The position numbers were made by a program, and so were the translations under genes. From contig NZ_AP018694.1 in assembly GCF_009689585.1 (NCBI RefSeq), positions 2,991,001 to 3,055,000 of the forward strand: a DNA stretch of 64,000 bases. Reading direction: 5' to 3'. Source of the DNA: Aquipluma nitroreducens (GTDB lineage Bacteria > Bacteroidota > Bacteroidia > Bacteroidales > Prolixibacteraceae). The notes under the pieces are model-generated. The model was not told the DNA's origin. It made no database searches and was given only the letters and a program-made list of their open reading frames with translations. Every line of letters begins with the position of its first letter. Within the stretch, counting starts at the first letter, position 1. This document shows, in pieces, positions 1 to 64,000 of this stretch.

Positions 1-1497
1 CTGGAACGATTCGTTCGGGTCGTTTGAGAAACAGTTCAGGTTAAGGCAGTCATTCCAATCGGCACGGCCAATGAGTGGCAATCCGTGAGGTCCGAGGTTG
101 TTCACCACATGATCGAATGAAACGGTTAAGTGCTCAAACAGTGTTCGGGCAACTGACATATCGTTGTCGAAAGGCACCATTTCAGTCAGGATTCCAAAAT
201 CGCCTGTTTCTTTGATGTAACTGCTTGTTCCAAGAATCAACCACATTGGGTCGTCGTTGAAACCACCACCTATGTCGTTGTTCCCTTTTTTTGTCAGGGG
301 TTGATATTGGTGGTAACATCCGCCATCCTGAAATTGCGTTGAGGCAATGTCGATAATTCGTTCGCGGGCGCGCTCCGGGATCTGGTGGACGAAGCCAATC
401 AAATCCTGATTCGAATCGCGGAAGCCCATTCCCCGGCCAATACCGCTTTCGAAATAAGAAGCGGAGCGTGAGAAACAGAAGGTGATCATGCACTGGTATT
501 GGTTCCAGATGTTAACCATGCGATCGAGTTTGTCGTCGCCCGAATCGACTGTGTAAACGCTCAGCAGATTATCCCAGTATTCGCGCAATTCGGCCAAAGC
601 GGCATCCACTTTTGCAACAGTATCGAATTTTGCAATCGTATCTTTTGCTTTGGTCTTGTTAATGATATTTTTCGATTCCCATTTTTCTTCTTCCTTGTTT
701 TCAACGTAACCCAAAAGGAAAACAAAATCTTTCGTTTCTCCGGGCTGCAATTCAACTTCAAGATAATGCGAAGCAATTGGCGACCAACCGTGAGCTTCGG
801 TATTGCGTGGTTTGCCATCAGCAACAACCTGAGGTTCGTCGAAGCCATTGTACAATCCAAAGAACGACTCGCGGTCGGTATCGAATCCCTGAACCGGCAC
901 ATTTACTGAATAATAAGCAAAATGGTCGCGACGCTCTTTGTATTCCGTTTTGTGGTAAATAACCGAATCTTTAATTTCCACTTCACCGGTCGAAAAGTTA
1001 CGCTGGAAGTTTTCCATGTCAGCCGCAGCATTCCAAAGCGCCCATTCGATAAAAGAGAATACTTTTAGCTTCTTTACTTCATTCGATTGATTCGTAAGTG
1101 TCAGTTTCTGAACTTCAGCCCAGGTCTTCAGTGGAACAAAATAAAGCGCAGTTGCCGATACGCCATTTTTTACTCCTTTTATCGATGTGTAATTCATTCC
1201 ATGACGGCATTCGTAGCTGTCAAGTTCTGTTTTGCAGGGTTTCCAGCCTGGAGACCAGATTGTATCACCGTCTTTAATGTAAAAATATTTACCTCCATCG
1301 TCCATTGGCACATTATTGTAGCGATAGCGGGTTAAACGGCGGAATTTGGCGTCCTTGTAAAAAGTATAGCCGCCAGCAGTGTTTGAAATCAGCGAGAAAA
1401 AGTCTTCATTGCCAAGGTAATTGATCCATGGCCATGGTGTTTTGGGGTTGGTGATCACATATTCTCTATTCTGATCGTCGAAATGTCCAAATTGCAT
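1..1497 (-). CDS. GH94 cellobiose phosphorylase, N-terminal 499 residues (runs off the window)
   Basis: The start at 1497 gives [20 protein letters not shown], the usual N-terminus of GH94 cellobiose phosphorylases, and the frame stays open to base 1. Further signatures are the segment [10 protein letters not shown] near residues 400-410 and [10 protein letters not shown] close to the window edge. In the characterised family the Asp of DWND is the general acid. The enzyme phosphorolyses cellobiose (or a close beta-glucoside) to glucose 1-phosphate and glucose in the cytoplasm. The gene follows the symporter at 1537-3144 by 39 bp on the same strand, so uptake and cleavage are probably co-transcribed. 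The C-terminal part lies outside the window. The exact disaccharide cannot be fixed from this fragment. Confidence 0.93.
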
Positions 1498-1536
1498 AGT
1501 TCTGATGATATTAAAATTTCAATTATTAGATGTGGG

Positions 1537-3144
1537 TTATTGTTTTTGCTGAGCTAATTCCTTTGCTCTTCTATTGTTTAATTCAATTGTAATTTCATTC
1601 ATTTTTGTTTGATCCAATGGATAGAGCATCATTAATCCAGCACCAATTAAGGCAACTATTGTTGGTATCCAACTCATGAGCATGATGATACCCGGAACAG
1701 CACCTTGAATGGCAACAGCATCCTGCCCGTTATAATTGTAGGCAGCTAACACGAAACCAATAATTGCACCTGCAACGCCACCACCAAGTTTTGTTGAGAA
1801 TGAACCTGCTGAATAGATCAATCCTGTAGCTCTTCTGCCATTCTTAAATTCGGAATAATCGGCAGCATCACCCAACATGGCAAAAAACAAGGTTGGGAAA
1901 ATAGCGGCTCCAAATTCAGAAACTACGCCAATGGCGAAAATGCTTCCTGTATTTTCAGGCCCACAGAAAACAAACAAGGCATTAACCAAACCTGAAAAAA
2001 TAAAGGCATAAATGAACAGGTTGCGTTTGCCAAATCGTTTACCTAATGGCGATGTTATCATTGCTCCTCCTATTGATGCTACCATGAGCGCCACCATATA
2101 CGATCCGGCCAAAAGTTGATCGTGCAGATAATGTGAAAAATAGATAACCACAATACCTTGTTTGATCGAATTGTAAATTTGAAATACCAATCCAATAACT
2201 AGCATGATTATCCAGGGCCTGTTCCGGACTAAATCTTTTAAATCCTTTCCAAGATTAGTTTCCTGCGATTTCGGTGGAATTACACGTTCTTTTGTGGTAT
2301 AAAATGTAATAAACAGGGCTAAAGACAAGAATACCGACAATAAATAAATGGAATTGCTATAACCTCTTTTCTGGTCAATGATGGTAATACTTTTGGCATT
2401 AATGTTTTCTTCTCCGGATACAATAAAAGAATACTCTTTTTGGGCTTCCATCGAAAAACTTTTCCCTTGGGTTGGAATGCTGTCATTTTGTGTTGCATCA
2501 GCCCATTTAAACATGGCAATGCCATTCTTGGTTTTGATATTTACATTCGCCACGTCTTGTGGTGTCGATACGCTTACTTCATATTTTTTTGAATCCAGTT
2601 TTGTTACATTGATGGTAGGATCGATATTTCCAAAATGGGCTACTAAAAACAATAAAGCTCCCTGAACCAACATACCTCCTGAGAACGCCCCAACCATACG
2701 ATACGAACCCAGACTTGTACGCTCTTTATCGTCGCCGGTCATAACAGCCATTAGAGCGCCGTAAGGAATGTTGTTTGCCGTGTATACCAAGGTAAAAATA
2801 ATATAGGTTGTGTAGGCATATATTATTTTACCGGTTGGGCTTAAATTCGGGCTCATGAATAACAACGATAGGATTACCCCCAACGGAATGGCAGTCCACA
2901 AAATCCAGGGACGAAATTTACCGTATTTGGTAGTGGTTCTGTCGCCGATAATACCCATGGCAACATCGCTGACACCATCACTAAATCGGGCAATTAACAA
3001 AAGTAATCCCACTGCCGCTGGATTTAATCCAAAAACATCGGTATAAAAGATAAATAAAAACGTGGAAACACCTCGCCATGCAATGTTCGCAGCGCCATCG
3101 CCCAATGCGTACCCGATTTTCTCTTTTAAGCTTAATTTCTCCAC
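1537..3144 (-). CDS. GPH-family sugar:cation symporter (MFS superfamily)
   Basis: A 535-residue membrane protein beginning MEKLSLKEKIGYALGDGAAN, typical of glycoside-pentoside-hexuronide:cation symporters (melibiose carrier family). It has about twelve hydrophobic segments. DRTTTKYGKFRPWILWTA after the second helix and GDAADYSEFKNGRRATGL in the second half are family hallmarks. Roughly residues 175-265 form a polar, beta-rich insert between hydrophobic blocks, making the protein longer than the usual 450-480 residues. It probably imports the disaccharide split by the downstream GH94 enzyme. The substrate is inferred from this neighbour only. Confidence 0.92.
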   Translation of the reverse strand: MEKLSLKEKIGYALGDGAANIAWRGVSTFLFIFYTDVFGLNPAAVGLLLLIARFSDGVSDVAMGIIGDRTTTKYGKFRPWILWTAIPLGVILSLLFMSPNLSPTGKIIYAYTTYIIFTLVYTANNIPYGALMAVMTGDDKERTSLGSYRMVGAFSGGMLVQGALLFLVAHFGNIDPTINVTKLDSKKYEVSVSTPQDVANVNIKTKNGIAMFKWADATQNDSIPTQGKSFSMEAQKEYSFIVSGEENINAKSITIIDQKRGYSNSIYLLSVFLSLALFITFYTTKERVIPPKSQETNLGKDLKDLVRNRPWIIMLVIGLVFQIYNSIKQGIVVIYFSHYLHDQLLAGSYMVALMVASIGGAMITSPLGKRFGKRNLFIYAFIFSGLVNALFVFCGPENTGSIFAIGVVSEFGAAIFPTLFFAMLGDAADYSEFKNGRRATGLIYSAGSFSTKLGGGVAGAIIGFVLAAYNYNGQDAVAIQGAVPGIIMLMSWIPTIVALIGAGLMMLYPLDQTKMNEITIELNNRRAKELAQQKQ

Positions 3145-3336
3145 AAGCGTAAGTTTTTTGAGGTTAGAATTGTAAAATCATTTTCTGAATCAAGTGATCG
3201 AAGTCGGCCATTACTGATCCAAATGTCGACAATCTTTTTGAAATAAAATTCAAAAATGGGATATTCTTATTGTATTCGCAACAAGAAGTGTTTATTGACA
3301 TACTTTTTATTTTTCAGAGTGCTGGTAATCAACAAA

Positions 3337-3359
3337 AAACCCGGCAGTTAACCGGGTTT
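3337..3359 (-). terminator. Rho-independent terminator of the oxidoreductase operon
   Basis: AAACCCGG and CCGGGTTT form an 8-bp stem around a short loop. On the minus strand the stem is followed by a T run. It lies 21 bp beyond the stop codon of the gene at 3380-4696 and separates that operon from the symporter gene. Confidence 0.85.
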
Positions 3360-3379
3360 CATATTTAGACAATGTTGAA

Positions 3380-4696
3380 TTAAATTTTAGGCAATACCCA
3401 TGGTGCGCGGTATTCAGGAATGAGGTATTTATTGGCGGCATCATCGTTAATGAACTGACTTTTTTCAGAATCCCAGTATAAACGGCGACCAGTGCGCAAG
3501 GCAATATTTCCCAAATGAGCCACACGCGCTGTGTTCGCTGCAATTTTAATACTGGCATTCAGGTCGCGGTTGCGGTTTTTTACTCCATCAATGAAATTCG
3601 CCATGTGGTAATCGAGTCCTTTGCCAGTTCCTTTTTGCAATGGAACACGCTCAATCAGATCTTTTTTATTTTTTCTTTCAGGAATAACTTCCCAACCGTC
3701 GCGGTCAACAACCAATGTTCCGTTGTTGCCAACATAGCCAACACCGTGGTTGCGGCCGTAGTAACCGCCGTCGATACCTGTTCCGTGATCCCATAGCATG
3801 GTGTGTCCGTCAAATTCGAATAAAGCCTGCAAGGTATCTGGTGTTTCAGCAGCATCGTCCGGATAAGCATATTTTCCACCCATCGACATGATTGATTTTG
3901 GCGAAGGATCGCCCATTCCGAACAGTCCGTAGTCGATGATGTGAACACCCCAGTCGGTCATTAAACCGCCGGCATAGTCGTAAAACCAGCGGAAATTGAA
4001 ATGGAACCGGTTTGGATTGAATGGACGCTTTTTAGCAGGTCCGAGCCAGAAATCGTAATCAACTCCTGCAGGAGCTTCTCCATCAGGTTTTACCGGAACT
4101 GGTTCCATCCAACCCTGATATGCCCAGGTGCGAACGGTACGAATTTTACCAAGTTTACCAGATTTAACGTAGTCAACTGCGGCCATCCAGTGCGGATCGC
4201 TGCGTTGCCACATGCCCACCTGAACTACCGTTTTGTATTTGTTGGCCGCGCGTTCCATGATGTTGATTTCTTCGATGGAGTTACCCAGTGGTTTTTCGCA
4301 GTACACATCTTTCCCGGCCTGACAAGCTTCAACCATTGGTAAGCAATGCCAGTGGTCGGGCGTGCCGATGATCACTACATCGACATTTTTGTCTTCTAAA
4401 AGTTTACGGTAATCGCTGTATAACTTTGGTTTTGTCCCTTGTATCTTTTCGGTTTCAGCGGCGCGTTTGTTTAGCACATTGCTATCTACATCGCATATGG
4501 CAACGCATTCAGTATTCTTTTGGCGAAGGAAAGCCGAAAGGTCGGCAAACCCCATCCCGTTAACACCAATTACTCCGCATCGAAGTTTGTCGTTTGCACC
4601 TGCACAGGCGCTCATCGGAATTGGCATTGTAGCTGCAAGGCTCAGCCCAACTGCAGCGGTTGTTGTACTTTTTAAAAAGGTTCTTCTGTTAGTCAT
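3380..4696 (-). CDS. Exported Gfo/Idh/MocA-family NAD(P)-dependent oxidoreductase
   Basis: A start at 4696 is preferred over an upstream ATG at 4762, because it begins directly with MTNRRTFLKSTTTAAVGLSL, a twin-arginine-type signal peptide. The mature part has a Rossmann motif (RCGVIGVNGMGFADL), the family motif CEKPLG preceded by DVYCEKP, and the C-terminal GFO_IDH_MocA fold with GGGLMTDWGVHIIDY-like sequence. These enzymes oxidise or reduce sugar hydroxyls, often at C3. A Tat signal implies folding with cofactor before export to the periplasm. It is the last gene of a three-gene run (7022 to 3380) with the TIM-barrel gene and a cytoplasmic paralogue. The substrate is unknown. Confidence 0.9.
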   Translation of the reverse strand: MTNRRTFLKSTTTAAVGLSLAATMPIPMSACAGANDKLRCGVIGVNGMGFADLSAFLRQKNTECVAICDVDSNVLNKRAAETEKIQGTKPKLYSDYRKLLEDKNVDVVIIGTPDHWHCLPMVEACQAGKDVYCEKPLGNSIEEINIMERAANKYKTVVQVGMWQRSDPHWMAAVDYVKSGKLGKIRTVRTWAYQGWMEPVPVKPDGEAPAGVDYDFWLGPAKKRPFNPNRFHFNFRWFYDYAGGLMTDWGVHIIDYGLFGMGDPSPKSIMSMGGKYAYPDDAAETPDTLQALFEFDGHTMLWDHGTGIDGGYYGRNHGVGYVGNNGTLVVDRDGWEVIPERKNKKDLIERVPLQKGTGKGLDYHMANFIDGVKNRNRDLNASIKIAANTARVAHLGNIALRTGRRLYWDSEKSQFINDDAANKYLIPEYRAPWVLPKI

Positions 4697-4770
4697 TATT
4701 GTTGATTTAGATTTTATGAATTTACCACGGTTTAAAAATGTGTCGGTGGCTGATTTTGGCAAAGCCAGAA

Positions 4771-5763
4771 CTATTTCTGCATAGCATCGTCAAAAGCCAC
4801 GTCAGATGGATCGAAGTCGCTATAGCGAACAAAATCACAGGCTTCAACAGCTCCGGCGTCACGGTTCATGCCACTGTCTTCCCATTCTACGGAAAGTGGT
4901 CCCTGGTATTTGATGTCGTTTAAAGCGCGAATGATGTTTTCGAAATCGATTTTTCCGCGACCCAAACTCCGGAAATTCCAGTAGCGACGGTTGTCTCCAA
5001 ATTCGGTGTGTCCGCCAAATACGCCAATATCCATTGGGTGTTCGCTCCAATAGGCATCTTTCATGTGAACGTGGAAAATGCGATCGGAGAATTCGTAAAT
5101 AAATTTCACGTAGTCAACCCCCTGGTATCCGAGGTGACTAGGATCATAATTGAACCCGAACGCCGGATGGTAATTTACAGCTTTCAATGCGCGGCGCGCT
5201 GTTGCAATGTCGAATGCAATTTCGGTTGGGTGTACTTCGAGCGCAAATTTTACGCCCATTTTTTGGTATTCATCCAGAATCGGAGTCCAGCGCTTGGCAA
5301 AATCGGCATAACCCTTGTCAATCATTTCCTGGCTAACGGCCGGAAACGAATACAGCATGTGCCAAATGGAGCTTCCGGTGAAACCAATCACGGTATCGAG
5401 GCCCAGCATTTTGGCCACTTTTCCGGTTTTGATAATTTCGGCAGCAGCACGCTGACGCACACCTTCCGGATCGCCGTCGCCCCAGAGATAATCAGGAAGA
5501 ATACTTTGATGACGTTCGTCAATGCGATCGCATACACACTGGCCTACCAAATGTGTTGAAATGGCAAATAACTGAAGGTCATATTTTGCCAACGTTTCTT
5601 TGCGTGCATCGCAATAAGCCTGATCGGCTTTGTCAATTTCCATGTGATCGCCCCAAGTGCAAAGTTCAAGACCGTCGTAGCCAAACTCAAGCGCTTTTTC
5701 GCACATGGTTTCAAAGGGAAGGTCGGCCCATTGTCCGGTAAATAGTGTTACTGGTCTGCCCAT
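4771..5763 (-). CDS. Sugar phosphate isomerase/epimerase-like TIM-barrel protein
   Basis: 330 residues of the AP-endonuclease-2/xylose isomerase-like fold. Candidate metal ligands are the Glu of FALEVHPTE, the Asp and His of NYDPSH, the His pair in FHVHMKD and the Glu of LSVEWED. There is no signal peptide, so it should be cytoplasmic. It lies between two Gfo/Idh/MocA oxidoreductases. In Bacteroides, comparable gene sets act on 3-keto-glycosides, the TIM-barrel partner acting as lyase/hydrolase or epimerase. Such a role here is inference from gene order. Confidence 0.87.
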
Positions 5764-5799
5764 AATATTTTTGTTTTAGTGGATTTATTCAAAAAGTTG

Positions 5800-5812
5800 C
5801 GAGATGCGGGTT
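5800..5812. repeat. Dispersed intergenic repeat fragment (copy A)
   Basis: The 13 bases CGAGATGCGGGTT occur here between two sugar genes and in reverse complement at 14144-14156 between the two ABC permease genes. Both surroundings are rich in short related direct and inverted pieces. This looks like a dispersed non-coding repeat of the genome rather than a regulatory site. Confidence 0.4.
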
Positions 5813-5864
5813 CCGTGTTTCGGGTGTGATATGGAACTTGTAACGCTTACCTCGCAACACGAAA

Positions 5865-7022
5865 CTATTTAAATGGTACCCATTTTACATTGTCATTATA
5901 TCCGGCTTCAACTACGGCATCAATAAACTGCATACCGCGGATTCCGTCTTCAACTCCCGGGAAATCGAGCCATTCGGGTTTGGGCTGTTCGCTATTCATT
6001 TTTGCCCGAAGGGTGAACGAAAAATTACGGTAAATATTTGCGAATGCTTCCAGGTAGCCTTCCGGATGTCCCCCTGGGGTGCGGGTATTGGCAGCGGCTG
6101 CCGTTCCCATCGAGGTGCCAACACGATAAATTTCAGTAGGTTTGCTTGTCCATTTGGCAATCAGGGTATTGGGTTCGTGTTGTGCCCATTCCAGACCACC
6201 TTTGTCTCCATAAACGCGAATCTTAAGTGCATTTTCTTCTCCGGCTGCAATTTGGGTGGCAATTAAAACTCCTTTGGCACCATTGTCGAAACGAAGCAAA
6301 ACAGCGCCATCATCGTCGAGCAGACGTCCGGGAACAAACACATTCAATTCGGCACAAAGTGATGTAGTTCTTAGTCCGGTAATGTATTCTGCCAAATGAT
6401 GCGCGTGTGTTCCTATATCGCCCATAGCGCCTGCCTTTCCGGAGCGTTTGGGGTCGGTTCTCCACGAAGCTTGTGCGTTTCCGGAGTCTTCCAGTTTAGA
6501 AGAAAGCCATCCCTGCGGATATTCAACAAATACTTTGCGGATTTTTCCTAACTGACCTTCAGCAACCATCTGTTTTGCATGTTTCACTGCTGGGTATCCC
6601 GAGTAGGTATGCGTTAGTGCGAGTAACAAACCGGTTTCGTTTAGTTTAGCCTGAAGTTGAAGCGCTTCGTCGAGCGTAAATGTGATTGGTTTATCGATTA
6701 CCACGTTGAATCCATTTTCCAAAGCCATCATGGCTGGTCCAAAATGTGCAAAGTTTGGAGTAACAATGGTTACAAAATCCATGCGGTCGCCTTCAGGAAG
6801 TTTAACCTCGTTTTCAAACATTTCCTGATAGGTTTTGTACACGCGATTTCCCGGGAGATAATACGATTTTCCGGAGGAAAGTGAAATTTCAGGATTGATA
6901 CTGAAGCAGCCGCAAACCAGTTCGATTTGCCCGTCCATAAAAGCTGCCAGACGGTGAATAGCTCCAATAAAGGCATCACTGCCTCCACCGACCATTCCCA
7001 TGCGTAATTTACGATTCATCAT
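5865..7022 (-). CDS. Cytoplasmic Gfo/Idh/MocA-family oxidoreductase
   Basis: 385 residues beginning MMNRKLRMGMVGGGSDAFIG, which places the dinucleotide-binding glycine motif right at the N-terminus without a signal peptide. VVIDKPITFTLDEA matches the conserved EKP motif region of the family, and GDIGTHAHHLAEYITG carries the catalytic-region histidines. It is the first gene of the minus-strand group 7022-3380 and is divergent from the gene at 7215. It probably oxidises or reduces a sugar or ketosugar with NAD(P). The substrate is not deducible. Confidence 0.9.
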   Translation of the reverse strand: MMNRKLRMGMVGGGSDAFIGAIHRLAAFMDGQIELVCGCFSINPEISLSSGKSYYLPGNRVYKTYQEMFENEVKLPEGDRMDFVTIVTPNFAHFGPAMMALENGFNVVIDKPITFTLDEALQLQAKLNETGLLLALTHTYSGYPAVKHAKQMVAEGQLGKIRKVFVEYPQGWLSSKLEDSGNAQASWRTDPKRSGKAGAMGDIGTHAHHLAEYITGLRTTSLCAELNVFVPGRLLDDDGAVLLRFDNGAKGVLIATQIAAGEENALKIRVYGDKGGLEWAQHEPNTLIAKWTSKPTEIYRVGTSMGTAAAANTRTPGGHPEGYLEAFANIYRNFSFTLRAKMNSEQPKPEWLDFPGVEDGIRGMQFIDAVVEAGYNDNVKWVPFK

Positions 7023-7214
7023 ATTGGCTTAATTTAGTTGGTTTATAAATTTATGATTGGCCTTTTTTAGGCTCGTTAAAATTAGAAAACTTTTTTGGAA
7101 GAAGTAATTTTATTCTATAAAAACATACCAGACCAGAACGGTTTTTTATCGATCAGATTTGCACAAGGTCTTTTTGATTCTTATCTTCGGTTGCTCAAAC
7201 TAAACTATACCAAA

Positions 7215-8129
7215 ATGGAAAGACGTTCATTTTTACGAAATGCAGCCGGAACCATTGCTGCTGTTGGCCTTGCGAGTTCATCCAAAGCAATTACTTCAGT
7301 CTCCGAATTTGCTGTTGCAACTCCGTTTAAGTTAAAATATGGCCCTCATTTCGGAATGTTTAAAAATTCAGCTGGCGAAGATTTGATTGATCAGCTCAAA
7401 TACATGGCAGATCAGGGATTTACCGCGTTTGAGGATAATGGAATGATGGGACGTGATGTTGCTTTGCAGACTAAAATTGGAGAAACGCTCTCGAAACTTA
7501 ATATAACAATGGGCGTGTTTGTAGTTGACAAAGGCGGAAATATGGCCAACACCTTCGCTGCAGGGAAGCAAGAATATATCGAAATTTTTCTGAATGGTTG
7601 CCGTAAAGCCGTTGAGGTTGCCAAACGTGTTAATGCGAAATGGATGACTGTTGTTCCCGGTGGTTTTGAGCGAAACCTGCCAATAGGAATTCAGAATTCC
7701 AATGTCATTGAAGCATTGCGTAGGGGAGCCGAGATTTTGGAACCTCATGGACTGGTTATGGTTTTGGAGGCGCTTTCGGATTCTCCTGATTTATATTTGC
7801 AAACGTCTGATCAATCCTATATGCTATGCAAAGCTGTAAATAGTCCTGCTTGTAAAATTCTGTACGATATTTACCATATGCAGAAAACTGAAGGAAATCT
7901 GATCAATCATATAAATCTGACGTGGGACGAGATTGCCTACTTTCAGATAGGAGATAATCCCGGAAGAAAAGAACCGACTACCGGAGAAATTAATTATAAA
8001 AATGTATTTAAATTTATTCACGATAAAGGTTATCAGGGCGTTATGGGAATGGAGCATGGAATTTCTATGGCTGGAGTTGAGGGCGAAAAAAGATTAATTG
8101 AAGCCTATCGCGAAGTGGATTCTTTTTAA
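7215..8129 (+). CDS. Exported TIM-barrel protein, hydroxypyruvate isomerase-like
   Basis: The start at 7215 (MERRSFLRNAAGTIAAVGLA) is chosen over an in-frame ATG at 7095 because it begins with a twin-arginine-type signal peptide. About 304 residues follow the xylose isomerase-like TIM-barrel fold, with Glu in VLEALSD, Asp/His in LYDIYHMQ, and Glu/His in GVMGMEHG as probable metal-site residues. It is transcribed divergently from the oxidoreductase at 5865-7022, so it probably belongs to the same sugar pathway. The reaction is unknown. Confidence 0.85.
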   Translation: MERRSFLRNAAGTIAAVGLASSSKAITSVSEFAVATPFKLKYGPHFGMFKNSAGEDLIDQLKYMADQGFTAFEDNGMMGRDVALQTKIGETLSKLNITMGVFVVDKGGNMANTFAAGKQEYIEIFLNGCRKAVEVAKRVNAKWMTVVPGGFERNLPIGIQNSNVIEALRRGAEILEPHGLVMVLEALSDSPDLYLQTSDQSYMLCKAVNSPACKILYDIYHMQKTEGNLINHINLTWDEIAYFQIGDNPGRKEPTTGEINYKNVFKFIHDKGYQGVMGMEHGISMAGVEGEKRLIEAYREVDSF

Positions 8130-8183
8130 TCTGAATTCATTGGGAAAAAGAGCCTGTATAAAAGTGATTATGTTTTTTCAAAG

Positions 8184-8323
8184 ACTTATAATTTGAAAGT
8201 CAGACACTGTTAAAACCCCTAAATCCCCTGAAGGGGACTTCAAAGCCGCCCCTTCAGGGGAGGTTTGCCAGCCAGCCGCAGGCAGGAAGGGGTGAAATGA
8301 AGGTGGACTTACAATTTGAAAGT
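8184..8323. repeat. GC-rich palindromic repeat between 17-bp direct repeats
   Basis: 8211-8294 holds CCCCTGAAGGGG and CCCCTTCAGGGG hairpins plus a CCAGCC/GGCAGG-rich tail, of the kind found in many copies in Bacteroidota intergenic regions. It is bracketed by ACTTATAATTTGAAAGT (8184-8200) and ACTTACAATTTGAAAGT (8307-8323), which differ at one base. The flanking copies could be a target duplication from repeat insertion. Confidence 0.6.
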
Positions 8324-8373
8324 TGCATTTGTGAAATTTTGACTTTTGATACAACCTCTTTTATTAACTCAAC

Positions 8374-9408
8374 CTAAAATTTCAGAACAACATGTTTGAT
8401 CGATTTTCGGTTGGCAGTATAAACTACATGAACCGCTTTATCTGAGGTTTGAATAATTGCCGGATAACTGAACTCACCGCTTGGCTGATCTTCAAGGACT
8501 GCCACATCCTTCCAGTTTTTTCCATCAACAGAAACGGCCACATTGAGTTTGTTCCTCCCATTTACCCAATCTCCGCCACCTTTTTTAGGATTATATACGA
8601 TAACTTGCAAACCGGAGGAAAGTGTTACTGCGTCGATTCCTGAATTTGGATTTAAAACATTGGTTTTGGCCAGCGAACTCCAGGTTTTTCCTTCATCCGA
8701 CGACCAGCTTTCCATGATTAGTTTCTGGTTGCTACGGAGCAGAGCCTGGATTTTACCTTCAGGATAAAGCAAAAGTGTTGGCTGGATTACTTTGGCCGGA
8801 TTTTGAGGATCGATAGCGATCTTTTCCTAGGTTTTTCCACCATTGGTTGAGCGCTCGATGTGTGCATGCCATTCCTCGGTTTTCGTTTCAATGCTTGATG
8901 GGCTCAGAATAACTCCGGAAGGCAATGTCAACGGCTTATTTTTGATTGGTCCTAAAATTCCATCCGGCAGCTTCTCCGGAGCCGACCAGCTTTTGCCTTC
9001 GTTGGTTGAATGAATGACCATTCCCCACCACTCACGTGGGTTTGGCCCAACTTTGTAGTATAGCGAAAGAGTGCCATCGGCTGTCCGGAACAATACCGGA
9101 TTCCAACAGGCATAACGAAGCGAATCGTTGATGATGCCATTTGCCACACTAACCGGAGCTGTCCATGAACCATTCTTTTTATCAGATACCCATATTTCAA
9201 CGTCCTTATTGCTTTCATTTGATCCTCCAAACCAGGCCGCCTTTAACGAACCATCTTTCAGTTCAACGATTGTTGAGGCATGGCATTGCTTAAAAGGTGC
9301 ATTCTCGAAAATGTATTCGTTGGTTACGATTTTGCACGATTTTGGAGTACGAATGGCTTGGCTGGTCATAGTCAGCATGACGATAAGCGCTAAAAGTGTG
9401 ATTTTCAT
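8374..9408 (-). pseudogene. Sialidase/BNR-repeat protein interrupted by one amber codon
   Basis: The start at 9408 gives a signal peptide (MKITLLALIVMLTMTSQA). The sialidase-fold sequence carries Asp-box-like motifs STNEGKSW, STNGGKT(W) and SSDEGKTW. At 8827-8829 the frame reads TAG exactly where the Asp box demands Trp (GGKT-stop-EKI), and the same frame then continues to 8374 with good family sequence. Without the stop the product is about 344 residues. Members include exo-sialidases and other periplasmic glycan-binding or cleaving enzymes; the substrate is unclear. Either a real nonsense mutation or a base error explains it. The sugar genes alongside suggest a glycan role. Confidence 0.85.
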
Positions 9409-9425
9409 ATATTTTATTCGTTTTG

Positions 9426-9500
9426 AACCACATAGGTACAATAGAACACATAGTTTTCCCTTAAACCCTTTTTCTATGTGACCTATGTGTCTATGTGGTT
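9426..9500. repeat. Inverted repeat between recX and the sialidase gene
   Basis: AACCACATAG at 9426-9435 pairs with CTATGTGGTT at 9491-9500, with several further CACATAG/CTATGTG units between. This resembles a common Bacteroidota intergenic repeat. On the minus strand it follows recX and may end its transcript, but no clear T run follows in that direction. Confidence 0.45.
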
Positions 9501-9512
9501 TTTATTTAGTAC

Positions 9513-9980
9513 TCAAATTCCCAATTCTTTTAAAACAGCATAAATCTGGCTCGATTCAAAACCGCGCCCCATCGCGAATCGCATCAGTTTATTCCGTTTG
9601 TCATACTGGTCTTTTGCTTTGATTGATTTTTCCTTATCAGTCATCAGTCTTCGTAGCACTTCCAAATAACCTTCATCTTCAATTTCTTCGAGGGCAAGTC
9701 CTGTGATTTCCGAAGGAATATTTTTTGAACGCAACATGAAGGCAATCTTTTGTTTACCCCAATGATTAAACCTGAATTTATCTTTCGCATAGGCACGGGC
9801 AAATCGTTCGTCGTCAAGGTATTTTTCGGCTATTAATTTTTCGATAACTGGCTCAGAATCTTCAGCAGGAAGCCCCCAGACTTTTAACTTTTCCTGAATT
9901 TCCGAAGAACAATGTTCTGACCTGCTGCATAAAAAAGCGGCTTTATCGTACGCTATTTTCTGATCCTGATTCAATTCCAT
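9513..9980 (-). CDS. recX: Regulatory protein RecX
   Basis: 155 residues with the three-helix tandem repeats of RecX: LCSRSEHCSSEIQEKL at the front, EKYLDDERFARAYAKDKF in the middle, and WGKQKIAFMLRSKNI and the C-terminal GFESSQIYAVLKELGI. RecX caps and inhibits RecA filaments during recombination and the SOS response. The length is normal for the family. It stands alone; recA is not within the window. Confidence 0.92.
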   Translation of the reverse strand: MELNQDQKIAYDKAAFLCSRSEHCSSEIQEKLKVWGLPAEDSEPVIEKLIAEKYLDDERFARAYAKDKFRFNHWGKQKIAFMLRSKNIPSEITGLALEEIEDEGYLEVLRRLMTDKEKSIKAKDQYDKRNKLMRFAMGRGFESSQIYAVLKELGI

Positions 9981-10169
9981 AATTTTTTGCTCAAAAATAC
10001 AACATCTATTATTTGATTCATTACTTTTAGATACGCCGAAAAAACTATTTGAGTACTGACGGTAATATTAAATGAATTTTAATTGCAAAGGTTAATTGCC
10101 ATGCTATTCGACTTTAAATCGATAATGTTCGATAAAGTTAGTTCCTTTGTGCGTGAAAATTTTAAAATC

Positions 10170-11690
10170 ATGATACGAATCAATCAAGTTGTAACTTCTG
10201 TTCTCTTTATACTGACCAGCTTTATCGTTTTTGGTCAGGAGCAGAATGCAATTCCAATGACCTTTTCTGAAGCCTACGAGCAGATGCATCAGAACAGTTT
10301 TGTACTGAAACAGGCCGGATTCGAGGTTCGGGAAAAGGAAGCAGATAAAAAAGCTGCATTTGGATTGCGCGCCCCAAGAGTCTTTGTCACAGCAACTGCC
10401 GTTCAGATGGCCGATCCGCTTACGCTCGACCTAACCCCGGTTCGGGATGCCATCACGCCACTTTATGAAGCTTTGGGTAAATACGGTAACTTTTCAGGAG
10501 TTCCGAATCCCGATCCGGCGACTTCAGGAGTAATGCCCACTTTGCCCGATGATATTAGTACAAAAGCTATGCGAGCTAAACTTTTAGAGGGTGAAGCTAC
10601 TATTAATGCTGCCGAATGGAATAAAATGATTCAGGAAAAACAATTTGCATCGGTGAATGCCAACTTCGTATGGCCACTTTATACCGGCGGAAAAATCAAT
10701 GCGGCCAATAAAGCGGCACAGATTTATGAGGAGGAAGCCGGACTTCACAAGGAACAAAAAGAAGGTGAATTGTTGAGCGAACTGGCAACCCGCTACTACG
10801 GACTGGTTTTGGCCGAACAGGCTTGCAAGGTGCGCGGTCAGGTTGCCGAAGCCATGAAAAAACATCTTTTCGATTCGCAGAAGCTGAGCGAACAAGGACA
10901 AATTGCAAAAGTTGAATATTTGCATGCACAGGTAGCCAACTCGGATGCCGAGCGCGAACTGAAAAAGGCCGACCGTGAGGCAACTATTGTAAAACGGGCA
11001 CTTCAGAATACCATGGCTATAAGCGACAGCAGCGACCTGACTCCCGCAAGCCAATTATTCATCCTGAAAAACATTGAAGACGAGAACTTTTTTATTGAGT
11101 TGGCTTTGCGAAACAACCCGCTTTTACAGCAGGTTGACTCAAAAAGGGAATTGGCAGCTACCGGAGTAAAATTAGAGAAAAGCAATTACCTGCCTTCTGT
11201 TGCCATTACCGGAACTTACGATTTGGCCGATAAAGATTTGTCGCCTTACGTTCCTCAATGGATGGTTGGAGTTGGGTTAAACTGGTCGCTTTTTGAAGGC
11301 AATGCCCGCCGCCAGAAACTTCAGTCAGCACAATTTAAAGAAGACCAGGTGGAACAAGCCGGACTGAAGGCCGAAGAAGATATTAAAACCGTAATTAAAA
11401 AGATGCACCAGCAACTCGGTATGCAGGTGGAGCAACTGGAAGAATTGGATAAAACACTCGAATTTGCTAAAACCTATGTCGAAAGTCGTGATAAAGCTTT
11501 TCACGAAGGACTTTCCACATCAACCGAGTTGGTTGATGCCAATTTGTTGTTGGCAAAAGTGAAAATAGATCGTTTACAGGCCATGTACAACTACGATGTA
11601 ACATTGGCAGCTTTGCTTCAAATCTGCGGAAGTCCCGATATGTTCCTGGCTTACCAGTCGAGTAGCCAGGTAATTATTGAATCGTTTTGA
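10170..11690 (+). CDS. TolC-family outer-membrane efflux protein
   Basis: The start at 10170 is preferred over an in-frame ATG at 10083, because it begins MIRINQVVTSVLFILTSFIVFGQ, a clean signal peptide. The 506-residue product shows the duplicated TolC layout: long coiled-coil stretches (for example around residues 200-280 and 410-470) and beta segments such as WPLYTGGKINAANKAA and WSLFEGNARRQKLQSA. It would form the outer-membrane duct for the HlyD-type adaptor and two permeases that follow on the same strand, an apparent four-gene operon ending at 15415. Confidence 0.92.
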   Translation: MIRINQVVTSVLFILTSFIVFGQEQNAIPMTFSEAYEQMHQNSFVLKQAGFEVREKEADKKAAFGLRAPRVFVTATAVQMADPLTLDLTPVRDAITPLYEALGKYGNFSGVPNPDPATSGVMPTLPDDISTKAMRAKLLEGEATINAAEWNKMIQEKQFASVNANFVWPLYTGGKINAANKAAQIYEEEAGLHKEQKEGELLSELATRYYGLVLAEQACKVRGQVAEAMKKHLFDSQKLSEQGQIAKVEYLHAQVANSDAERELKKADREATIVKRALQNTMAISDSSDLTPASQLFILKNIEDENFFIELALRNNPLLQQVDSKRELAATGVKLEKSNYLPSVAITGTYDLADKDLSPYVPQWMVGVGLNWSLFEGNARRQKLQSAQFKEDQVEQAGLKAEEDIKTVIKKMHQQLGMQVEQLEELDKTLEFAKTYVESRDKAFHEGLSTSTELVDANLLLAKVKIDRLQAMYNYDVTLAALLQICGSPDMFLAYQSSSQVIIESF

Positions 11691-11799
11691 TAATGAGGTA
11701 ATTTGAGAATCCGGTTGTTGGGAGTAAACTACAACAATATGAAAAAATAACTCAGGTGCTTTGTAACTCAGGTACTTTGAAACTTAAAAATACAATACA

Positions 11800-12792
11800 A
11801 TGAACAAGACAAGAAATTTTATTATCGGCCTGTTTTTCACCGCCTTGCTGATTTTTCTACTTTATACCACATGGTTGATTACCCGTCCGCTACCGCTCGA
11901 AGTGCAGGGTGAAATTGAAGCTACGCAGTTCAAGGTTGCCTCCAAAATTCCCGGGCGGATCGACACCATTGCTGTGAAACGTGGTCAGCAAGTAACCAAA
12001 GGCGATTTCCTGTTTTCGATCAGTAGTCCGGAAATAGATGCTAAATTGTTGCAGGTAACAGCACTCCGGAATGCAGCTCAGGCACAGAGCCTGAAGGCGC
12101 AGAACGGAGCTCAGGCTGAGGATATTTCGGCTGCTTATAACCTGTATGTGAAAGCCGAAGCCGCAGCCAGACTTTACGAAAAGACATTTACACGGGTCGA
12201 TAATTTGTATAAAGATGGAGTTGTTTCGGAACAGAAGAGAGACGAAGCCGAAACGCAAAGTAAAGCTGGCCGTGAAACGGCTAATGCCGCCAAATCGCAA
12301 TGGGAAAAAGCGGTGAAAGGCGCCCGATTCGAAGATAAACGCTCGGCACAGGAACTGGTGAACCAGGCTGAGGGCGGAATTAAGGAAGTGGAAGCTTACC
12401 TGGCCGAAACTCAGGTGAAAGCTCAGGCTTCGGGTGAGGTGGCCACCATTATTTCTGAACAGGGTGAACTGGTTCCAACCGGTTATCCGGTAATCACGCT
12501 GGTTGACCTGAAAGATAGCTGGGCAACACTTTACATCCGCGAAGATTTGATGACCGATGTTCGCATGGGTAGCGAAATAAAAGCGATTATTCCGGCATTG
12601 GGGAATAAAGAAGTGGTACTGAAAGTGAATTACATCAGTCCGCTGGCCGATTTCGCCACCTGGACCGCCACTAAAAGTTCCGGAGGTTTCGATATGAAAT
12701 CGTTTGAAATACATGCAGTACCATCGACTTCCATCGAAGGGCTTCGTCCCGGTATGAGCGTTTTGGTAAACTGGAAACAGTTTAAAAAATAG
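11800..12792 (+). CDS. HlyD-family periplasmic adaptor protein
   Basis: 330 residues with one N-terminal membrane anchor (IIGLFFTALLIFLLYTTW). A lipoyl-like half-motif follows (GRIDTIAVKRGQQVTKGDFL), then an alpha-helical hairpin of about 120 residues rich in Ala, Glu and Gln. The second lipoyl half is VKAQASGEVATIISEQGELV, and a beta-barrel domain closes the protein. It links the inner-membrane permeases to the TolC partner at 10170-11690. Confidence 0.93.
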   Translation: MNKTRNFIIGLFFTALLIFLLYTTWLITRPLPLEVQGEIEATQFKVASKIPGRIDTIAVKRGQQVTKGDFLFSISSPEIDAKLLQVTALRNAAQAQSLKAQNGAQAEDISAAYNLYVKAEAAARLYEKTFTRVDNLYKDGVVSEQKRDEAETQSKAGRETANAAKSQWEKAVKGARFEDKRSAQELVNQAEGGIKEVEAYLAETQVKAQASGEVATIISEQGELVPTGYPVITLVDLKDSWATLYIREDLMTDVRMGSEIKAIIPALGNKEVVLKVNYISPLADFATWTATKSSGGFDMKSFEIHAVPSTSIEGLRPGMSVLVNWKQFKK

Positions 12793-12798
12793 AAAAAA

Positions 12799-12863
12799 GT
12801 CATTAGTCATTCGGAGTTTGAGTCAACACGGTTTGATTTACTGTTTTTCTAATGACTAATGAC
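12799..12863. repeat. 13-bp perfect inverted repeat between adaptor and permease genes
   Basis: GTCATTAGTCATT at 12799-12811 pairs with AATGACTAATGAC at 12851-12863. There is no T run after it, and the genes on either side are co-directional, so it is not an obvious terminator. Confidence 0.4.
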
Positions 12864-12881
12864 AAATGACTAATATCGTTA

Positions 12882-14108
12882 ATGAAGAAGAAACAAAATA
12901 GAACACTAAATTCGGTTGCACACAGCGAGTCGTTTTTCAGGGAAAACCCATTTTTCAAGGTTTTTCTGCGCGAAATCGACCGGATGTCGGGTTCGACCAT
13001 TTATCTGTTTACAACACTGATTGGCCCGCTCATCTCGTTTGTAATTCTGCTGTCGATCTTTGCAGAGGGGGTTCCCCGTAACCTTCCGGTTGGCATTGTC
13101 GATTTGGACAACACCGTTTTGTCGCGGAAAATTGCGATGTGGATTGATGCCACTCCTGAAGCTGAAATCGCGATGCACTTCCCCAATCAGGAAGAAGCCT
13201 ACCAACAGATGGCTGAAGGAAAGCTGGAAGCAATTGTGGTTATTCCGGATGGAACTGAAAAAAATATAATGAAAGGGAACAGCGAGAAAATTTCGGTGTT
13301 CATTAACAATACCAATATTCTGAAGGGCGGATACCTTCAAAAGGGAATCTACAAATCGCTGGCAACACTTTCAGGAGGAATAAAATTGCAATTCGCCATG
13401 AAAAGTGGTTTGCCCGAAAGACAAGCTAAAGCAAAAGTCCAGCCCGTGAGGCTTCAACAGCACATTCTGTTTAATCCCTTCGGAAATTATTCCTATTTCC
13501 TGCTGACTGCGCTTCTTCCGCTAATGGTGGTCGTTTTTACTTTATTATCCAACGTATTTGCTGTGGGTACCGAAGTGCGCGAAGGCACAGGACCCGATTG
13601 GCTTGAACATGCCAACGGAAGTATTATTGTTGGACTGGCCGGAAAACTTTTGCCATACACGATTTTACTTACAGTTGATGCGGTTGTAATGAATGTAGTT
13701 TTATTTATGCGGATGGGAACACCACTTCAGGGAAGTTTTGCCTTTATTATGCTGGGCGAGATCATGATGATTGTTACTTACCAGTTGCTGGCGGTATTGT
13801 TGATTTCGGTCACTGCAAATTTGCGTCTTGGTTTGTCGTTGGCAAGCGCCTACGCCATGATGGCTTTGACTTTCTCGGGACTGACTTTTCCACAATTTGC
13901 GATGCCAGCAATTGCCAGAGGTTTTTCGTATCTGTTCCCGTTTACCCAATGGGTAAAAATTTTTATTTCGCAGGCTATTCGGGGAGAGGCAATTGTTCAT
14001 GCACTTATTCCGATGGCGATATTTGTGCTTTTTATCCTGGTTTCGGTTAGTTCTTTGCCGCGCCTGAAGAAGGTTTTGAGGACTGAAAAATATTGGGGGA
14101 AAGTGTGA
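12882..14108 (+). CDS. ABC-2 type exporter permease (first copy)
   Basis: 408 residues of the ABC-2/YhgE-like permease type. One N-terminal membrane helix (TIYLFTTLIGPLISFVILLS) is followed by a periplasmic domain of about 150 residues, then five closely spaced helices from about residue 200 to 390. It is the third gene of the exporter operon. It and the next gene probably form a heterodimer, as in YbhS/YbhR-type systems. Those systems need an ATPase, and none is encoded in this operon. Confidence 0.9.
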   Translation: MKKKQNRTLNSVAHSESFFRENPFFKVFLREIDRMSGSTIYLFTTLIGPLISFVILLSIFAEGVPRNLPVGIVDLDNTVLSRKIAMWIDATPEAEIAMHFPNQEEAYQQMAEGKLEAIVVIPDGTEKNIMKGNSEKISVFINNTNILKGGYLQKGIYKSLATLSGGIKLQFAMKSGLPERQAKAKVQPVRLQQHILFNPFGNYSYFLLTALLPLMVVVFTLLSNVFAVGTEVREGTGPDWLEHANGSIIVGLAGKLLPYTILLTVDAVVMNVVLFMRMGTPLQGSFAFIMLGEIMMIVTYQLLAVLLISVTANLRLGLSLASAYAMMALTFSGLTFPQFAMPAIARGFSYLFPFTQWVKIFISQAIRGEAIVHALIPMAIFVLFILVSVSSLPRLKKVLRTEKYWGKV

Positions 14109-14143
14109 AAGCGTTCCGGGTTACGCGTTACGTGAAACCCGCA

Positions 14144-14156
14144 ACCCGCATCTCGT
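14144..14156. repeat. Dispersed intergenic repeat fragment (copy B)
   Basis: Reverse complement of the 13 bases at 5800-5812. It sits in an 86-bp spacer containing several related short pieces (GTTACG, CCCGCAACCCGC). Probably non-coding genome repeat. Confidence 0.4.
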
Positions 14157-14194
14157 AACAATTGATATATAAAGTGATCAGATTTTATTTATAG

Positions 14195-15415
14195 ATGATA
14201 ATGTTCAAGAAAATACACAAAGGCATTGAAATGACGGGACAGTTTTTCCGTAACGAATTCAGGGACATCCGAAAAGACAGCGGTGCGATCCTGATTTTGG
14301 TTGGTGCGCTGATGATTTACCCGATTGTTTATGCCATTGCCTATAAAAGCGAAGTGGTTCGCGAACTGAAAACCACTATCGTCGATTTGGATCGCACAAC
14401 GACTAGTCATCAGTTGATTAAAATGCTTGAAGGTGCTGAACAGATTGAAATCAACCGGGTAGCTGCCAGTTTAGATGAAGCCAGAAATGATTTTTTTGAA
14501 GGAAATTCAGGAGGGATAGTTGTTATCCCTCAAAACTTTGAAAAAGACATCCTGAATGGGAAACAATCGAATGTTTCGGTGTTTGCCGATGGAAGTTATT
14601 TCCTGATCTACCGCCAATTGCTTGGGGGTTCGGTTAAAGCGGTTGGAACTTTTTCTGCTGGTGTCGAAATTAAAAAGCTGATGATGGAAGGAAAAACATA
14701 CAATCAGGCGTCACAATTACGCGATCCGCTGGTTGCAGACTTGCATTTTTGGTTTAATCCGGCTTCAGGATATGGTTCGTTTGTAATGCCGGGCATCATC
14801 ATCATTATCCTTCAGCAAACATTACTGATTGGAATCGGGATGGTTGGAGGTACGGGCAAAGAGAAAAAACGCGATAGCTTTCTGGTTCCGGTAGCGTTGA
14901 AAAAGGGTGGTGTTCTTCCGATCCTGTTTGGGAAATCATTATCGTACCTCGCCATTTATGCTGTTAACTGTGTTTTTACAATGATTTGGATCCATTCGTG
15001 GTTCAATTATCCCAATCAAGGCAGTTACCTCACCGTTCTGATACTGACCTTGCCGTTTTTGTTATCGGTTATTTTTATGGGAATTACGGTTTCGGTTCTG
15101 TTCAAGCGCCGCGAATCGTCGATTACGTTTATGGTCTTTCTTTCGCCTATCGTTGTTTTCCTGAGCGGACTTTCATGGCCAGCGTCTTCTATTTCTCCGA
15201 TTGTCTATAATCTGGCTCATTTGTTTCCATCAACCATTATGATTCCGGCATATATGCGTGTACGAACCATGGGCGTTGGCTTGCACGAAATCCGGCACGA
15301 GTATTGGCAAATGCTTATCCTGATGGGGTTTTATTTTTGCACGGCGGCTTTGGCTCTGTATTTTTCGGCTTTGCACAATTCAAAAAAAGCATTGAAAGCA
15401 AGCTCAGATTTGTAA
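14195..15415 (+). CDS. ABC-2 type exporter permease (second copy)
   Basis: 406 residues with the same layout as the preceding permease: N-terminal helix (SGAILILVGALMIYPIVYAI), a periplasmic domain with VVIPQNFEKDILNGK, and a C-terminal block of about five helices. Start choice lies between ATGs at 14195 and 14201 (MIMF). It closes the TolC-adaptor-permease-permease set. The substrate is unknown; related systems export drugs, lipids or cell-envelope material. Confidence 0.9.
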   Translation: MIMFKKIHKGIEMTGQFFRNEFRDIRKDSGAILILVGALMIYPIVYAIAYKSEVVRELKTTIVDLDRTTTSHQLIKMLEGAEQIEINRVAASLDEARNDFFEGNSGGIVVIPQNFEKDILNGKQSNVSVFADGSYFLIYRQLLGGSVKAVGTFSAGVEIKKLMMEGKTYNQASQLRDPLVADLHFWFNPASGYGSFVMPGIIIIILQQTLLIGIGMVGGTGKEKKRDSFLVPVALKKGGVLPILFGKSLSYLAIYAVNCVFTMIWIHSWFNYPNQGSYLTVLILTLPFLLSVIFMGITVSVLFKRRESSITFMVFLSPIVVFLSGLSWPASSISPIVYNLAHLFPSTIMIPAYMRVRTMGVGLHEIRHEYWQMLILMGFYFCTAALALYFSALHNSKKALKASSDL

Positions 15416-15450
15416 TCCATGCATTGGCTGTCTATAAAGAACTAGGAGGT

Positions 15451-15509
15451 CATCCCGAATTTATTTCGGGATCTGACATTAAGAAAAGATTCTGAAACAA
15501 TTTCAGAAT
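15451..15509. repeat. Two intergenic hairpins (dispersed repeat type)
   Basis: CCCGAA/TTCGGG form a hairpin at 15451-15472 and ATTCTGAAA/TTTCAGAAT another at 15489-15509. The pattern 'catcccgaat...ttcgggat' followed by 'tctgaaa...ttcagaatgacg' recurs in Bacteroidota intergenic DNA. It may help to end transcription of the convergent genes on either side. Confidence 0.5.
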
Positions 15510-15537
15510 GACGAGATTAGTGACCTGTGAGTCAACC

Positions 15538-16173
15538 TCATCGTATCCTTCCTAATCTTTCCAATTTTTCTGAAGCCGCCAATCCATTGGGATTGCAGCC
15601 CGGTTGGCCTTCCGGAATTTCAATTCCCATTTTCTGATAGTATTCAACCCATGCTTTAGGAAAGCTCCCGGTTTCCGGGTCTTTAAAAGTCATTGGTTCA
15701 AGCTTGAAAACCGAATCGGCAACAAAAGTCAGATACACAAACTCCGAACAATAGTGAGCGGTGTCTGACATGATGTAGCTGAAATTGTAGGGTTTACCCA
15801 GCATGGAGTGCGCTTTTTGGATGGCAGAGGGAACCGCTTTTTGCCATTCACTTTTCAGCCGGTAAGCAACAACTTTCACCGAATCACCTTTGGGATGCAG
15901 AAATTCGCTGAGCGAAACGATGCAGGTTCCTCCTTCTGGGTAAGCATGCAATGCAACAATTCCTGTATCGGTTACTTCAACCAACCCAACATGCGAAAAA
16001 TGGGTTTCTCCGGAAGTTTGGGTTACCTTATCGATCGCTTCCGAAATGTTTTCAGATGACTTTTCACGAAACAACAGATCGCCTGATTGGAGTTTGATTT
16101 TGGACGCTGGTTGGGCGCTGGCGAAAAGTCCGGCAATAATTATAAAGTTGATTGCCAAAATTAATTTGCTCAT
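15538..16173 (-). CDS. YiiX-like exported cysteine peptidase (NlpC/P60 superfamily)
   Basis: 211 residues with a signal peptide (MSKLILAINFIIIAGLFASA). QSGDLLFRE carries the conserved Asp of permuted papain-like enzymes, HFSHVGLVE the catalytic His, and HYCSEFVYLTF the catalytic Cys, all in the order expected for the YiiX/C92 family. It probably acts on amide bonds of envelope molecules in the periplasm. It is convergent with the exporter operon; no partner gene is evident. Confidence 0.82.
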   Translation of the reverse strand: MSKLILAINFIIIAGLFASAQPASKIKLQSGDLLFREKSSENISEAIDKVTQTSGETHFSHVGLVEVTDTGIVALHAYPEGGTCIVSLSEFLHPKGDSVKVVAYRLKSEWQKAVPSAIQKAHSMLGKPYNFSYIMSDTAHYCSEFVYLTFVADSVFKLEPMTFKDPETGSFPKAWVEYYQKMGIEIPEGQPGCNPNGLAASEKLERLGRIR

Positions 16174-16257
16174 AATGTAAGATATGGTTCCTTTTATCCC
16201 GATTTAACAGACCTCAGAGAGGTCATATATTTATAGAACCGGATATCAAATAGATTG

Positions 16258-16278
16258 TTCGACCCCGAAGGGGTCGAA
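16258..16278. repeat. Perfect hairpin, dispersed Bacteroidota repeat
   Basis: TTCGACCCC and GGGGTCGAA pair around a 3-base loop. Further small hairpins lie at either side (CCTC/GAGG near 16212 and TATCCC/GGGATA near 16311). The 187-bp spacer holds no other coding signal. Confidence 0.5.
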
Positions 16279-16360
16279 TGTTGAGTGGTGGATTTATCTT
16301 CTATAACATTTTATCCCTCTGGGATAATCCTTGATGACCTTGTTTCGTTCATTTGCGTAT

Positions 16361-16903
16361 TTATTCCGCTTGAATGGGCGACCAATATCGTTCTACTTCC
16401 CAGAAAGACTCAAACTCAATGGTTCTTAGTTTTTCGACCAATTCAAAATACTCATTTTCTGATAGCTGAGTCCAATTGTACCTATCTAATCCAAGTTTTT
16501 TATGTTCTTTGTTCGCGTTTGTCAATAAAATTCGATCGATCGGAGGGTGGGCTATCCTTGCAAGATTACTCATCCCTGAGTCTCGAATAACAATTGCCGT
16601 TTTAATATAGATGGCAATTATTTTAGCTGCCCGGCCATAGCTTGCTTTTTCTCCAAGTTCATTATCGATAAACTTTAGATGAGCGATAATTTTTCCGGCT
16701 GTTTCGCGATGGAACTGATCAAAACTAGCAATCGAGAACTTTTCATTGCTATCAAGCAAACTTCGAAGTTCAGTTTTTTCAATTGCTGATTTAACGTTAG
16801 CCGTATTTGTAAAATTTCGTGCAACAGCACGAGCGGCTGCCCAAACGGCATAGTTATGCAAATGTTCGTTAAATGTATATGGCATTGGTTTGTCTTTTTG
16901 CAC
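16361..16903 (-). CDS. Conserved-looking protein of unknown function
   Basis: 180 residues, soluble and mostly helical. A Met at 16885 (residue 7, MPYTFNEHLHNYAVWAAARA) is an equally good start. Tyr/Trp-rich ends (NYAVWAAARAVARNF and SFWEVERYWSPIQAE) and a central HLKFID segment are notable, but I cannot assign a family. It lies 13 bp after the ABC ATPase on the same strand and may be co-transcribed with it. Confidence 0.7.
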   Translation of the reverse strand: MQKDKPMPYTFNEHLHNYAVWAAARAVARNFTNTANVKSAIEKTELRSLLDSNEKFSIASFDQFHRETAGKIIAHLKFIDNELGEKASYGRAAKIIAIYIKTAIVIRDSGMSNLARIAHPPIDRILLTNANKEHKKLGLDRYNWTQLSENEYFELVEKLRTIEFESFWEVERYWSPIQAE

Positions 16904-16915
16904 TGTAATGTTGAC

Positions 16916-17632
16916 CTAAAACACATCCGCTTCAACCACCGGTTTAAAAAATGCTTCAACTTCTTGAAGCGTGGTTTCAGTCTTTGGAACGTCGCGAACA
17001 ATTTTGCCTTTTTCGAGGATAATTAACCGGGTAGAAACATCGGCAATGTTTTCGAGCGTGTGGTCCGAAATCAGGAATGTGGTTCCGTTCGCGTTCGCGA
17101 AATCCTTAATCAGCTTCCGGAGTTTGTATTGCGAGCTCGGGTCGAGGTTAGCAAAAGGCTCATCCAGAACCACGATTTCGGGTTTGCCCATCAATGCAGC
17201 CACGATGCCCACTTTCTTCTGGTTCCCTTTCGAGAGGTCGCGGATAAACTTTTTCTTGCCCAGAATTTCGCCATTGAAAAAGTCGGCAAATCCATTCAGG
17301 AAATCAGCCGTTTCGGTTTTACTCATTCTGCGTAATCCCGCTATAAACGCAAAATATTCTTCAGCGGTTAGGTAGCCAATCAGGAACGATTCGTCGATAA
17401 ACGCACCGGTAAAGTCTTTCCAGTCTTCCGATTCGCGCACCACGATACCTTTGCTCACAACCTGCCCTTTGCTGGCGGTAATCAGGTCAAGCACAATATT
17501 GAACATGGTGGTTTTTCCGGCGCCATTGTTTCCAACCAGCCCGAAAATTTCGCCTTTTTCGATGGTCAGTTCAGGAATATTCAGGACTATTTCTTTATTA
17601 TATGCTTTTATGAGGTTTTGTATCTGTATCAT
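16916..17632 (-). CDS. ABC transporter ATP-binding protein
   Basis: 238 residues with Walker A GLVGNNGAGKTT at residues 31-42, signature DLSKGNQKKVG in place of the usual LSGGQ, Walker B IVVLDEPFANLDP and the switch His in LISDHTLENIA. It starts two bases after the stop of the permease gene at 17635-19110, so the two form an ABC-2 type pair. The cargo is unknown. Confidence 0.92.
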   Translation of the reverse strand: MIQIQNLIKAYNKEIVLNIPELTIEKGEIFGLVGNNGAGKTTMFNIVLDLITASKGQVVSKGIVVRESEDWKDFTGAFIDESFLIGYLTAEEYFAFIAGLRRMSKTETADFLNGFADFFNGEILGKKKFIRDLSKGNQKKVGIVAALMGKPEIVVLDEPFANLDPSSQYKLRKLIKDFANANGTTFLISDHTLENIADVSTRLIILEKGKIVRDVPKTETTLQEVEAFFKPVVEADVF

Positions 17633-17634
17633 GG

Positions 17635-19110
17635 TTACGAGTTTTTGTAGTTTCTAATCAGTTGATGTTTTTGTTTACGGTATTGCTTCGAGAAAAAATT
17701 GATGATGACTGAATGGAACAGGATTCCGATAAATCCAAGTGTTCCGAGTGCAGCATAGCCACCAACGGTTCCAAGTGCCAGTTTAAACAAATAGAACAGT
17801 GAGATGGGGCCCAGCATCAGTGGCAGTGCACCTAACCATTGCGTGGCGCTCACGCCCTGATAATTCATGGCCGACGATTGGCTCAGGTCAAGCCGTTTCT
17901 TGCTGTACATTCCCACCCAAAACATCACCGGGATGTTGACGCCCAAATTATAAAGCAACATGGCTAAATGCGTGTAAATGATTTTGGGATACATCAGTGC
18001 ATAAGGAAGGGTTAGAAAATAACAAGTTACCGAAATTACAGTAACCAACATGTAAAACGATTTGAGGAACTGTTTCATGGTTAAACGCTGACACATGAGC
18101 ATCGAAAAATAGTTGCTGTGCCAGGCTGGGAAAAATTGCCCGTACGAAATTGAAAACATGCCTACCAGAATAATTCCACCCAATATGAAAATAAATTCGG
18201 GCGGTGGCTGCCCATGTTGATCTTTGTAAACCAGCAATCCGTAGAACAGCATAATTAAGGTCATCATGGCTACGGAACGAGGACGTTTGTTACGCCAGAT
18301 CAGCTTCAGTTCAAGCGCGATAAATCGGCCATTTTCGCCCAGGCGATCGAGCCACGAATAATCGCTGATCTTTTCTTCTTTTTGCTTCCCCGAAATCAGG
18401 TTAACAAACATGCGGCTGAGCAAAAACCTGACATTCAGAAAATAGAACAGCACCGGAAGCAAAATGAATAGGATGGAAATTGCCGGATAAATCAGAATCA
18501 GGTCGAGTAGTTTTCCCATTCCTCCTGAAAGATCGACAATCCCAAAATGATTGATGGCAAACAAACCGGCTAATGCTCCGAGTAAAATAAAGAACCCATA
18601 TTCGGCTTCGTTGAACCGCCATTTCAGGTAGATGGCCAGAAAGTGATTGCTGAAAATCAGTATAAATAGGGAAAGAAACCACGCGGCTGTGGCCATTACT
18701 GAATGTGTACCGGCAACTAATTTAATGGTGACCGGTACCAGAAGGAAGAACGGAAGCACATTGAAAAAATTGAGCAGCGAGCGAGTCAGCAGGTATTTGG
18801 CAATTGTTTTGCGGCGAATACTCTGCAACAACAAGGGTTTAAAACTAACCGTTGGCAATTTTTGCATCAACTGACGAACGATGAGGTCGATGGCAAAATA
18901 GGCCAAAACGATACTGTTGAATTTGCTTACAGGCTCGTCGTTGGGAAAACTTTCGGCCAATATTTTTGGGATAAAAAGTCCCAGAATCAGGAAATTGGCA
19001 GAGAAATACAAGGCCAGAAATCCAAGTGCAATTGAGGTTGCCAGGCTTTTGCCCCAGTAGGCCGATCGGACTGTTTCGCGCCATGCGAGTGAAAAAAGGT
19101 TTTGATTCAT
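17635..19110 (-). CDS. DUF5687-type ABC transporter permease
   Basis: 491 residues with about twelve hydrophobic segments. The start MNQNLFSLAWRETVRSAYWG and the loop with LGENGRFIALELKLIWRNKRPR match the Bacteroidota family DUF5687, whose members pair with an ABC ATPase encoded next to them, as here. The substrate is not known. Confidence 0.85.
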   Translation of the reverse strand: MNQNLFSLAWRETVRSAYWGKSLATSIALGFLALYFSANFLILGLFIPKILAESFPNDEPVSKFNSIVLAYFAIDLIVRQLMQKLPTVSFKPLLLQSIRRKTIAKYLLTRSLLNFFNVLPFFLLVPVTIKLVAGTHSVMATAAWFLSLFILIFSNHFLAIYLKWRFNEAEYGFFILLGALAGLFAINHFGIVDLSGGMGKLLDLILIYPAISILFILLPVLFYFLNVRFLLSRMFVNLISGKQKEEKISDYSWLDRLGENGRFIALELKLIWRNKRPRSVAMMTLIMLFYGLLVYKDQHGQPPPEFIFILGGIILVGMFSISYGQFFPAWHSNYFSMLMCQRLTMKQFLKSFYMLVTVISVTCYFLTLPYALMYPKIIYTHLAMLLYNLGVNIPVMFWVGMYSKKRLDLSQSSAMNYQGVSATQWLGALPLMLGPISLFYLFKLALGTVGGYAALGTLGFIGILFHSVIINFFSKQYRKQKHQLIRNYKNS

Positions 19111-19160
19111 TGGGGTTGATTTTTTGCTTTTAGTTATGGGTATGTTGAGGTTATGTTTTG

Positions 19161-20483
19161 TTACAGGTTAGACTGAACCAAGTTTGATACGGCATAAAGC
19201 GGAAATACACGAATTTGATCATAAACAGCGAAATTTTCCAAAGAGAGCCGAATACCAAAAGGTCTGTTTTTTTCTTTCAGGAATAAAAATAGACTCTGCA
19301 TAGAGCCTTTGGTTCCTGCTTTCACTTCAACCGGGATAATAGTTTGCCCTTTAAGGATCAGATAATCAACTTCAGCATTACTGTTCAAAGCCTCTCGTTG
19401 CCAGTAATAGAGAGATTGATGTTCGTAGCAGGAGACCGATTTCAGCAACTCGAGCCCAACAAAAAGCTCGGCCAAGGATCCTTTATTGATCATGCTGAAC
19501 CGATCGCTTAACAGAACTTCAGCAATATTTAACCCCAATAATCGTTGGAAAATGCCCGTGTCGAAAATGAGCATTTTACGCTTTTTGTGATCACTTTCAG
19601 CACCCAAGGGGATTCCGTTTGCTGAAGTGTGAACGACAGGATATGTCAGTCCTGCCATTACCAACAGGTCAATTGCAACTTTAATCTGTTTTAAATTAGC
19701 TTCAGTTGCGGCTTTGGCGTAAACAAATTTACCACCAACCTGTTCCACCACCGATTCGAAAACTTCAGAAATCCTTGATACTGGTACGTTTTGTTTATAT
19801 TTAGAAAAGTCGGCTTTTAAAGAAATTATCAGATCATCCAAAACGCGCTGACAGTCATTCATATTTTTACCCTGTACATAGTTGGAAACCACCTCTGGCA
19901 TTCCACCAATAATGAGGAAGCGTTTCAAATATTCAAGCAACTTATTGTGAAGTGGTTCGGGCAAAGGATTGTCCGGAGATGCTTTTCGCTTAGCATTTAG
20001 CAATAGTTCTTCCTTATTGGCCAATAAGAATTCATCGAACGAAAAAGGGTACAAAAACATTGAACGAATACGTCCAACCCCAAACGATGGAAGTTCTTCA
20101 AGAGCAAATTCGAGCAATGAACCGGCAGCGATAAGATGTAGTTCGGGCATCTTTTCGTAAAAAAAACGAAGGGATGAAATTGCCGGAATACAGGCCTGAA
20201 TTTCATCAAAAAAGATCAAGGTTTTTTCTGGAATAATCGGAATATTGTATAATACCGATAGATTTTCGCATAAGGCTTCAGGAGATAAATTCCCAGCAAA
20301 TAACTGATGCACCTGCTTTTGCTCTTCGAAGTTGATTTCCAGATAGTGTTCAAAATTAGCTGCAAGAGCCCTGATAGCTGTCGACTTGCCAACTTGCCTT
20401 GCCCCTCTCAAAAGCAATGGTTTTCTGGAAGTATCTTTGCTCCAAAGTGAAAGTTCCAGATCAATATCTCGTTTCAGGTACAT
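19161..20483 (-). CDS. AAA_14/DUF4143 ATPase
   Basis: 440 residues: Walker A GARQVGKST at 27-35, Walker B TLIFFDEIQ, sensor region HLIAAGSLLEFAL, and a C-terminal DUF4143 domain with EVDYLILKGQTIIPVEVKAG, which resembles the D-ExK core of PD-(D/E)XK nucleases. This family is common, multi-copy and often horizontally moved in Bacteroidota; its job is not established. Three direct repeats lie immediately upstream (20513-20594). Confidence 0.9.
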   Translation of the reverse strand: MYLKRDIDLELSLWSKDTSRKPLLLRGARQVGKSTAIRALAANFEHYLEINFEEQKQVHQLFAGNLSPEALCENLSVLYNIPIIPEKTLIFFDEIQACIPAISSLRFFYEKMPELHLIAAGSLLEFALEELPSFGVGRIRSMFLYPFSFDEFLLANKEELLLNAKRKASPDNPLPEPLHNKLLEYLKRFLIIGGMPEVVSNYVQGKNMNDCQRVLDDLIISLKADFSKYKQNVPVSRISEVFESVVEQVGGKFVYAKAATEANLKQIKVAIDLLVMAGLTYPVVHTSANGIPLGAESDHKKRKMLIFDTGIFQRLLGLNIAEVLLSDRFSMINKGSLAELFVGLELLKSVSCYEHQSLYYWQREALNSNAEVDYLILKGQTIIPVEVKAGTKGSMQSLFLFLKEKNRPFGIRLSLENFAVYDQIRVFPLYAVSNLVQSNL

Positions 20484-20512
20484 AAATAGTAGTAATTAGT
20501 GAATTGTTGTTT

Positions 20513-20594
20513 CGAAAATCAAAGGCAATTGTGATGATAAATATACGAAAATCAAAGGCAATATCATGTCAATTTTGATAAAAATCAAAGGCAA
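20513..20594. promoter_or_regulatory. Three 33-bp-spaced direct repeats upstream of the AAA_14 gene
   Basis: AAAATCAAAGGCAAT occurs three times, at about 20515, 20548 and 20580, with a 33-bp period, ending 30 bp before the ATPase start codon. On the minus strand each unit reads ATTGCCTTTGATTTT and contains TTTG, the Bacteroidota -33 element. This suggests stacked promoters or a repeated operator. Confidence 0.55.
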
Positions 20595-20616
20595 TCAAAC
20601 TTTTAGCTGTCAATCA

Positions 20617-22509
20617 TTATTCCAACCGATCAGTCAATGTGCATGTTTTCTTAAATGCTTTGGTTTGCCCGCCCTGATCAAAAACTTCAACCAGAATAAT
20701 GTAAACTCCTATTGTCAGCTTTTGTCCTGATTCGTCGCGTCCATCCCAAAGCCAGTTTCCTTCTTGTGCCAGCGACTGGTTTTTTATCAGGAATCGAACC
20801 TGTCGGCCAACAGAATCAAAAATTCGCACATTGGCGATATAACCGGGTTTGCTTAGTTTGAATTTGATCGTCAGTTCATCGTTGTAACCATCGTCGTTGG
20901 GCGAAAAAGCTTTTGGTTCGGGCGTAATTTCATCCTGAATTTTAGTTTCGCTTCCGGCTTGCGAATTAGGCAGTCCGGGAGTTGCAAACCCAACTGACGA
21001 TGCAGCCGATGCCCAATTCGTGGGTTCGTTGGTTGGTTTCTCAAGCGAAATCCTTTCGAGCGAAACGCCTTCTTCGTTGGCTAAAAATGGCGAGTGCATT
21101 TTGGCTGAATAGCTGAATTCATCCAGAATTTCGAGCGAATCGTTCAGCAAAACCACTGTTCCAAAATCGTCCGAATAACTTGGGAAGGACTTCATCGCAC
21201 AGAAACTTACCGGATTATTGGTGATGTATTGTGAGGCAACAATTGTCGGATCTTTGGTGCAGACCAGGAATTCTCCAGGCTTCAGGTAGCGCTTTTCTGC
21301 GCTGATCGGATAGATTTGTTTCAGCGCCAACGCATCATCGCGAGTTGAGAGTCTGAGTCGGGAAACCGGAATTGCTTGTTCTGAAACATTGACCAACTCG
21401 ACGAAATCTGTTCCTCCAGAAAATGGATTGAACAACACTTCGTTGATCAGGATTGAACCAACTTCAGGAGTGAAAGCATAGGAAAACGTTTTGGTATCGG
21501 GATTCATTATTTTCCAGGAGAGATCTGAAATTCCGGAAACAGACAAGCTGAGTTCAATTCCGCTAGTTTTTCCAAAACTTACATCGATCGATTTGTCGGA
21601 GCCTTTGGTTGCCATTGCCTGATTGATTGGAATATTTTCGCCGGTTTCGTCAGTCAATTTGAAATTTTGGGAACGAATTGACGACGGATTAATTGGTTTA
21701 TTAAAAGTCAGGGTTAATGTTTTTGAATCAATTAGTGTTAGTTTCTGAATGAAAAGCTCGGTGGCAAGTTGTACGACCGAAATATCGTCAATCCACAACT
21801 GTCCGGCGCGGGTAGGGGTGAAGTTGAAATAAATGCCGATGTTTTTGAATGCCGTAGCAAACGGATCATTTCCGGTAAAGGTTTTGCTTTTCGCCTCACC
21901 GGATTTATGGTAATTCAGAGTCCAAACTCCCCGAACTGCTCGTTTGGCTGTGATTGTCGCCAATGTTGAGGCATTCCAGTCGAGGTCAGATTGAACGATC
22001 AGACTGTCGGCTTTGCCATTCCGGATTCGCCAAAGTTCAAGTAAATCGCTACTTCCGGAGAGATTTATGCCCACAGCCCAACCGCTAATTAAATCTGTCT
22101 GAATGGTATCGGCACATAAATAAAACCAGAATCGGTTGGCTGATGAGGGATCCCAATTGCCGTTTTTAAGTGTGAACGACCACTCAATATCCGAAGAATT
22201 CAAATCGGAATTGGCTGTATGAAAGATCGCAGAATTGCCGCTTGCTGCAAGGGTCGAGTGCTTTAGCGATACTGTTCCTGAAATTTTTTCAGCAGCCGAA
22301 ACCTCCCAGTCTGCCGTTTGTTTCCATCCTGAAATAGAGTTGTTTTCGAAATCGTCGCTGAAAAAGGTTGAGATGGTGTCGTTTCTGTTTAGGTTTTCTA
22401 TTTTTGCAAAAGAATTAAGGTCTGATTTATGCATGCTAAAAGCATTGTAACTTACGATTGTTAAAAAATAGACAAGTATTATTTGAAAAATAAAAATAAA
22501 TCTGGCCAT
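20617..22509 (-). CDS. Secreted lamin-tail-domain protein with FlgD-like C-terminus
   Basis: The start at 22509 (MARFIFIFQIILVYFLTIVS) gives a signal peptide; an ATG at 22530 is possible. About 630 residues: an N-terminal jelly-roll-like region, an Ig-like segment (SKTLTLTFNKPINPSSIRSQ), and a lamin-tail domain around residues 360-500 with INEVLFNPFSGGTDFVELVN. The C-terminal part, PKAFSPNDDGYNDELTIKF, ends in a FlgD-type Ig fold. This layout belongs to cell-surface or type IX-secreted Bacteroidota proteins. The role is probably adhesion or surface architecture; no enzyme domain is visible. Confidence 0.85.
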   Translation of the reverse strand: MARFIFIFQIILVYFLTIVSYNAFSMHKSDLNSFAKIENLNRNDTISTFFSDDFENNSISGWKQTADWEVSAAEKISGTVSLKHSTLAASGNSAIFHTANSDLNSSDIEWSFTLKNGNWDPSSANRFWFYLCADTIQTDLISGWAVGINLSGSSDLLELWRIRNGKADSLIVQSDLDWNASTLATITAKRAVRGVWTLNYHKSGEAKSKTFTGNDPFATAFKNIGIYFNFTPTRAGQLWIDDISVVQLATELFIQKLTLIDSKTLTLTFNKPINPSSIRSQNFKLTDETGENIPINQAMATKGSDKSIDVSFGKTSGIELSLSVSGISDLSWKIMNPDTKTFSYAFTPEVGSILINEVLFNPFSGGTDFVELVNVSEQAIPVSRLRLSTRDDALALKQIYPISAEKRYLKPGEFLVCTKDPTIVASQYITNNPVSFCAMKSFPSYSDDFGTVVLLNDSLEILDEFSYSAKMHSPFLANEEGVSLERISLEKPTNEPTNWASAASSVGFATPGLPNSQAGSETKIQDEITPEPKAFSPNDDGYNDELTIKFKLSKPGYIANVRIFDSVGRQVRFLIKNQSLAQEGNWLWDGRDESGQKLTIGVYIILVEVFDQGGQTKAFKKTCTLTDRLE

Positions 22510-22656
22510 ATTTTGAAAAATTAAAAGCAAAGCGTTATTTTTGATGCATTATTAAGAGCAAAAGCAGGCGAAAACTCATTCAATTTAACAAAAATTGAAC
22601 AAATAGCCAAATAAGAATGTAATCAGAAGATTAGTAAATAATTAAATACGATTGAA

Positions 22657-23667
22657 ATGAAAGTTGCAGTAGTTGGCGCAAGTGGTGCGGTAGGCCAGGA
22701 ATTCCTGAAAGTTTTGGCTGAACGAAATTTTCCGCTCGATGAACTGGTTTTGTTTGGATCTGGCCGCTCGGCTGGAAACGAGTACGAATTCAGAGGCAAA
22801 AAACTGGTTGTTAAGGAATTGAAGCACAACGATGATTTTAAGGACATTGACATTGCTTTGACATCGGCTGGTGCATCGATTTCGAAAGAATTTGCTGATA
22901 CCATTACCAAATATGGTGCTATCATGATTGATAATTCGAGCGCTTTTCGCTACGATAGCGATGTTCCATTGGTGGTTCCGGAAGTGAATCCTGAAGATGC
23001 GCTGGTTCGTCCACGTAACATTATCGCTAACCCGAACTGCTCAACCATTCAAATGGTTGTGGCCCTGAAGCCGATCAACGATCTGTCGAAAATTGTGCGA
23101 GTTCATGTGGCTACTTATCAGGCTGCCAGTGGTGCTGGTGCGCAGGGGATTGCGGAATTGGAAACTCAGATTCAGCAAGTTGCCAAAGGTGAAGAACCTA
23201 CTATTAACAAGTTTCCTTATCAGTTGGCGATGAATATCATTCCCCAGATTGATGTATTCCTCGAAAATGATTACACCAAAGAGGAAATGAAAATGAACTG
23301 GGAAACCAAAAAAATTATGCACACCGATGCTGAAGTGAGTGCAACTTGTATCCGGATTCCGGTTGCCCGTGCGCATTCTGAAGCTGTTTGGGTGGAAACC
23401 GAAAATGCATTGGACATCGAGGTGGTAAAAGCTGAAATGGAAAAACTGGAAGGTTTGACTGTTCTGGATAATCCATCTCAAAAAGTTTACCCAATGCCGT
23501 TGTTTGTTTCAGGAAAAGACGATGTTTATGTTGGTCGTATCCGCAAAGATGTTTCAAATCCTAAAAGTTTGACTTTCTGGTGTGTTGGCGACCAGATTAA
23601 AAAAGGCGCTGCGTTGAATGCTGTTCAGATAGCTGAATGGTTGATCAAAAAAGGCGAAGTGAAATAA
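22657..23667 (+). CDS. asd: Aspartate-semialdehyde dehydrogenase
   Basis: 336 residues with the NADP motif GASGAVG (7-13), catalytic Cys128 in NPNCSTIQM, and the substrate-binding region [15 protein letters not shown] with the catalytic His. It converts aspartyl phosphate to aspartate semialdehyde for lysine, diaminopimelate, threonine and methionine synthesis. It stands alone between divergent and convergent genes and is followed by a strong bidirectional terminator. Confidence 0.97.
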
Positions 23668-23682
23668 AACACAATAAGCTAA

Positions 23683-23721
23683 AATATGAAAAGCCAGTCA
23701 AATCGACTGGCTTTTCATATT
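23683..23721. terminator. Bidirectional terminator between asd and hflX
   Basis: A perfect 17-bp stem (AATATGAAAAGCCAGTC with its complement) around a 5-base loop, with T-rich sequence on both sides. It serves asd on the plus strand and could serve hflX, which ends at 23783 on the minus strand. Confidence 0.92.
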
Positions 23722-23782
23722 TCTTATATAGTGAGAGTTTCACTTGAAGTGAAGCCCTTACTAAAATAAACACTCATAAAAG

Positions 23783-25015
23783 TTATTCTTCAATCTTTAC
23801 TGTCCAATTCTCATCGTAGAGAAAGTCGTTGTATGGGAAACGCGTGATGTGTATTTTCTTTACTTCTTCATATAAAGTCTTTTTCAACCCGTCAATGTTT
23901 TCCTTTGTTTTGGCCGAAACAAACAATGAGGGCGTGTTGTTTTTGGCCATCCAACTGCTTTCCCATTCTTCCAGCGAAACATTCTGCTTTGTTCGTGCAG
24001 TTAAATCGTCCTGATGTTTTTCAACGTAAGTAAATGCATCAATTTTGTTGAATACGTAAATGGTAGGTTTGTCGCCTGCATTAATCTCTTTCAGGGTGCG
24101 ATTTACCACTTCAATCTGTTCTTCGAACCCCTGATGCGAAATATCCACAATGTGCATCAGAATATCCGATTCGCGTACTTCATCCAACGTCGATTTGAAC
24201 GATTCTACCAAGCCATGAGGCAATTTCCGGATAAATCCTACAGTATCAGCCAGCAGGAATGGCAGGTTTCCAACAACCATTTTGCGAACGGTAGTATCCA
24301 GTGTCGCAAAGAGTTTATTTTCAGCAAAAACCTCCGATTTGCACAACAGGTTCATCATGGTCGATTTGCCCACATTGGTGTATCCAACCAAAGCCACTCG
24401 CACCATTCGTCCACGGTTTTTGCGTTGCGTCGACTTTTGCTTGTCGATCTTGATCATCTGCTCTTTCAGCAAAGCAATTTTATCGAGAATAATACGGCGG
24501 TCGGTTTCAATTTGCGATTCACCAGGTCCGCGCATCCCGATACCTCCGCGCTGACGCTCCAAGTGAGTCCATAAGCGAGTCAATCTAGGCAGCATGTATT
24601 GATATTGAGCGAGTTCAACCTGCGTTTTGGCGTGAGCGGTCTGTGCCCGCCGGGCAAAAATATCCAGGATCAGAAACGTCCGATCCAGGACTTTGCATTC
24701 GAGTGCTTTCTCAATGTTCCGAAGTTGGGTTGGACTGAGATCATCGTCAAAAATGACTGCACCGATTTCGTTGGCTTTAATGTATTCGCCAATTTCTTCC
24801 AGTTTACCGGTTCCGACAAATGTGGCATGATTTGGGATATCCAGGCGTTGCAGGAAATGTTTTTTTACCACCGCACCAGCAGTGTCGGCCAAAAATTCGA
24901 GTTCCTCCAAATATTCCTTTGCCTGACTTTCGTCCTGATCTTTGGTAATCAAGCCAACCAGGACTGCTGTTTCTATAAGTGGTGAGTTTTCAATCATAAT
25001 TTCATTCATTACCAA
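23783..25015 (-). CDS. hflX: GTPase HflX
   Basis: About 410 residues: N-terminal HflX domain with HATFVGTGKLEEIGEYI, the glycine-rich RQRGGIGMRGPGESQIETDR linker, G1 motif ALVGYTNVGKST, G3 DTVGF, G4 NKID and G5 SAKT. HflX is a ribosome-associated GTPase that splits stalled ribosomes. Several ATGs are clustered at the start (25015, 25009, 24997), so the exact N-terminus is uncertain. Confidence 0.96.
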   Translation of the reverse strand: MVMNEIMIENSPLIETAVLVGLITKDQDESQAKEYLEELEFLADTAGAVVKKHFLQRLDIPNHATFVGTGKLEEIGEYIKANEIGAVIFDDDLSPTQLRNIEKALECKVLDRTFLILDIFARRAQTAHAKTQVELAQYQYMLPRLTRLWTHLERQRGGIGMRGPGESQIETDRRIILDKIALLKEQMIKIDKQKSTQRKNRGRMVRVALVGYTNVGKSTMMNLLCKSEVFAENKLFATLDTTVRKMVVGNLPFLLADTVGFIRKLPHGLVESFKSTLDEVRESDILMHIVDISHQGFEEQIEVVNRTLKEINAGDKPTIYVFNKIDAFTYVEKHQDDLTARTKQNVSLEEWESSWMAKNNTPSLFVSAKTKENIDGLKKTLYEEVKKIHITRFPYNDFLYDENWTVKIEE

Positions 25016-25155
25016 TCAAAATCCGGTTTTGGTTTTGGTCAGACCCAGATATTCATTGAATTTATTGGGCGCTAAAGATACTGATTATTCTTTCAGAAAA
25101 ATTCAGGATTCTATTGTCCGTGATCACAGCAAGTCCAAATGAAATTTATCTGAAA

Positions 25156-26034
25156 TTATCTTACGGAATCATTCAGTACTGCATTCGAATTTAAAAACTG
25201 ATTGAGATTTGAAAATTCTTTCTGAATAAGTGAGTAGCCATGATTGTAAAAATTTACTCGTTTTTCAAGGTCTTGTTCGGTGCGTCCGATAGAGAATTCA
25301 GGAGATGGTGTGATAATAAATAATTTGCCTTCTTTTTCCATTTGGTCGCAGAAATCAAGAGTTTTATTGTATTCGCTATTTCGTTTAAGTAAAGTTGCCA
25401 AAAATTCAGGATGTTTCCTGAAAGCAAATTTAAACGGAAGTGAGTTTCTCAATTCCTTTTTTCGGTAACCTCTGGGACGCGTTAGTACGACTACAACTTT
25501 TTCGTGTTTGCTCAATGCGTATTTCACTGGAATCGAATCAGCTACCCCTCCGTCGAAAAAGAGCTGGCCATTTATATTTACCGCTTGAGAAAGAAGTGGG
25601 ATACTTGATGATGCAATAAGCACCCTGTCAATGCCGATATTTGCGATCTCTCGTTTGGCAAAAACTACGCTTTCTCCTGATTCTAACGAGGTAGTTATCA
25701 CGTCAAATTCTGCCGGGTTTTTAAAAAATGCTTTTTCATCAAAAGGAACAAGCGTGGTTGGCAGTTCGCCAAAAACAAACTTCATGTTGAAATACGATCC
25801 GGTTGTAATGAGATGGCGAAATCCCATGTAACGCTTATCAGAAGGATATTCAACATTTACTTTTCGATTTCTGCCTTTTTGTTTCGACAAATAGGATGCG
25901 CCAATGCAAGCGCCAGCCGAAACACCAATAACCCTGTCGAAATTTAGTTCCTCTTCAAGAAAGTATTCCAATACCCCACTAGTGAATGCTCCACGAAGAC
26001 CACCGCCTTCAAGCACAATACAAGAATTTTTCAT
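25156..26034 (-). CDS. Patatin-like phospholipase
   Basis: The start at 26034 (MKNSCIVLEGGGLRGAFTSG) puts the oxyanion motif GGGLRG at residues 10-15, as usual; the frame is open to an ATG at 26127 but that extension has no family resemblance. Nucleophile Ser39 is in GVSAG and the catalytic Asp in FFDGGVADSIP. About 292 residues, close to RssA/YjjU-like bacterial patatins. Acts as lipid acyl hydrolase in the cytoplasm or at the membrane; substrate unknown. Confidence 0.92.
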   Translation of the reverse strand: MKNSCIVLEGGGLRGAFTSGVLEYFLEEELNFDRVIGVSAGACIGASYLSKQKGRNRKVNVEYPSDKRYMGFRHLITTGSYFNMKFVFGELPTTLVPFDEKAFFKNPAEFDVITTSLESGESVVFAKREIANIGIDRVLIASSSIPLLSQAVNINGQLFFDGGVADSIPVKYALSKHEKVVVVLTRPRGYRKKELRNSLPFKFAFRKHPEFLATLLKRNSEYNKTLDFCDQMEKEGKLFIITPSPEFSIGRTEQDLEKRVNFYNHGYSLIQKEFSNLNQFLNSNAVLNDSVR

Positions 26035-26286
26035 TTCATAACCTTTCTTGCAAAGATAACGACCGGACAAAAAACAAACAGAAACTTCACGAATTAAAAA
26101 CAGATCGTTTATTTCACTGAAATTCAACAGTAAACTAGTAAAAGAGAGTCGGGTTGAGAGGGAGTAGAGTAGCTCGGCGAGCCAAACGTTTCACTTTTGT
26201 GGGTAAATAAAACTTAAAATGTCGACATCTGCCGATAAAAACCGGCAACCCATCTATTCAATTTTTAAAAGCAACTGAGGCCAACG

Positions 26287-26294
26287 TATATTTG
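26287..26294 (+). promoter_or_regulatory. Candidate promoter of the small exported repeat protein
   Basis: TATATTTG matches the Bacteroidota -7 consensus TAnnTTTG and lies 66 bp before the start codon at 26361. The -33 element is weak. Confidence 0.5.
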
Positions 26295-26360
26295 ATTCAT
26301 AATTACAACAGTAAAAACAATTTAAGACAGAAACAATAGAAAACAATTAAAAGAAAAATT

Positions 26361-26840
26361 ATGAAAACGAAAATTACATCACTCATTATTATTTGTACAC
26401 TGGGATTAGTTGGAGTATTAAATGCCAATGCAGCATTAAGTAATAAAAATTCAAGTATCGGGGCAGAAGTAATAAATGTAAAACTTGAAAATCTGAATTC
26501 TTCAGAATTTGTTTTCAATGACAATGCAGATGCCACTATTGATTATCGGAAAGAAGCCCAGTTAGTAACAAAATGGGTAGCTGATCTGGAAGAGGCAAAA
26601 GCTGTTCAGAAGTTGATCGATGAAGGCGTATTTGGATCGAATCAGAAAATGACTACTTGTGCTGGTGAAGCAAAGTCTGAAAATCCGAATGCTTCAGAAT
26701 TTATTTTCAATGAAGATGCTGATGCTGCTATTGATTATCGGAAGGAAGCCCAACTGGTGACAAAATGGATTGCTGATCGGGAAGAAGCAAAAGTTGTTCA
26801 GAAGTTGATTGATGAAGGAAAATTAGCAGAAAACAAATAG
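26361..26840 (+). CDS. Small exported protein with two tandem 46-residue repeats
   Basis: 159 residues. A signal peptide (MKTKITSLIIICTLGLVGVL, then NANA) is followed by two copies of a unit containing D/E-x-DYRKEAQLVTKW-[VI]-ADxEEAK-x-VQKLIDEG, at about residues 47-92 and 111-156. Each repeat begins with SEF[VI]FN. The charged, helical repeats are nearly identical, so duplication is recent or constrained. No family recognised; location should be periplasm or surface. A terminator follows. Confidence 0.82.
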   Translation: MKTKITSLIIICTLGLVGVLNANAALSNKNSSIGAEVINVKLENLNSSEFVFNDNADATIDYRKEAQLVTKWVADLEEAKAVQKLIDEGVFGSNQKMTTCAGEAKSENPNASEFIFNEDADAAIDYRKEAQLVTKWIADREEAKVVQKLIDEGKLAENK

Positions 26841-26861
26841 TTAGAATTTTCAATTGTGGTT

Positions 26862-26900
26862 AAAGAGAGCTGTTCCGATTTGGATCGGCTCTCTTTTTTT
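26862..26900 (+). terminator. Rho-independent terminator
   Basis: AAAGAGAGC and CTCTCTTT form an outer stem with an inner CCGAT/ATCGG stem, followed by a run of seven T. It ends the transcript of the small exported protein gene. Confidence 0.88.
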
Positions 26901-27048
26901 GATGACACTTGATCTCATTGTCTTAAAGATCATATAGGTTGAACGTGTTTTTGGTCAAAATAAAACTTGCCCTCAGTGAGAACTAAATCCTTAAATCAAC
27001 TCCGATAATTTTGAATTCGGTTCATTATCAGTTACTATCAGGCAAAAA

Positions 27049-27056
27049 TCTGGCAA
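27049..27056 (+). repeat. TCTGGCAA repeat unit left of the split tRNA
   Basis: A single TCTGGCAA unit, preceded by a degenerate TCAGGCAA, stands about 100 bp before the truncated tRNA. The same unit recurs at 27299-27329 and at 34055-34073, which suggests integrase arm sites. Confidence 0.45.
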
Positions 27057-27084
27057 ATCCCAAAAGGCTAAAAGAGTTCGGATA

Positions 27085-27194
27085 AAAAAGACAAAATTTC
27101 GGGTTTGTTTAAAGTGTTGCAGATGAAATATTTTTCTATATTTGTCGCCTCGAAAGGGGGATTAGCTCAGTTGGCTAGAGCGTTTGACTGGCAG
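27085..27194 (+). repeat. Left attachment repeat: promoter plus 5' half of tRNA-Ala
   Basis: 110 bp matching 34102-34211 with three mismatches. It contains TTG (27117), TATATTTG (27137-27144) and bases 1-39 of tRNA-Ala (27156-27194), stopping just after the anticodon. Beyond 27194 the sequence diverges and no 3' half of the tRNA follows. This marks the left junction of an integrated element. Confidence 0.9.
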
Positions 27195-27298
27195 AGCCTT
27201 TTCTCTCATTATCAATTAGTTACACTACACTACATATCACTACATTACATTTTTAATTAGTTTTATTTTTGTGATATACTTCACCGATTTTCCGTTTT

Positions 27299-27329
27299 TC
27301 TGGCAAATCTTCTGGCAATAATCTGGCAA
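27299..27329 (+). repeat. Three TCTGGCAA direct repeats, likely integrase arm sites
   Basis: TCTGGCAA occurs at 27299, 27311 and 27322, about one helical turn apart, 105-135 bp inside the left junction and between it and the integrase gene. Two more copies stand at 34055 and 34066 near the right junction. Spacing and placement fit arm-type sites of a tyrosine recombinase. Confidence 0.6.
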
Positions 27330-27513
27330 TTTTCTGAACACTAAATTAATGGGTTACTAACGACTAAATTTCAGTTTTTTAGTCTTATTTCCATTTAAAG
27401 AACCCCATCAACATCCTGATTCCGGACGATAAACATGAACAAATATGCTTGGCTCCTTATGAGCCAGACAATAATGGCAAAAAAAAAGAGTAACCACTTA
27501 CTCTTTTTTGAAA

Positions 27514-28794
27514 TCAGATAACGACTTCCAATCCTACATCAACTTCTTTCTTCTTCTTTTTCACCAACTTATTGTTAACATTAAAAGTTTCTTCTATTGA
27601 CAATGAATCGAGATAATGTGAAGTAGTTCTTGGGTCATTGTGACCGAGCATATCACCGATGAATTCACGAGGTACACCCTGACGTTTTAAAGTGCTGGCG
27701 TAACAATCTCTGGCCGTACACAATCTTAAAGGTACTGATAGGTTCAAGCTCTTGCTGATCTTATTCAGTTGCCTGTTAATCTCCCATCCAAATCTATTTT
27801 TTAGATTCATAAGGGAGGTTTCGGTATAATCTTCTTTTAGCTTCCCTAAAACAAACGGACTAGTTGGGTCACCAACCATATTCAGGTATTCTTTCAATTC
27901 ATCTGTTAATGGTAAAACCAATTCCTGAAGATTTGATTTTCGCGTTGTCTCAGTCTTTTTGCGGATCAAATGAATATGATTGGATTCCACATTTTCCCAT
28001 TTTAACCTTAGCAAATCAACTGGATTTATACCGCAACCATAATACAAAGTGAGCCATATATTCAAGGCATACTGTTGTTTGGGATTTGGGAAATGATCCA
28101 TTTCAATCAACGAAGAAATTTCCATCTCACTCATTACATTTTTCTTCTTCCGAACTGACTTGATTGAGTATCCTACTCGTCCAAATGGATACTGATAATC
28201 CTTTGGAATGATTGGTTTTACTTTGCTGAAATAGTTGATCACAGTCCTTGTATCACGCATGTAGGAAGACACGGTTGACATCCCTTTGCCCTGATCTGTA
28301 TGGTACTGCTCAAATCGTTTAAGAAATTTTGCATCAATCTCATCCACAAATAATCCGGGTTGAAAATAATTAAGCATCCTCTGTGTAACAGCCATGTGAA
28401 CCTTAGTTGCACGTTTGATTTGGCTATTGTCCAAGTAGTACTTAAACAAATCTTTAACAGCCAATGTCTTTGGAACCATTGGATCATCAGCAACGTTGAT
28501 ATATTCACCTCCAAGGTTATAAAACAACTGCTTGAATCGGTCAAGATCAAACCGTTTCATTGAGCTATAAATACGTTTTGCCTTGGTTTCAAGGTCGTTT
28601 ATCTGTTCCCTAACATCAATGCTTTCTTTTCCCATCGATTTCTTATTGAAGATGATCTTATGTTCTTGGGGAGTTAATTGAAAATCAAGGGGAAGGTAAG
28701 TTACTTTACCTTCCACCATAGTTCTAAGACAATATCTGTTAGTATTATCCTTTCTCTTGTACCTCTTGTCTGGTACCACTTTAAACGTTGCCAT
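27514..28794 (-). CDS. Tyrosine recombinase (element integrase)
   Basis: 426 residues: arm-binding N-terminus, SAM-like core-binding domain (about 110-200) and catalytic domain. The usual first Arg region reads YYGCGINPVDLLRLKW, lacking the standard Arg. Box II has TARDCYASTLKRQG and LGHNDPRTTSHYL with the terminal Tyr. This divergent set is seen in Bacteroidota mobile-element integrases. The gene ends 320 bp from the left junction and begins directly after the small HTH gene, so the two form an int/xis-like pair. Confidence 0.88.
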   Translation of the reverse strand: MATFKVVPDKRYKRKDNTNRYCLRTMVEGKVTYLPLDFQLTPQEHKIIFNKKSMGKESIDVREQINDLETKAKRIYSSMKRFDLDRFKQLFYNLGGEYINVADDPMVPKTLAVKDLFKYYLDNSQIKRATKVHMAVTQRMLNYFQPGLFVDEIDAKFLKRFEQYHTDQGKGMSTVSSYMRDTRTVINYFSKVKPIIPKDYQYPFGRVGYSIKSVRKKKNVMSEMEISSLIEMDHFPNPKQQYALNIWLTLYYGCGINPVDLLRLKWENVESNHIHLIRKKTETTRKSNLQELVLPLTDELKEYLNMVGDPTSPFVLGKLKEDYTETSLMNLKNRFGWEINRQLNKISKSLNLSVPLRLCTARDCYASTLKRQGVPREFIGDMLGHNDPRTTSHYLDSLSIEETFNVNNKLVKKKKKEVDVGLEVVI

Positions 28795-29016
28795 TCACTT
28801 AATTTTAAAGATTCGTAACTCAGGTAGCTTTGTAACGATTAATCCGTCATTCTTCACCCAATTGTCAATTTCTTCAACGAAGAACAGGGTTCTTGTCCCA
28901 ATTTTATGATAAGGGATTGTGTTCAGATTAATCATTTTGTAAATTGTCGATTTCGACAAAGTTGTATATTCTGCTACACCTGGGATGTCCAGAATATTGT
29001 CATTCCTAACTTTCAT
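28795..29016 (-). CDS. Excisionase-like helix-turn-helix protein
   Basis: 73 residues of the MerR/excisionase-type HTH_17 family: VAEYTTLSKSTIYKMI is the HTH and YHKIGTRTLFFVEEIDNWV the wing. The stop codon abuts the integrase start. It probably directs recombination or regulates the integrase. Confidence 0.82.
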   Translation of the reverse strand: MKVRNDNILDIPGVAEYTTLSKSTIYKMINLNTIPYHKIGTRTLFFVEEIDNWVKNDGLIVTKLPELRIFKIK

Positions 29017-29265
29017 AATTAAATTTTTTTATTGTTTCTAATATTCAAAATATATCGGAAAAATTTGACAATAAAAAATTTTAATGCTAAATTAATGCTA
29101 ACAAAGATCTCTTATATAGACATATAGTGGATTTGCCGGTTAAATTGACCAGTCCGCGCCGTTTTATATTGACCACCTTTCGCCGGAGTAAATTGACCAC
29201 CTATTTTCAATATTGAGAACGATCATTTCCTTGTTTTGATTAGAGTTATACAAAATTAGATTTAT

Positions 29266-30021
29266 TTATTCTGATTCAACAGTTTCTACGATTTTGTTTC
29301 GTTGTCTTCTTCGTATTGATTCTCCTACAAGTTCCATTCGATGAGCATCATGAACAATGCGGTCAAGTATTGCATCCGCTATTGTTTGTTCTCCGATAAC
29401 CTCATACCATTGTGCCACTGGCAACTGAGAGGTTATAATGGTTGAACGGTTTCCGTGACGATCTTCCACGATTTCCATAAGTACCGACCTGTTTGATGCA
29501 TCAAGCGGCTGCAAGCCAAAATCGTCCAGAATCAAAAGATCCTGTCTTTCTATCTTTGCAACTTCTCTGATGTACGAACCATCTGCTTTGGCCATTTTTA
29601 ATCTTGTAAACAGCTTTGTAGTGTTGGCATAAAGTACTTTGAACCCAAGGGTACAGGCTTGATTTCCGATAGCAGAAGCAATGAAGCTCTTGCCTATTCC
29701 GGTACTCCCGGTGATCAGAAGATTCTCTTTTCTTCCGATAAAAGTACACTCAGCCATACGCATGAACTGATTTTTGTCCAGGTTGCGATCTATATCAAAG
29801 TGCAACTGCTCAATGTTGGCTTTATAACGGAACTTTGCATTGCGCATTTGCCTCTCTATGCGGCGATTGTTACGATCATCCCATTCGGCATCAATAAGCA
29901 TCGATACCATTTCATCGCCTGTCATTTGAATCATGCTGCCATTCTCGATGCTTGTTCTAAAGGCACGAACCATACCGAAGAACTTCATCTGTCTCATTTT
30001 TTGAAGCGTTTGCTCATTCAT
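29266..30021 (-). CDS. istB: IS21 helper ATPase IstB
   Basis: About 251 residues from the ATG at 30021 (MNEQTLQKMRQMKFFGMVRA). AAA+ ATPase with Walker A ITGSTGIGKSF and Walker B LLILDDFGLQPLD, plus the IstB C-terminal RRQRNKIVE. It is the DnaC-like regulator that selects targets for IstA. Confidence 0.95.
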   Translation of the reverse strand: MNEQTLQKMRQMKFFGMVRAFRTSIENGSMIQMTGDEMVSMLIDAEWDDRNNRRIERQMRNAKFRYKANIEQLHFDIDRNLDKNQFMRMAECTFIGRKENLLITGSTGIGKSFIASAIGNQACTLGFKVLYANTTKLFTRLKMAKADGSYIREVAKIERQDLLILDDFGLQPLDASNRSVLMEIVEDRHGNRSTIITSQLPVAQWYEVIGEQTIADAILDRIVHDAHRMELVGESIRRRQRNKIVETVESE

Positions 30022-30087
30022 TTTATTCGATTTAAGGTTAAACAATACCCGGAGGGGTAGCCGTTACAGCTTTCCTCCGGGGAGATA

Positions 30088-31647
30088 TTACCGGTAATAG
30101 TTTTTACCACGTATGTTCAGGTGAGGGGGCATTGACTGATCAACATGCTGCTGATCATCAACGTTTCGGTCAAGTCCTTTTTCAAGGATTACCCGGATGG
30201 TCTGATAGCTGTAATCGCCATATTGAAGTGCACGCAGACAAGCATTGTTAAGCCGCTCTTTTCCGGCACGTACCGAAAAACTTAAAACTCCCTGGCAGGA
30301 TCGATAGGTCTGCTCCGGATGCTGCCGGGCATTTAGCAACTGGATAATATATTCTTTTGTTTGAGGGCCTACCTCTGCGGCTCGTTCGATAAATTTATCG
30401 GGGTTCCAGTCGCTCATGAAGCGGTGCTGCGAGGCCAGATGATCTGTTATTGTTGTGTGTCCAAAAAGGTGCCTGTTCCTTTTGTGCACTGCAATTCGCT
30501 CGTAGCGGTGATAAATTTCAACCTCAGATTGGCTGTAAAGCAAGGTTACCTTCTTGCCGATAAAATGGTAAGGAACACTGTAATAATGCTTATCCTCGGC
30601 AAGGCAGACGTAATTGTTCTTCATCACAGAAGCGATATAGCGTCGCTTCAACTCATATCTCTTTTCAGGTAAAGGGTGCAAAAAGTGTCGTTCAGTATCT
30701 TCGAATAACTGTCGCCTGCTGAATGGCCTTCCTGTAAGCGGCCTGTTATTATGAGCTTCCAGTGCCTCCCTGATCGCGCTATTTAGCAGTTCAATGCAAG
30801 AATATACATTACCCTTTAAAATGCTGTAAATCGAACGGTAAATGATTTTGACGGCACCTTCTACCAACGCTTTGTGTTTGGGTTTATACGGAGCTGCCGG
30901 TAAAGCCGCCATCGAATAATAGCTTACGAAGTCACGAAAAGCCTCATTAAGTGTTGGCTCATAACGATTACTCTTGATTACCGCCGATTTTAAGTTATCC
31001 GTAACGATGGCATTAGGAACACCTCCGAAGTAATGTAATGCATTTTCGCAGGAGTTGATGAAGTCTTCCTTCTGTTGGGTATAACTGGCCTCTACGTAGG
31101 TCAACTGGCTTGCACCCAGTATGGCGACAAAAACCTCTACCTCTGTGATGTCTAATGTTTCCGGATCTAAAACCTTGAGTTTTTCGCCTGCATAATCAAC
31201 ATACATCTTCTCCCCGGCCTTATGCTCAATGTGCATAACCGGATTACGAACCTTCTTCCAGAGAAGATAATAATGCTTGAACTGTGAAAACCGATAGCCT
31301 GCAGGATGCTGTTCAAAATATTGCTCCCAAAGCTTCTCCTTGGTGTTTCCCCGGATCTTCAATGCTTTTTCCATGGTGGGGAAAAATGCTTCCAGAGATT
31401 GATAACGCAGATCATTCTCAATATGATTGCGTGGAACCATATCCAGAAACATCTGCTCAAGTTCAGTGTCACTCATCAGTTGAATCTCCTGGGGCGATTT
31501 GCCCGAAGCCAGGAACAACCTGATATACTTCTTAACACTATTGCGGGGAAGACCTGTCCGTTCCCCGATGGACTGTTTACTTACACCCTCGGTGTAAAGC
31601 CTGATAATGCTTCTTACCTTGCTCATAATGATTAGTTTATTTGACAT
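30088..31647 (-). CDS. istA: IS21 transposase IstA
   Basis: About 519 residues from the ATG at 31647 (MSNKLIIMSKVRSIIRLYTE), which matches the usual IstA start; an ATG at 31680 adds 11 residues. N-terminal HTH (SIGERTGLPRNSVKKYIRLF), then a DDE integrase core with MYVDYAGEKL, VTDNLKSAV and a Glu in the AALPAAPYKPKHKALVEGAV region, and a C-terminal beta-barrel domain. The frame is intact. Confidence 0.95.
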   Translation of the reverse strand: MSNKLIIMSKVRSIIRLYTEGVSKQSIGERTGLPRNSVKKYIRLFLASGKSPQEIQLMSDTELEQMFLDMVPRNHIENDLRYQSLEAFFPTMEKALKIRGNTKEKLWEQYFEQHPAGYRFSQFKHYYLLWKKVRNPVMHIEHKAGEKMYVDYAGEKLKVLDPETLDITEVEVFVAILGASQLTYVEASYTQQKEDFINSCENALHYFGGVPNAIVTDNLKSAVIKSNRYEPTLNEAFRDFVSYYSMAALPAAPYKPKHKALVEGAVKIIYRSIYSILKGNVYSCIELLNSAIREALEAHNNRPLTGRPFSRRQLFEDTERHFLHPLPEKRYELKRRYIASVMKNNYVCLAEDKHYYSVPYHFIGKKVTLLYSQSEVEIYHRYERIAVHKRNRHLFGHTTITDHLASQHRFMSDWNPDKFIERAAEVGPQTKEYIIQLLNARQHPEQTYRSCQGVLSFSVRAGKERLNNACLRALQYGDYSYQTIRVILEKGLDRNVDDQQHVDQSMPPHLNIRGKNYYR

Positions 31648-31800
31648 TTTGATTATATTGAACAAAGCCAACTTAATCATAAATGCCCGCTAATCAACAA
31701 GGATAAATCGTTCTTAGAGGGTGGTCAATTTGCTCCGGCGCAACCCAACCATTTTGACCGGCGGAAGGTGGTCAATTTGTTCCGGCGAACACTGGATATT

Positions 31801-33632
31801 TTATCCGGCGTGTCCATTATATGGCATAATTGGATCATATAACCAATGATATGCATTACCAATTGCTCCGTTGAACAATCGGATCTCAATAGGGTTACTT
31901 CCCGAAGACAATATATGTTCTTCAGAGATTCCGGGGTAGGGATCAATGTAATATATAACTTTAATGCCTAGTTGATATGCCTTTTTTGCACACAACTCAC
32001 AAGGACTTGCGGTCGTAAATAGTTTCCCATTTTTAATTCCAGTTCCTCCATACTTTGTGATTTGTAAAAAAGCACTTTCCTCTGCATGCAAAGAACGTGT
32101 ATGAACCTGATTTTTGCCTTCGGAATATGAATTTTTATATCCTTAAAGCAAAAACAGACGGTTCTTCCTTTTAAATTTGGTTTGTAATCTTTAATGGGGG
32201 TTTTAAATTTCTCGAGGAATTCAGCATGAAACTCTCCTTTTTTACCAAGCTCTTCTTCCCGTTTTTTTTCATATTTGGTAAATGCGTCTAGGTCTGTTGT
32301 CAAATTAATTAAATCTTCAGCATTTCTCAAACTACATGGTACTTGTCCCTCGGGTGTATTATTCCATCCAATTGCTTTGATTGAGAAAAATTCATCAGTG
32401 ATAGCAGCACCAACATGCCTCGAAATACAGCCCGAATTATGTTTTGCAGTATATGCAAGTTGCATACATCTTTCTTCTGGTGATGGTGACACTAATCCTG
32501 GATGGCTAATTAAAGAAACATACTTTAAAAGTTGCATCTGCCAACTGAAATATGGTGAAGTATTATCAGTTTTAAACAGGTTTTTTTCTAATTCTTTGCT
32601 GGCTATGTCATTTTTCTTCTTAGCATCAGATCTTTCGAGGAAGGTTATATGAATGTCTGCTTGTTGAATACATTCAGAAACATTTTGTTTGTAAAACTCA
32701 CAGTCTTCTCCTCCTTTATATTCCTCTTTTATCAGTTTCAATGTTTCTGCCCATATGTCATTCGTAAATTTTCCTCTAAGATTATATTCCCGATTTTGAT
32801 CATCTCTATTTACGGCAATGACATAGAATGCTGAAAAACGTTGTTTAAAAAACATTATTTCAAATGGATTCCTTAATGAATCAATAACAATTTGAGTTCT
32901 TCCATTCTCATACTGTTTCCTATGACTTTTAACTAGATCGTTAATGAATTCAACAATTGTGAAAATATTATCCGCAGAGATATCCGAGAAATTAAAAGCG
33001 TTTCCTGATCTTCTTAGATTATTGGAAATTATTTGTAATACTTTATTTCGCTTTAGAAGTGAATTTTCTTTAAGAATATCATGTATTTTTTTGCTAAAAG
33101 AAATAAAACCAGATTCATAATAGAATTTAAATAGTTTTCCCCAATTATTATTCTCTTTCAATCTGGGAACATCAATCTCTTTGTATAAAATAGAAAATTC
33201 ATTGAAACTATTTCTTAGCTCTTCTAGCTTTGAAATTTCAATGCTAAATTCAAGTTCAATATTCAAATTACTATCTTGAAATTTGTCTTTTAGTTCAGAT
33301 GAATTTAAAAACTTGATAAATTCGTCAAAAGAAGATTGGAGTAAAAAAATTGTAAGAATATCCTTATATCGTATTAACGAATATCCGCTAAAATTGCACT
33401 TTGCATAGTCATATATGATACGATATTTTCTAAATGTGTTGTGCTTAAATCCGGATTTATTTTCGTTTAACCCTATTTCGTAAGGATCTTCAAAATTCAT
33501 CCCATTATCAAAACCTTTAACTAATTGATTAGCTATTTGCGAACACCCTGAACTTGTTCTACCTGTTAGGCCAATAATCGTAAAATTGTTTCTTAATCGA
33601 TAAATATAAGATAAATCCATCGCCTGACTCAT
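31801..33632 (-). pseudogene. Anti-phage dCTP-deaminase-type gene (P-loop kinase plus deaminase), frameshifted
   Basis: The N-terminal part has a P-loop-like GLTGRTSSGCSQIA near residue 22, and further on the deaminase front segment SRHVGAAITDEFFSIKAIGW. The zinc motifs HAEESAF and PCELCAKKA lie in another frame: coding continuity is lost near 32131-32141 (in GATATAAAAATTC on the minus strand), after GRTVCFCFKD. A one-base change there joins the parts into about 610 residues. The layout matches AvcD/dCTP deaminases, which deplete dCTP on phage infection. The last codons (GHAG-stop) lie in the IS21 end, so the C-terminus is also altered. Either a decayed gene or a base-call error at the frameshift; the IS boundary is real. 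Confidence 0.85.
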
Positions 33633-34054
33633 TCTGTAATTATTTATTAAATTAATATTGGTCTATGTAGATAAATTGGAATTTGCATTCCAGCTATATG
33701 TTTGTTTAATTTATTCGTTTAAAGGTACAACATAAAAAAACAATATTCATTATTGTTAATAACATTTTTGGAATTCCAATTTTTAATTTGGATTGACTTG
33801 GCAAATAATGATACTCAAATCCACAGCCATCTTTAATTATACAATTTTGTAGGTCAATCTTATTGATAATAACCTCCTTTTGTTTGAGACGAATATGTTT
33901 CTTAATACTATTAATTATAGCATCACAATGGCCAAATAGAAATAATAATTACTAGTTTCATATATCAAAATGTAAAAATGGAAGATTGATATTCGTTTAT
34001 TTTTAAACGGAATCTATTGAATCATTTCTAAAGTCAACTCATTTTCAACACTTA
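33633..34054. other. AT-rich spacer upstream of the deaminase gene
   Basis: About 420 bp without a convincing gene on either strand. It separates the deaminase start from the right-end repeats and must hold the deaminase promoter. In AvcID systems an inhibitory RNA is encoded beside the deaminase; I see no distinct hairpin here that would identify one. Confidence 0.5.
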
Positions 34055-34073
34055 TCTGGCAAATATCTGGCAA
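34055..34073 (+). repeat. Two TCTGGCAA direct repeats at the right end of the element
   Basis: TCTGGCAA at 34055 and 34066, 11 bp apart, followed by an inverted TCTGCCAGA at 34084. Same unit as at 27299-27329; likely arm sites for the element integrase. Confidence 0.55.
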
Positions 34074-34101
34074 ATCCGAAAAATCTGCCAGATTTAGGGA
34101 G

Positions 34102-34211
34102 AAAAAGACAAAATTTCGGGTTTGGTTAAGGCGTTGCAGATGAAATATTTTTCTATATTTGTCGCCTCGAAAGGGGGATTAGCTCAGTTGGCTAGAGCGT
34201 TTGACTGGCAG
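34102..34211 (+). repeat. Right attachment repeat: promoter and 5' half of tRNA-Ala
   Basis: Second copy of the 110-bp repeat (see 27085-27194). Here it runs on into the 3' half of the tRNA, so this copy is functional. The last shared bases, GACTGGCAG, cover the anticodon and mark the probable crossover region. Confidence 0.88.
34134..34161 (+). promoter_or_regulatory. Bacteroidota-type promoter of tRNA-Ala
   Basis: TTG at 34134-34136 and TATATTTG at 34154-34161 are separated by 17 bp and lie 12 bp before the tRNA. They match the -33 TTG and -7 TAnnTTTG consensus. Confidence 0.8.
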
Positions 34212-34246
34212 TCAAAAGGTCATCGGTTCGATTCCGATATTCTCCA
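34173..34246 (+). tRNA. tRNA-Ala (anticodon GGC)
   Basis: 74 nt with all four stems: acceptor GGGGGAT/ATTCTCC including the G3-U70 pair that marks alanine tRNAs, discriminator A, anticodon loop CTGGCAG with GGC at its centre, and TTCGATTCC-type T loop. CCA is not encoded. It is the attachment site of the element to its left. Confidence 0.96.
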
Positions 34247-34257
34247 CTTTGATTATC

Positions 34258-34287
34258 AAGACTTTACAGCAATGTAAGGTCTTTTTT
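34258..34287 (+). terminator. Terminator after tRNA-Ala
   Basis: AAGACTTTACA and TGTAAGGTCTT form an 11-bp stem (one G-T pair) with a 4-base loop and a run of T. Confidence 0.88.
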
Positions 34288-34291
34288 ATTT

Positions 34292-34326
34292 TCTGGAGTG
34301 CCCATCTGGAGTGCCCTTGAGTGCCC
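34292..34326 (+). repeat. Three GAGTGCCC direct repeats right of the tRNA
   Basis: TCTGGAGTGCCC (34292), TCTGGAGTGCCC (34305) and TTGAGTGCCC (34317) follow each other with a 10-13 bp period, starting 45 bp after the tRNA. The pattern fits integrase arm sites of a second island to the right, distinct from the TCTGGCAA set. Confidence 0.5.
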
Positions 34327-34504
34327 TTAGCGATTTTTTGAGTGTCGTTTTATGCGATTTCATGTACTGTTAAATTCATTAGTGGCTGCTCTTCTCGGAA
34401 AAATCCTGAATCTTTTTTTGTCATTTTCTTTCGATCAATATGATGTTTAGATACATTAATATTGGAATAATCATAAATTTATACTCAATATTCAGACATC
34501 GGCA

Positions 34505-34621
34505 GTGATAAAAAACATAGGTAGAACTTTTAAACAGTGGGAAACAGAAAAAAATGTACAAATATCTGCTACAGAAATTGATTGTAGTAATGCTGGATTT
34601 ATAGATGGATTATTTTTTTAA
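34505..34621 (+). pseudogene. Short coding remnant or GTG-started 38-residue ORF
   Basis: Codons from GTG 34505 to the stop at 34619 read as natural protein (VIKNIGRTFKQWETEKNV, then TEIDCSNAGFIDGLFF). The frame is open back to about 34463 but has no ATG. It ends 16 bp before the next gene. Possibly the tail of a lost gene. Confidence 0.35.
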
Positions 34622-34637
34622 TTAAAATGCTAAGAAA

Positions 34638-35102
34638 ATGTTTAAAATAGGAGATGTTGTTATTTGTAAAATGAGTGATATTTGTGTTATGCCAGTTATC
34701 AAAAATCACAGGTATATTATTACAAATATTACTAAAGATATAGAGTGGAATATTGATTGTTATTGGTTAGAAAATTATAATAAAGCATGTTGGGATGAAT
34801 GTGAATTTAGTGCTTATTTTGAATTAGATGAGAGTTTAACTAAATTAAACGAGAGCAATGATATTAAAGAAAAAGTTTTCTATGTAGCATCATCTACAAT
34901 GTTTATTAAAGATGGTGATTCCGAATTCTCATATTCTAAAAAGCTAATGGAACATGTATTTAAAAGTGATCCAGACCTTCCTATAATCAATCAAAAAATG
35001 GACAATTTGATTGCTCTATTTAGTCAAAAGAAAAAAAATTCTGAAGAGTTTGAAGAATTTCTCGACATGGATTTTCAAACTGAAATTTGGTATATGATTT
35101 AA
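34638..35102 (+). CDS. Hypothetical protein, 154 residues
   Basis: Starts MFKIGDVVICKMSDICVMPV, which resembles a small SH3-like beta-barrel start, and continues with an acidic C-terminal half. AT-rich, with base composition like the accessory DNA around it. No family recognised; no signal peptide or membrane segment. Confidence 0.6.
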   Translation: MFKIGDVVICKMSDICVMPVIKNHRYIITNITKDIEWNIDCYWLENYNKACWDECEFSAYFELDESLTKLNESNDIKEKVFYVASSTMFIKDGDSEFSYSKKLMEHVFKSDPDLPIINQKMDNLIALFSQKKKNSEEFEEFLDMDFQTEIWYMI

Positions 35103-35279
35103 TTATTTATTTCAACAGCAAATACATTAAGGTGCAGCTTGATTCATTAGCTACTTCAAATTCTTCCAAACCATGAATTTCTAAAGTTTCTGCTCCGTTA
35201 TTGGAGCAAGATTACTGTTTTGAAACCTCAATGACTACATGATAATCAGGGAAATACTTAAAAGGTTAATCAAAAAATA

Positions 35280-35581
35280 TTAATTCCCTTCATTTTCTAT
35301 CTTTTAAAGCTTATTTGAACGGATTAGAGCGAGACCTACAAGGTTGGGGGGGGGAATATATACTTTTGTAGGAAATTTAATTCCAATGGAAGGTATTTCA
35401 CCCGAATGGAAGTACGAAGTATTCCGGCGTAAAGATCAACTCGAACATGCAAAAATTCAGTTAAAAAGAGAATTTGTTGAAAAAAGCAATTGAACACTGT
35501 CGAAACTAAGACAGAAGAATTTGTTTCACAAGTTGAAGGTATTGGCTATTCGCTAAATAGTAAACAGAAGGAAATTAACTA
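35280..35581 (+). pseudogene. Decayed coding remnant containing a G9 tract
   Basis: Coding-like pieces lie in changing frames: AYLNGLERDLQGW before G9 (35346-35354), IYTFVGNLIPMEGISPEWKY after it, and TKTEEFVSQVEGIGYSLNSK after an A6 run near 35482. One added G and one added A would join them. It ends 15 bp before the phosphoesterase gene. No family recognised, and no ATG start is visible. Confidence 0.4.
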
Positions 35582-35595
35582 AATCGGGAAAAAAT

Positions 35596-36330
35596 ATGAA
35601 ACTTGCTATTATCTCCGATATCCATTCCAATCTTGAAGCATTGGAAACAGCCCTACAAGATATTAAAACACAAAATGTGACAGCGATTTATTGCACTGGT
35701 GATTTGGTGGGCTATGGAGCCAATCCGAATGAAGTGATTGAATTACTCTGGCAAAATAAGGTGAAGTGCCTGATGGGAAACCACGACTATGCATGTTTGG
35801 ATCAACGCACCAGAGATGAAATGATTCGAAACGGACGTGAGTCAATAGATTATACCAAACGGGTATTAACTCCGGAAAGCTTTGATTTATTGAGAAAATT
35901 ACCCGGATTTATCTGTGAAAACGGGATTTACCTCACTCACGGACTGCCACCTGTATTGTTTGATGAATACCTAGATATGCAAAACAAAAATGAATTGATA
36001 CAGGCATTTTTATCTTTCACAGAACAGGTGGCTTTTGTTGGGCACACTCATCTGTTCGAGGTGGTTGAGCTAACTGACAGCGGAAAGATCGAAAAGTACG
36101 AGTTTGATTTTTCTGAGCTTGATCTGAAGCCCACTAGTCGGTATCTAATTAGTGCGGGTAGTGTAGGCCAACCACGTGATGATAACCGAGAGGCTGGCTA
36201 CCTGATTTATGATTCCGAAACTCATCAGGTTATTAAACGAACCTTCCAATACAATGTTGAATTAACCATTGAAAAGATCAAAGCTGCCAGATTGCCGGAG
36301 AACAATGGGAGGAGATTGCTAAAAGACTGA
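35596..36330 (+). CDS. Calcineurin-like metallophosphoesterase
   Basis: 244 residues with the five signature motifs: SDIHSN (DxH), GDLVGYG (GDxxG), MGNHD, LTHG and GHTH. Belongs to the small YfcE/prokaryotic phosphodiesterase-like group that binds two metal ions. The substrate is not predictable. A gap of 180 bp separates it from the convergent recombinase gene. Confidence 0.9.
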   Translation: MKLAIISDIHSNLEALETALQDIKTQNVTAIYCTGDLVGYGANPNEVIELLWQNKVKCLMGNHDYACLDQRTRDEMIRNGRESIDYTKRVLTPESFDLLRKLPGFICENGIYLTHGLPPVLFDEYLDMQNKNELIQAFLSFTEQVAFVGHTHLFEVVELTDSGKIEKYEFDFSELDLKPTSRYLISAGSVGQPRDDNREAGYLIYDSETHQVIKRTFQYNVELTIEKIKAARLPENNGRRLLKD

Positions 36331-36510
36331 TCACCGAATGATCGTTTATTTTTGTCATTTTACTGTTTAAATGCACTACAATTTAATTGAACTCAAAACT
36401 TCCAACTCTTTCTCTCTGTTAATGAATTTCATAAAGCTTATTTGTTACTTATTGCAACCTGCGTTACTGTAATGGCCATTGCTTTAATTCAAATATTCAA
36501 TATTTAGACA

Positions 36511-37851
36511 TTAATTATCCCCTGCAAATTGTTCTTCAAATCTTTCCATTTTCATTAATTCCGAATCAATACATGTCTTAGGAAACACCCTAAAGCCCTG
36601 TTTCACCATATCTTTAGCAATTTCTTTTCTATCTATGTAATGTTTGGATGTGGTTTGGTAATTGCTGTGCTGCATCGAAATTCTTCTATTAATAAATGAA
36701 TCTTCTTGGGTTATATATGTTTTCCGGAAATGCTTTAATTGCCTGGAATAGCTTCTTTTTAATCTCTTGAAGAAGAAAGTAAAACTTTTGCTGGCAAAAT
36801 CTTCAAGGTATTTACGGTTAGATAATACATCAGGCGCAATGATATAGTCACTTGAACCGATATTCTTCATTAGGCCTAAATCATCCAACAGTTCCGATAA
36901 TTCTTCGGCAACTGGGACAAAAGCAAATTGAAAATCTTTCTCGTCAAAGTTGTTTTGCTGTCTGTTAATTTTGATGTTAGGACTTTGGATGAAAACCGGT
37001 TTCCCATCTTCAAAATTAATCATATTCCACCGCATTGCAAAAAGCTCAGCATTCCTTCTGCCGGTAAATGCTTTTAATTTGATTAAGTCTATAATCCAAG
37101 GTTTATACATATTGCGTCTGGTCTTTCCGATCTGATCAAATGAATCTGTTTCGTTAATAACTTCCAATAAGCCATAAAAATCTTCGCTTGAAATGCTTTC
37201 ATCAGTTCCCTTTTCAGATTTGAGTTTAACCTTTTTCCATACATTTTTAATCTCATAATCTTCTTTCTCAATCAGGTAATTATAGAAAGTCCTCATTACT
37301 TTGATTTTAGCATTATAAGTATAATTGCTGTAATCTTTAGTTTCAAGGTATTCACAGTATTTACCTACAACAGAATCGGAGATTACTTTGAGTTCTGTGG
37401 TTTTTAAATTAAAGCCCTTAGTTTTTAGAAATTTTGCGAAGTCTTGAAGAAAAACTGTTGTTGTTTTAATGTGCGACTTAGTGAGATGCTTTTTCATGTG
37501 ATGCGGAACTTTCTCATCGTTCATGAAGTCAATGTATTTTGGGATAAGCTCAATCAATAAATTTGTCTTTACAGGCTTTGCCGTTTTTAATGAATTGATG
37601 AACGGGTTCTTAACTTGTTTTTTGAAATCAACAAACTCCAAAACTGCATCTTCAAAATTTCGTGCAATAAGAATCTTCGTTTTGCGATCATAACCCGAAT
37701 TTGGAATCCGAACAATCGCTTTATAAGATTGACTTTCTATTGGATGGTTACAACTTTTTGCCGTTTTTGATTTTCCATTGACATCGCTTCTGCATTTATT
37801 GCAAAACACAAACAGCCCATTTATTTTCTGATATTCCAGTGTTTTTCTCAT
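36511..37851 (-). CDS. Tyrosine recombinase with N-terminal Cys-rich segment
   Basis: 446 residues. The N-terminus has CNKC and CNHP spaced by about 15 residues, a possible zinc ribbon. A SAM-like domain follows at about 100-190, and the catalytic domain has AFTGRRNAELFAMRW (first Arg), KHFRKTYIT (box II, Lys in place of the usual His) and HSNYQTTSKHYI with the Tyr. It starts right after the stop codon of the gene at 37852-38196 and is probably co-transcribed with it and the shorter recombinase upstream. It may be the integrase of the second island. Confidence 0.85.
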   Translation of the reverse strand: MRKTLEYQKINGLFVFCNKCRSDVNGKSKTAKSCNHPIESQSYKAIVRIPNSGYDRKTKILIARNFEDAVLEFVDFKKQVKNPFINSLKTAKPVKTNLLIELIPKYIDFMNDEKVPHHMKKHLTKSHIKTTTVFLQDFAKFLKTKGFNLKTTELKVISDSVVGKYCEYLETKDYSNYTYNAKIKVMRTFYNYLIEKEDYEIKNVWKKVKLKSEKGTDESISSEDFYGLLEVINETDSFDQIGKTRRNMYKPWIIDLIKLKAFTGRRNAELFAMRWNMINFEDGKPVFIQSPNIKINRQQNNFDEKDFQFAFVPVAEELSELLDDLGLMKNIGSSDYIIAPDVLSNRKYLEDFASKSFTFFFKRLKRSYSRQLKHFRKTYITQEDSFINRRISMQHSNYQTTSKHYIDRKEIAKDMVKQGFRVFPKTCIDSELMKMERFEEQFAGDN

Positions 37852-38196
37852 TTAGGCACAATTCTTTAAGAATTCTTGGGCTTCTTGACTTAGCGGTTTA
37901 TAACTATTGGTTGGCTTCGATGAATTATCTGAAGACTCTAAAAGGTGTAAGTTATTCTCTTTTGAAAGGTTATAAACCTTCAGCCACTGGTCACCATATC
38001 TCTTTTTATATAATTCAATTATTGGTCTATTGTAGGCAAAATCAAATTCAGACTGAATGATGAATTTTCCCGACTTATCTGAAAAAACGTTCACATAGTT
38101 ATCTTCACACCATTTTATGGCTGAGCGGATATCCTTCTTGTTGATTTTCAAAAGAATATCGTTCAAATAAATTCGATCAAATCCATTTTTATCCAT
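37852..38196 (-). CDS. Hypothetical protein between two recombinase genes
   Basis: 114 residues, MDKNGFDRIYLNDILLKINK; the stop codon touches the ATG of the recombinase at 37851. The N-terminal half looks like a small helical DNA-binding fold (KKDIRSAIKWCEDNYVNVFS), reminiscent of helper proteins of integrases, but no family is recognised. The coupling suggests a joint function in recombination. Confidence 0.7.
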   Translation of the reverse strand: MDKNGFDRIYLNDILLKINKKDIRSAIKWCEDNYVNVFSDKSGKFIIQSEFDFAYNRPIIELYKKRYGDQWLKVYNLSKENNLHLLESSDNSSKPTNSYKPLSQEAQEFLKNCA

Positions 38197-38239
38197 TTGC
38201 GTTTGATTTACAGTTTGAAATTTTCTGGGTATGATTCAA

Positions 38240-38806
38240 TCATTCCAGAGTTAAATAGATATTGTCAATTGTTTCCTGACGGATCCCTAGATATCTTCTT
38301 GTGATGGCAATGTTGCTATGATTAAAAATATCGGACAAAAGCACAAGCGCATTTTCGCTTTCGTTCATGTTTTCATATACTTTCCGGGCAAATGCTTTTC
38401 TGAGTGAATGCGATGAAATCTGCAATCTTTTTGTGTTGAACAAAGTTTTCAGAATGACATTTATTGATTGAGTCCGAAACGTTGTGCCTTTTTGAGAAAT
38501 GAAAATGTAATTTTCGTCAATATTGACATTTTTAAAATCCAATGTTGCCAACATACTTTCGTAAGAACTCTTCACCACTTTATTCAGAAAAATTTCCCTG
38601 GCTTTTTTTGTTTTCTTCTCTTTGAGGAAAAGTTTGTCATCCGAAATGTCAGAATGTTTCAATTTCATTATATCCGAAATCCGAAGGCCGGTGTTGATGC
38701 TAAAAATGATATAAAATCCAATTACACACATTTTTTTGTCGTTTAGTAATTTTAGACCTTTGTTCAAAGCCACGTCGTACTCTAGGTAATCACTTGTTTT
38801 ATTCAT
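38240..38806 (-). CDS. Catalytic-domain-only tyrosine recombinase
   Basis: 188 residues holding only the catalytic domain: NTGLRISDIMKLKHSD (Arg), SSHSLRKAFARKV (His-x-x-Arg) and FNHSNIAITRRYLGI (His and Tyr), a complete R-H-R-H-Y set. No arm- or core-binding domain precedes it. It starts just beside a nested inverted repeat (38809-38892), which could be its recombination site or operator. Confidence 0.87.
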   Translation of the reverse strand: MNKTSDYLEYDVALNKGLKLLNDKKMCVIGFYIIFSINTGLRISDIMKLKHSDISDDKLFLKEKKTKKAREIFLNKVVKSSYESMLATLDFKNVNIDENYIFISQKGTTFRTQSINVILKTLFNTKRLQISSHSLRKAFARKVYENMNESENALVLLSDIFNHSNIAITRRYLGIRQETIDNIYLTLE

Positions 38807-38808
38807 AT

Positions 38809-38892
38809 GAAGAAATTTAAGATCAGGGGCTAACCTAAGGAATTTATCTTCATTAACCTCCTGATCTTAAGGATAATAACCCTTATTTCTTC
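38809..38892. repeat. Nested inverted repeat upstream of the short recombinase
   Basis: GAAGAAAT (38809-38816) pairs with ATTTCTTC (38885-38892), and inside it AAGATCAGG (38819-38827) pairs with CCTGATCTT (38860-38868). The whole structure abuts the start codon at 38806. Confidence 0.65.
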
Positions 38893-38987
38893 AATGCATT
38901 TCCGAATAGGCAAGTAAGTAATTGATTATGAGTGCGAAAGAGAAATAATCTTCAAAATTGCTGTTAAAGAAGATGGATTTTACACTT

Positions 38988-39245
38988 TTATAAATGTTCT
39001 AATTTCTGTTTCCTTATTTGCTTCATCATTTCAGTATCACTGTACCAAAATTCATTCAATCGGTACTTAGCATCCAGTTTCATTATTTCAAGAATACTAT
39101 ACACTTTCCCTTTTTTAAATTGTTTTGATATTTTGATTACTTGCGGATCATTCCAATCATATAATCTCCCTTGTTCCAGTTTCGAATTATCAATATCATA
39201 ATCAACTGATACAAATGATTTTTTACACATATATTCCATATTCAT
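38988..39245 (-). CDS. Hypothetical protein, 85 residues
   Basis: MNMEYMCKKSFVSVDYDIDN, charged and soluble; no family recognised. It lies between the recombinases and the methylase-like gene on the same strand. Confidence 0.55.
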   Translation of the reverse strand: MNMEYMCKKSFVSVDYDIDNSKLEQGRLYDWNDPQVIKISKQFKKGKVYSILEIMKLDAKYRLNEFWYSDTEMMKQIRKQKLEHL

Positions 39246-39308
39246 GATTTAAATTTTTAATTGTTATTCTTTATTCTTTTTATTATTAATTTGTGGTTTG
39301 GATTGAAT

Positions 39309-39716
39309 TCATACACCTACTTCACTAAAATCGCAAAACTCATAATAATCATTGATAATAGTTTGGTAATTATCAATGTAGTGTTGTTTTACATTTTCTA
39401 CATCAGTATCTTGTAACATCCGAACATATCTCATTAAAATAACTTCGCTATAATCAGCCGCTAATGGATTGATTTCACACATATAAATACATTCATTGAT
39501 ATAGGTTGAAAGATGTTCTCTACCAAATTGTTTGACATATCTAAACATCATCATTATAGGAAAGACACACGTGGCACCAGAGCATGGATCAAGAATTTTA
39601 TCATCGATGTTTAATTCTGGTATTGTGTTTATCATTTCTTCAGCTAACAGAGGTGGAGTAAACACCTCACCTCTGTTTTTACGATTTTCCCGTTCGACTT
39701 TTTGAAATCTTTTCAT
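39309..39716 (-). CDS. Shortened N6-adenine DNA methylase-like protein
   Basis: 135 residues from the ATG at 39716, which overlaps the TGA of the upstream gene (TGATG). The segment RGEVFTPPLLAEEM is the motif X region of type I/II adenine methylases and DKILDPCSGATCVFPIM is motif I (AdoMet binding). MCEINPLAADYSEVILMRYV resembles motif II/III. The catalytic NPPY motif and target recognition region are absent, and the protein ends soon after. It may be a truncated enzyme or a small AdoMet-binding relative typical of phage and plasmid DNA. Confidence 0.75.
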   Translation of the reverse strand: MKRFQKVERENRKNRGEVFTPPLLAEEMINTIPELNIDDKILDPCSGATCVFPIMMMFRYVKQFGREHLSTYINECIYMCEINPLAADYSEVILMRYVRMLQDTDVENVKQHYIDNYQTIINDYYEFCDFSEVGV

Positions 39717-40087
39717 CAAGCAGCATCCCCCCATTCATCATTTAAATTATCGTAAAACTCAGAGTCGAATTCATCATCTTCCCGGAATTGTTGGGTTATT
39801 TCATATCTTTCTTTTTCTGAAAAAATCTCGAAAAGGTTGATAAGGTTCCTCATTTTATCTAATCGTGCTTCTGGTGTTAGTACTTTAACCCAATAATATA
39901 GAAGGCCATTCATCAGCACAATATTTTTAATTTTAAATCCAAGAAACTCTTGCATATTGAGGATGGAAAACTTTTTAGGTGTTTGGTCACTGGATAGATA
40001 TTTTGCGATTAAATAATCGTAGATTTCATTTGTCCTATGCTGTTTGGACAGTTGAATGATTTTTAGTTTTAACTCAGTTTTATTCAT
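39716..40087 (-). CDS. Hypothetical protein coupled to the methylase-like gene
   Basis: 123 residues, mainly helical with an acidic tail (EDDEFDSEFYDNLNDEWGDA). Its stop overlaps the next start, which points to translational coupling. No family recognised. Confidence 0.65.
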   Translation of the reverse strand: MNKTELKLKIIQLSKQHRTNEIYDYLIAKYLSSDQTPKKFSILNMQEFLGFKIKNIVLMNGLLYYWVKVLTPEARLDKMRNLINLFEIFSEKERYEITQQFREDDEFDSEFYDNLNDEWGDAA

Positions 40088-40223
40088 TTACATTTAGTTT
40101 TTAAGTTGTTACAAATTGTACTTAGTCATATTCCACAATAACTCAATTTTGGTTTTGTCTTCTTCGCACAAGAAATTAAGAGATTCTATCTTCAACTTTT
40201 AGAAAGCATTTATATAGAAGTAC

Positions 40224-40739
40224 TTATTCCTTTTTAAGAAAATTAAGCAATTGAGACAGTCCTTCATTATCAGGACCTTCATATCCCCATTTTTCTACAA
40301 TCAGATCCACAAATACAGCGAATTCAATTGAACTAAAAGAGTCGATTTTATTTTTGAAATCATCAACATCTCCAAGATCATAAATTGCTTGACCTTCCCA
40401 ATCAATGTAATTAAATAAGCTTTCTTTTTGAAAAAAGGGAGGATAGCTGTACGTTAAATAAGTGCCGTTAAAAGCTTGGAAAATACAACACAGTTGGTCC
40501 TCTGTAAACACACCCTTAACGTTTTCTACTATCATTGAATGTAACGTTACATTGAACTTCAGACTTTCAGAAGCCCTCCAAATAAACTTGCCAAAAAAGT
40601 AATCTTCATCATTATCGTCAAATCGAGAAAAGCTAAATAATGTGTTAAAGAATTTGGCTATTTTATCTAGTGAAAAGTCATTATGATGGTTGCTATTACC
40701 AATGGTTTTTTGAAAAGAATTAAAATCAAGATTTATCAT
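40224..40739 (-). CDS. Hypothetical protein, 171 residues
   Basis: MINLDFNSFQKTIGNSNHHN; acidic, aromatic-rich and soluble, ending GLSQLLNFLKKE. No domain recognised. It continues the minus-strand run of small accessory genes. Confidence 0.6.
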   Translation of the reverse strand: MINLDFNSFQKTIGNSNHHNDFSLDKIAKFFNTLFSFSRFDDNDEDYFFGKFIWRASESLKFNVTLHSMIVENVKGVFTEDQLCCIFQAFNGTYLTYSYPPFFQKESLFNYIDWEGQAIYDLGDVDDFKNKIDSFSSIEFAVFVDLIVEKWGYEGPDNEGLSQLLNFLKKE

Positions 40740-40907
40740 ACTATTATAAATTTCATTTGTTATTTTTTTTAAGTACCGTATTAACTAACTATTTCATTAG
40801 AAATTCGAAATGAAATAGTTAGTGTTGGGAGAGAAACTTTAGATCAACTGTTAACTAGGCGCAAAGTAAGGTTCTGCGCTTTTAGATTCAGCGAATCCTC
40901 TGCATTC

Positions 40908-41168
40908 CTATGCGACCATTCTTAAAGGCTTTTCAGAGTTGAAATATGATTCCAACTTTTTATATTCATATTTCTTTAAGAATGGGATGTGAGCAAAAAG
41001 ATCGTTCATGTTTTCGTAGACGTTGTTAGCAATGTCAAGCATTAATATGCTTATAAAACCATCTGCATCTTTGTAGTAAAGGGAACGCTTGAAAACTTCA
41101 ATGTCAACTGAATAAATCCCAGCTTTTTCATTTTGAATCATAGTAAGTGTAATTATAATTATATACAT
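40908..41168 (-). CDS. Hypothetical protein, 86 residues or fewer
   Basis: The frame starts at 41168, but a start at 41141 (MIQNEKAGIYSVDIEVFKRS) looks more natural. Soluble, no family recognised. The 53-nt palindromic element at 41225-41276 lies 48 bp upstream of the first ATG. Confidence 0.55.
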   Translation of the reverse strand: MYIIIITLTMIQNEKAGIYSVDIEVFKRSLYYKDADGFISILMLDIANNVYENMNDLFAHIPFLKKYEYKKLESYFNSEKPLRMVA

Positions 41169-41777
41169 TTATAAATTTTTCACATATCGCTTTGCATTCT
41201 AAATGAATGTGTGAGCAATAATTAATTAGAGGATTACAATGCTAATGCTGGCCAGCTTCGATTAATCTATTAGCACTATTTAGGAAACACACAGCTTTAT
41301 TAATTGATATTGTCAACGCATTGATTCTTAGCTAATCTTGAGTATGTGTTGATTCAAAGATTCTGTTGTTCTTAGTTATTTTTCATATCTTCCATTTTTA
41401 AGGTTAGAAATTGTTTTTTTATAGTTCAACTTTTTAAAGAAGTTTAAAAAAATGCAACTCTATTTTATATTTTCAATCCATGTTGATTCTCAATTTGACT
41501 ACGCTTAATTATACTCTTATGAAAGAAATCATTAGGAGTATCTCTTCAGATTTTAATAATGCGATGCTTCTAGTTTTATGTAGTATCTACATTATTTGGT
41601 AAAGTTAAGCTCAAGATTTTTTGCAAAATCTTGAATGAGGACTTTTGAGGACTATCTATCCGAGATATTGGGAGTTATTTTTGGGCAGTAAAGGCTATGT
41701 TTAAATTAAACTCTCCAGCAATATCGATTTTTAAAACTCAACTACCAATTCTTTGATTTCTTGCTGTTTTTAATAAT
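41169..41777. other. 609-bp non-coding stretch with a palindromic element
   Basis: Very AT-rich. It holds the 53-nt repeat at 41225-41276 and a copy of the AAAGAAGTTTAAA core at 41436-41448. I see no convincing gene on either strand. Confidence 0.5.
41225..41276 (-). repeat. 53-nt palindromic element, copy 1
   Basis: Shared almost base for base with 43838-43890. It contains the perfect palindrome GCTGGCCAGC (41247-41256), enclosed by TGCTAAT (41240-41246) and ATTAGCA (41269-41275), with AGATTAAT on the minus strand inside. It could fold into a branched hairpin or serve as a protein binding site. It lies upstream of the gene at 40908-41168. Confidence 0.8.
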
Positions 41778-43229
41778 TTAAGCGATTTTGTAATAGTTTT
41801 TTACAGTTTCAAGGCAATATTGATAATTTACTTCTATTGTATATTCAGACCATCTTCTGTGATACATATCTTTATGAATACTTTTTAAAGTATTCCATGA
41901 AAAATTTTCATTTGATTGTTTCCACATTCTATACACAGGGATATCAATATATTTTATTGGTTCAAATTTCCATCCAGCTTTCCCTTTGTTTTTTTTGCCA
42001 TTATCTTCTTGTTTCATAGGAATTTTTAAAATAGGAATAACTAATTCATCTGGGGTACCATTGTATTTAATGTAATTATCTTTAAATATTAAGCTAATAG
42101 CGGCGGAAAGCATATATAAATATTCATTTTCATGACTTTCTGGAACTATTTTGAAAAAATATTTTTGATTTCCTTCTGGATGTAATCTGGTAATTCTATT
42201 AAATAACTGGAAAAGATTACTGATATTCTTGCCGCATTTCATATCTATAATGTTAACTAGAGTTGGAAGGTTAAATCCCAATATACCACGATCTACCACG
42301 ATAATAATATTAATATCATCCTCGATAAACCTATTAATAATATCAGAATGCCTATCTGTATTATATGTTGAGATAAGTGTTTCTATTTTAAAAGAATTGA
42401 AATAGATCTGTATATCTTTTGCTTGTGATGTGTTTTTGGCAACTATCATTGTTTTGCCTAAAGACTGGATTGAATTGGTCCAGCCAGTTTTTGACATATA
42501 TCGTTCAATAATAGTAAGAAGTCTATTAAGAGTTTCAAAGGTTTCTGCTTTGTCTAATTTTACTTCTTTTTTCAATTCATCACTAGCGTTGAAATCCTTT
42601 TCCTTTATATCATAAGTTGAATTTGAAATTACAATAATTGGGTCAGAAGCCCATTCTCCTTCAATGAGCTCCTCCAGAGCGACTGCAATAATTTCCATTT
42701 TATGAGCAACAAAAATGGCAGGTGTTCCTGTTAATAAGAGTTGTTTCTCGAACTTATAACGGTCTATAATCCTAGCAACCATTCCATCTTCGGCATAATA
42801 GAAATGATGTGCTTCATCAACGATAAGGACATTGAAAGAATTGACTTCATCAATAACATTTATAATGGTATGAGGAAGAGTAATTAATACCTGTTTCCCC
42901 GCTTGATGAAAATCTTTACTCTTGGTAATTTTTTCAAATGAAAAATTTACTCGAGATTGCTTGATGTCATTATAAAATTGATTTCTCAATAAACTTTGTC
43001 CATGAGTAAGTACTAAAATTTTGTGAGTTGGATTGTCTATTAGATATTTTTCCATCCATGCGATTGATAATAAGGTTTTCCCACTATTGGGGGCAGCGGC
43101 TAGAACAACAATATTATTCTTTATAAAAGCCTTGGGCAATTCTTCATTCAAAATCCTATTAGCATAAGGACGAATAGTGTAATTTTTGTGATCCTTATAC
43201 CATTTTTCATAAAAGTTTTGATATGTCAT
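41778..43229 (-). CDS. SF2 DEAH-box helicase
   Basis: 483 residues: Walker A AAPNSGKTLLS at about 45-55, DEAH motif LIVDEAHHF, motif III LLTGTPAIF, motif V VVDRGILGFNLPT and motif VI LFNRITRLHPEG. The C-terminal tail (SEYTIEVNYQYCLETVKNYY) may bind DNA or a partner. No nuclease domain is visible. It starts 26 bp after the repeat-protein gene, in a run with the ParB-methyltransferase. Such stand-alone helicases occur in phages and restriction-like systems. Confidence 0.85.
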   Translation of the reverse strand: MTYQNFYEKWYKDHKNYTIRPYANRILNEELPKAFIKNNIVVLAAAPNSGKTLLSIAWMEKYLIDNPTHKILVLTHGQSLLRNQFYNDIKQSRVNFSFEKITKSKDFHQAGKQVLITLPHTIINVIDEVNSFNVLIVDEAHHFYYAEDGMVARIIDRYKFEKQLLLTGTPAIFVAHKMEIIAVALEELIEGEWASDPIIVISNSTYDIKEKDFNASDELKKEVKLDKAETFETLNRLLTIIERYMSKTGWTNSIQSLGKTMIVAKNTSQAKDIQIYFNSFKIETLISTYNTDRHSDIINRFIEDDINIIIVVDRGILGFNLPTLVNIIDMKCGKNISNLFQLFNRITRLHPEGNQKYFFKIVPESHENEYLYMLSAAISLIFKDNYIKYNGTPDELVIPILKIPMKQEDNGKKNKGKAGWKFEPIKYIDIPVYRMWKQSNENFSWNTLKSIHKDMYHRRWSEYTIEVNYQYCLETVKNYYKIA

Positions 43230-43255
43230 ATTGATAAAGTATTTTAATTAAATTA

Positions 43256-43732
43256 TTAAACTAATTTTCTTTTACCTAGTGGACCTCTTAACTTGGGTTG
43301 ATAATTTATTGCTTCTTGAAACTTTTGGTACATATTATTGCATCTGAGCCATTTATATTCACCACTATGTTTCCTTTGATATTCAATTAAATTACTACAA
43401 TTAGATTCTCGCCATACATTTACACAATAATCAAAAGTTCTTTCATCATGTTTCATTTGAGGTTTAGAAGTACAGCCAACCCTAAGTTTAAAATCATCGA
43501 TTAAATTTTTTCTTCTTAACCACGTATAAATGCCGGGATTAGTGACGCAAAATTCTTTTATGTTTTTATGCTTATAAAGCGCAACACAATCATCAAGAGT
43601 TCTTTCTGTTTTTTCGACACCAAGTTCTTTTTCAAATCGATCAAGCAGTTTATTCCCTTTGAGCCACAAGTAAATAAATCGTAGTTCTGGATTTGTTGAA
43701 TATCCTTTTATTATATCATTTCGTATTGTCAT
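43256..43732 (-). CDS. Protein of three ~50-residue WLR-type repeats
   Basis: 158 residues with three units ending in FIYLWLKGNKLLDRF, GIYTWLRRKNLIDDF and GEYKWLRCNNMYQKF, two of them preceded by [DY]-D/YCVxx[YW] segments. These resemble short DNA-binding repeats found next to homing-type and very-short-patch nucleases in phages. It lies between the helicase and the methyltransferase and may give one of them DNA specificity. The assignment is by eye. Confidence 0.65.
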   Translation of the reverse strand: MTIRNDIIKGYSTNPELRFIYLWLKGNKLLDRFEKELGVEKTERTLDDCVALYKHKNIKEFCVTNPGIYTWLRRKNLIDDFKLRVGCTSKPQMKHDERTFDYCVNVWRESNCSNLIEYQRKHSGEYKWLRCNNMYQKFQEAINYQPKLRGPLGKRKLV

Positions 43733-43837
43733 AATTTTTCTAATATATTGTAGTACATTTTATTTTGTTTGTATTCAGACATAGCTAAAGCTAGATCACA
43801 CATCTATTTATATGTGAAACACTAGTTTTTAAATCAA

Positions 43838-43890
43838 ATTAGAGGATAACAATGCTAATGCTGGCCAGCGTTAGATTAATCTAATAGCAC
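43838..43890 (-). repeat. 53-nt palindromic element, copy 2
   Basis: Second copy of the 41225-41276 element with few differences. The central GCTGGCCAGC (43860-43869) is intact, and here TTAGATTAATCTAA (43871-43884) is a second perfect palindrome. It sits 12 bp after the methyltransferase stop and 106 bp before the start of the repeat-protein gene. Confidence 0.8.
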
Positions 43891-43902
43891 TGTTTTTCAG
43901 GC

Positions 43903-45387
43903 TTAAGCAGCTTTGCTTAATTGAGTTTGATTGTATTTCTCAATAGCAGCGTCAAGACTTATAATCGAATCATTAAATCTTCCGACTTGTACACTATTGT
44001 GTTTTGGATCAAGATCATAACCGATGAACTTTCTGCCGAGCATTAAAGCTACAGCCCCAACCGTTCCAGATCCAGAGAATACATCAAGTACGGTGTCTCC
44101 AGAATTTGTGGTCATTAAGATAGGCGCAATACAGATTTCTTCCGGGAAAGGAGCAGCGTGCTCTGTCCCACCGTATCTTTTAACCGCAGCTTGATTTGCG
44201 ACAGCAGTATGAATTACATCTTTATCCCAAAAGTCTTCCAATTGTTTTCCATCTTTCAGACCAGTGAGGCAGACTCTGCCATAATCCGATGACGTGTTAT
44301 CGCTTCTTTTTCTGTTGATCCAGCCGATACCTGGTTTTACTTCACCTTTAAACGGCATTTGAATTTCGTTAAAAACATATTTTTTTGATTTAACTAGGTG
44401 AAATATTAGCTCGTATGATGGCTTCAAAGCATCTTTGCTATTGAACCCTAGACTGTTGCGTTTGTGCCATATGATTGAGTTACGCAAAATCCAGCCATGT
44501 TTCATCAGCTCAATCTGAATTCGGTTTGGAATAGACTGTAGGCATTTATCCAGGTAAGTATCAGCCAGATTCAAGTAGAAGCTACCTTCAGGTTTTAGGA
44601 CCCGGTAACAGTCTTTTAGATGGTCAACTAAGCGTTTGATATATTCTTCGGGTGTTTTTTCAGCACCAAGCTCGTCGTTGCTACCAGAATAGTTTCGTAA
44701 TTTCCAATATGGCGGTGATGTAAAGATCATCTGTACGGATTCGTCAGGTATTTCTGATAGATCATCAGATGATTTGTTGTAAATTTTGTAATAGTCATTT
44801 GAAATAGTTTCAGGGAGATAGATGCTCTTATCTTCGACATTTTTGCTTTCTTTCAGTTTTACTGCGATTTTGTGAGCTTGGTTAATCGATAAGTTGTCTT
44901 GATCAATCAAATCAACCAAATCAGGGTTAACCTCGTCGATATATTCGAGTTTGCTGAAATTCCCGGCAGATAATCCAACTGCTTTACAAACATCTTTGCG
45001 GGTATCGGCAGGTCCCATGTTCGAATTAGTCTGAAGCTTTTCAGCTTCAGACTTTCGACCTTTCTTTCTCCTCCATAACTGTTTCAAATACTTTGCTTCC
45101 ATAAGCCGTTCACGCTGCGTTTTTACCCGTTGTTTGTTGAATGATATAATGGCAATTTCTTCTGCCACGTTTAAATGTTTGATTTCAACATCCACTTCAG
45201 TGTAACCAAGCTTTTTAAGGGCATAATATCTCCTAACGCCAGAAATAATAGATAATGAGCTGTTTACAATGATTGGCTGTAAAAGTCCGAGCTCCTGAAT
45301 AGATTCGGCTAAATCGTCAATATCATTGATTTTATATACACTCGAGTGAAACGGGTTGATTTTCAATTTTGAAATTTCTGTAACCAT
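43903..45387 (-). CDS. ParB-like domain fused to a DNA methyltransferase
   Basis: 494 residues. Residues 8-75 are a ParB/Srx-type N-domain (QELGLLQPIIVN, then ISGVRRYYALKKLGY), followed by a helical linker with a GLSAGNFSKLEYID HTH. The methyltransferase part has TSPPYWKLRNY at 223-233 (motif IV) before DVFSGSGTVGAVALMLGRKF (motif I), the order of the beta class; SPPY suggests N4-cytosine or N6-adenine activity. The fusion is common in phages and integrative elements. No cognate endonuclease is next to it, so it is probably an orphan or anti-restriction methylase. Confidence 0.92.
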   Translation of the reverse strand: MVTEISKLKINPFHSSVYKINDIDDLAESIQELGLLQPIIVNSSLSIISGVRRYYALKKLGYTEVDVEIKHLNVAEEIAIISFNKQRVKTQRERLMEAKYLKQLWRRKKGRKSEAEKLQTNSNMGPADTRKDVCKAVGLSAGNFSKLEYIDEVNPDLVDLIDQDNLSINQAHKIAVKLKESKNVEDKSIYLPETISNDYYKIYNKSSDDLSEIPDESVQMIFTSPPYWKLRNYSGSNDELGAEKTPEEYIKRLVDHLKDCYRVLKPEGSFYLNLADTYLDKCLQSIPNRIQIELMKHGWILRNSIIWHKRNSLGFNSKDALKPSYELIFHLVKSKKYVFNEIQMPFKGEVKPGIGWINRKRSDNTSSDYGRVCLTGLKDGKQLEDFWDKDVIHTAVANQAAVKRYGGTEHAAPFPEEICIAPILMTTNSGDTVLDVFSGSGTVGAVALMLGRKFIGYDLDPKHNSVQVGRFNDSIISLDAAIEKYNQTQLSKAA

Positions 45388-45644
45388 ACTTTATAGTTTT
45401 AAAATGTTAATAAATATTGATTGCTTTAATAGTGTTCTCCTCACTGATTTTGAATTGAGTTTTCTCTCATGTTTTAATTTTAAACGATCATTTATTTCGT
45501 CAATATTGACGGATTTATGGACTGTTATTTTTACTTTTCATTCATGATGTTTTTAAAAAGTTTAGTTATAATCATTTTGTGTCTATATATTTATTTCAAG
45601 TTCATTTTCAATTTTCAGAATGCGATTTTCATTTGTAGATCATT

Positions 45645-45662
45645 ATTTTCAAGAAGTTTAAA
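45645..45662 (-). repeat. 18-nt motif upstream of the ParB-methyltransferase gene
   Basis: ATTTTCAAGAAGTTTAAA is repeated exactly at 46026-46043, upstream of the next minus-strand gene. A shorter core recurs at 41436-41448. It may be a shared promoter or operator. Confidence 0.45.
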
Positions 45663-45700
45663 AAAAGTACAATAATATTCTTGTTGACACTATTTCGTTA

Positions 45701-45988
45701 TTACATTTCGTTACTTAAGGCATTCAGTCTTTTTAATTTTTTTCTTCGTAATTCTTTTAGTTTTACAAAGTAAAATTCAAATTCTTCGTCAGGATATATG
45801 GTAGTTATATGACTATCTTCAGTTAAAATATACATAAAGTAAAATATACTATTATCTGACAGATCATGAACTTTATAATAAAGCCAATGCTTATTAGGCT
45901 TTTTTCCTGTTTCAATACACTTACCCTCTTCAAGTATGCGCAGACTTTCATCTGGTTTATTGTCGGTTTTTTTTAATTTTTCTTTCAT
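45701..45988 (-). CDS. Hypothetical protein, 95 residues
   Basis: Lys-rich ends (MKEKLKKTDNK and LKELRRKKLKRLNAL) flank a beta-rich centre (KHWLYYKVHDLSDNSIFYFM). No family recognised. An 18-nt motif shared with the next transcription unit lies 38 bp upstream. Confidence 0.6.
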   Translation of the reverse strand: MKEKLKKTDNKPDESLRILEEGKCIETGKKPNKHWLYYKVHDLSDNSIFYFMYILTEDSHITTIYPDEEFEFYFVKLKELRRKKLKRLNALSNEM

Positions 45989-46025
45989 AATTCAAATTTT
46001 TATGGTTGATTATTTTTAGTCAAAT

Positions 46026-46043
46026 ATTTTCAAGAAGTTTAAA
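46026..46043 (-). repeat. 18-nt motif, second exact copy
   Basis: Identical to 45645-45662. It lies 38 bp before the start codon of the gene at 45701-45988. The 354 bp from 46044 to 46397 hold no gene that I can support. Confidence 0.45.
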
Positions 46044-46397
46044 GAATTTAGTTTTACAATGAATCTTCATTAATTCGAGATAATCACTAATTTTGCCTCG
46101 AATTTTCTCATTTTACACACTTTCAAATGATTAAATATTCCGGTGGTTCTCTACCACATTTTATCTTATTATACCTGCTAATTCTAATTTTCATTTTCTT
46201 CTGGTTAAGCTTACTGATAATGTATTGCAAAGATTTGCAAAAATTATATTGATCATAATACAATTGAGAGCTTTTGAGAATTTTTTGTTAAGATTTTCGG
46301 ATGCAATCAGGAGCTGAAACATTAATGTTGAAGCGGGTTTTGTTTTTTATTTTATTTTTTTTACTTTTCCAAAATCTTCAATAAAATAGAATTTAGT

Positions 46398-47054
46398 ATG
46401 CCTTTGCTACCTAAAGAATTTAGAGATAATCTGGTGGACATTGCGAATGATCTCCAGTATGACGATTATCGTAGAACCTTAAGACGAAATTTGAAACCAG
46501 AACTTGATCAATCTGAAAAGGAAGAGATTATTATAGCATGTGAGCGTATTATTTCCTTTTTAAACGGAAAAGAAAAGGAAGAATTTATTAAAGGCTATGT
46601 AGAACGTGAAAGGATAAAAAGAATATTTAGAAGGCAAAGCAAGGATGGGACTCTAAATAGTAAGGACAGTATTACATATACTGGTTTGCCAGAATCTACT
46701 TTTTACAGAAAGATTAAGGATTATGACCCTGTTAAAGATGAAGATGGGAAAAGTCGTTATAAAATAGATGATCTGGATAAAATCGCTAGACTTTTAACTG
46801 ATTCCAGTAATTCCGGTGATTCCTTTAATTCTGCATTGTGTATTGAAACGAACTATCGGTTTGATAGAGCTCGAATGGGCTTCTTTCCATTTAGTGCTGG
46901 AAAGTTTTATAAAATTGTTGGTGAAGATGAGTGGTACAAGTATATATTCAACGATCAATGGAACGTTACTTTAAGAATAGGTAAAAACTCATTTAGTAAT
47001 TATTTTCAGGTTAAAGAAGACTTGGAATCCTTACTATCCCATTTTAATGATTGA
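46398..47054 (+). CDS. Hypothetical protein with possible HTH, 218 residues
   Basis: A basic N-terminal half (YDDYRRTLRRNLKPEL, then RERIKRIFRRQ) leads into ITYTGLPESTFYRKIKDYDP, which looks like a helix-turn-helix. The C-terminal half is mixed. It is the first plus-strand gene of this block and is divergent from the minus-strand run, so a regulator role is plausible but unproven. Confidence 0.6.
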   Translation: MPLLPKEFRDNLVDIANDLQYDDYRRTLRRNLKPELDQSEKEEIIIACERIISFLNGKEKEEFIKGYVERERIKRIFRRQSKDGTLNSKDSITYTGLPESTFYRKIKDYDPVKDEDGKSRYKIDDLDKIARLLTDSSNSGDSFNSALCIETNYRFDRARMGFFPFSAGKFYKIVGEDEWYKYIFNDQWNVTLRIGKNSFSNYFQVKEDLESLLSHFND

Positions 47055-47157
47055 TAAGATTAAATTCCATCTGATATCAACAGCGTTAAGTCGATAGTGG
47101 TCGTATTAAGTGCCTTTCTTCACATATTACCAGGTGTGTTAATTCTTCATTTCACTC

Positions 47158-48466
47158 TACTAGTGATGCGTTAATTTTTAAAATACTTATATAAATAACT
47201 ATATATTAAAACATTACAAGCGTTCTTTGATTTTTTGATTTGAATTGACTTATAGTTTTGCGCCTAAAAAGTGCAAGATTATGAATTCAGGAAAATATGT
47301 TTTTGCCCAGCTATTACAGTTTGTCAGTAAATACGAGTTTGAAAGGTGCGTCGAGCGTTACCAAGGAGATTACCATGTAAGGGAATTGAACTGTTGGAAC
47401 CAGTTTGTTCAACTTTTCTTTGGTCAACTCACTTCCCGGAATTCATTAAGAGATATTTGTACTTGTTTGAAAGCCCATAAAAATAAACTTTATCATTTGG
47501 GCATAAAGCAAAATGTCAATCAGTCTAGCCTTTCACGTGCAAACGAGCGAAGAGACTGGAGGATCTTTGCTGATTTTGGTGAGTACCTGATAAAAATGGT
47601 CAGACCACTATATGCAAACAGTCCAATCCCAAATATTGATATTGACAATGACATATTTGCCCTTGATTCAACAACCATATCTTTGAGCATAAAGCTATTT
47701 AGTTGGGCAAAAGGCAAGTACTCACGGGGAGCAGTAAAGATTCATACACTACTCGATTTAAGAGGAAGCATTCCTGCATTTATATTTATCACAGATGGCA
47801 AATACCATGATAGCAACATACTGGATATCATGGGTCCCATCCCTGAAGCAATATATCTGATGGATAAAGCGTATGTTGATTTTGCCGCTTTATACAATAT
47901 TCATAGAGCAGGTGCATTTTTTGTTACAAGAGCAAAAGTGACATTAGATTACTCGGTTATTGAATGCAATTACAATATTGACGAACGCTCAGGATTAAGA
48001 AGCGATAAGACTATAAACCTAAATGGATATAAGTCTAAAAAACTTTATCCAGAAATGCTTCGACTGGTTGAATATTACGATGACGAGAAAAATATATTGC
48101 TCGTTTTCCTAAGCAATAACTTCGAAGTATCGGCAATGGAAATTGCTTATCTGTACCGTAACCGTTGGCAAATAGAAGTGTTCTTTAAATGGATAAAACA
48201 AAATCTGACGATAAAGAAACTCTGGGGTAACTCAGAAAATGCGGTTGCCCTCCATATCTGGGTAGCTATCTGTACATACCTGATTGTCGCATACGTCAAA
48301 TATTCACTCAAAAGTACACTGTCTATTTATGAGATAATGCAAATCTTAGGCATTTCAGTATTCGACAAGGCACCCGTAAAGGAGCTAATTACTGAATTAG
48401 AAGTCAATCAAAATTTCAAAGAACAATATGATTTATTTAATGATCAATTTTAACGCATCAGTAGTA
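47158..48466 (+). mobile_element. IS4-type insertion sequence with 9-bp target duplication
   Basis: 1309 bp. The 17-bp ends TACTAGTGATGCGTTAA and TACTACTGATGCGTTAA (inverted) differ at one base. ATTTCACTC stands directly outside both ends (47149-47157 and 48467-48475), a perfect 9-bp target duplication. The intact duplication and intact transposase show recent insertion, here into non-coding DNA. Confidence 0.95.
47281..48453 (+). CDS. IS4-family transposase
   Basis: 390 residues from the ATG at 47281 (MNSGKYVFAQLLQFVSKYEF); an in-frame ATG at 47245 is less likely. A DUF4372-like N-terminus leads into the DDE core: FALDSTTISL (first Asp), YLMDKAYVDF (second Asp) and YRNRWQIEVFFKWIKQNL (the Y-(2)-R-(3)-E-(6)-K signature of IS4 elements). 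The frame is intact. Confidence 0.95.
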   Translation: MNSGKYVFAQLLQFVSKYEFERCVERYQGDYHVRELNCWNQFVQLFFGQLTSRNSLRDICTCLKAHKNKLYHLGIKQNVNQSSLSRANERRDWRIFADFGEYLIKMVRPLYANSPIPNIDIDNDIFALDSTTISLSIKLFSWAKGKYSRGAVKIHTLLDLRGSIPAFIFITDGKYHDSNILDIMGPIPEAIYLMDKAYVDFAALYNIHRAGAFFVTRAKVTLDYSVIECNYNIDERSGLRSDKTINLNGYKSKKLYPEMLRLVEYYDDEKNILLVFLSNNFEVSAMEIAYLYRNRWQIEVFFKWIKQNLTIKKLWGNSENAVALHIWVAICTYLIVAYVKYSLKSTLSIYEIMQILGISVFDKAPVKELITELEVNQNFKEQYDLFNDQF

Positions 48467-48514
48467 ATTTCACTCAATAAATTTGCTTGGGTTCAATAGA
48501 TGTATCTCTTAATA

Positions 48515-48946
48515 TCATGATGGATATATCTCTTTGAAACCTTCAAAAATCAATTTAAAGGTTATAAATGTTTTGCCATTATAATCAATATCTTCTACTC
48601 TTATAAATGAAATTCCCAAAGTGTCTAATGCAAGTTCAACCCAATGAGAATTATAGATGTCAGCACTTATAAAAATGTTTCCATCGCTAGCGTTTTGTGA
48701 CCATGAAAATTTTGAAAGAATCCATTCAGGAGTTATTTTAATTTCAGTATTAAACCCATTTTCTTCTGTTAGATATTTATAGTTTTCCGCAAACCCAGTG
48801 GGTCCATTTACAAAAACATTCATTTTGGCAGCGATTTCTTGGCGCTTCCGTTCAGCATCATTTTCTTGTTTCACCCTTCTCTTTATTAACGGCTTCGGGT
48901 TTTTCTTGTTCTTATTTTTACTCTCAAATTGATTCCATTTTAACAT
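48515..48946 (-). CDS. Hypothetical protein, 143 residues
   Basis: Strongly basic N-terminus (FESKNKNKKNPKPLIKRRVK), then a mixed domain ending FITFKLIFEGFKEIYPS. No family recognised. It lies just right of the IS4 insertion. Confidence 0.6.
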   Translation of the reverse strand: MLKWNQFESKNKNKKNPKPLIKRRVKQENDAERKRQEIAAKMNVFVNGPTGFAENYKYLTEENGFNTEIKITPEWILSKFSWSQNASDGNIFISADIYNSHWVELALDTLGISFIRVEDIDYNGKTFITFKLIFEGFKEIYPS

Positions 48947-49058
48947 AAACTTTGTGATTATTTTCTACTATATATAAATATTATCAGGCGCTTTTTAATC
49001 AGAATAAAGATTTTAGAGCCCTGGTAAAAAAATATAAAGCAAAAAATAATAGTTAAAC

Positions 49059-50365
49059 ATGTTTTCAATTTTTAAAAATGGCATCAAAAATACCAAGCCA
49101 GATAAACAACCAATTAGCCTTTCCGATTTGACTAAGTTGATCCGTAATAATCCGGCGGCTGACACTATTAATCAAATAAGGCAGCTCCGTGAAAACGGCG
49201 ATCAAACCTATAAGGAGAGTAAGCGTACCTTAGCTTATATCACGCCCAACTGTGTGTTGAAAAAACGCAGTCTTACGGGGGACTTAGATTATAATGACAA
49301 CTTTCTTTACTTCTCCGGGCACATTTATTTTGATTTTGATGTACGCAATGCTATTGAATTTAAACAAGCAATCATCCAGAAATATAAGCACGTAGTATCG
49401 CTTGTATGTGTTTCTTCTGGTGGGGGGGTATATCTGTTTTGGTAAAAGTCAATATTGAACTTACCAAGGAAAATTTTCAATCCGTATGGGAATACATAGC
49501 ATCCGAAGTTTTTAAAGATGAATTAAAATTGGTTGATACAAAAACAAAAGATATTGGGAGGGCAATGTTTATATCTTCAGACCCTGATGTATTTATTAAT
49601 CATGATAATGAATTGGCAATAAATACTGATGATTTACAGAAGTATAGAAAAACAGAAACAATAAAAAAAGGTACACAACAGGGTATATCCATGAAGATAT
49701 TTAATTATACCTCGTCATGTACCTTTTCCTATCAATTATTACCCTTTAATGAAGTAAAAAAGGTTAATTTGTCTACCCCCTTTGATTCAAAGAATACCGT
49801 CATTGATTATAACCCCATAAAATTTTTAGAATTAAAGTTCCCTAAGGAAGTCTGTGATGGAATAAAACATAGTTTTTATGCTTCATGCATTCATCGCTTA
49901 GTTTATTTGAACCCAGATTTAGAACCAAGTTATATCTATTCGTTTCTATTCTATACCAATAAATACAAAGCTAACCCTCCAATGGAACCAAGATCATTGA
50001 GACGATTGTTTGAATACGTATATAATCAGACCAATCAGGAGGATTATGTATATAATAATGATAGGGTCAAGAATTTTCATTTGAATAAAGAAGTATTCCT
50101 TACTAAAGAAGATAAAGTATCAATAATGAATAAGTGTAATGGGAAGATTAGGAGTAATAAATCCATAACAAAAATACTTGAAGCTAAGGCAGAATTACAA
50201 TATAGAAATGAAAAGATTACTCAAAATAAAGTGTCTGAAATCAGTGGGTTAGGCATTCAGACTGTTAAGAAGTATTACATGATTGAAGATATTTATGATA
50301 TCAATTTGATGGTTGAAGAAATAAATAATCAGTATTTAGGTAATTCAGGTTTAAAAATAAAATAA
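49059..50365 (+). pseudogene. BT4734/VirE-N-like protein, frame broken at a G7 tract
   Basis: The first part (49059-49445) carries the BT4734-like/VirE N-terminal fold with LAYITPNCVLKKR, GHIYFDFDVRN and VVSLVCVSSGGG. It hits a stop just after a G7 run (49422-49428). Another frame continues as ISVLVKVNIELTKENFQSVW to 50365, including an HTH-like tail (ITQNKVSEISGLGIQTVKKY). With 8 G (or 5) the two join into a single protein of about 435 residues. Such proteins are primase/helicase partners of Bacteroidota mobile elements. Phase variation, a fixed mutation or a homopolymer error are all possible. Confidence 0.82.
49422..49428 (+). other. G7 tract at the frame break
   Basis: Seven G within the SSGGG codons of the VirE-N-like gene. 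Present length puts translation out of frame; a change to 8 or 5 restores it. Confidence 0.8.
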
Positions 50366-50434
50366 ACTTCTCACTTTTTTGTGGATATCATATTTTGTAA
50401 GCAATTCAGCTTTCATAAAAATAAATTATAAAAT

Positions 50435-50584
50435 ATGATTAAACAAAAATCATTCACAAAACGAAATTTAGCTTTCAAAATAGATACAACAAAGAATCTA
50501 TTTCAGAAGTATTTTAATCAGAAATATTCTGATAAAAAAGATCAAATTACTGATGTTCTAAATTACAGAGATGAGAAAAACTGA
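50435..50584 (+). CDS. Small basic protein, 49 residues
   Basis: MIKQKSFTKRNLAFKIDTTK opens a Lys-rich reading frame with natural composition, ending DVLNYRDEKN. It follows the VirE-N-like gene by 69 bp and precedes the next gene by 32 bp on the same strand. Could be a small DNA-binding protein; no family recognised. Confidence 0.5.
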   Translation: MIKQKSFTKRNLAFKIDTTKNLFQKYFNQKYSDKKDQITDVLNYRDEKN

Positions 50585-50616
50585 AAGAGATTAAAAATTT
50601 TAAAAAAAAGTAAACC

Positions 50617-50964
50617 ATGAAAAAGAAACTAACAAAACAAGACGTAATATTATCTGAATTAACATTTGAAATTCTATTCCTTTTAGAATTTGATAATAAA
50701 TATTACGATCATATTTATTATACAAATTCTGCAAAACCATCAGATATAAGAGATTATTATATTAGAAATATATCAATAATGTCATTAAGAAGTATGGAAT
50801 ATTGTGAAAACGAATTAGAAAAGAATAATTATGTTGAAAATATTGAAAGTAAAACATACTTGAGAATATTTGATGTATATGCCAACTATATAGCTGAATA
50901 TTCAACTGAAGAAGATTATCAAGTTTATGTAAAATTATTAGCAGCATTAAAATATAAAAACTAA
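50617..50964 (+). CDS. Hypothetical protein, 115 residues
   Basis: MKKKLTKQDVILSELTFEIL; helical, Tyr- and Glu-rich, soluble. No family recognised. Probably co-transcribed with the small gene upstream; an 18-bp hairpin follows at 50988-51027. Confidence 0.6.
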   Translation: MKKKLTKQDVILSELTFEILFLLEFDNKYYDHIYYTNSAKPSDIRDYYIRNISIMSLRSMEYCENELEKNNYVENIESKTYLRIFDVYANYIAEYSTEEDYQVYVKLLAALKYKN

Positions 50965-50987
50965 GCTACAACAACCCACTTAATGCA

Positions 50988-51027
50988 GATGATCTAATTT
51001 TGTCAGAATTGACGAAATTGGATCATC
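50988..51027. terminator. Long hairpin after the 115-residue gene
   Basis: GATGATCTAATTTTGTCA and TGACGAAATTGGATCATC pair over about 18 bp with two mismatched or wobble positions. No strong T run follows, so it may be an attenuating or binding structure rather than a classical terminator. Confidence 0.5.
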
Positions 51028-51048
51028 TATCGGTAGTGATCGATAAAT

Positions 51049-51448
51049 CTATTGTGGCTTAACATCTCGTTCGACCTTATTCTTCTTATTTGTATTCTCT
51101 TTTGATTTTTCGTTATTATCCTTTTTGAAAAGTGGATTTTTAATCTCAATTAAATGTTGATATAAATAAGATTGATGATCATGGTTTGTACGGAAGATGG
51201 AATATAATGATTTTTACATTGTTGATGTCTGTAGTAAGCCATGAGTTAATGTCTTTGATTAGAAGTAATCTTATCTGTCGAATACTAGACAACCTCTTAG
51301 AACTCACTCCTGCAATTTTGGTAATTGAAACTTATGAAAATTTTTAAATTTACAGTCAAAATAGAATTCAAAAAAATTCTTTTCCTTAGATGTGATGAAT
51401 ACATATATCAATACAACTATCGAATAATAAAAAATTAAAAATAGAAAT
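51049..51448. other. 400-bp stretch with a minus-strand coding remnant
   Basis: On the minus strand 51049-51205 reads as natural, Lys/Asn-rich protein (SIFRTNHDHQSYLYQHLIEI, then KNPLFKKDNNEK, stop) without any start codon, so it looks like the tail of a lost gene. The rest holds no gene I can support. Confidence 0.35.
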
Positions 51449-51898
51449 ATGAAAGTAAATAATGTAAATGTGAACAGTAAATTGTTCTTAACTCAAAACT
51501 TCAATTACGATGGAGACGGATTGATGTTTGAATTAAAAGAGATATTAGATGAATTCCATTTTCAGCATACAGGTATAGCTTTTATTGTCGATGATGAAGA
51601 TCAAGCAATTGTTAGAGCATTTGAGTGGTACAATAAAATATATATCAGAAAAAAAAATAAGGCAATGAACGAACTTGATATAAATAATTTTTCCGATCAT
51701 GAAATTCGTGTATTTCTAATTGGTAACAGAAATCTTTTGGTTCCAGAACTCGCAACAAAAGAAGAAATAGAAAATGAATTAGGTCGTGAATTTGATGAAG
51801 ATGAATGGTATGATTTCTCAATTTTTGTTGATCGTTTTTTTGAGGATGTAAAAGAATCTTTTATAACCAAAATCGTTGTAGAGTGGCCAAATGTATAG
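51449..51898 (+). CDS. Hypothetical acidic protein, 149 residues
   Basis: Acidic, with FIVDDEDQAIVRAFEWYNKI, then a helical linker (ATKEEIENELGREFDEDEWY). No family recognised; no signal peptide. AT-rich codon use like its neighbours. Confidence 0.62.
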   Translation: MKVNNVNVNSKLFLTQNFNYDGDGLMFELKEILDEFHFQHTGIAFIVDDEDQAIVRAFEWYNKIYIRKKNKAMNELDINNFSDHEIRVFLIGNRNLLVPELATKEEIENELGREFDEDEWYDFSIFVDRFFEDVKESFITKIVVEWPNV

Positions 51899-52101
51899 CT
51901 CTTTTTAGTAATCATCACTGGTTTAATGGTGTTGAATTTAAAAATACAAATGGGAATAGTGATACCGATTGATTGATATACTTATCTGTGAAGAAGTTTG
52001 AAGATTACGACGAAACCTGATATTTGATACACTTTATATTTCAGATGCTTATTTCGAACTAATATAGATCCTATTTTAATATTTTTATTACGTTTGGATA
52101 C

Positions 52102-52668
52102 TTGAACTTTAAGGAATATTTTTATAATTCATTAATTCACATGGAATTGGAGATGGATAAACAGCAGATTGATTATACCAGCAATGAAACAGATTGTCCT
52201 TTTGCATCAAATAGTCCTTTATCCCAAATAATGGTCATTGATCAAAACCCATTACTTTCTGAAGAAAAAATAGAGCTTGCTTTAAACTTACTTAATAAGA
52301 TAAGAAATAGTGATACTCTGGCTGATAATGAAAAGCTTGAAGCTTATATTTATATCCATCAAAAAATGGATTTGAACGAATGGCTTCTCCCTGTAGTCAA
52401 AGAATTTATCCATTTCGGTATTGAAAAAATGAAATTATATCTCTATCAAAGGAATCAATCATCGAAAGGAAAGTTGGTGGATTTACATAGCTATGTTGTA
52501 CTTACAAATCCATTCACTAGTAGAGCAAATGAAATTGACTTTATGGGATGGCCAGGCATAGAAAAAGAACAAGCTTCATTTCATGAATGGTTGGCAAGAG
52601 CTAGAGCTAAAAGAGCATCTCTTGAACCAAGGGATTATGAAATAGAAGATTCCATTTCAAACGATTGA
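52102..52668 (+). CDS. Hypothetical protein, 188 residues
   Basis: MNFKEYFYNSLIHMELEMDK; soluble and helical, with a C-terminal basic helix (HEWLARARAKRASLE). A second possible start is the Met at 52141. No family recognised. Confidence 0.6.
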   Translation: MNFKEYFYNSLIHMELEMDKQQIDYTSNETDCPFASNSPLSQIMVIDQNPLLSEEKIELALNLLNKIRNSDTLADNEKLEAYIYIHQKMDLNEWLLPVVKEFIHFGIEKMKLYLYQRNQSSKGKLVDLHSYVVLTNPFTSRANEIDFMGWPGIEKEQASFHEWLARARAKRASLEPRDYEIEDSISND

Positions 52669-52904
52669 CAAATAATATTTTACAATCAATTTCAATTTAA
52701 TCTTCAAGAAAATATTGGTTTAATATTTTGATTGTCTGAATACTTAAAAAGCTGAAAAATAAACAAGAATATTTTCTTTAAACACCACGTATTTAGCTGA
52801 AAAGTCACGATAATTATCAGAATTCAGTTCTTTTTGAGCTGATTTTTTTGAGATTATGAAAAAACGTGGACACAAAAAACTGGAAGGGTGGTCGGCATGC
52901 GTGT

Positions 52905-53046
52905 TTTTTCATAATATTCTAAAGTAAGAGTTGATGGGTTTGGTGGGTATTAAAAGGTTATTTCTCTGGAGAAAGGCGTTGATCATTTCAGCAAATAAAA
53001 TAGCAAGACACCCACCTGATTTTATTTGGTGTGATTATTTAATTCA
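52905..53046. repeat. Imperfect direct repeat flanking the two-repeat protein gene, copy A
   Basis: The segment with AGCAAATAAAATAGCA followed by a CACCCACC stretch recurs at about 54265-54393 with moderate divergence. One frame (from an ATG at 52934, 52 codons) reads SANKIARHPPD; the other copy gives SANKIAGHPPD without a start. The 560 bp from 52669 to 53232 hold no other gene I can support. Confidence 0.55.
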
Positions 53047-53239
53047 TACTTCAAGCAAAAAACATTTAAGGTATAATCCCATAAATTATTAATCGAGATG
53101 CCTGTATTTTTGCCAGTATTGACAATTTTAGAATCGAGTATTAAATAGATTATAAGGATCAGATTAAATGCAGACAAATAATCTTGACCATTACTTAATA
53201 CATTATAAATCAGGAAATAATTAGAATTGTTTTTAAATA

Positions 53240-54052
53240 TTATAACATATCTGAAGATATTTCACCTTCTTCTGCATATCTAAAATACTCATCAAATGTC
53301 CATCTTTTGATAGATAAGATTGAGTCATCACCAGGATAACCAATATGTAAGTAAAGTGGACGGTCATATAGAATCGTATAAGATTTATTGATCGAAAACT
53401 CAAAAACTTCTCCTGTGTCATTATCCACCAAATCACCACTCAAAATACAAACAGCTACATTGGATTGAGTCTTTTTTGAAGAAGTTCTTTTATCCCTATG
53501 GGGATTTTTCTTAATTACTTCTATTTCTGAAGCTACTTCACCTTCCTCTGCATATCTAAAATACTGTTCAAATCCCAATCTATTGAATGTTAAGTATGAG
53601 TCATAGCCAGGATAACCAATATGTAACCAAAGTGGGTGGTCATAAAGAATCTCATACGTTTTATTCTTTGAAAAACTCAAAACCTCTCCTGTGCTATCAT
53701 CCACAAAATCAGCACTCAAAATACAAACAGCTATAGCGATTTGACTATTCTTTGATTCAATTGATTTATCACCAAAGAGATTCTTATTTTGAGCTTCTAT
53801 ACCCACTTCAAAAATATTAATATTATTTTCGGAACAAACATCGAAGCATTTATCCATAAGAATATTCCTTTCTTTTACCTCTTGCTTCGTATAAGTTGGT
53901 TTATGGGTTTCTCCGTTTATATAACAATTAAAATCTTTCTCAGGATGAAAAACTACCCCTTCAACATTATGCAGATAATTGAAGAACTCCCATACATCAT
54001 CAATAGTAGTAATTGATTTCGGAAGTGAATTTGGCTTTGGATTTTTTCTCAT
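53240..54052 (-). CDS. Hypothetical protein with two tandem ~70-residue repeats
   Basis: 270 residues. An N-terminal helical part (ITTIDDVWEFFNYLHNVEGV) is followed by two copies of a beta-rich unit: [AV]VCILSxD[FL]VDxxTGEV, then YxILYDxPLxLHIGYPG, then FRYAEEGE, around residues 100-180 and 195-268. No signal peptide, no family recognised. The gene sits between two imperfect direct repeats (52905-53046 and 54265-54393), as if it were a cassette. Confidence 0.72.
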   Translation of the reverse strand: MRKNPKPNSLPKSITTIDDVWEFFNYLHNVEGVVFHPEKDFNCYINGETHKPTYTKQEVKERNILMDKCFDVCSENNINIFEVGIEAQNKNLFGDKSIESKNSQIAIAVCILSADFVDDSTGEVLSFSKNKTYEILYDHPLWLHIGYPGYDSYLTFNRLGFEQYFRYAEEGEVASEIEVIKKNPHRDKRTSSKKTQSNVAVCILSGDLVDNDTGEVFEFSINKSYTILYDRPLYLHIGYPGDDSILSIKRWTFDEYFRYAEEGEISSDML

Positions 54053-54264
54053 TATGAAAGGTCTTTGATTTTTATTGTATTTAATTTAAATCCAGGAATA
54101 TTACGGAATTGATTTAAATCTAAAAAAATTATCTGAAGAATACCATCGAATTGGTTTTTTTGCGCAATAATTTGATCATCTATAATTCGTTAGAAGAGTA
54201 TTACAAAGATTTCAAATTCAATACAATAAACCATATATTCACTATTTTTGTGTCCACACATTTA

Positions 54265-54393
54265 GCAATATTTTAAAGTAAATGTTTGTTTTTGATAGGT
54301 TTAAGACGTCATTCACCTAGGCAAGGTATTTCATCAATTCAGCAAATAAAATAGCAGGGCACCCACCGGATTTGTTTGGTACGAATAATTAAG
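54265..54393. repeat. Imperfect direct repeat, copy B
   Basis: Matches 52905-53046 over several blocks, best over AGCAAATAAAATAGCA plus the CACCCACC stretch. Both copies have the same orientation and lie about 1.35 kb apart. Confidence 0.55.
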
Positions 54394-54534
54394 TCTCATT
54401 CATTCTTCCATCATCCAGAGCGATAAAATGATAAGCTGAGAATTTCAATACTTACCAATTTATTATAAAACGCAATTTCAAATAAAAACTATCTTTGGGA
54501 TTGTTTTAATCCAAAAATCAGAATATCCACCGGA

Positions 54535-56500
54535 ATGAAGATTATCCATAGAATAGATGACTTTTTGTTTACAATCTTTCCAAACCTAATGGGGGGGGGG
54601 TAAAATACAGATAGTCAACGAGTTAGAAAATTACTATACTTATGGCCCATTTAAACCTAAAATTACTGTTGAAGGTGAATGGGTTACAATCGAAATTGAC
54701 AATCCAACCATACTTTCACAGGAAGCCGATTACCGCAAAACGGTTGCCCTTTGCGAAAAAGGAAAATACTCCGAAGCCAGTCAAATACTCAAAACCTTAA
54801 TTGATAAAAACCCAACCAATTCGGAATACCACCGGATCATGGGTCAAATACGTTCTGATGAAGGTGATCAGGACGAAGCGGTTGATTATTTGATTGATGC
54901 CCTACGCTGGGACTCCAAAAACGGCTGGGCATTGATGATGATGGGCAACATCCTCGCCAAATTCAAAAAAGACATACCAACAGCATTAAAATACTTTGAT
55001 CAGGCATTACTGGCCAACGTCAACGATTATATCAGCCTTACCAATGTTGCGTACCTGATGTTTCAACAAGGAAAAATGGATGAAGCCAAACGTTATTTGG
55101 ATGCCTCATTACAGATCAATCCGAAATACCCCAATACACATTTGATCTTGGGACTGATTGCAGAAAAAGAACAGGATTTGGATTCAGCTTTCAACTATTC
55201 TCTGCAAACCGTTCGTTTGTGTCCAAAAAAAGATGAGTTGTATCAAAATGCGGTTAAACAGACATTTGAATTGGCCAAACAGATCCTGAAGACCGGCAAA
55301 GGTCAAAAGATGGTGGATCAATTCAGGCATAAACTCGAATACGAAGGCGACACCGGAATTGAAATGATTGAAGATGCAGACATAAAGACTGCCGCCAAAT
55401 TTGAACTGGCTGAAAACTTTAACAGGGCGAAACATACGGTTCGTTACAAACCAAACTACGCAGGTGTGGAACATTTAATTCTGCACGAATTGAGCCACCT
55501 GAAACTGATTATTGATGCCCGCAACGAAGGGATTAACCAACTATTTATTTCTACACAATCACAGAAAACAGAATTTCTGAGTAACTATTCCGGACATGCC
55601 ACCAGCTTGATTAAAAAAGGGTTTCCGGAAAAAACCGTCAATGAATTTTTACTTATGCTGTTCGAAGGACTTAACCTTCAGGTTTACAATACACCCATAG
55701 ATTTATTTATTGAAAATACCATCTATCACGAATATCCCGAATTCCGACCTTGGCAGTTTCTCTCGCTGTATTCACTTATCGAACAGGGAATTGCGGCTGT
55801 TACCAACAAACGGATTATTGAGTTGGCACCTAAAGATATTTTGTCGAAAAGCAAGATTTACAACTTGATAAATGCGATGCAATACCGTGATTTGTTTGGT
55901 GTTGATCTGATTATACTGTTTAATGCGACACCGCTTGAATTGAAACAGGCACAAACCTTTTACAACGAATATTTGGAGTACCGAGACGATAAAAAACCGG
56001 GAGAAGAATATGAAATGTTGTTGCATTGGTCTGAAGATTTGAAAGTGGATCGATACTCCGAACTGGTGGGTGAGATTCAGTACCGGAAACGAAGCGACAT
56101 CAATTCTTTCATCAATTCACTCGAAAAAGATCCGCTTGGATTGGATGAACGTGACCCTGTGAAAGAACGTGAACAGCGACGTTTCCAACAATCGCAGGAG
56201 AAGGAAGGTGCGAATATGGCCGTGGTTATGCATATGGTTTCGGCTCTTCAATACTTCCAAAACTTACCCAAAGAGACCATTAAGAAGATAGCCTTCGACA
56301 TTGCTATGCAAGGCACACAGGGTTTCAGTACCGAAAAAAGTGGTTACACGGTCCCGTCTATTCCTGACAAAGAATTTACAGGCTACCAGATTTTAGCTTG
56401 GTATTACGTGAGTTGGGCTATTTCAGCACCCCTTCAACTCGCTGAATTGGGACTGCCCTATGAAAAAGAGTTTGAACTGGCGAAGAAAATGAGGGAATAA
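54535..56500 (+). pseudogene. TPR protein with HExxH motif, frame broken by a G10 tract
   Basis: A natural start at 54535 reads MKIIHRIDDFLFTIFPNL and runs into ATG plus G10, ending in TAA directly after. The next frame continues without stop from the G tract to 56500. With G9 (or G12) the product is 655 residues: TPR units at about 75-200 (EYHRIMGQIRSDEGDQDEAV; ALKYFDQALLANVNDYISLT), then H317-E-L-S-H321 in ILHELSHLKLII, a zinc-peptidase-like motif, and a helical C-terminus. If unshifted, translation could only start at 54839, losing about 100 residues. It has its own terminator and precedes brxA. No known BREX gene matches it; phase-variable accessory gene is my inference. Confidence 0.82.
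54591..54600 (+). other. G10 tract, candidate contingency locus
   Basis: Ten G between well-formed coding sequence in two different frames. Loss of one G, or gain of two, restores the full reading frame of the TPR/HExxH gene. Confidence 0.85.
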
Positions 56501-56544
56501 TCTTCGACAAAAAATTACCATACCGTACTTCCAGGACTGATCTG

Positions 56545-56594
56545 AAAATTGGCGAAGAATGATAATCTGTATTTATCATTCTTCGCCAATTTTT
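56545..56594 (+). terminator. Strong terminator between the TPR gene and brxA
   Basis: AAAATTGGCGAAGAATGATAA pairs almost perfectly with the sequence at 56573-56594 and is followed by T-rich DNA. It makes the TPR gene and the BREX genes separate transcription units. Confidence 0.92.
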
Positions 56595-56598
56595 ATTC

Positions 56599-56628
56599 TT
56601 GACTTAACTATAAAACATTCTATATTTG
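56599..56628 (+). promoter_or_regulatory. Bacteroidota-type promoter of the BREX operon
   Basis: TTG at 56599-56601 and TATATTTG at 56621-56628 are separated by 19 bp and lie about 120 bp before the brxA start, right after the terminator. Confidence 0.75.
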
Positions 56629-56747
56629 TGTATATCAAACAAAAAAGAGAATTATTCATGGAAAGTAAATTTGAATGAATAAATATCAGACAGAGTTTAA
56701 TTTACTCTCCCCATCTAAATAACAACAAACCAACCCGTTCACCTTTA

Positions 56748-57548
56748 ATGACTATACAACCCTACAATAGTGACCTCAATTTTGTCGGAAGTATTCCGAA
56801 CTACGATTTGCTTTTTCTTGCTTTAAGTAAAATTAACCTGGGTGATCGTATCAAGGAAATAGAAGAGATTCTGGTAACACGAAATTTATTCGACTTCAGA
56901 ACCGAAGAAGCCAGAGGACGCTTCTTCCGAATGATAAAATCTACCATATTCAATACCTATTCTGAAGAACAAAGCGAATTGCTTGCTTCAATATTTGACG
57001 AGAATTGCAATTTTCAAAACAAAAATATCGTTCTTTTCTGGCAATTATGCTTATCTAACCGTTTGTTCCGTGAGATTTCTGTAAATGTTTATTTGAAAAA
57101 TTATTACGCTGGTCGATCACATCTAAGTGCCCGTGATGTGGAGGATTACATTATGCATCTGAAAGAAACAGATCCGACAATTAAAGAATGGTCCATTAAG
57201 ACGATTATACCGGTAGCATCAAAATACTTGACCATCCTTAAGAAACTGAATCTGCTGGATGGTGCAGCAAAAAAACAAATTCTACCAGTTACTATTGACA
57301 ATAACACCATGGTGTTGTTTGTTTATTTGATTAAATCGATTAATCCGGATAATTTTAACTTCCTTAATTCGGAATATTTTCAATTGTCATTGATGAGTAG
57401 GGATACCTTTTTAAGTTTTGCCAAAAAGGTTGGGAACATGAGTTTTTGGGATATGACATTTGATGGTACTGCATTAAAATTTACCTTAAAGCAAAAACCT
57501 AACAACATAGCCAATGCCCTATTCAACCGAACACAGACGAAAATTTAA
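56748..57548 (+). CDS. brxA: BREX protein BrxA (DUF1819)
   Basis: 266 residues of the DUF1819 family: YNSDLNFVGSIPNYDLLFLA at the front, then the NusB-like helical core and the C-terminal winged-helix region (TLKQKPNNIANALF). BrxA is a small DNA-binding protein encoded first in type 1 BREX loci. Its end overlaps brxB by 35 bp, which implies translational coupling. Confidence 0.93.
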   Translation: MTIQPYNSDLNFVGSIPNYDLLFLALSKINLGDRIKEIEEILVTRNLFDFRTEEARGRFFRMIKSTIFNTYSEEQSELLASIFDENCNFQNKNIVLFWQLCLSNRLFREISVNVYLKNYYAGRSHLSARDVEDYIMHLKETDPTIKEWSIKTIIPVASKYLTILKKLNLLDGAAKKQILPVTIDNNTMVLFVYLIKSINPDNFNFLNSEYFQLSLMSRDTFLSFAKKVGNMSFWDMTFDGTALKFTLKQKPNNIANALFNRTQTKI

Positions 57549-58071
57549 TGACCTCATAGCTCAACTGAGTGCTGAGAACAGGCATAAAATCAAATCAAAA
57601 GCCAATGGTGGAAATACGATACTGTTTGTGTATCCTCCGGAGGATGAAGAAAAGTATCTCGATGAAGCTTTGATCTTACTGGAAGATGCTTCATTCATTG
57701 ATCTCAATCAATTACTCATCACTTACATCGATCAGATTGGACTTAATGATTTCAAAGAGTTCTATGAAGCTTATGAAACAAACAGGTCAGAGGTATTTAA
57801 AAAAAATAGGATTGATGAAAGAGAAGATTTATTCGATATGATCATTGCGGAAATCGGAAAGGCATACCTTGCCAATCAGATTCCTGTATTAATCCATACG
57901 GGTGCGCTTTATGGAACTGGCATCGAGAACGATAACATTATGGCAGACCCGATAATCATCAGACATAAAATACCTTTGGTTGTTTTTTATCCTGCCACCC
58001 ACAAAAATGGCAACCTCTTTTTCTTAAATGTAAAACCAGCTTCAAAATACCGTTGCAATTTAATCGACTAA
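57514..58071 (+). CDS. brxB: BREX protein BrxB (DUF1788)
   Basis: 185 residues of the DUF1788 family: ILFVYPPEDEEKYLDEALIL near the front and the C-terminal IRHKIPLVVFYPATHKNGNL, which is the family hallmark. The start at 57514 lies within brxA; no later Met gives a better N-terminus. BrxB is required for BREX defence, but its biochemical role is unknown. Confidence 0.93.
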   Translation: MPYSTEHRRKFNDLIAQLSAENRHKIKSKANGGNTILFVYPPEDEEKYLDEALILLEDASFIDLNQLLITYIDQIGLNDFKEFYEAYETNRSEVFKKNRIDEREDLFDMIIAEIGKAYLANQIPVLIHTGALYGTGIENDNIMADPIIIRHKIPLVVFYPATHKNGNLFFLNVKPASKYRCNLID

Positions 58072-58073
58072 CT

Positions 58074-61000
58074 ATGACACTGATTAAAGATATATTGACC
58101 CTCGATATCAACGAGGATATTAAAAATGTAATCGACCTTGAAGACCAATCGGAAAACGAAATTCAGTCGGAAATTGAGTCTTACATCCTGACCGATAACC
58201 TGGGGAAACACCTTTCATCATTCATCAATCAGTATAATTCCAACATCAAGGAAACCGGAGTTTGGATATCAGGATTCTATGGATCAGGAAAATCTTACTT
58301 TGGAAAGATGATGGGTTATTTGCTTTCCGATCAGTTAATAAACGGCACATCTGCACGTGAACGGTTTATTTTGCGACTGAGCGGACTGAAAGATCACAAC
58401 TTCCTTGAAAATCAGATTCGCAGCTTAGATGCCCATAAAACAAAAGTAATTTTCCTCGACATCGCCAAACAGGACACCACAAACGGGCTGTGCTATACCT
58501 TATTTAAGAATTTCCTGAGTACGCTGGGTTTCCTTCCCAATGTGTACGGATATATGGAGTACCTGATGTGGCTAGATGATGAACATGAGGAATTTAAACA
58601 AAAAGTTCTTGAATATTCAGGCAAGGATTGGCAAACGATCATGAAAAATGCCATGAAAGTTCCTACTGCTGTAAAACGGGTCTTGACTGGTTATAAGTTT
58701 TCGGAAGATGAATACAAAGAAACGATAGACCATCTGAACAATACCATCAGACAATTCTCTGCTACCGATTTTCGCAATGAACTGGAAAAATACATTGCCA
58801 AAGTTAGCGACGAAAAATTGGTTTTCATTTTTGATGAAGCCAGTGAAGCCCTGGCTCAAAAGAAATTTGACCTGATGGAGTTGGAAGGTTTAAGCGAATC
58901 TCTTTCAAATTCTTCATTGGCCAGTAAAGTTTGGACCCTGGCTATTGCACAGGAAAAGCTGGATGATGTGATCAATAATTCAAATGTCAATAAAAGCCTG
59001 CTAACCAAAGTGACCGATCGTTTTAAAACAAAGCTTCACCTTGAATCAACCGAAGTGGATAAAATTATCCGGTTTAGGTTATTGCAAAAAAAGGATGACG
59101 CTTTTGAAAATCTGAAAATACATTATGCCAAAAGTGAAGGTCAATTGGCTGATGCAAGCAACCTGAAAGCAAGTTTTCAAACTCGTGTTGAATCTGCTGA
59201 AGAATTTGCAACCTATTACCCATTTCACAAATATCAGTTCAGGTTATTGCAAAATTTCCTATTTAGCTCAAAAGCCTTGTCTTCAACACAGGTTGCAGCA
59301 AGGGGGATGATCATTACAACATTTGATATCATTCGGAAACAATTGGCTGATGTTCCTTTGCATCAGTTTGCAACTTCTTCCGATGTTTGCCGGCAAGCCC
59401 AGACTGCCCCTCCGTCCGAATTGGTGAATCGCTATGACAATGCTGATGCAATACTTGGAACATCTGCACTGGAAGGCCGGAAAATTCTTGAAGTAATTCA
59501 CTTTCTAACAGAATCGGACCTGGTTAAAGCTTCCACCGAAAATATTACGAAAACATACATTCGCGACCTGAATGACTATTACAAGATTAAGCCGTTGATG
59601 GATGATGCGCTTCAAACTTTAGTCGAAGCGAAGATTCTTTTACTCACTAATGGTGAATATAAAATTACCTCCGATCTGGAGGGAAAACTATTGGATGAAA
59701 TGAAAGATTTCCCGGTAGAACTCTTCAATAAGAAACGTGATTTCATTGATTTTTTAAAGAAGTTCCAACCATTAAGGTCATTAGGTACGGTAACTGATGG
59801 TACCAATGCGTATAGTTTTAATATTTCAACTGATCAGGATGATGAAATTGTTGCTTCATCCAATAAAAAGTTAAAGTTAGCGGTTACCGGGCTTTTCAAT
59901 ATCAACGATGAATATCGCGATTATGTGGAGCGCATCAAACTCGAAAACCAATCCAACAAAGAAACCATCATTCTGATTCCGGACAATAAGGATTACAACC
60001 GGATTGACACCTTGCTTACTGATGTAAAGCGGTTTAAATTCATGGATGAAAAATACGCTAATGATGTTGATTCCAACATTCGGCAAATCGTCAAGGATTT
60101 TAATCTGATACGCGAAGAAAAGGAAAAGGAATTAACCACATTAATCCATAAAGCTTATCTCAACGGCTCGTGTATTTATTTGTTTGACGAGAACCTGCTG
60201 AACGAAGATGCTTTCAGAAGTACCATTACAGAACTGCAAAAAAAACTGATTCGAAATGTTTATACCAAACGCCTTTCTGAACAATTATCCGAATCAATTG
60301 CCCCTAAAGTAATTGCAGAAACACAAAACGAAAAACTGCACAAATATTTCAGCGGCAATGACTATAAGTTTTTTGATGCCACCGGCAATTTTATTGGCGA
60401 CCATCTGAAAGTAGTTGAAGAAGTTACCTCCAGAATTAAATCAACTTTTGCCGACGGGAAAACGCTTGAATCAGAATTATTACTTCCACCAACCGGGTAT
60501 AGTTATGGCACGGTAGCAACCACTTTGGCAGTACTTTTCAGGGCTGGCAAACTGGTGGCTAAATACAATGGGCAGGACCTTTTTTCATACAAAGACAAAC
60601 AGGTTGCCGATATTTTTGCAACTTCCAAAAATTTCCAAAAGGCCTCATTCAAGTCCATTTCCAAATCACTTTCAGCAGCTCAGAAAAATGAGATGGTCCA
60701 GATTCTGCACGACCTTCAATACAAAGCCAAAACAAATGAACAGGTTGATTGGAATACCAATGATTTTGAATTGGTAAAGGCAACCGGAAAGCTGGCTGAA
60801 CATTACCTTTCAATCATTAAATATTCGATACAGAAAGTAGAACACTACCAGAAGTTTTTCCCTGGAATTGAAGACGATAAAGCAACTTTAACGCTATTTA
60901 CTTCATTGCTGACCGAAAATAATTACATCGAAAAGGCTGAATATTTTATTCAGGAAGCAATTGCATTTAAGGCAACTGTAAAGAGTATCGAAAAAACGGA

Positions 61001-61709
61001 AAAGTTCATCGAAAAAAACTTACCGAAAGCTCACGGATTAAGGCGATTTGTTGACCAACTCACCATCGAACTGAATAAATCGGGAGAGCTGAAAGACACT
61101 CTAAAAAGTCAAATTGATCAATTCAACCTGGCCTATAATGACAATCTGCGTGACCGTTTTTCAGAGATTATGGATATTGCCCAGAATATTCGGGACAATT
61201 ACTTTAACCTGATGACCAAAGCCAATGAACTTATGGCTCAGAAATACACACCAATCAAAACTCAGGCTGAAGAATTGCTGAAGACAATTGGCAAGTTTCC
61301 GGAAGAACCAAATAAAAAGAACATCATCGACACGAAAGCAATCATCAGTTATTCACAGCAACGGATTTTTCCATCGGTTTCGCTCGAATTTCATATTGCC
61401 TGCAAAAACAGCAATTTTTCGCTTTCCGAGATTCGAAATTACATCGAATTGGCTTCCAATCAGGAAACTAAAGTCTTCATGATTCAAAATAATATCGTTG
61501 AGCAAATTCCCGAATTGCCAAAATACCCAACCAAAGAAGATCCGAAACAAGAGGCTCAGGAACCGACTCCAAAACCACCCCGAAAAGTGAAGTTATCCAT
61601 TCACAATGGCAAAATGACGGTAAAAGAATACCGGAATATTCTGGCTGAACAGATTAAACAATTGAGCGGCATGGATAACAACGATGAAATTGACCTGACC
61701 ATTAATTAA
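58074..61709 (+). CDS. brxC: BREX ATPase BrxC
   Basis: About 1211 residues from the ATG at 58074 (MTLIKDILTLDINEDIKNVI), two bases after the brxB stop; an in-frame ATG at 58053 is less likely. Walker A GFYGSGKS at 67-74, Walker B VFIFDEAS with Asp254, a long helical C-terminus, and a short Pro-rich linker before a C-terminal globule (RKVKLSIHNGKM). BrxC is the large AAA-type ATPase common to all BREX loci and likely forms the core complex with PglX and PglZ. Length is normal for type 1. Confidence 0.95.
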   Translation: MTLIKDILTLDINEDIKNVIDLEDQSENEIQSEIESYILTDNLGKHLSSFINQYNSNIKETGVWISGFYGSGKSYFGKMMGYLLSDQLINGTSARERFILRLSGLKDHNFLENQIRSLDAHKTKVIFLDIAKQDTTNGLCYTLFKNFLSTLGFLPNVYGYMEYLMWLDDEHEEFKQKVLEYSGKDWQTIMKNAMKVPTAVKRVLTGYKFSEDEYKETIDHLNNTIRQFSATDFRNELEKYIAKVSDEKLVFIFDEASEALAQKKFDLMELEGLSESLSNSSLASKVWTLAIAQEKLDDVINNSNVNKSLLTKVTDRFKTKLHLESTEVDKIIRFRLLQKKDDAFENLKIHYAKSEGQLADASNLKASFQTRVESAEEFATYYPFHKYQFRLLQNFLFSSKALSSTQVAARGMIITTFDIIRKQLADVPLHQFATSSDVCRQAQTAPPSELVNRYDNADAILGTSALEGRKILEVIHFLTESDLVKASTENITKTYIRDLNDYYKIKPLMDDALQTLVEAKILLLTNGEYKITSDLEGKLLDEMKDFPVELFNKKRDFIDFLKKFQPLRSLGTVTDGTNAYSFNISTDQDDEIVASSNKKLKLAVTGLFNINDEYRDYVERIKLENQSNKETIILIPDNKDYNRIDTLLTDVKRFKFMDEKYANDVDSNIRQIVKDFNLIREEKEKELTTLIHKAYLNGSCIYLFDENLLNEDAFRSTITELQKKLIRNVYTKRLSEQLSESIAPKVIAETQNEKLHKYFSGNDYKFFDATGNFIGDHLKVVEEVTSRIKSTFADGKTLESELLLPPTGYSYGTVATTLAVLFRAGKLVAKYNGQDLFSYKDKQVADIFATSKNFQKASFKSISKSLSAAQKNEMVQILHDLQYKAKTNEQVDWNTNDFELVKATGKLAEHYLSIIKYSIQKVEHYQKFFPGIEDDKATLTLFTSLLTENNYIEKAEYFIQEAIAFKATVKSIEKTEKFIEKNLPKAHGLRRFVDQLTIELNKSGELKDTLKSQIDQFNLAYNDNLRDRFSEIMDIAQNIRDNYFNLMTKANELMAQKYTPIKTQAEELLKTIGKFPEEPNKKNIIDTKAIISYSQQRIFPSVSLEFHIACKNSNFSLSEIRNYIELASNQETKVFMIQNNIVEQIPELPKYPTKEDPKQEAQEPTPKPPRKVKLSIHNGKMTVKEYRNILAEQIKQLSGMDNNDEIDLTIN

Positions 61710-61717
61710 GAATAGCA

Positions 61718-64000
61718 ATGAAACTAACCGACCACGTAAACCACATACGCTCTTTAATTTATAAGGCATATAACAACCGTTTTGCACGGTTGGGATTGGG
61801 AGAAAAGAATGAGCAGGATATTTCGTTGATTCCCGAAGAATTACATTCGTTGCGGGATCAGTTGGATGAAATGCTCGAAAACCACATTGGTGAAACCGGC
61901 AGCTATAAGTTGGCACGTGAAAAAGCATTGGACGAACTTTCCTTTACACTCTTTAACCGGATTGCTGCCATAAAGGTGATGGAAGCACGACATTTATTTC
62001 CGGAGATAATTACCAAACGTACAGAACATGGCGACCGCTCATTTGCCCATAAAGCATGGCTGGAGCTCAATCCCAATGGCCGCAATCTGGAACTGGAAGG
62101 ACTGGAATTCTTTTTGGAACATGAGTTCGATAAACTGAGCGAAAAGATGCAGTTGTTTGGAAAGGATCATCCGTATGCCTTGATGCCTTTTACGATTGAC
62201 CTGAACGATATTATTGACGCTTTTAATGCGGTAGAACAAGATAAGGATACAGGAGCCGATACCTGGCAAAGCGATGATATTTTGGGCTGGTTGTACGAAA
62301 GCTACAACAGCCTGAAAAAGAAAGAACACAAAGACAGCGGCAAAAAAACGGAGTTCGACAAAGTATCACTGCAATCACAGGTTTACACGCCCCGTTGGGT
62401 AGTGAAGTTTTTGGTGGACAACTCATTGGGAAAGCTCTATTTGGAAATGTTCCCCAACTCGCAGATCAAAGAGAAATATGCCATTGCCAATGCACCGCAA
62501 ACCCGTGTGCGCGAAAAGAAACCGCTGCACGAAATTAAACTGATCGACCCGGCACCCGGATCCGGAAACTTCCTGCTTTATGCTTTCGACCTGTTTTACG
62601 ATTTGTACACCGACCAGATTGATAACTACGGCGCCGATTACGACGAAGAGGAAATTCCTGCCCTGATCATTGAAAACAACCTGTATGGCATTGATCTCGA
62701 CGACCGCGCAGTACAGTTGGCTCAAATGGGTTTGTTTATTAAGGCCTTAACCAGACAGCGAGGTTTTAAAATGAGGCACGTGAATGTTGTTTCGTCTGAT
62801 TTTTATTTACCCAAATATGCAGATATAAAACTCTTCTTTGAAGAAGGTGCCAACTTTGACCAGGCTCAAAAAGAGCTGATGGAGGAAGTGTGGACCGACC
62901 TGCAACAAGCTTACCGCTTTGGTTCGTTAATAAAAGTAGGTGAACGTGTGAATGAACGATTAGAGAAACTGGAAAAGAAAAATCATAAAAATGAAACACT
63001 CAACATGTTTGAAACACAAAACATTGTTGATTTTCAAATCTTTCGAAACGAATTTTTCGCCAAACTAGAACAGGCAGTTGCTCGTTATGCCCAAAGTAAA
63101 AACAACAACTTCCTGAAAACCAAAGCAAACGATGCATTAACCTTCCTGAAGATATTAGCTAATAAATATGATGTTGCCGTAGCAAACCCGCCTTATACCG
63201 ATAGTGCTGACTTTGGCCCAGAGCTTAAATCGTTTATTGACACCAATTATAAAAGTCCATGGAAGTTCAATATAAATTTGTACTCAACTTTCATTAAACG
63301 CTGCTATGATTTAACGAGTAATGACGGCAAAATGGCTTTGATCCATCCTCACACCTTCATGTTTATTAAATCATTTGAAGATGTACGCCAATTTATGATT
63401 GAAAAAACCCATATCGATATGATGGTTGATTTGGGTTTAGATCGTGTAAACTTGTTTGGCCCAGGCATACTTTTGGATGCTACTTTTTATGTCCTTTCCA
63501 AGACTAGCTCTATTGAGAAAGGTGTTTATTTTAATCTGACGACTAATCTTCAAGAAAAATTTAAAAAGGAACAATTTCTAAAAGCACTAACTGATTTTAT
63601 TGTCAATGAACCTAACAATAGAGTTTATAAATTGGACCAAACCAAACTCGGAATAATCAAATCTAGTCCATTTATCTATTGGATTTCGGATGCATTTAGG
63701 GAGAAGTTTGGATATAATTCAATTGGAGAGATTGCAAATGTTGCTCAAGGTGCATCTACTGGGAAAAATGAAAGATTTGTAAGATTCTGGTGGGAAATTA
63801 AAAGAAATGAAATTTCATTGAATTATAATGAGGATAGAAAAAGATATATTTTTTATTCTAAAGGTGGAGTATCGAATAAATGGTATGGAAATATTTGGCT
63901 TGTTATAGATTGGAATAATGATGGAGATTTAATGCTAAACTATGGGAAATGTGCATTAAGGAATAAGCAGCATTATTTTAAAGAAGGAATAACTTGCTCT
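61718..64000 (+). CDS. pglX: BREX adenine methyltransferase PglX (BrxX), N-terminal 761 residues
   Basis: Starts MKLTDHVNHIRSLIYKAYNN 8 bp after brxC. SLQSQVYTPRWVVKFLVDNS is motif X, DPAPGSGNFLLYAF (Asp277) is motif I, and ANPPYTDS (Asn490-Tyr493) is motif IV of N6-adenine methyltransferases. The target recognition part begins before the window ends (EIANVAQGASTGKNERF). PglX marks host DNA at a non-palindromic site and is needed for self/non-self discrimination. No homopolymer tract is seen in the visible part. pglZ and brxL would be expected next, beyond the window. Confidence 0.96.
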   Translation, partial: MKLTDHVNHIRSLIYKAYNNRFARLGLGEKNEQDISLIPEELHSLRDQLDEMLENHIGETGSYKLAREKALDELSFTLFNRIAAIKVMEARHLFPEIITKRTEHGDRSFAHKAWLELNPNGRNLELEGLEFFLEHEFDKLSEKMQLFGKDHPYALMPFTIDLNDIIDAFNAVEQDKDTGADTWQSDDILGWLYESYNSLKKKEHKDSGKKTEFDKVSLQSQVYTPRWVVKFLVDNSLGKLYLEMFPNSQIKEKYAIANAPQTRVREKKPLHEIKLIDPAPGSGNFLLYAFDLFYDLYTDQIDNYGADYDEEEIPALIIENNLYGIDLDDRAVQLAQMGLFIKALTRQRGFKMRHVNVVSSDFYLPKYADIKLFFEEGANFDQAQKELMEEVWTDLQQAYRFGSLIKVGERVNERLEKLEKKNHKNETLNMFETQNIVDFQIFRNEFFAKLEQAVARYAQSKNNNFLKTKANDALTFLKILANKYDVAVANPPYTDSADFGPELKSFIDTNYKSPWKFNINLYSTFIKRCYDLTSNDGKMALIHPHTFMFIKSFEDVRQFMIEKTHIDMMVDLGLDRVNLFGPGILLDATFYVLSKTSSIEKGVYFNLTTNLQEKFKKEQFLKALTDFIVNEPNNRVYKLDQTKLGIIKSSPFIYWISDAFREKFGYNSIGEIANVAQGASTGKNERFVRFWWEIKRNEISLNYNEDRKRYIFYSKGGVSNKWYGNIWLVIDWNNDGDLMLNYGKCALRNKQHYFKEGITCS

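Follow-up and report, generated by a model that had tools for sequence, protein, structure and literature searches.

Phase variation of the Pgl system of Streptomyces coelicolor has been attributed to a G tract in pglX, which had contracted from 8 to 7 G in two of three pglZ-deleted strains (PMC4365076). For BREX, PMC6326788 mentions a homopolymeric tract in brxX, and both this paper and PMC9122589 mention G-tract switching of the pglX type. In an Hpy300X-like type III methyltransferase of Helicobacter pylori, a run of nine G leads to a stop and a one-base change restores the frame (PMC12003011). Phase-variable type I and type III systems have been noted (PMC12707154), and homopolymers within genes have been argued to be a general regulatory device (PMC2831843).

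The DNA analysed here, referred to as the window, is a stretch of 64,000 nucleotides from the genome of Aquipluma nitroreducens. It contains a G tract in the coding sequence of a gene that lies upstream of a BREX operon and encodes a protein with TPR repeats and an HExxH motif. The ATG at 54535 opens MKIIHRIDDFLFTIFPNLMGGG, 22 residues that lead up to the tract, and the G run was found on direct reading to be exactly 10 long. The initial annotation had described this start, the G10 run with an immediate stop behind it, and an open frame of about 630 codons past the tract. Direct reading confirmed all of these; the second frame opens 3′ of a TAA at 54587-54589, has 635 codons and ends with a stop at 56498-56500. 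The first listed start in this downstream frame is the ATG at 54839. The range given in the initial annotation, 54535-54840, reaches from the N-terminal segment across the tract to the first internal ATG, and has to be extended to 56500 to include the whole gene. The features are collected in the table below.

Features of the tract-bearing gene and of its BREX neighbours, in window coordinates
Feature	Position	Strand	Basis or remark
5′ coding segment of the TPR/HExxH gene	54535..54590	+	conserved N-terminal peptide MKIIHRIDDFLFTIFPNL.., in frame in tractless homologues too
G10 tract, proposed slipped-strand switch	54591..54600	+	29 of 80 loci (best 80 of 90 relatives) have at least 7 consecutive G at the corresponding place
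TAA stop directly 3′ of the tract (assembled, out-of-frame state)	54601..54603	+	direct read
Main part of this gene, in the second frame, with TPR repeats followed by the HExxH domain	54593..56500	+	635 codons and stop
TPR region (approximate)	54929..55255	+	Pfam matches within residues 31-139 of the ORF from 54839
HELSH (HExxH) motif	55484..55498	+	direct read
Terminator-like hairpin between the TPR/HExxH gene and brxA	56546..56592	+	20 pairs, T-rich tail
Bacteroidota-type promoter-like site TTG-N19-TATATTTG	56599..56628	+	upstream of brxA
brxA	56748..57548	+	family scan
brxB	57514..58071	+	family scan
brxC	58053..61709	+	family scan; 1218 codons, unbroken
pglX	61718..64000	+	runs past the window end; 1235 aa, unbroken

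To compare the locus with its relatives, genome contigs were scanned by alignment and the best 80 of 90 relatives were kept as loci. A locus was counted as a carrier if a run of at least 7 G follows its N-terminal motif and precedes the downstream match; L084, with a G8 run in frame 53 nt past the match start, was accordingly classed as tractless. L090 and L117 are identical to the contigs of G128 and G020, while L070 corresponds to G075 and L094 to G050 in the stretches that were compared; each was counted once. The homologues of G075 and G050 lack the tract, and the same N-terminal peptide there continues in frame into the same downstream protein. In G020, from the same genus as the window, the homologue has G9 and stays in frame as far as its contig extends; in G128, which belongs to a different family of the order, a G8 puts it out of frame. 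Tractless homologues with an unrelated N-terminus had been named in the initial annotation as a finding that would speak against the switch. The N-terminal motif was in frame in all 41 tractless loci in which it could be recognised, out of 51 tractless loci in total; of the other ten, three begin at a contig edge (L060, L095, L107) and seven are without a recognisable motif (L099, L118, L121, L122, L123, L125, L126). As tractless homologues join the same N-terminal peptide to the same downstream protein, the two frames of the window are parts of one gene. The tract encodes glycines that are placed in a coil by the model of the homologue L049 (residues 19-22), and the number of glycines in this predicted coil varies among in-frame homologues. 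In many carrier genomes, a gene with such an internal tract may be called a pseudogene by annotation or be given a start that is too late.

The tract is present in 29 of the 80 loci (best 80 of 90 relatives) at lengths of 7-13 G, 16 in frame and 13 out; by record title, all of these carriers except L066 (in frame) and L071 (out) are MAGs or uncultured, and their homopolymer counts may err. The in-frame carriers comprise one G7, four G8, eight G9, two G11 and one G13, and the out-of-frame carriers one G7, three G8, one G9, seven G10 and one G11, and all three frame classes are found. Outside the window, translation of the out-of-frame carriers would stop directly 3′ of the tract in 10 of 13 and a few codons later in the other three. 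When the window is included, 16 of 30 carriers are in frame, a share that exceeds one third (binomial p 0.03, rows not independent), and the frame is disrupted in 14 of the 30 compared with none of the 41 tractless loci that have the motif (Fisher 6e-7, rows not independent). Comparison of tract length with related genomes, as proposed in the initial annotation, showed that length and frame differ even between close relatives. The window (G10, out) and L117 of G020 (G9, in) are 94.1% identical over 540 nt; L119 (G9, out) and L059 (G13, in) are 97.0% identical over 702 nt. One Flavobacterium assembly (UBA5153) has two copies of the gene, L056 and L074, both with G11, one in frame and the other out; these copies adjoin different systems.

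Long G runs are rare in these genomes. That of the window, a single contig of 5.71 Mb, has four G/C runs of at least 8, of which the G10 is the longest. Overlapping matches to G8 number five in the window, three of them inside the G10 run, against a mean of 0.5 and a maximum of 3 in shuffled sequence, and the G10 run exceeds chance expectation. In the 1.26 Mb that span the best 80 of 90 loci there are 29 G/C runs of at least 8, and 27 of them are at the tract site; the remaining two are in L084, elsewhere in the same gene, and in L110, far away. In the 30 carriers, 89 of the 620 Gly codons outside the tract are GGG, and G/C runs elsewhere in the covered part of the gene do not exceed 5. The window has a second long run, a G9 at 35346-35354, which lies by eye in a short open stretch (..RIRARPTRLGGGIYTFVGNLIPMEGISPEWKYEVFRRKDQLEHAKIQLK..) and inside no listed ORF of at least 80 aa; it is possibly a remnant of another gene with its own tract. 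Elsewhere in the same genome, at about position 1501 of L040 (G000:C1:457893), another run of nine reads as C9 on the coding strand and lies inside the span of an 847 aa open frame that resembles a secreted protein.

The copies that are out of frame at the tract appear to be otherwise intact. Their downstream frame is full length in 10 of 13 loci and in the window and reaches the contig end in the other three, and no second break was found in the covered sequence. dN/dS was estimated for 18 pairs chosen by hand from near pairs, with high dS in several: it was 0.04-0.19 in six of seven pairs with both members out of frame (the seventh was saturated), 0.05-0.10 in all three pairs with both in frame, 0.06-0.21 in three tractless pairs and 0.05-0.19 in four of five mixed pairs. 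For L059 and L119, the closest in/out pair, dN/dS was 0.51 across 229 codons that have diverged little. A tree was built from 73 rows, eight rows under 450 residues being excluded. The out-of-frame label requires 11 changes on it for 11 rows, against a shuffled mean of 10.3, and is thus scattered; the tractless label clusters, with 8 changes against a shuffled mean of 21.6.

The G10 tract is most probably a contingency locus, at which slippage switches a single TPR/HExxH accessory gene of about 655 residues on and off. The homopolymer is inside the frame near its 5′ end and its length sets the frame, length and frame vary between near relatives, and the OFF copies are mostly under constraint. 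The on/off switch proposed in the initial annotation is therefore supported by the G10/G9 difference from the 94.1% identical relative, by the 13 of 29 other carriers that are out of frame and by their unbroken downstream frames. Slipped-strand mispairing during replication would change the tract length, and this change would shift the reading frame and turn translation of the protein on or off. The assembled state would be OFF, a 22-residue peptide being made before translation ends directly 3′ of the tract. The length would be expected to switch within a population, and the protein may license or modulate the neighbouring defence genes, here those of BREX; its location suggests that it is accessory to the adjacent system, which it would activate or restrain.

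Three other explanations were weighed against the switch. The break could be an assembly error, the true count in the window being in frame and the gene ON. The G10 exceeds every other G run in the genome, runs of this kind are difficult to count, and the relative with 94% identity has G9 in frame. The tract itself is nevertheless real, since it occurs at the same site in 29 of the best 80 of 90 loci, and 13 of these 29 carriers are out of frame while breaks elsewhere are few (4 candidates in the 80); the neighbouring brxC and pglX are also unbroken. A miscount in the window is thus quite unlikely, and assembly error is unlikely as a general cause of the frame breaks. A heritable on/off switch, and not sequencing error, is indicated because distant relatives vary in tract length and nearly half of them are out of frame; a miscount of the window G10 alone could leave the switch of the family standing. 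Long G runs can also be slippery, and transcriptional slippage or ribosomal frameshifting could yield some full-length protein from out-of-frame copies, so that the tract would set the level of expression and not an on/off state. The unbroken downstream frames of the out-of-frame copies fit this explanation as well. A fixed programmed shift, however, would favour one length and one frame, whereas lengths from 7 to 13 and all three frame classes are found, and tractless homologues need no shift. Productive slippage is therefore unlikely as the main role of the tract, and it may act as a leak on top of the switch.

The out-of-frame tracts could instead mark pseudogenes of a dispensable gene. A few homologues are indeed broken elsewhere. 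The downstream frame is shorter than 600 codons and uncut by a contig end in 10 of the best 80 of 90 loci; four of these were judged by eye to be candidates for real breaks (L106, L110, L114, L120), and the other six start at a contig edge, belong to slightly shorter relatives or are without the N-terminus. L110 is an in-frame carrier, yet broken elsewhere, and a copy on a Marivirga plasmid is split into three matching pieces, where the annotation has two short ORFs. Against decay, the out-of-frame copies are without a further break in the covered sequence, most dN/dS values are well below 1 and the out-of-frame tips do not cluster on the tree. Decay is thus a highly improbable explanation of the out-of-frame state.

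The nature of the switched protein was addressed by family and fold comparisons. TPR repeats score above the Pfam cut-off in the ORF from 54839, and structural TPR matches were obtained for the L049 model. HExxH is present in 70 of 70 rows of at least 540 residues, window included, and H62, E63, H66 and E138 are invariant in 48 rows; E138 may be the metal-ligand Glu. An HExxH motif with a downstream Glu is a likeness to HExxH metallopeptidases (minigluzincins, SPRTN, LTA4 hydrolase). The C-terminal domain gave no credible Pfam match and no Foldseek match at E <= 0.001, and in a further fold comparison unrelated helical proteins outscored the metallopeptidase rows. For these reasons the name protease is not established, and the protein is possibly a metalloprotease. 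Brx/Pgl family models gave no match for the window ORF from 54839 or for the L049 homologue, and the protein is not a BREX core component.

Downstream of the TPR/HExxH gene in the window, the BREX genes follow in the order brxA, brxB, brxC, pglX, further genes, pglZ and brxL. Downstream of the window, in L036 (1419-5266), this BREX locus has between pglX and pglZ a PDC-M59-like pair, of which one member contains a Fic domain, together with genes for a protein kinase and an Mrr-type nuclease. Folding of 56500-56640 gave a z of -6.2, and a hairpin search of a 4.1-kb stretch found four such sites against a shuffled mean of 3.3. The promoter-like site fits the Bacteroidota promoter consensus; as there are 18 matches to this consensus on both strands of the window, it is only suggestive. 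Since the terminator-like hairpin and the promoter-like site precede brxA, the switch in the window probably alters this protein alone, and the OFF state would probably remove the TPR/HExxH protein without silencing BREX. The gene and its neighbour overlap or abut in most MazG-type loci, so that polarity on downstream genes is possible there, and OFF could lower their expression where the neighbour is a MazG-like gene.

Partner classes were assigned from blastp clusters within 9.5 kb, one class per locus and BREX first, with family scans on representatives; cluster 13 (HsdR-like), the basis for L064 and L124, was outside these scans. Among the best 80 of 90 loci, the partner is an SLFN-type helicase in 33, with a MazG-cluster gene among the next same-strand genes in 30 of them; one helicase representative (L032) has a strong SLFN match and another (L066) weak AbiO/PDC matches. 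In the same 80 loci, an AAA_5 and DUF2357-PDDEXK pair is the partner in 8, BREX in 6, type III Mod-like genes in 5, type I-like genes in 5 and type IIG/DrmD-like genes in 4; none of these is seen in 19, in several of them through a contig end. We take the AAA_5 and DUF2357-PDDEXK_7 pair to be McrBC-like. The tract carriers are distributed over the helicase (11), AAA_5/DUF2357 (6), type I-like (3) and type III-like (2) classes, and seven have no partner seen. The tract is absent from all 6 BREX-linked and all 4 IIG-linked loci among the best 80 of 90 relatives, and the window is the only BREX-linked copy with a tract (1 of 7, counting the six loci and the window). The switched gene had been placed in the initial annotation upstream of BREX and apart from pglX; its position outside pglX holds. 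The TPR/HExxH gene is not tied to BREX, which adjoins it in 6 of the best 80 of 90 loci.

The gene is 99.9% identical in L076 and L077, from Flavobacterium omnivorum and Flavobacterium sp. RSP15, and the two share neighbouring clusters (DrmD-like and type IIG-like), which argues for recent transfer. Two plasmids also have copies, and so does a record labelled Microcystis phage Mwe-JY31 (L128, 5899-7917), in which the homologue is one annotated CDS followed by genes for 109 aa and 620 aa, sizes that resemble those of MazG/helicase loci. The family is thus widespread, mobile and defence-associated, and the tract is kept across bacterial families. Tentatively, the gene can be viewed as a portable immunity switch: a mobile, phase-variable, protease-like gene placed before unrelated systems (BREX, MazG/helicase, McrBC-like, type I-like, type III-like), which would move between species, bring its own tract into genomes nearly without other long G runs and randomly decide which cells have the neighbouring system armed.

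Phase variation of the TPR/HExxH family was not found in the open-licence literature among the matches listed. The tract provides a defined site, present also in the isolate Pedobacter puniceum HX-22-1 (L071). Known phase variation in defence concerns DNA-modifying enzymes (PglX, type I and type III systems); the switch described here is in an accessory gene shared by several systems, mostly in Bacteroidota, and could bet-hedge many kinds of immunity. As in the H. pylori Hpy300X-like gene, reading through the G tract ends at a stop, and altering the tract by one base restores the frame; there, however, the switched gene is a methyltransferase, and here it encodes a TPR/HExxH protein. Two out-of-frame copies lie directly upstream of a type III Mod-like gene, assigned by cluster in L048 and by family scan in L074. 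The likeness to S. coelicolor Pgl is that a G tract in a coding sequence of a BREX-type locus changes length. The window pglX has no G/C run of at least 8, and none of the four such runs of the genome is in it. Unlike the Pgl tract, that of the window belongs to an accessory gene which is not part of the BREX core, and this gene family also adjoins other defence systems. What is new is that the switch belongs to a widespread mobile defence-associated family, kept across families and not tied to BREX.
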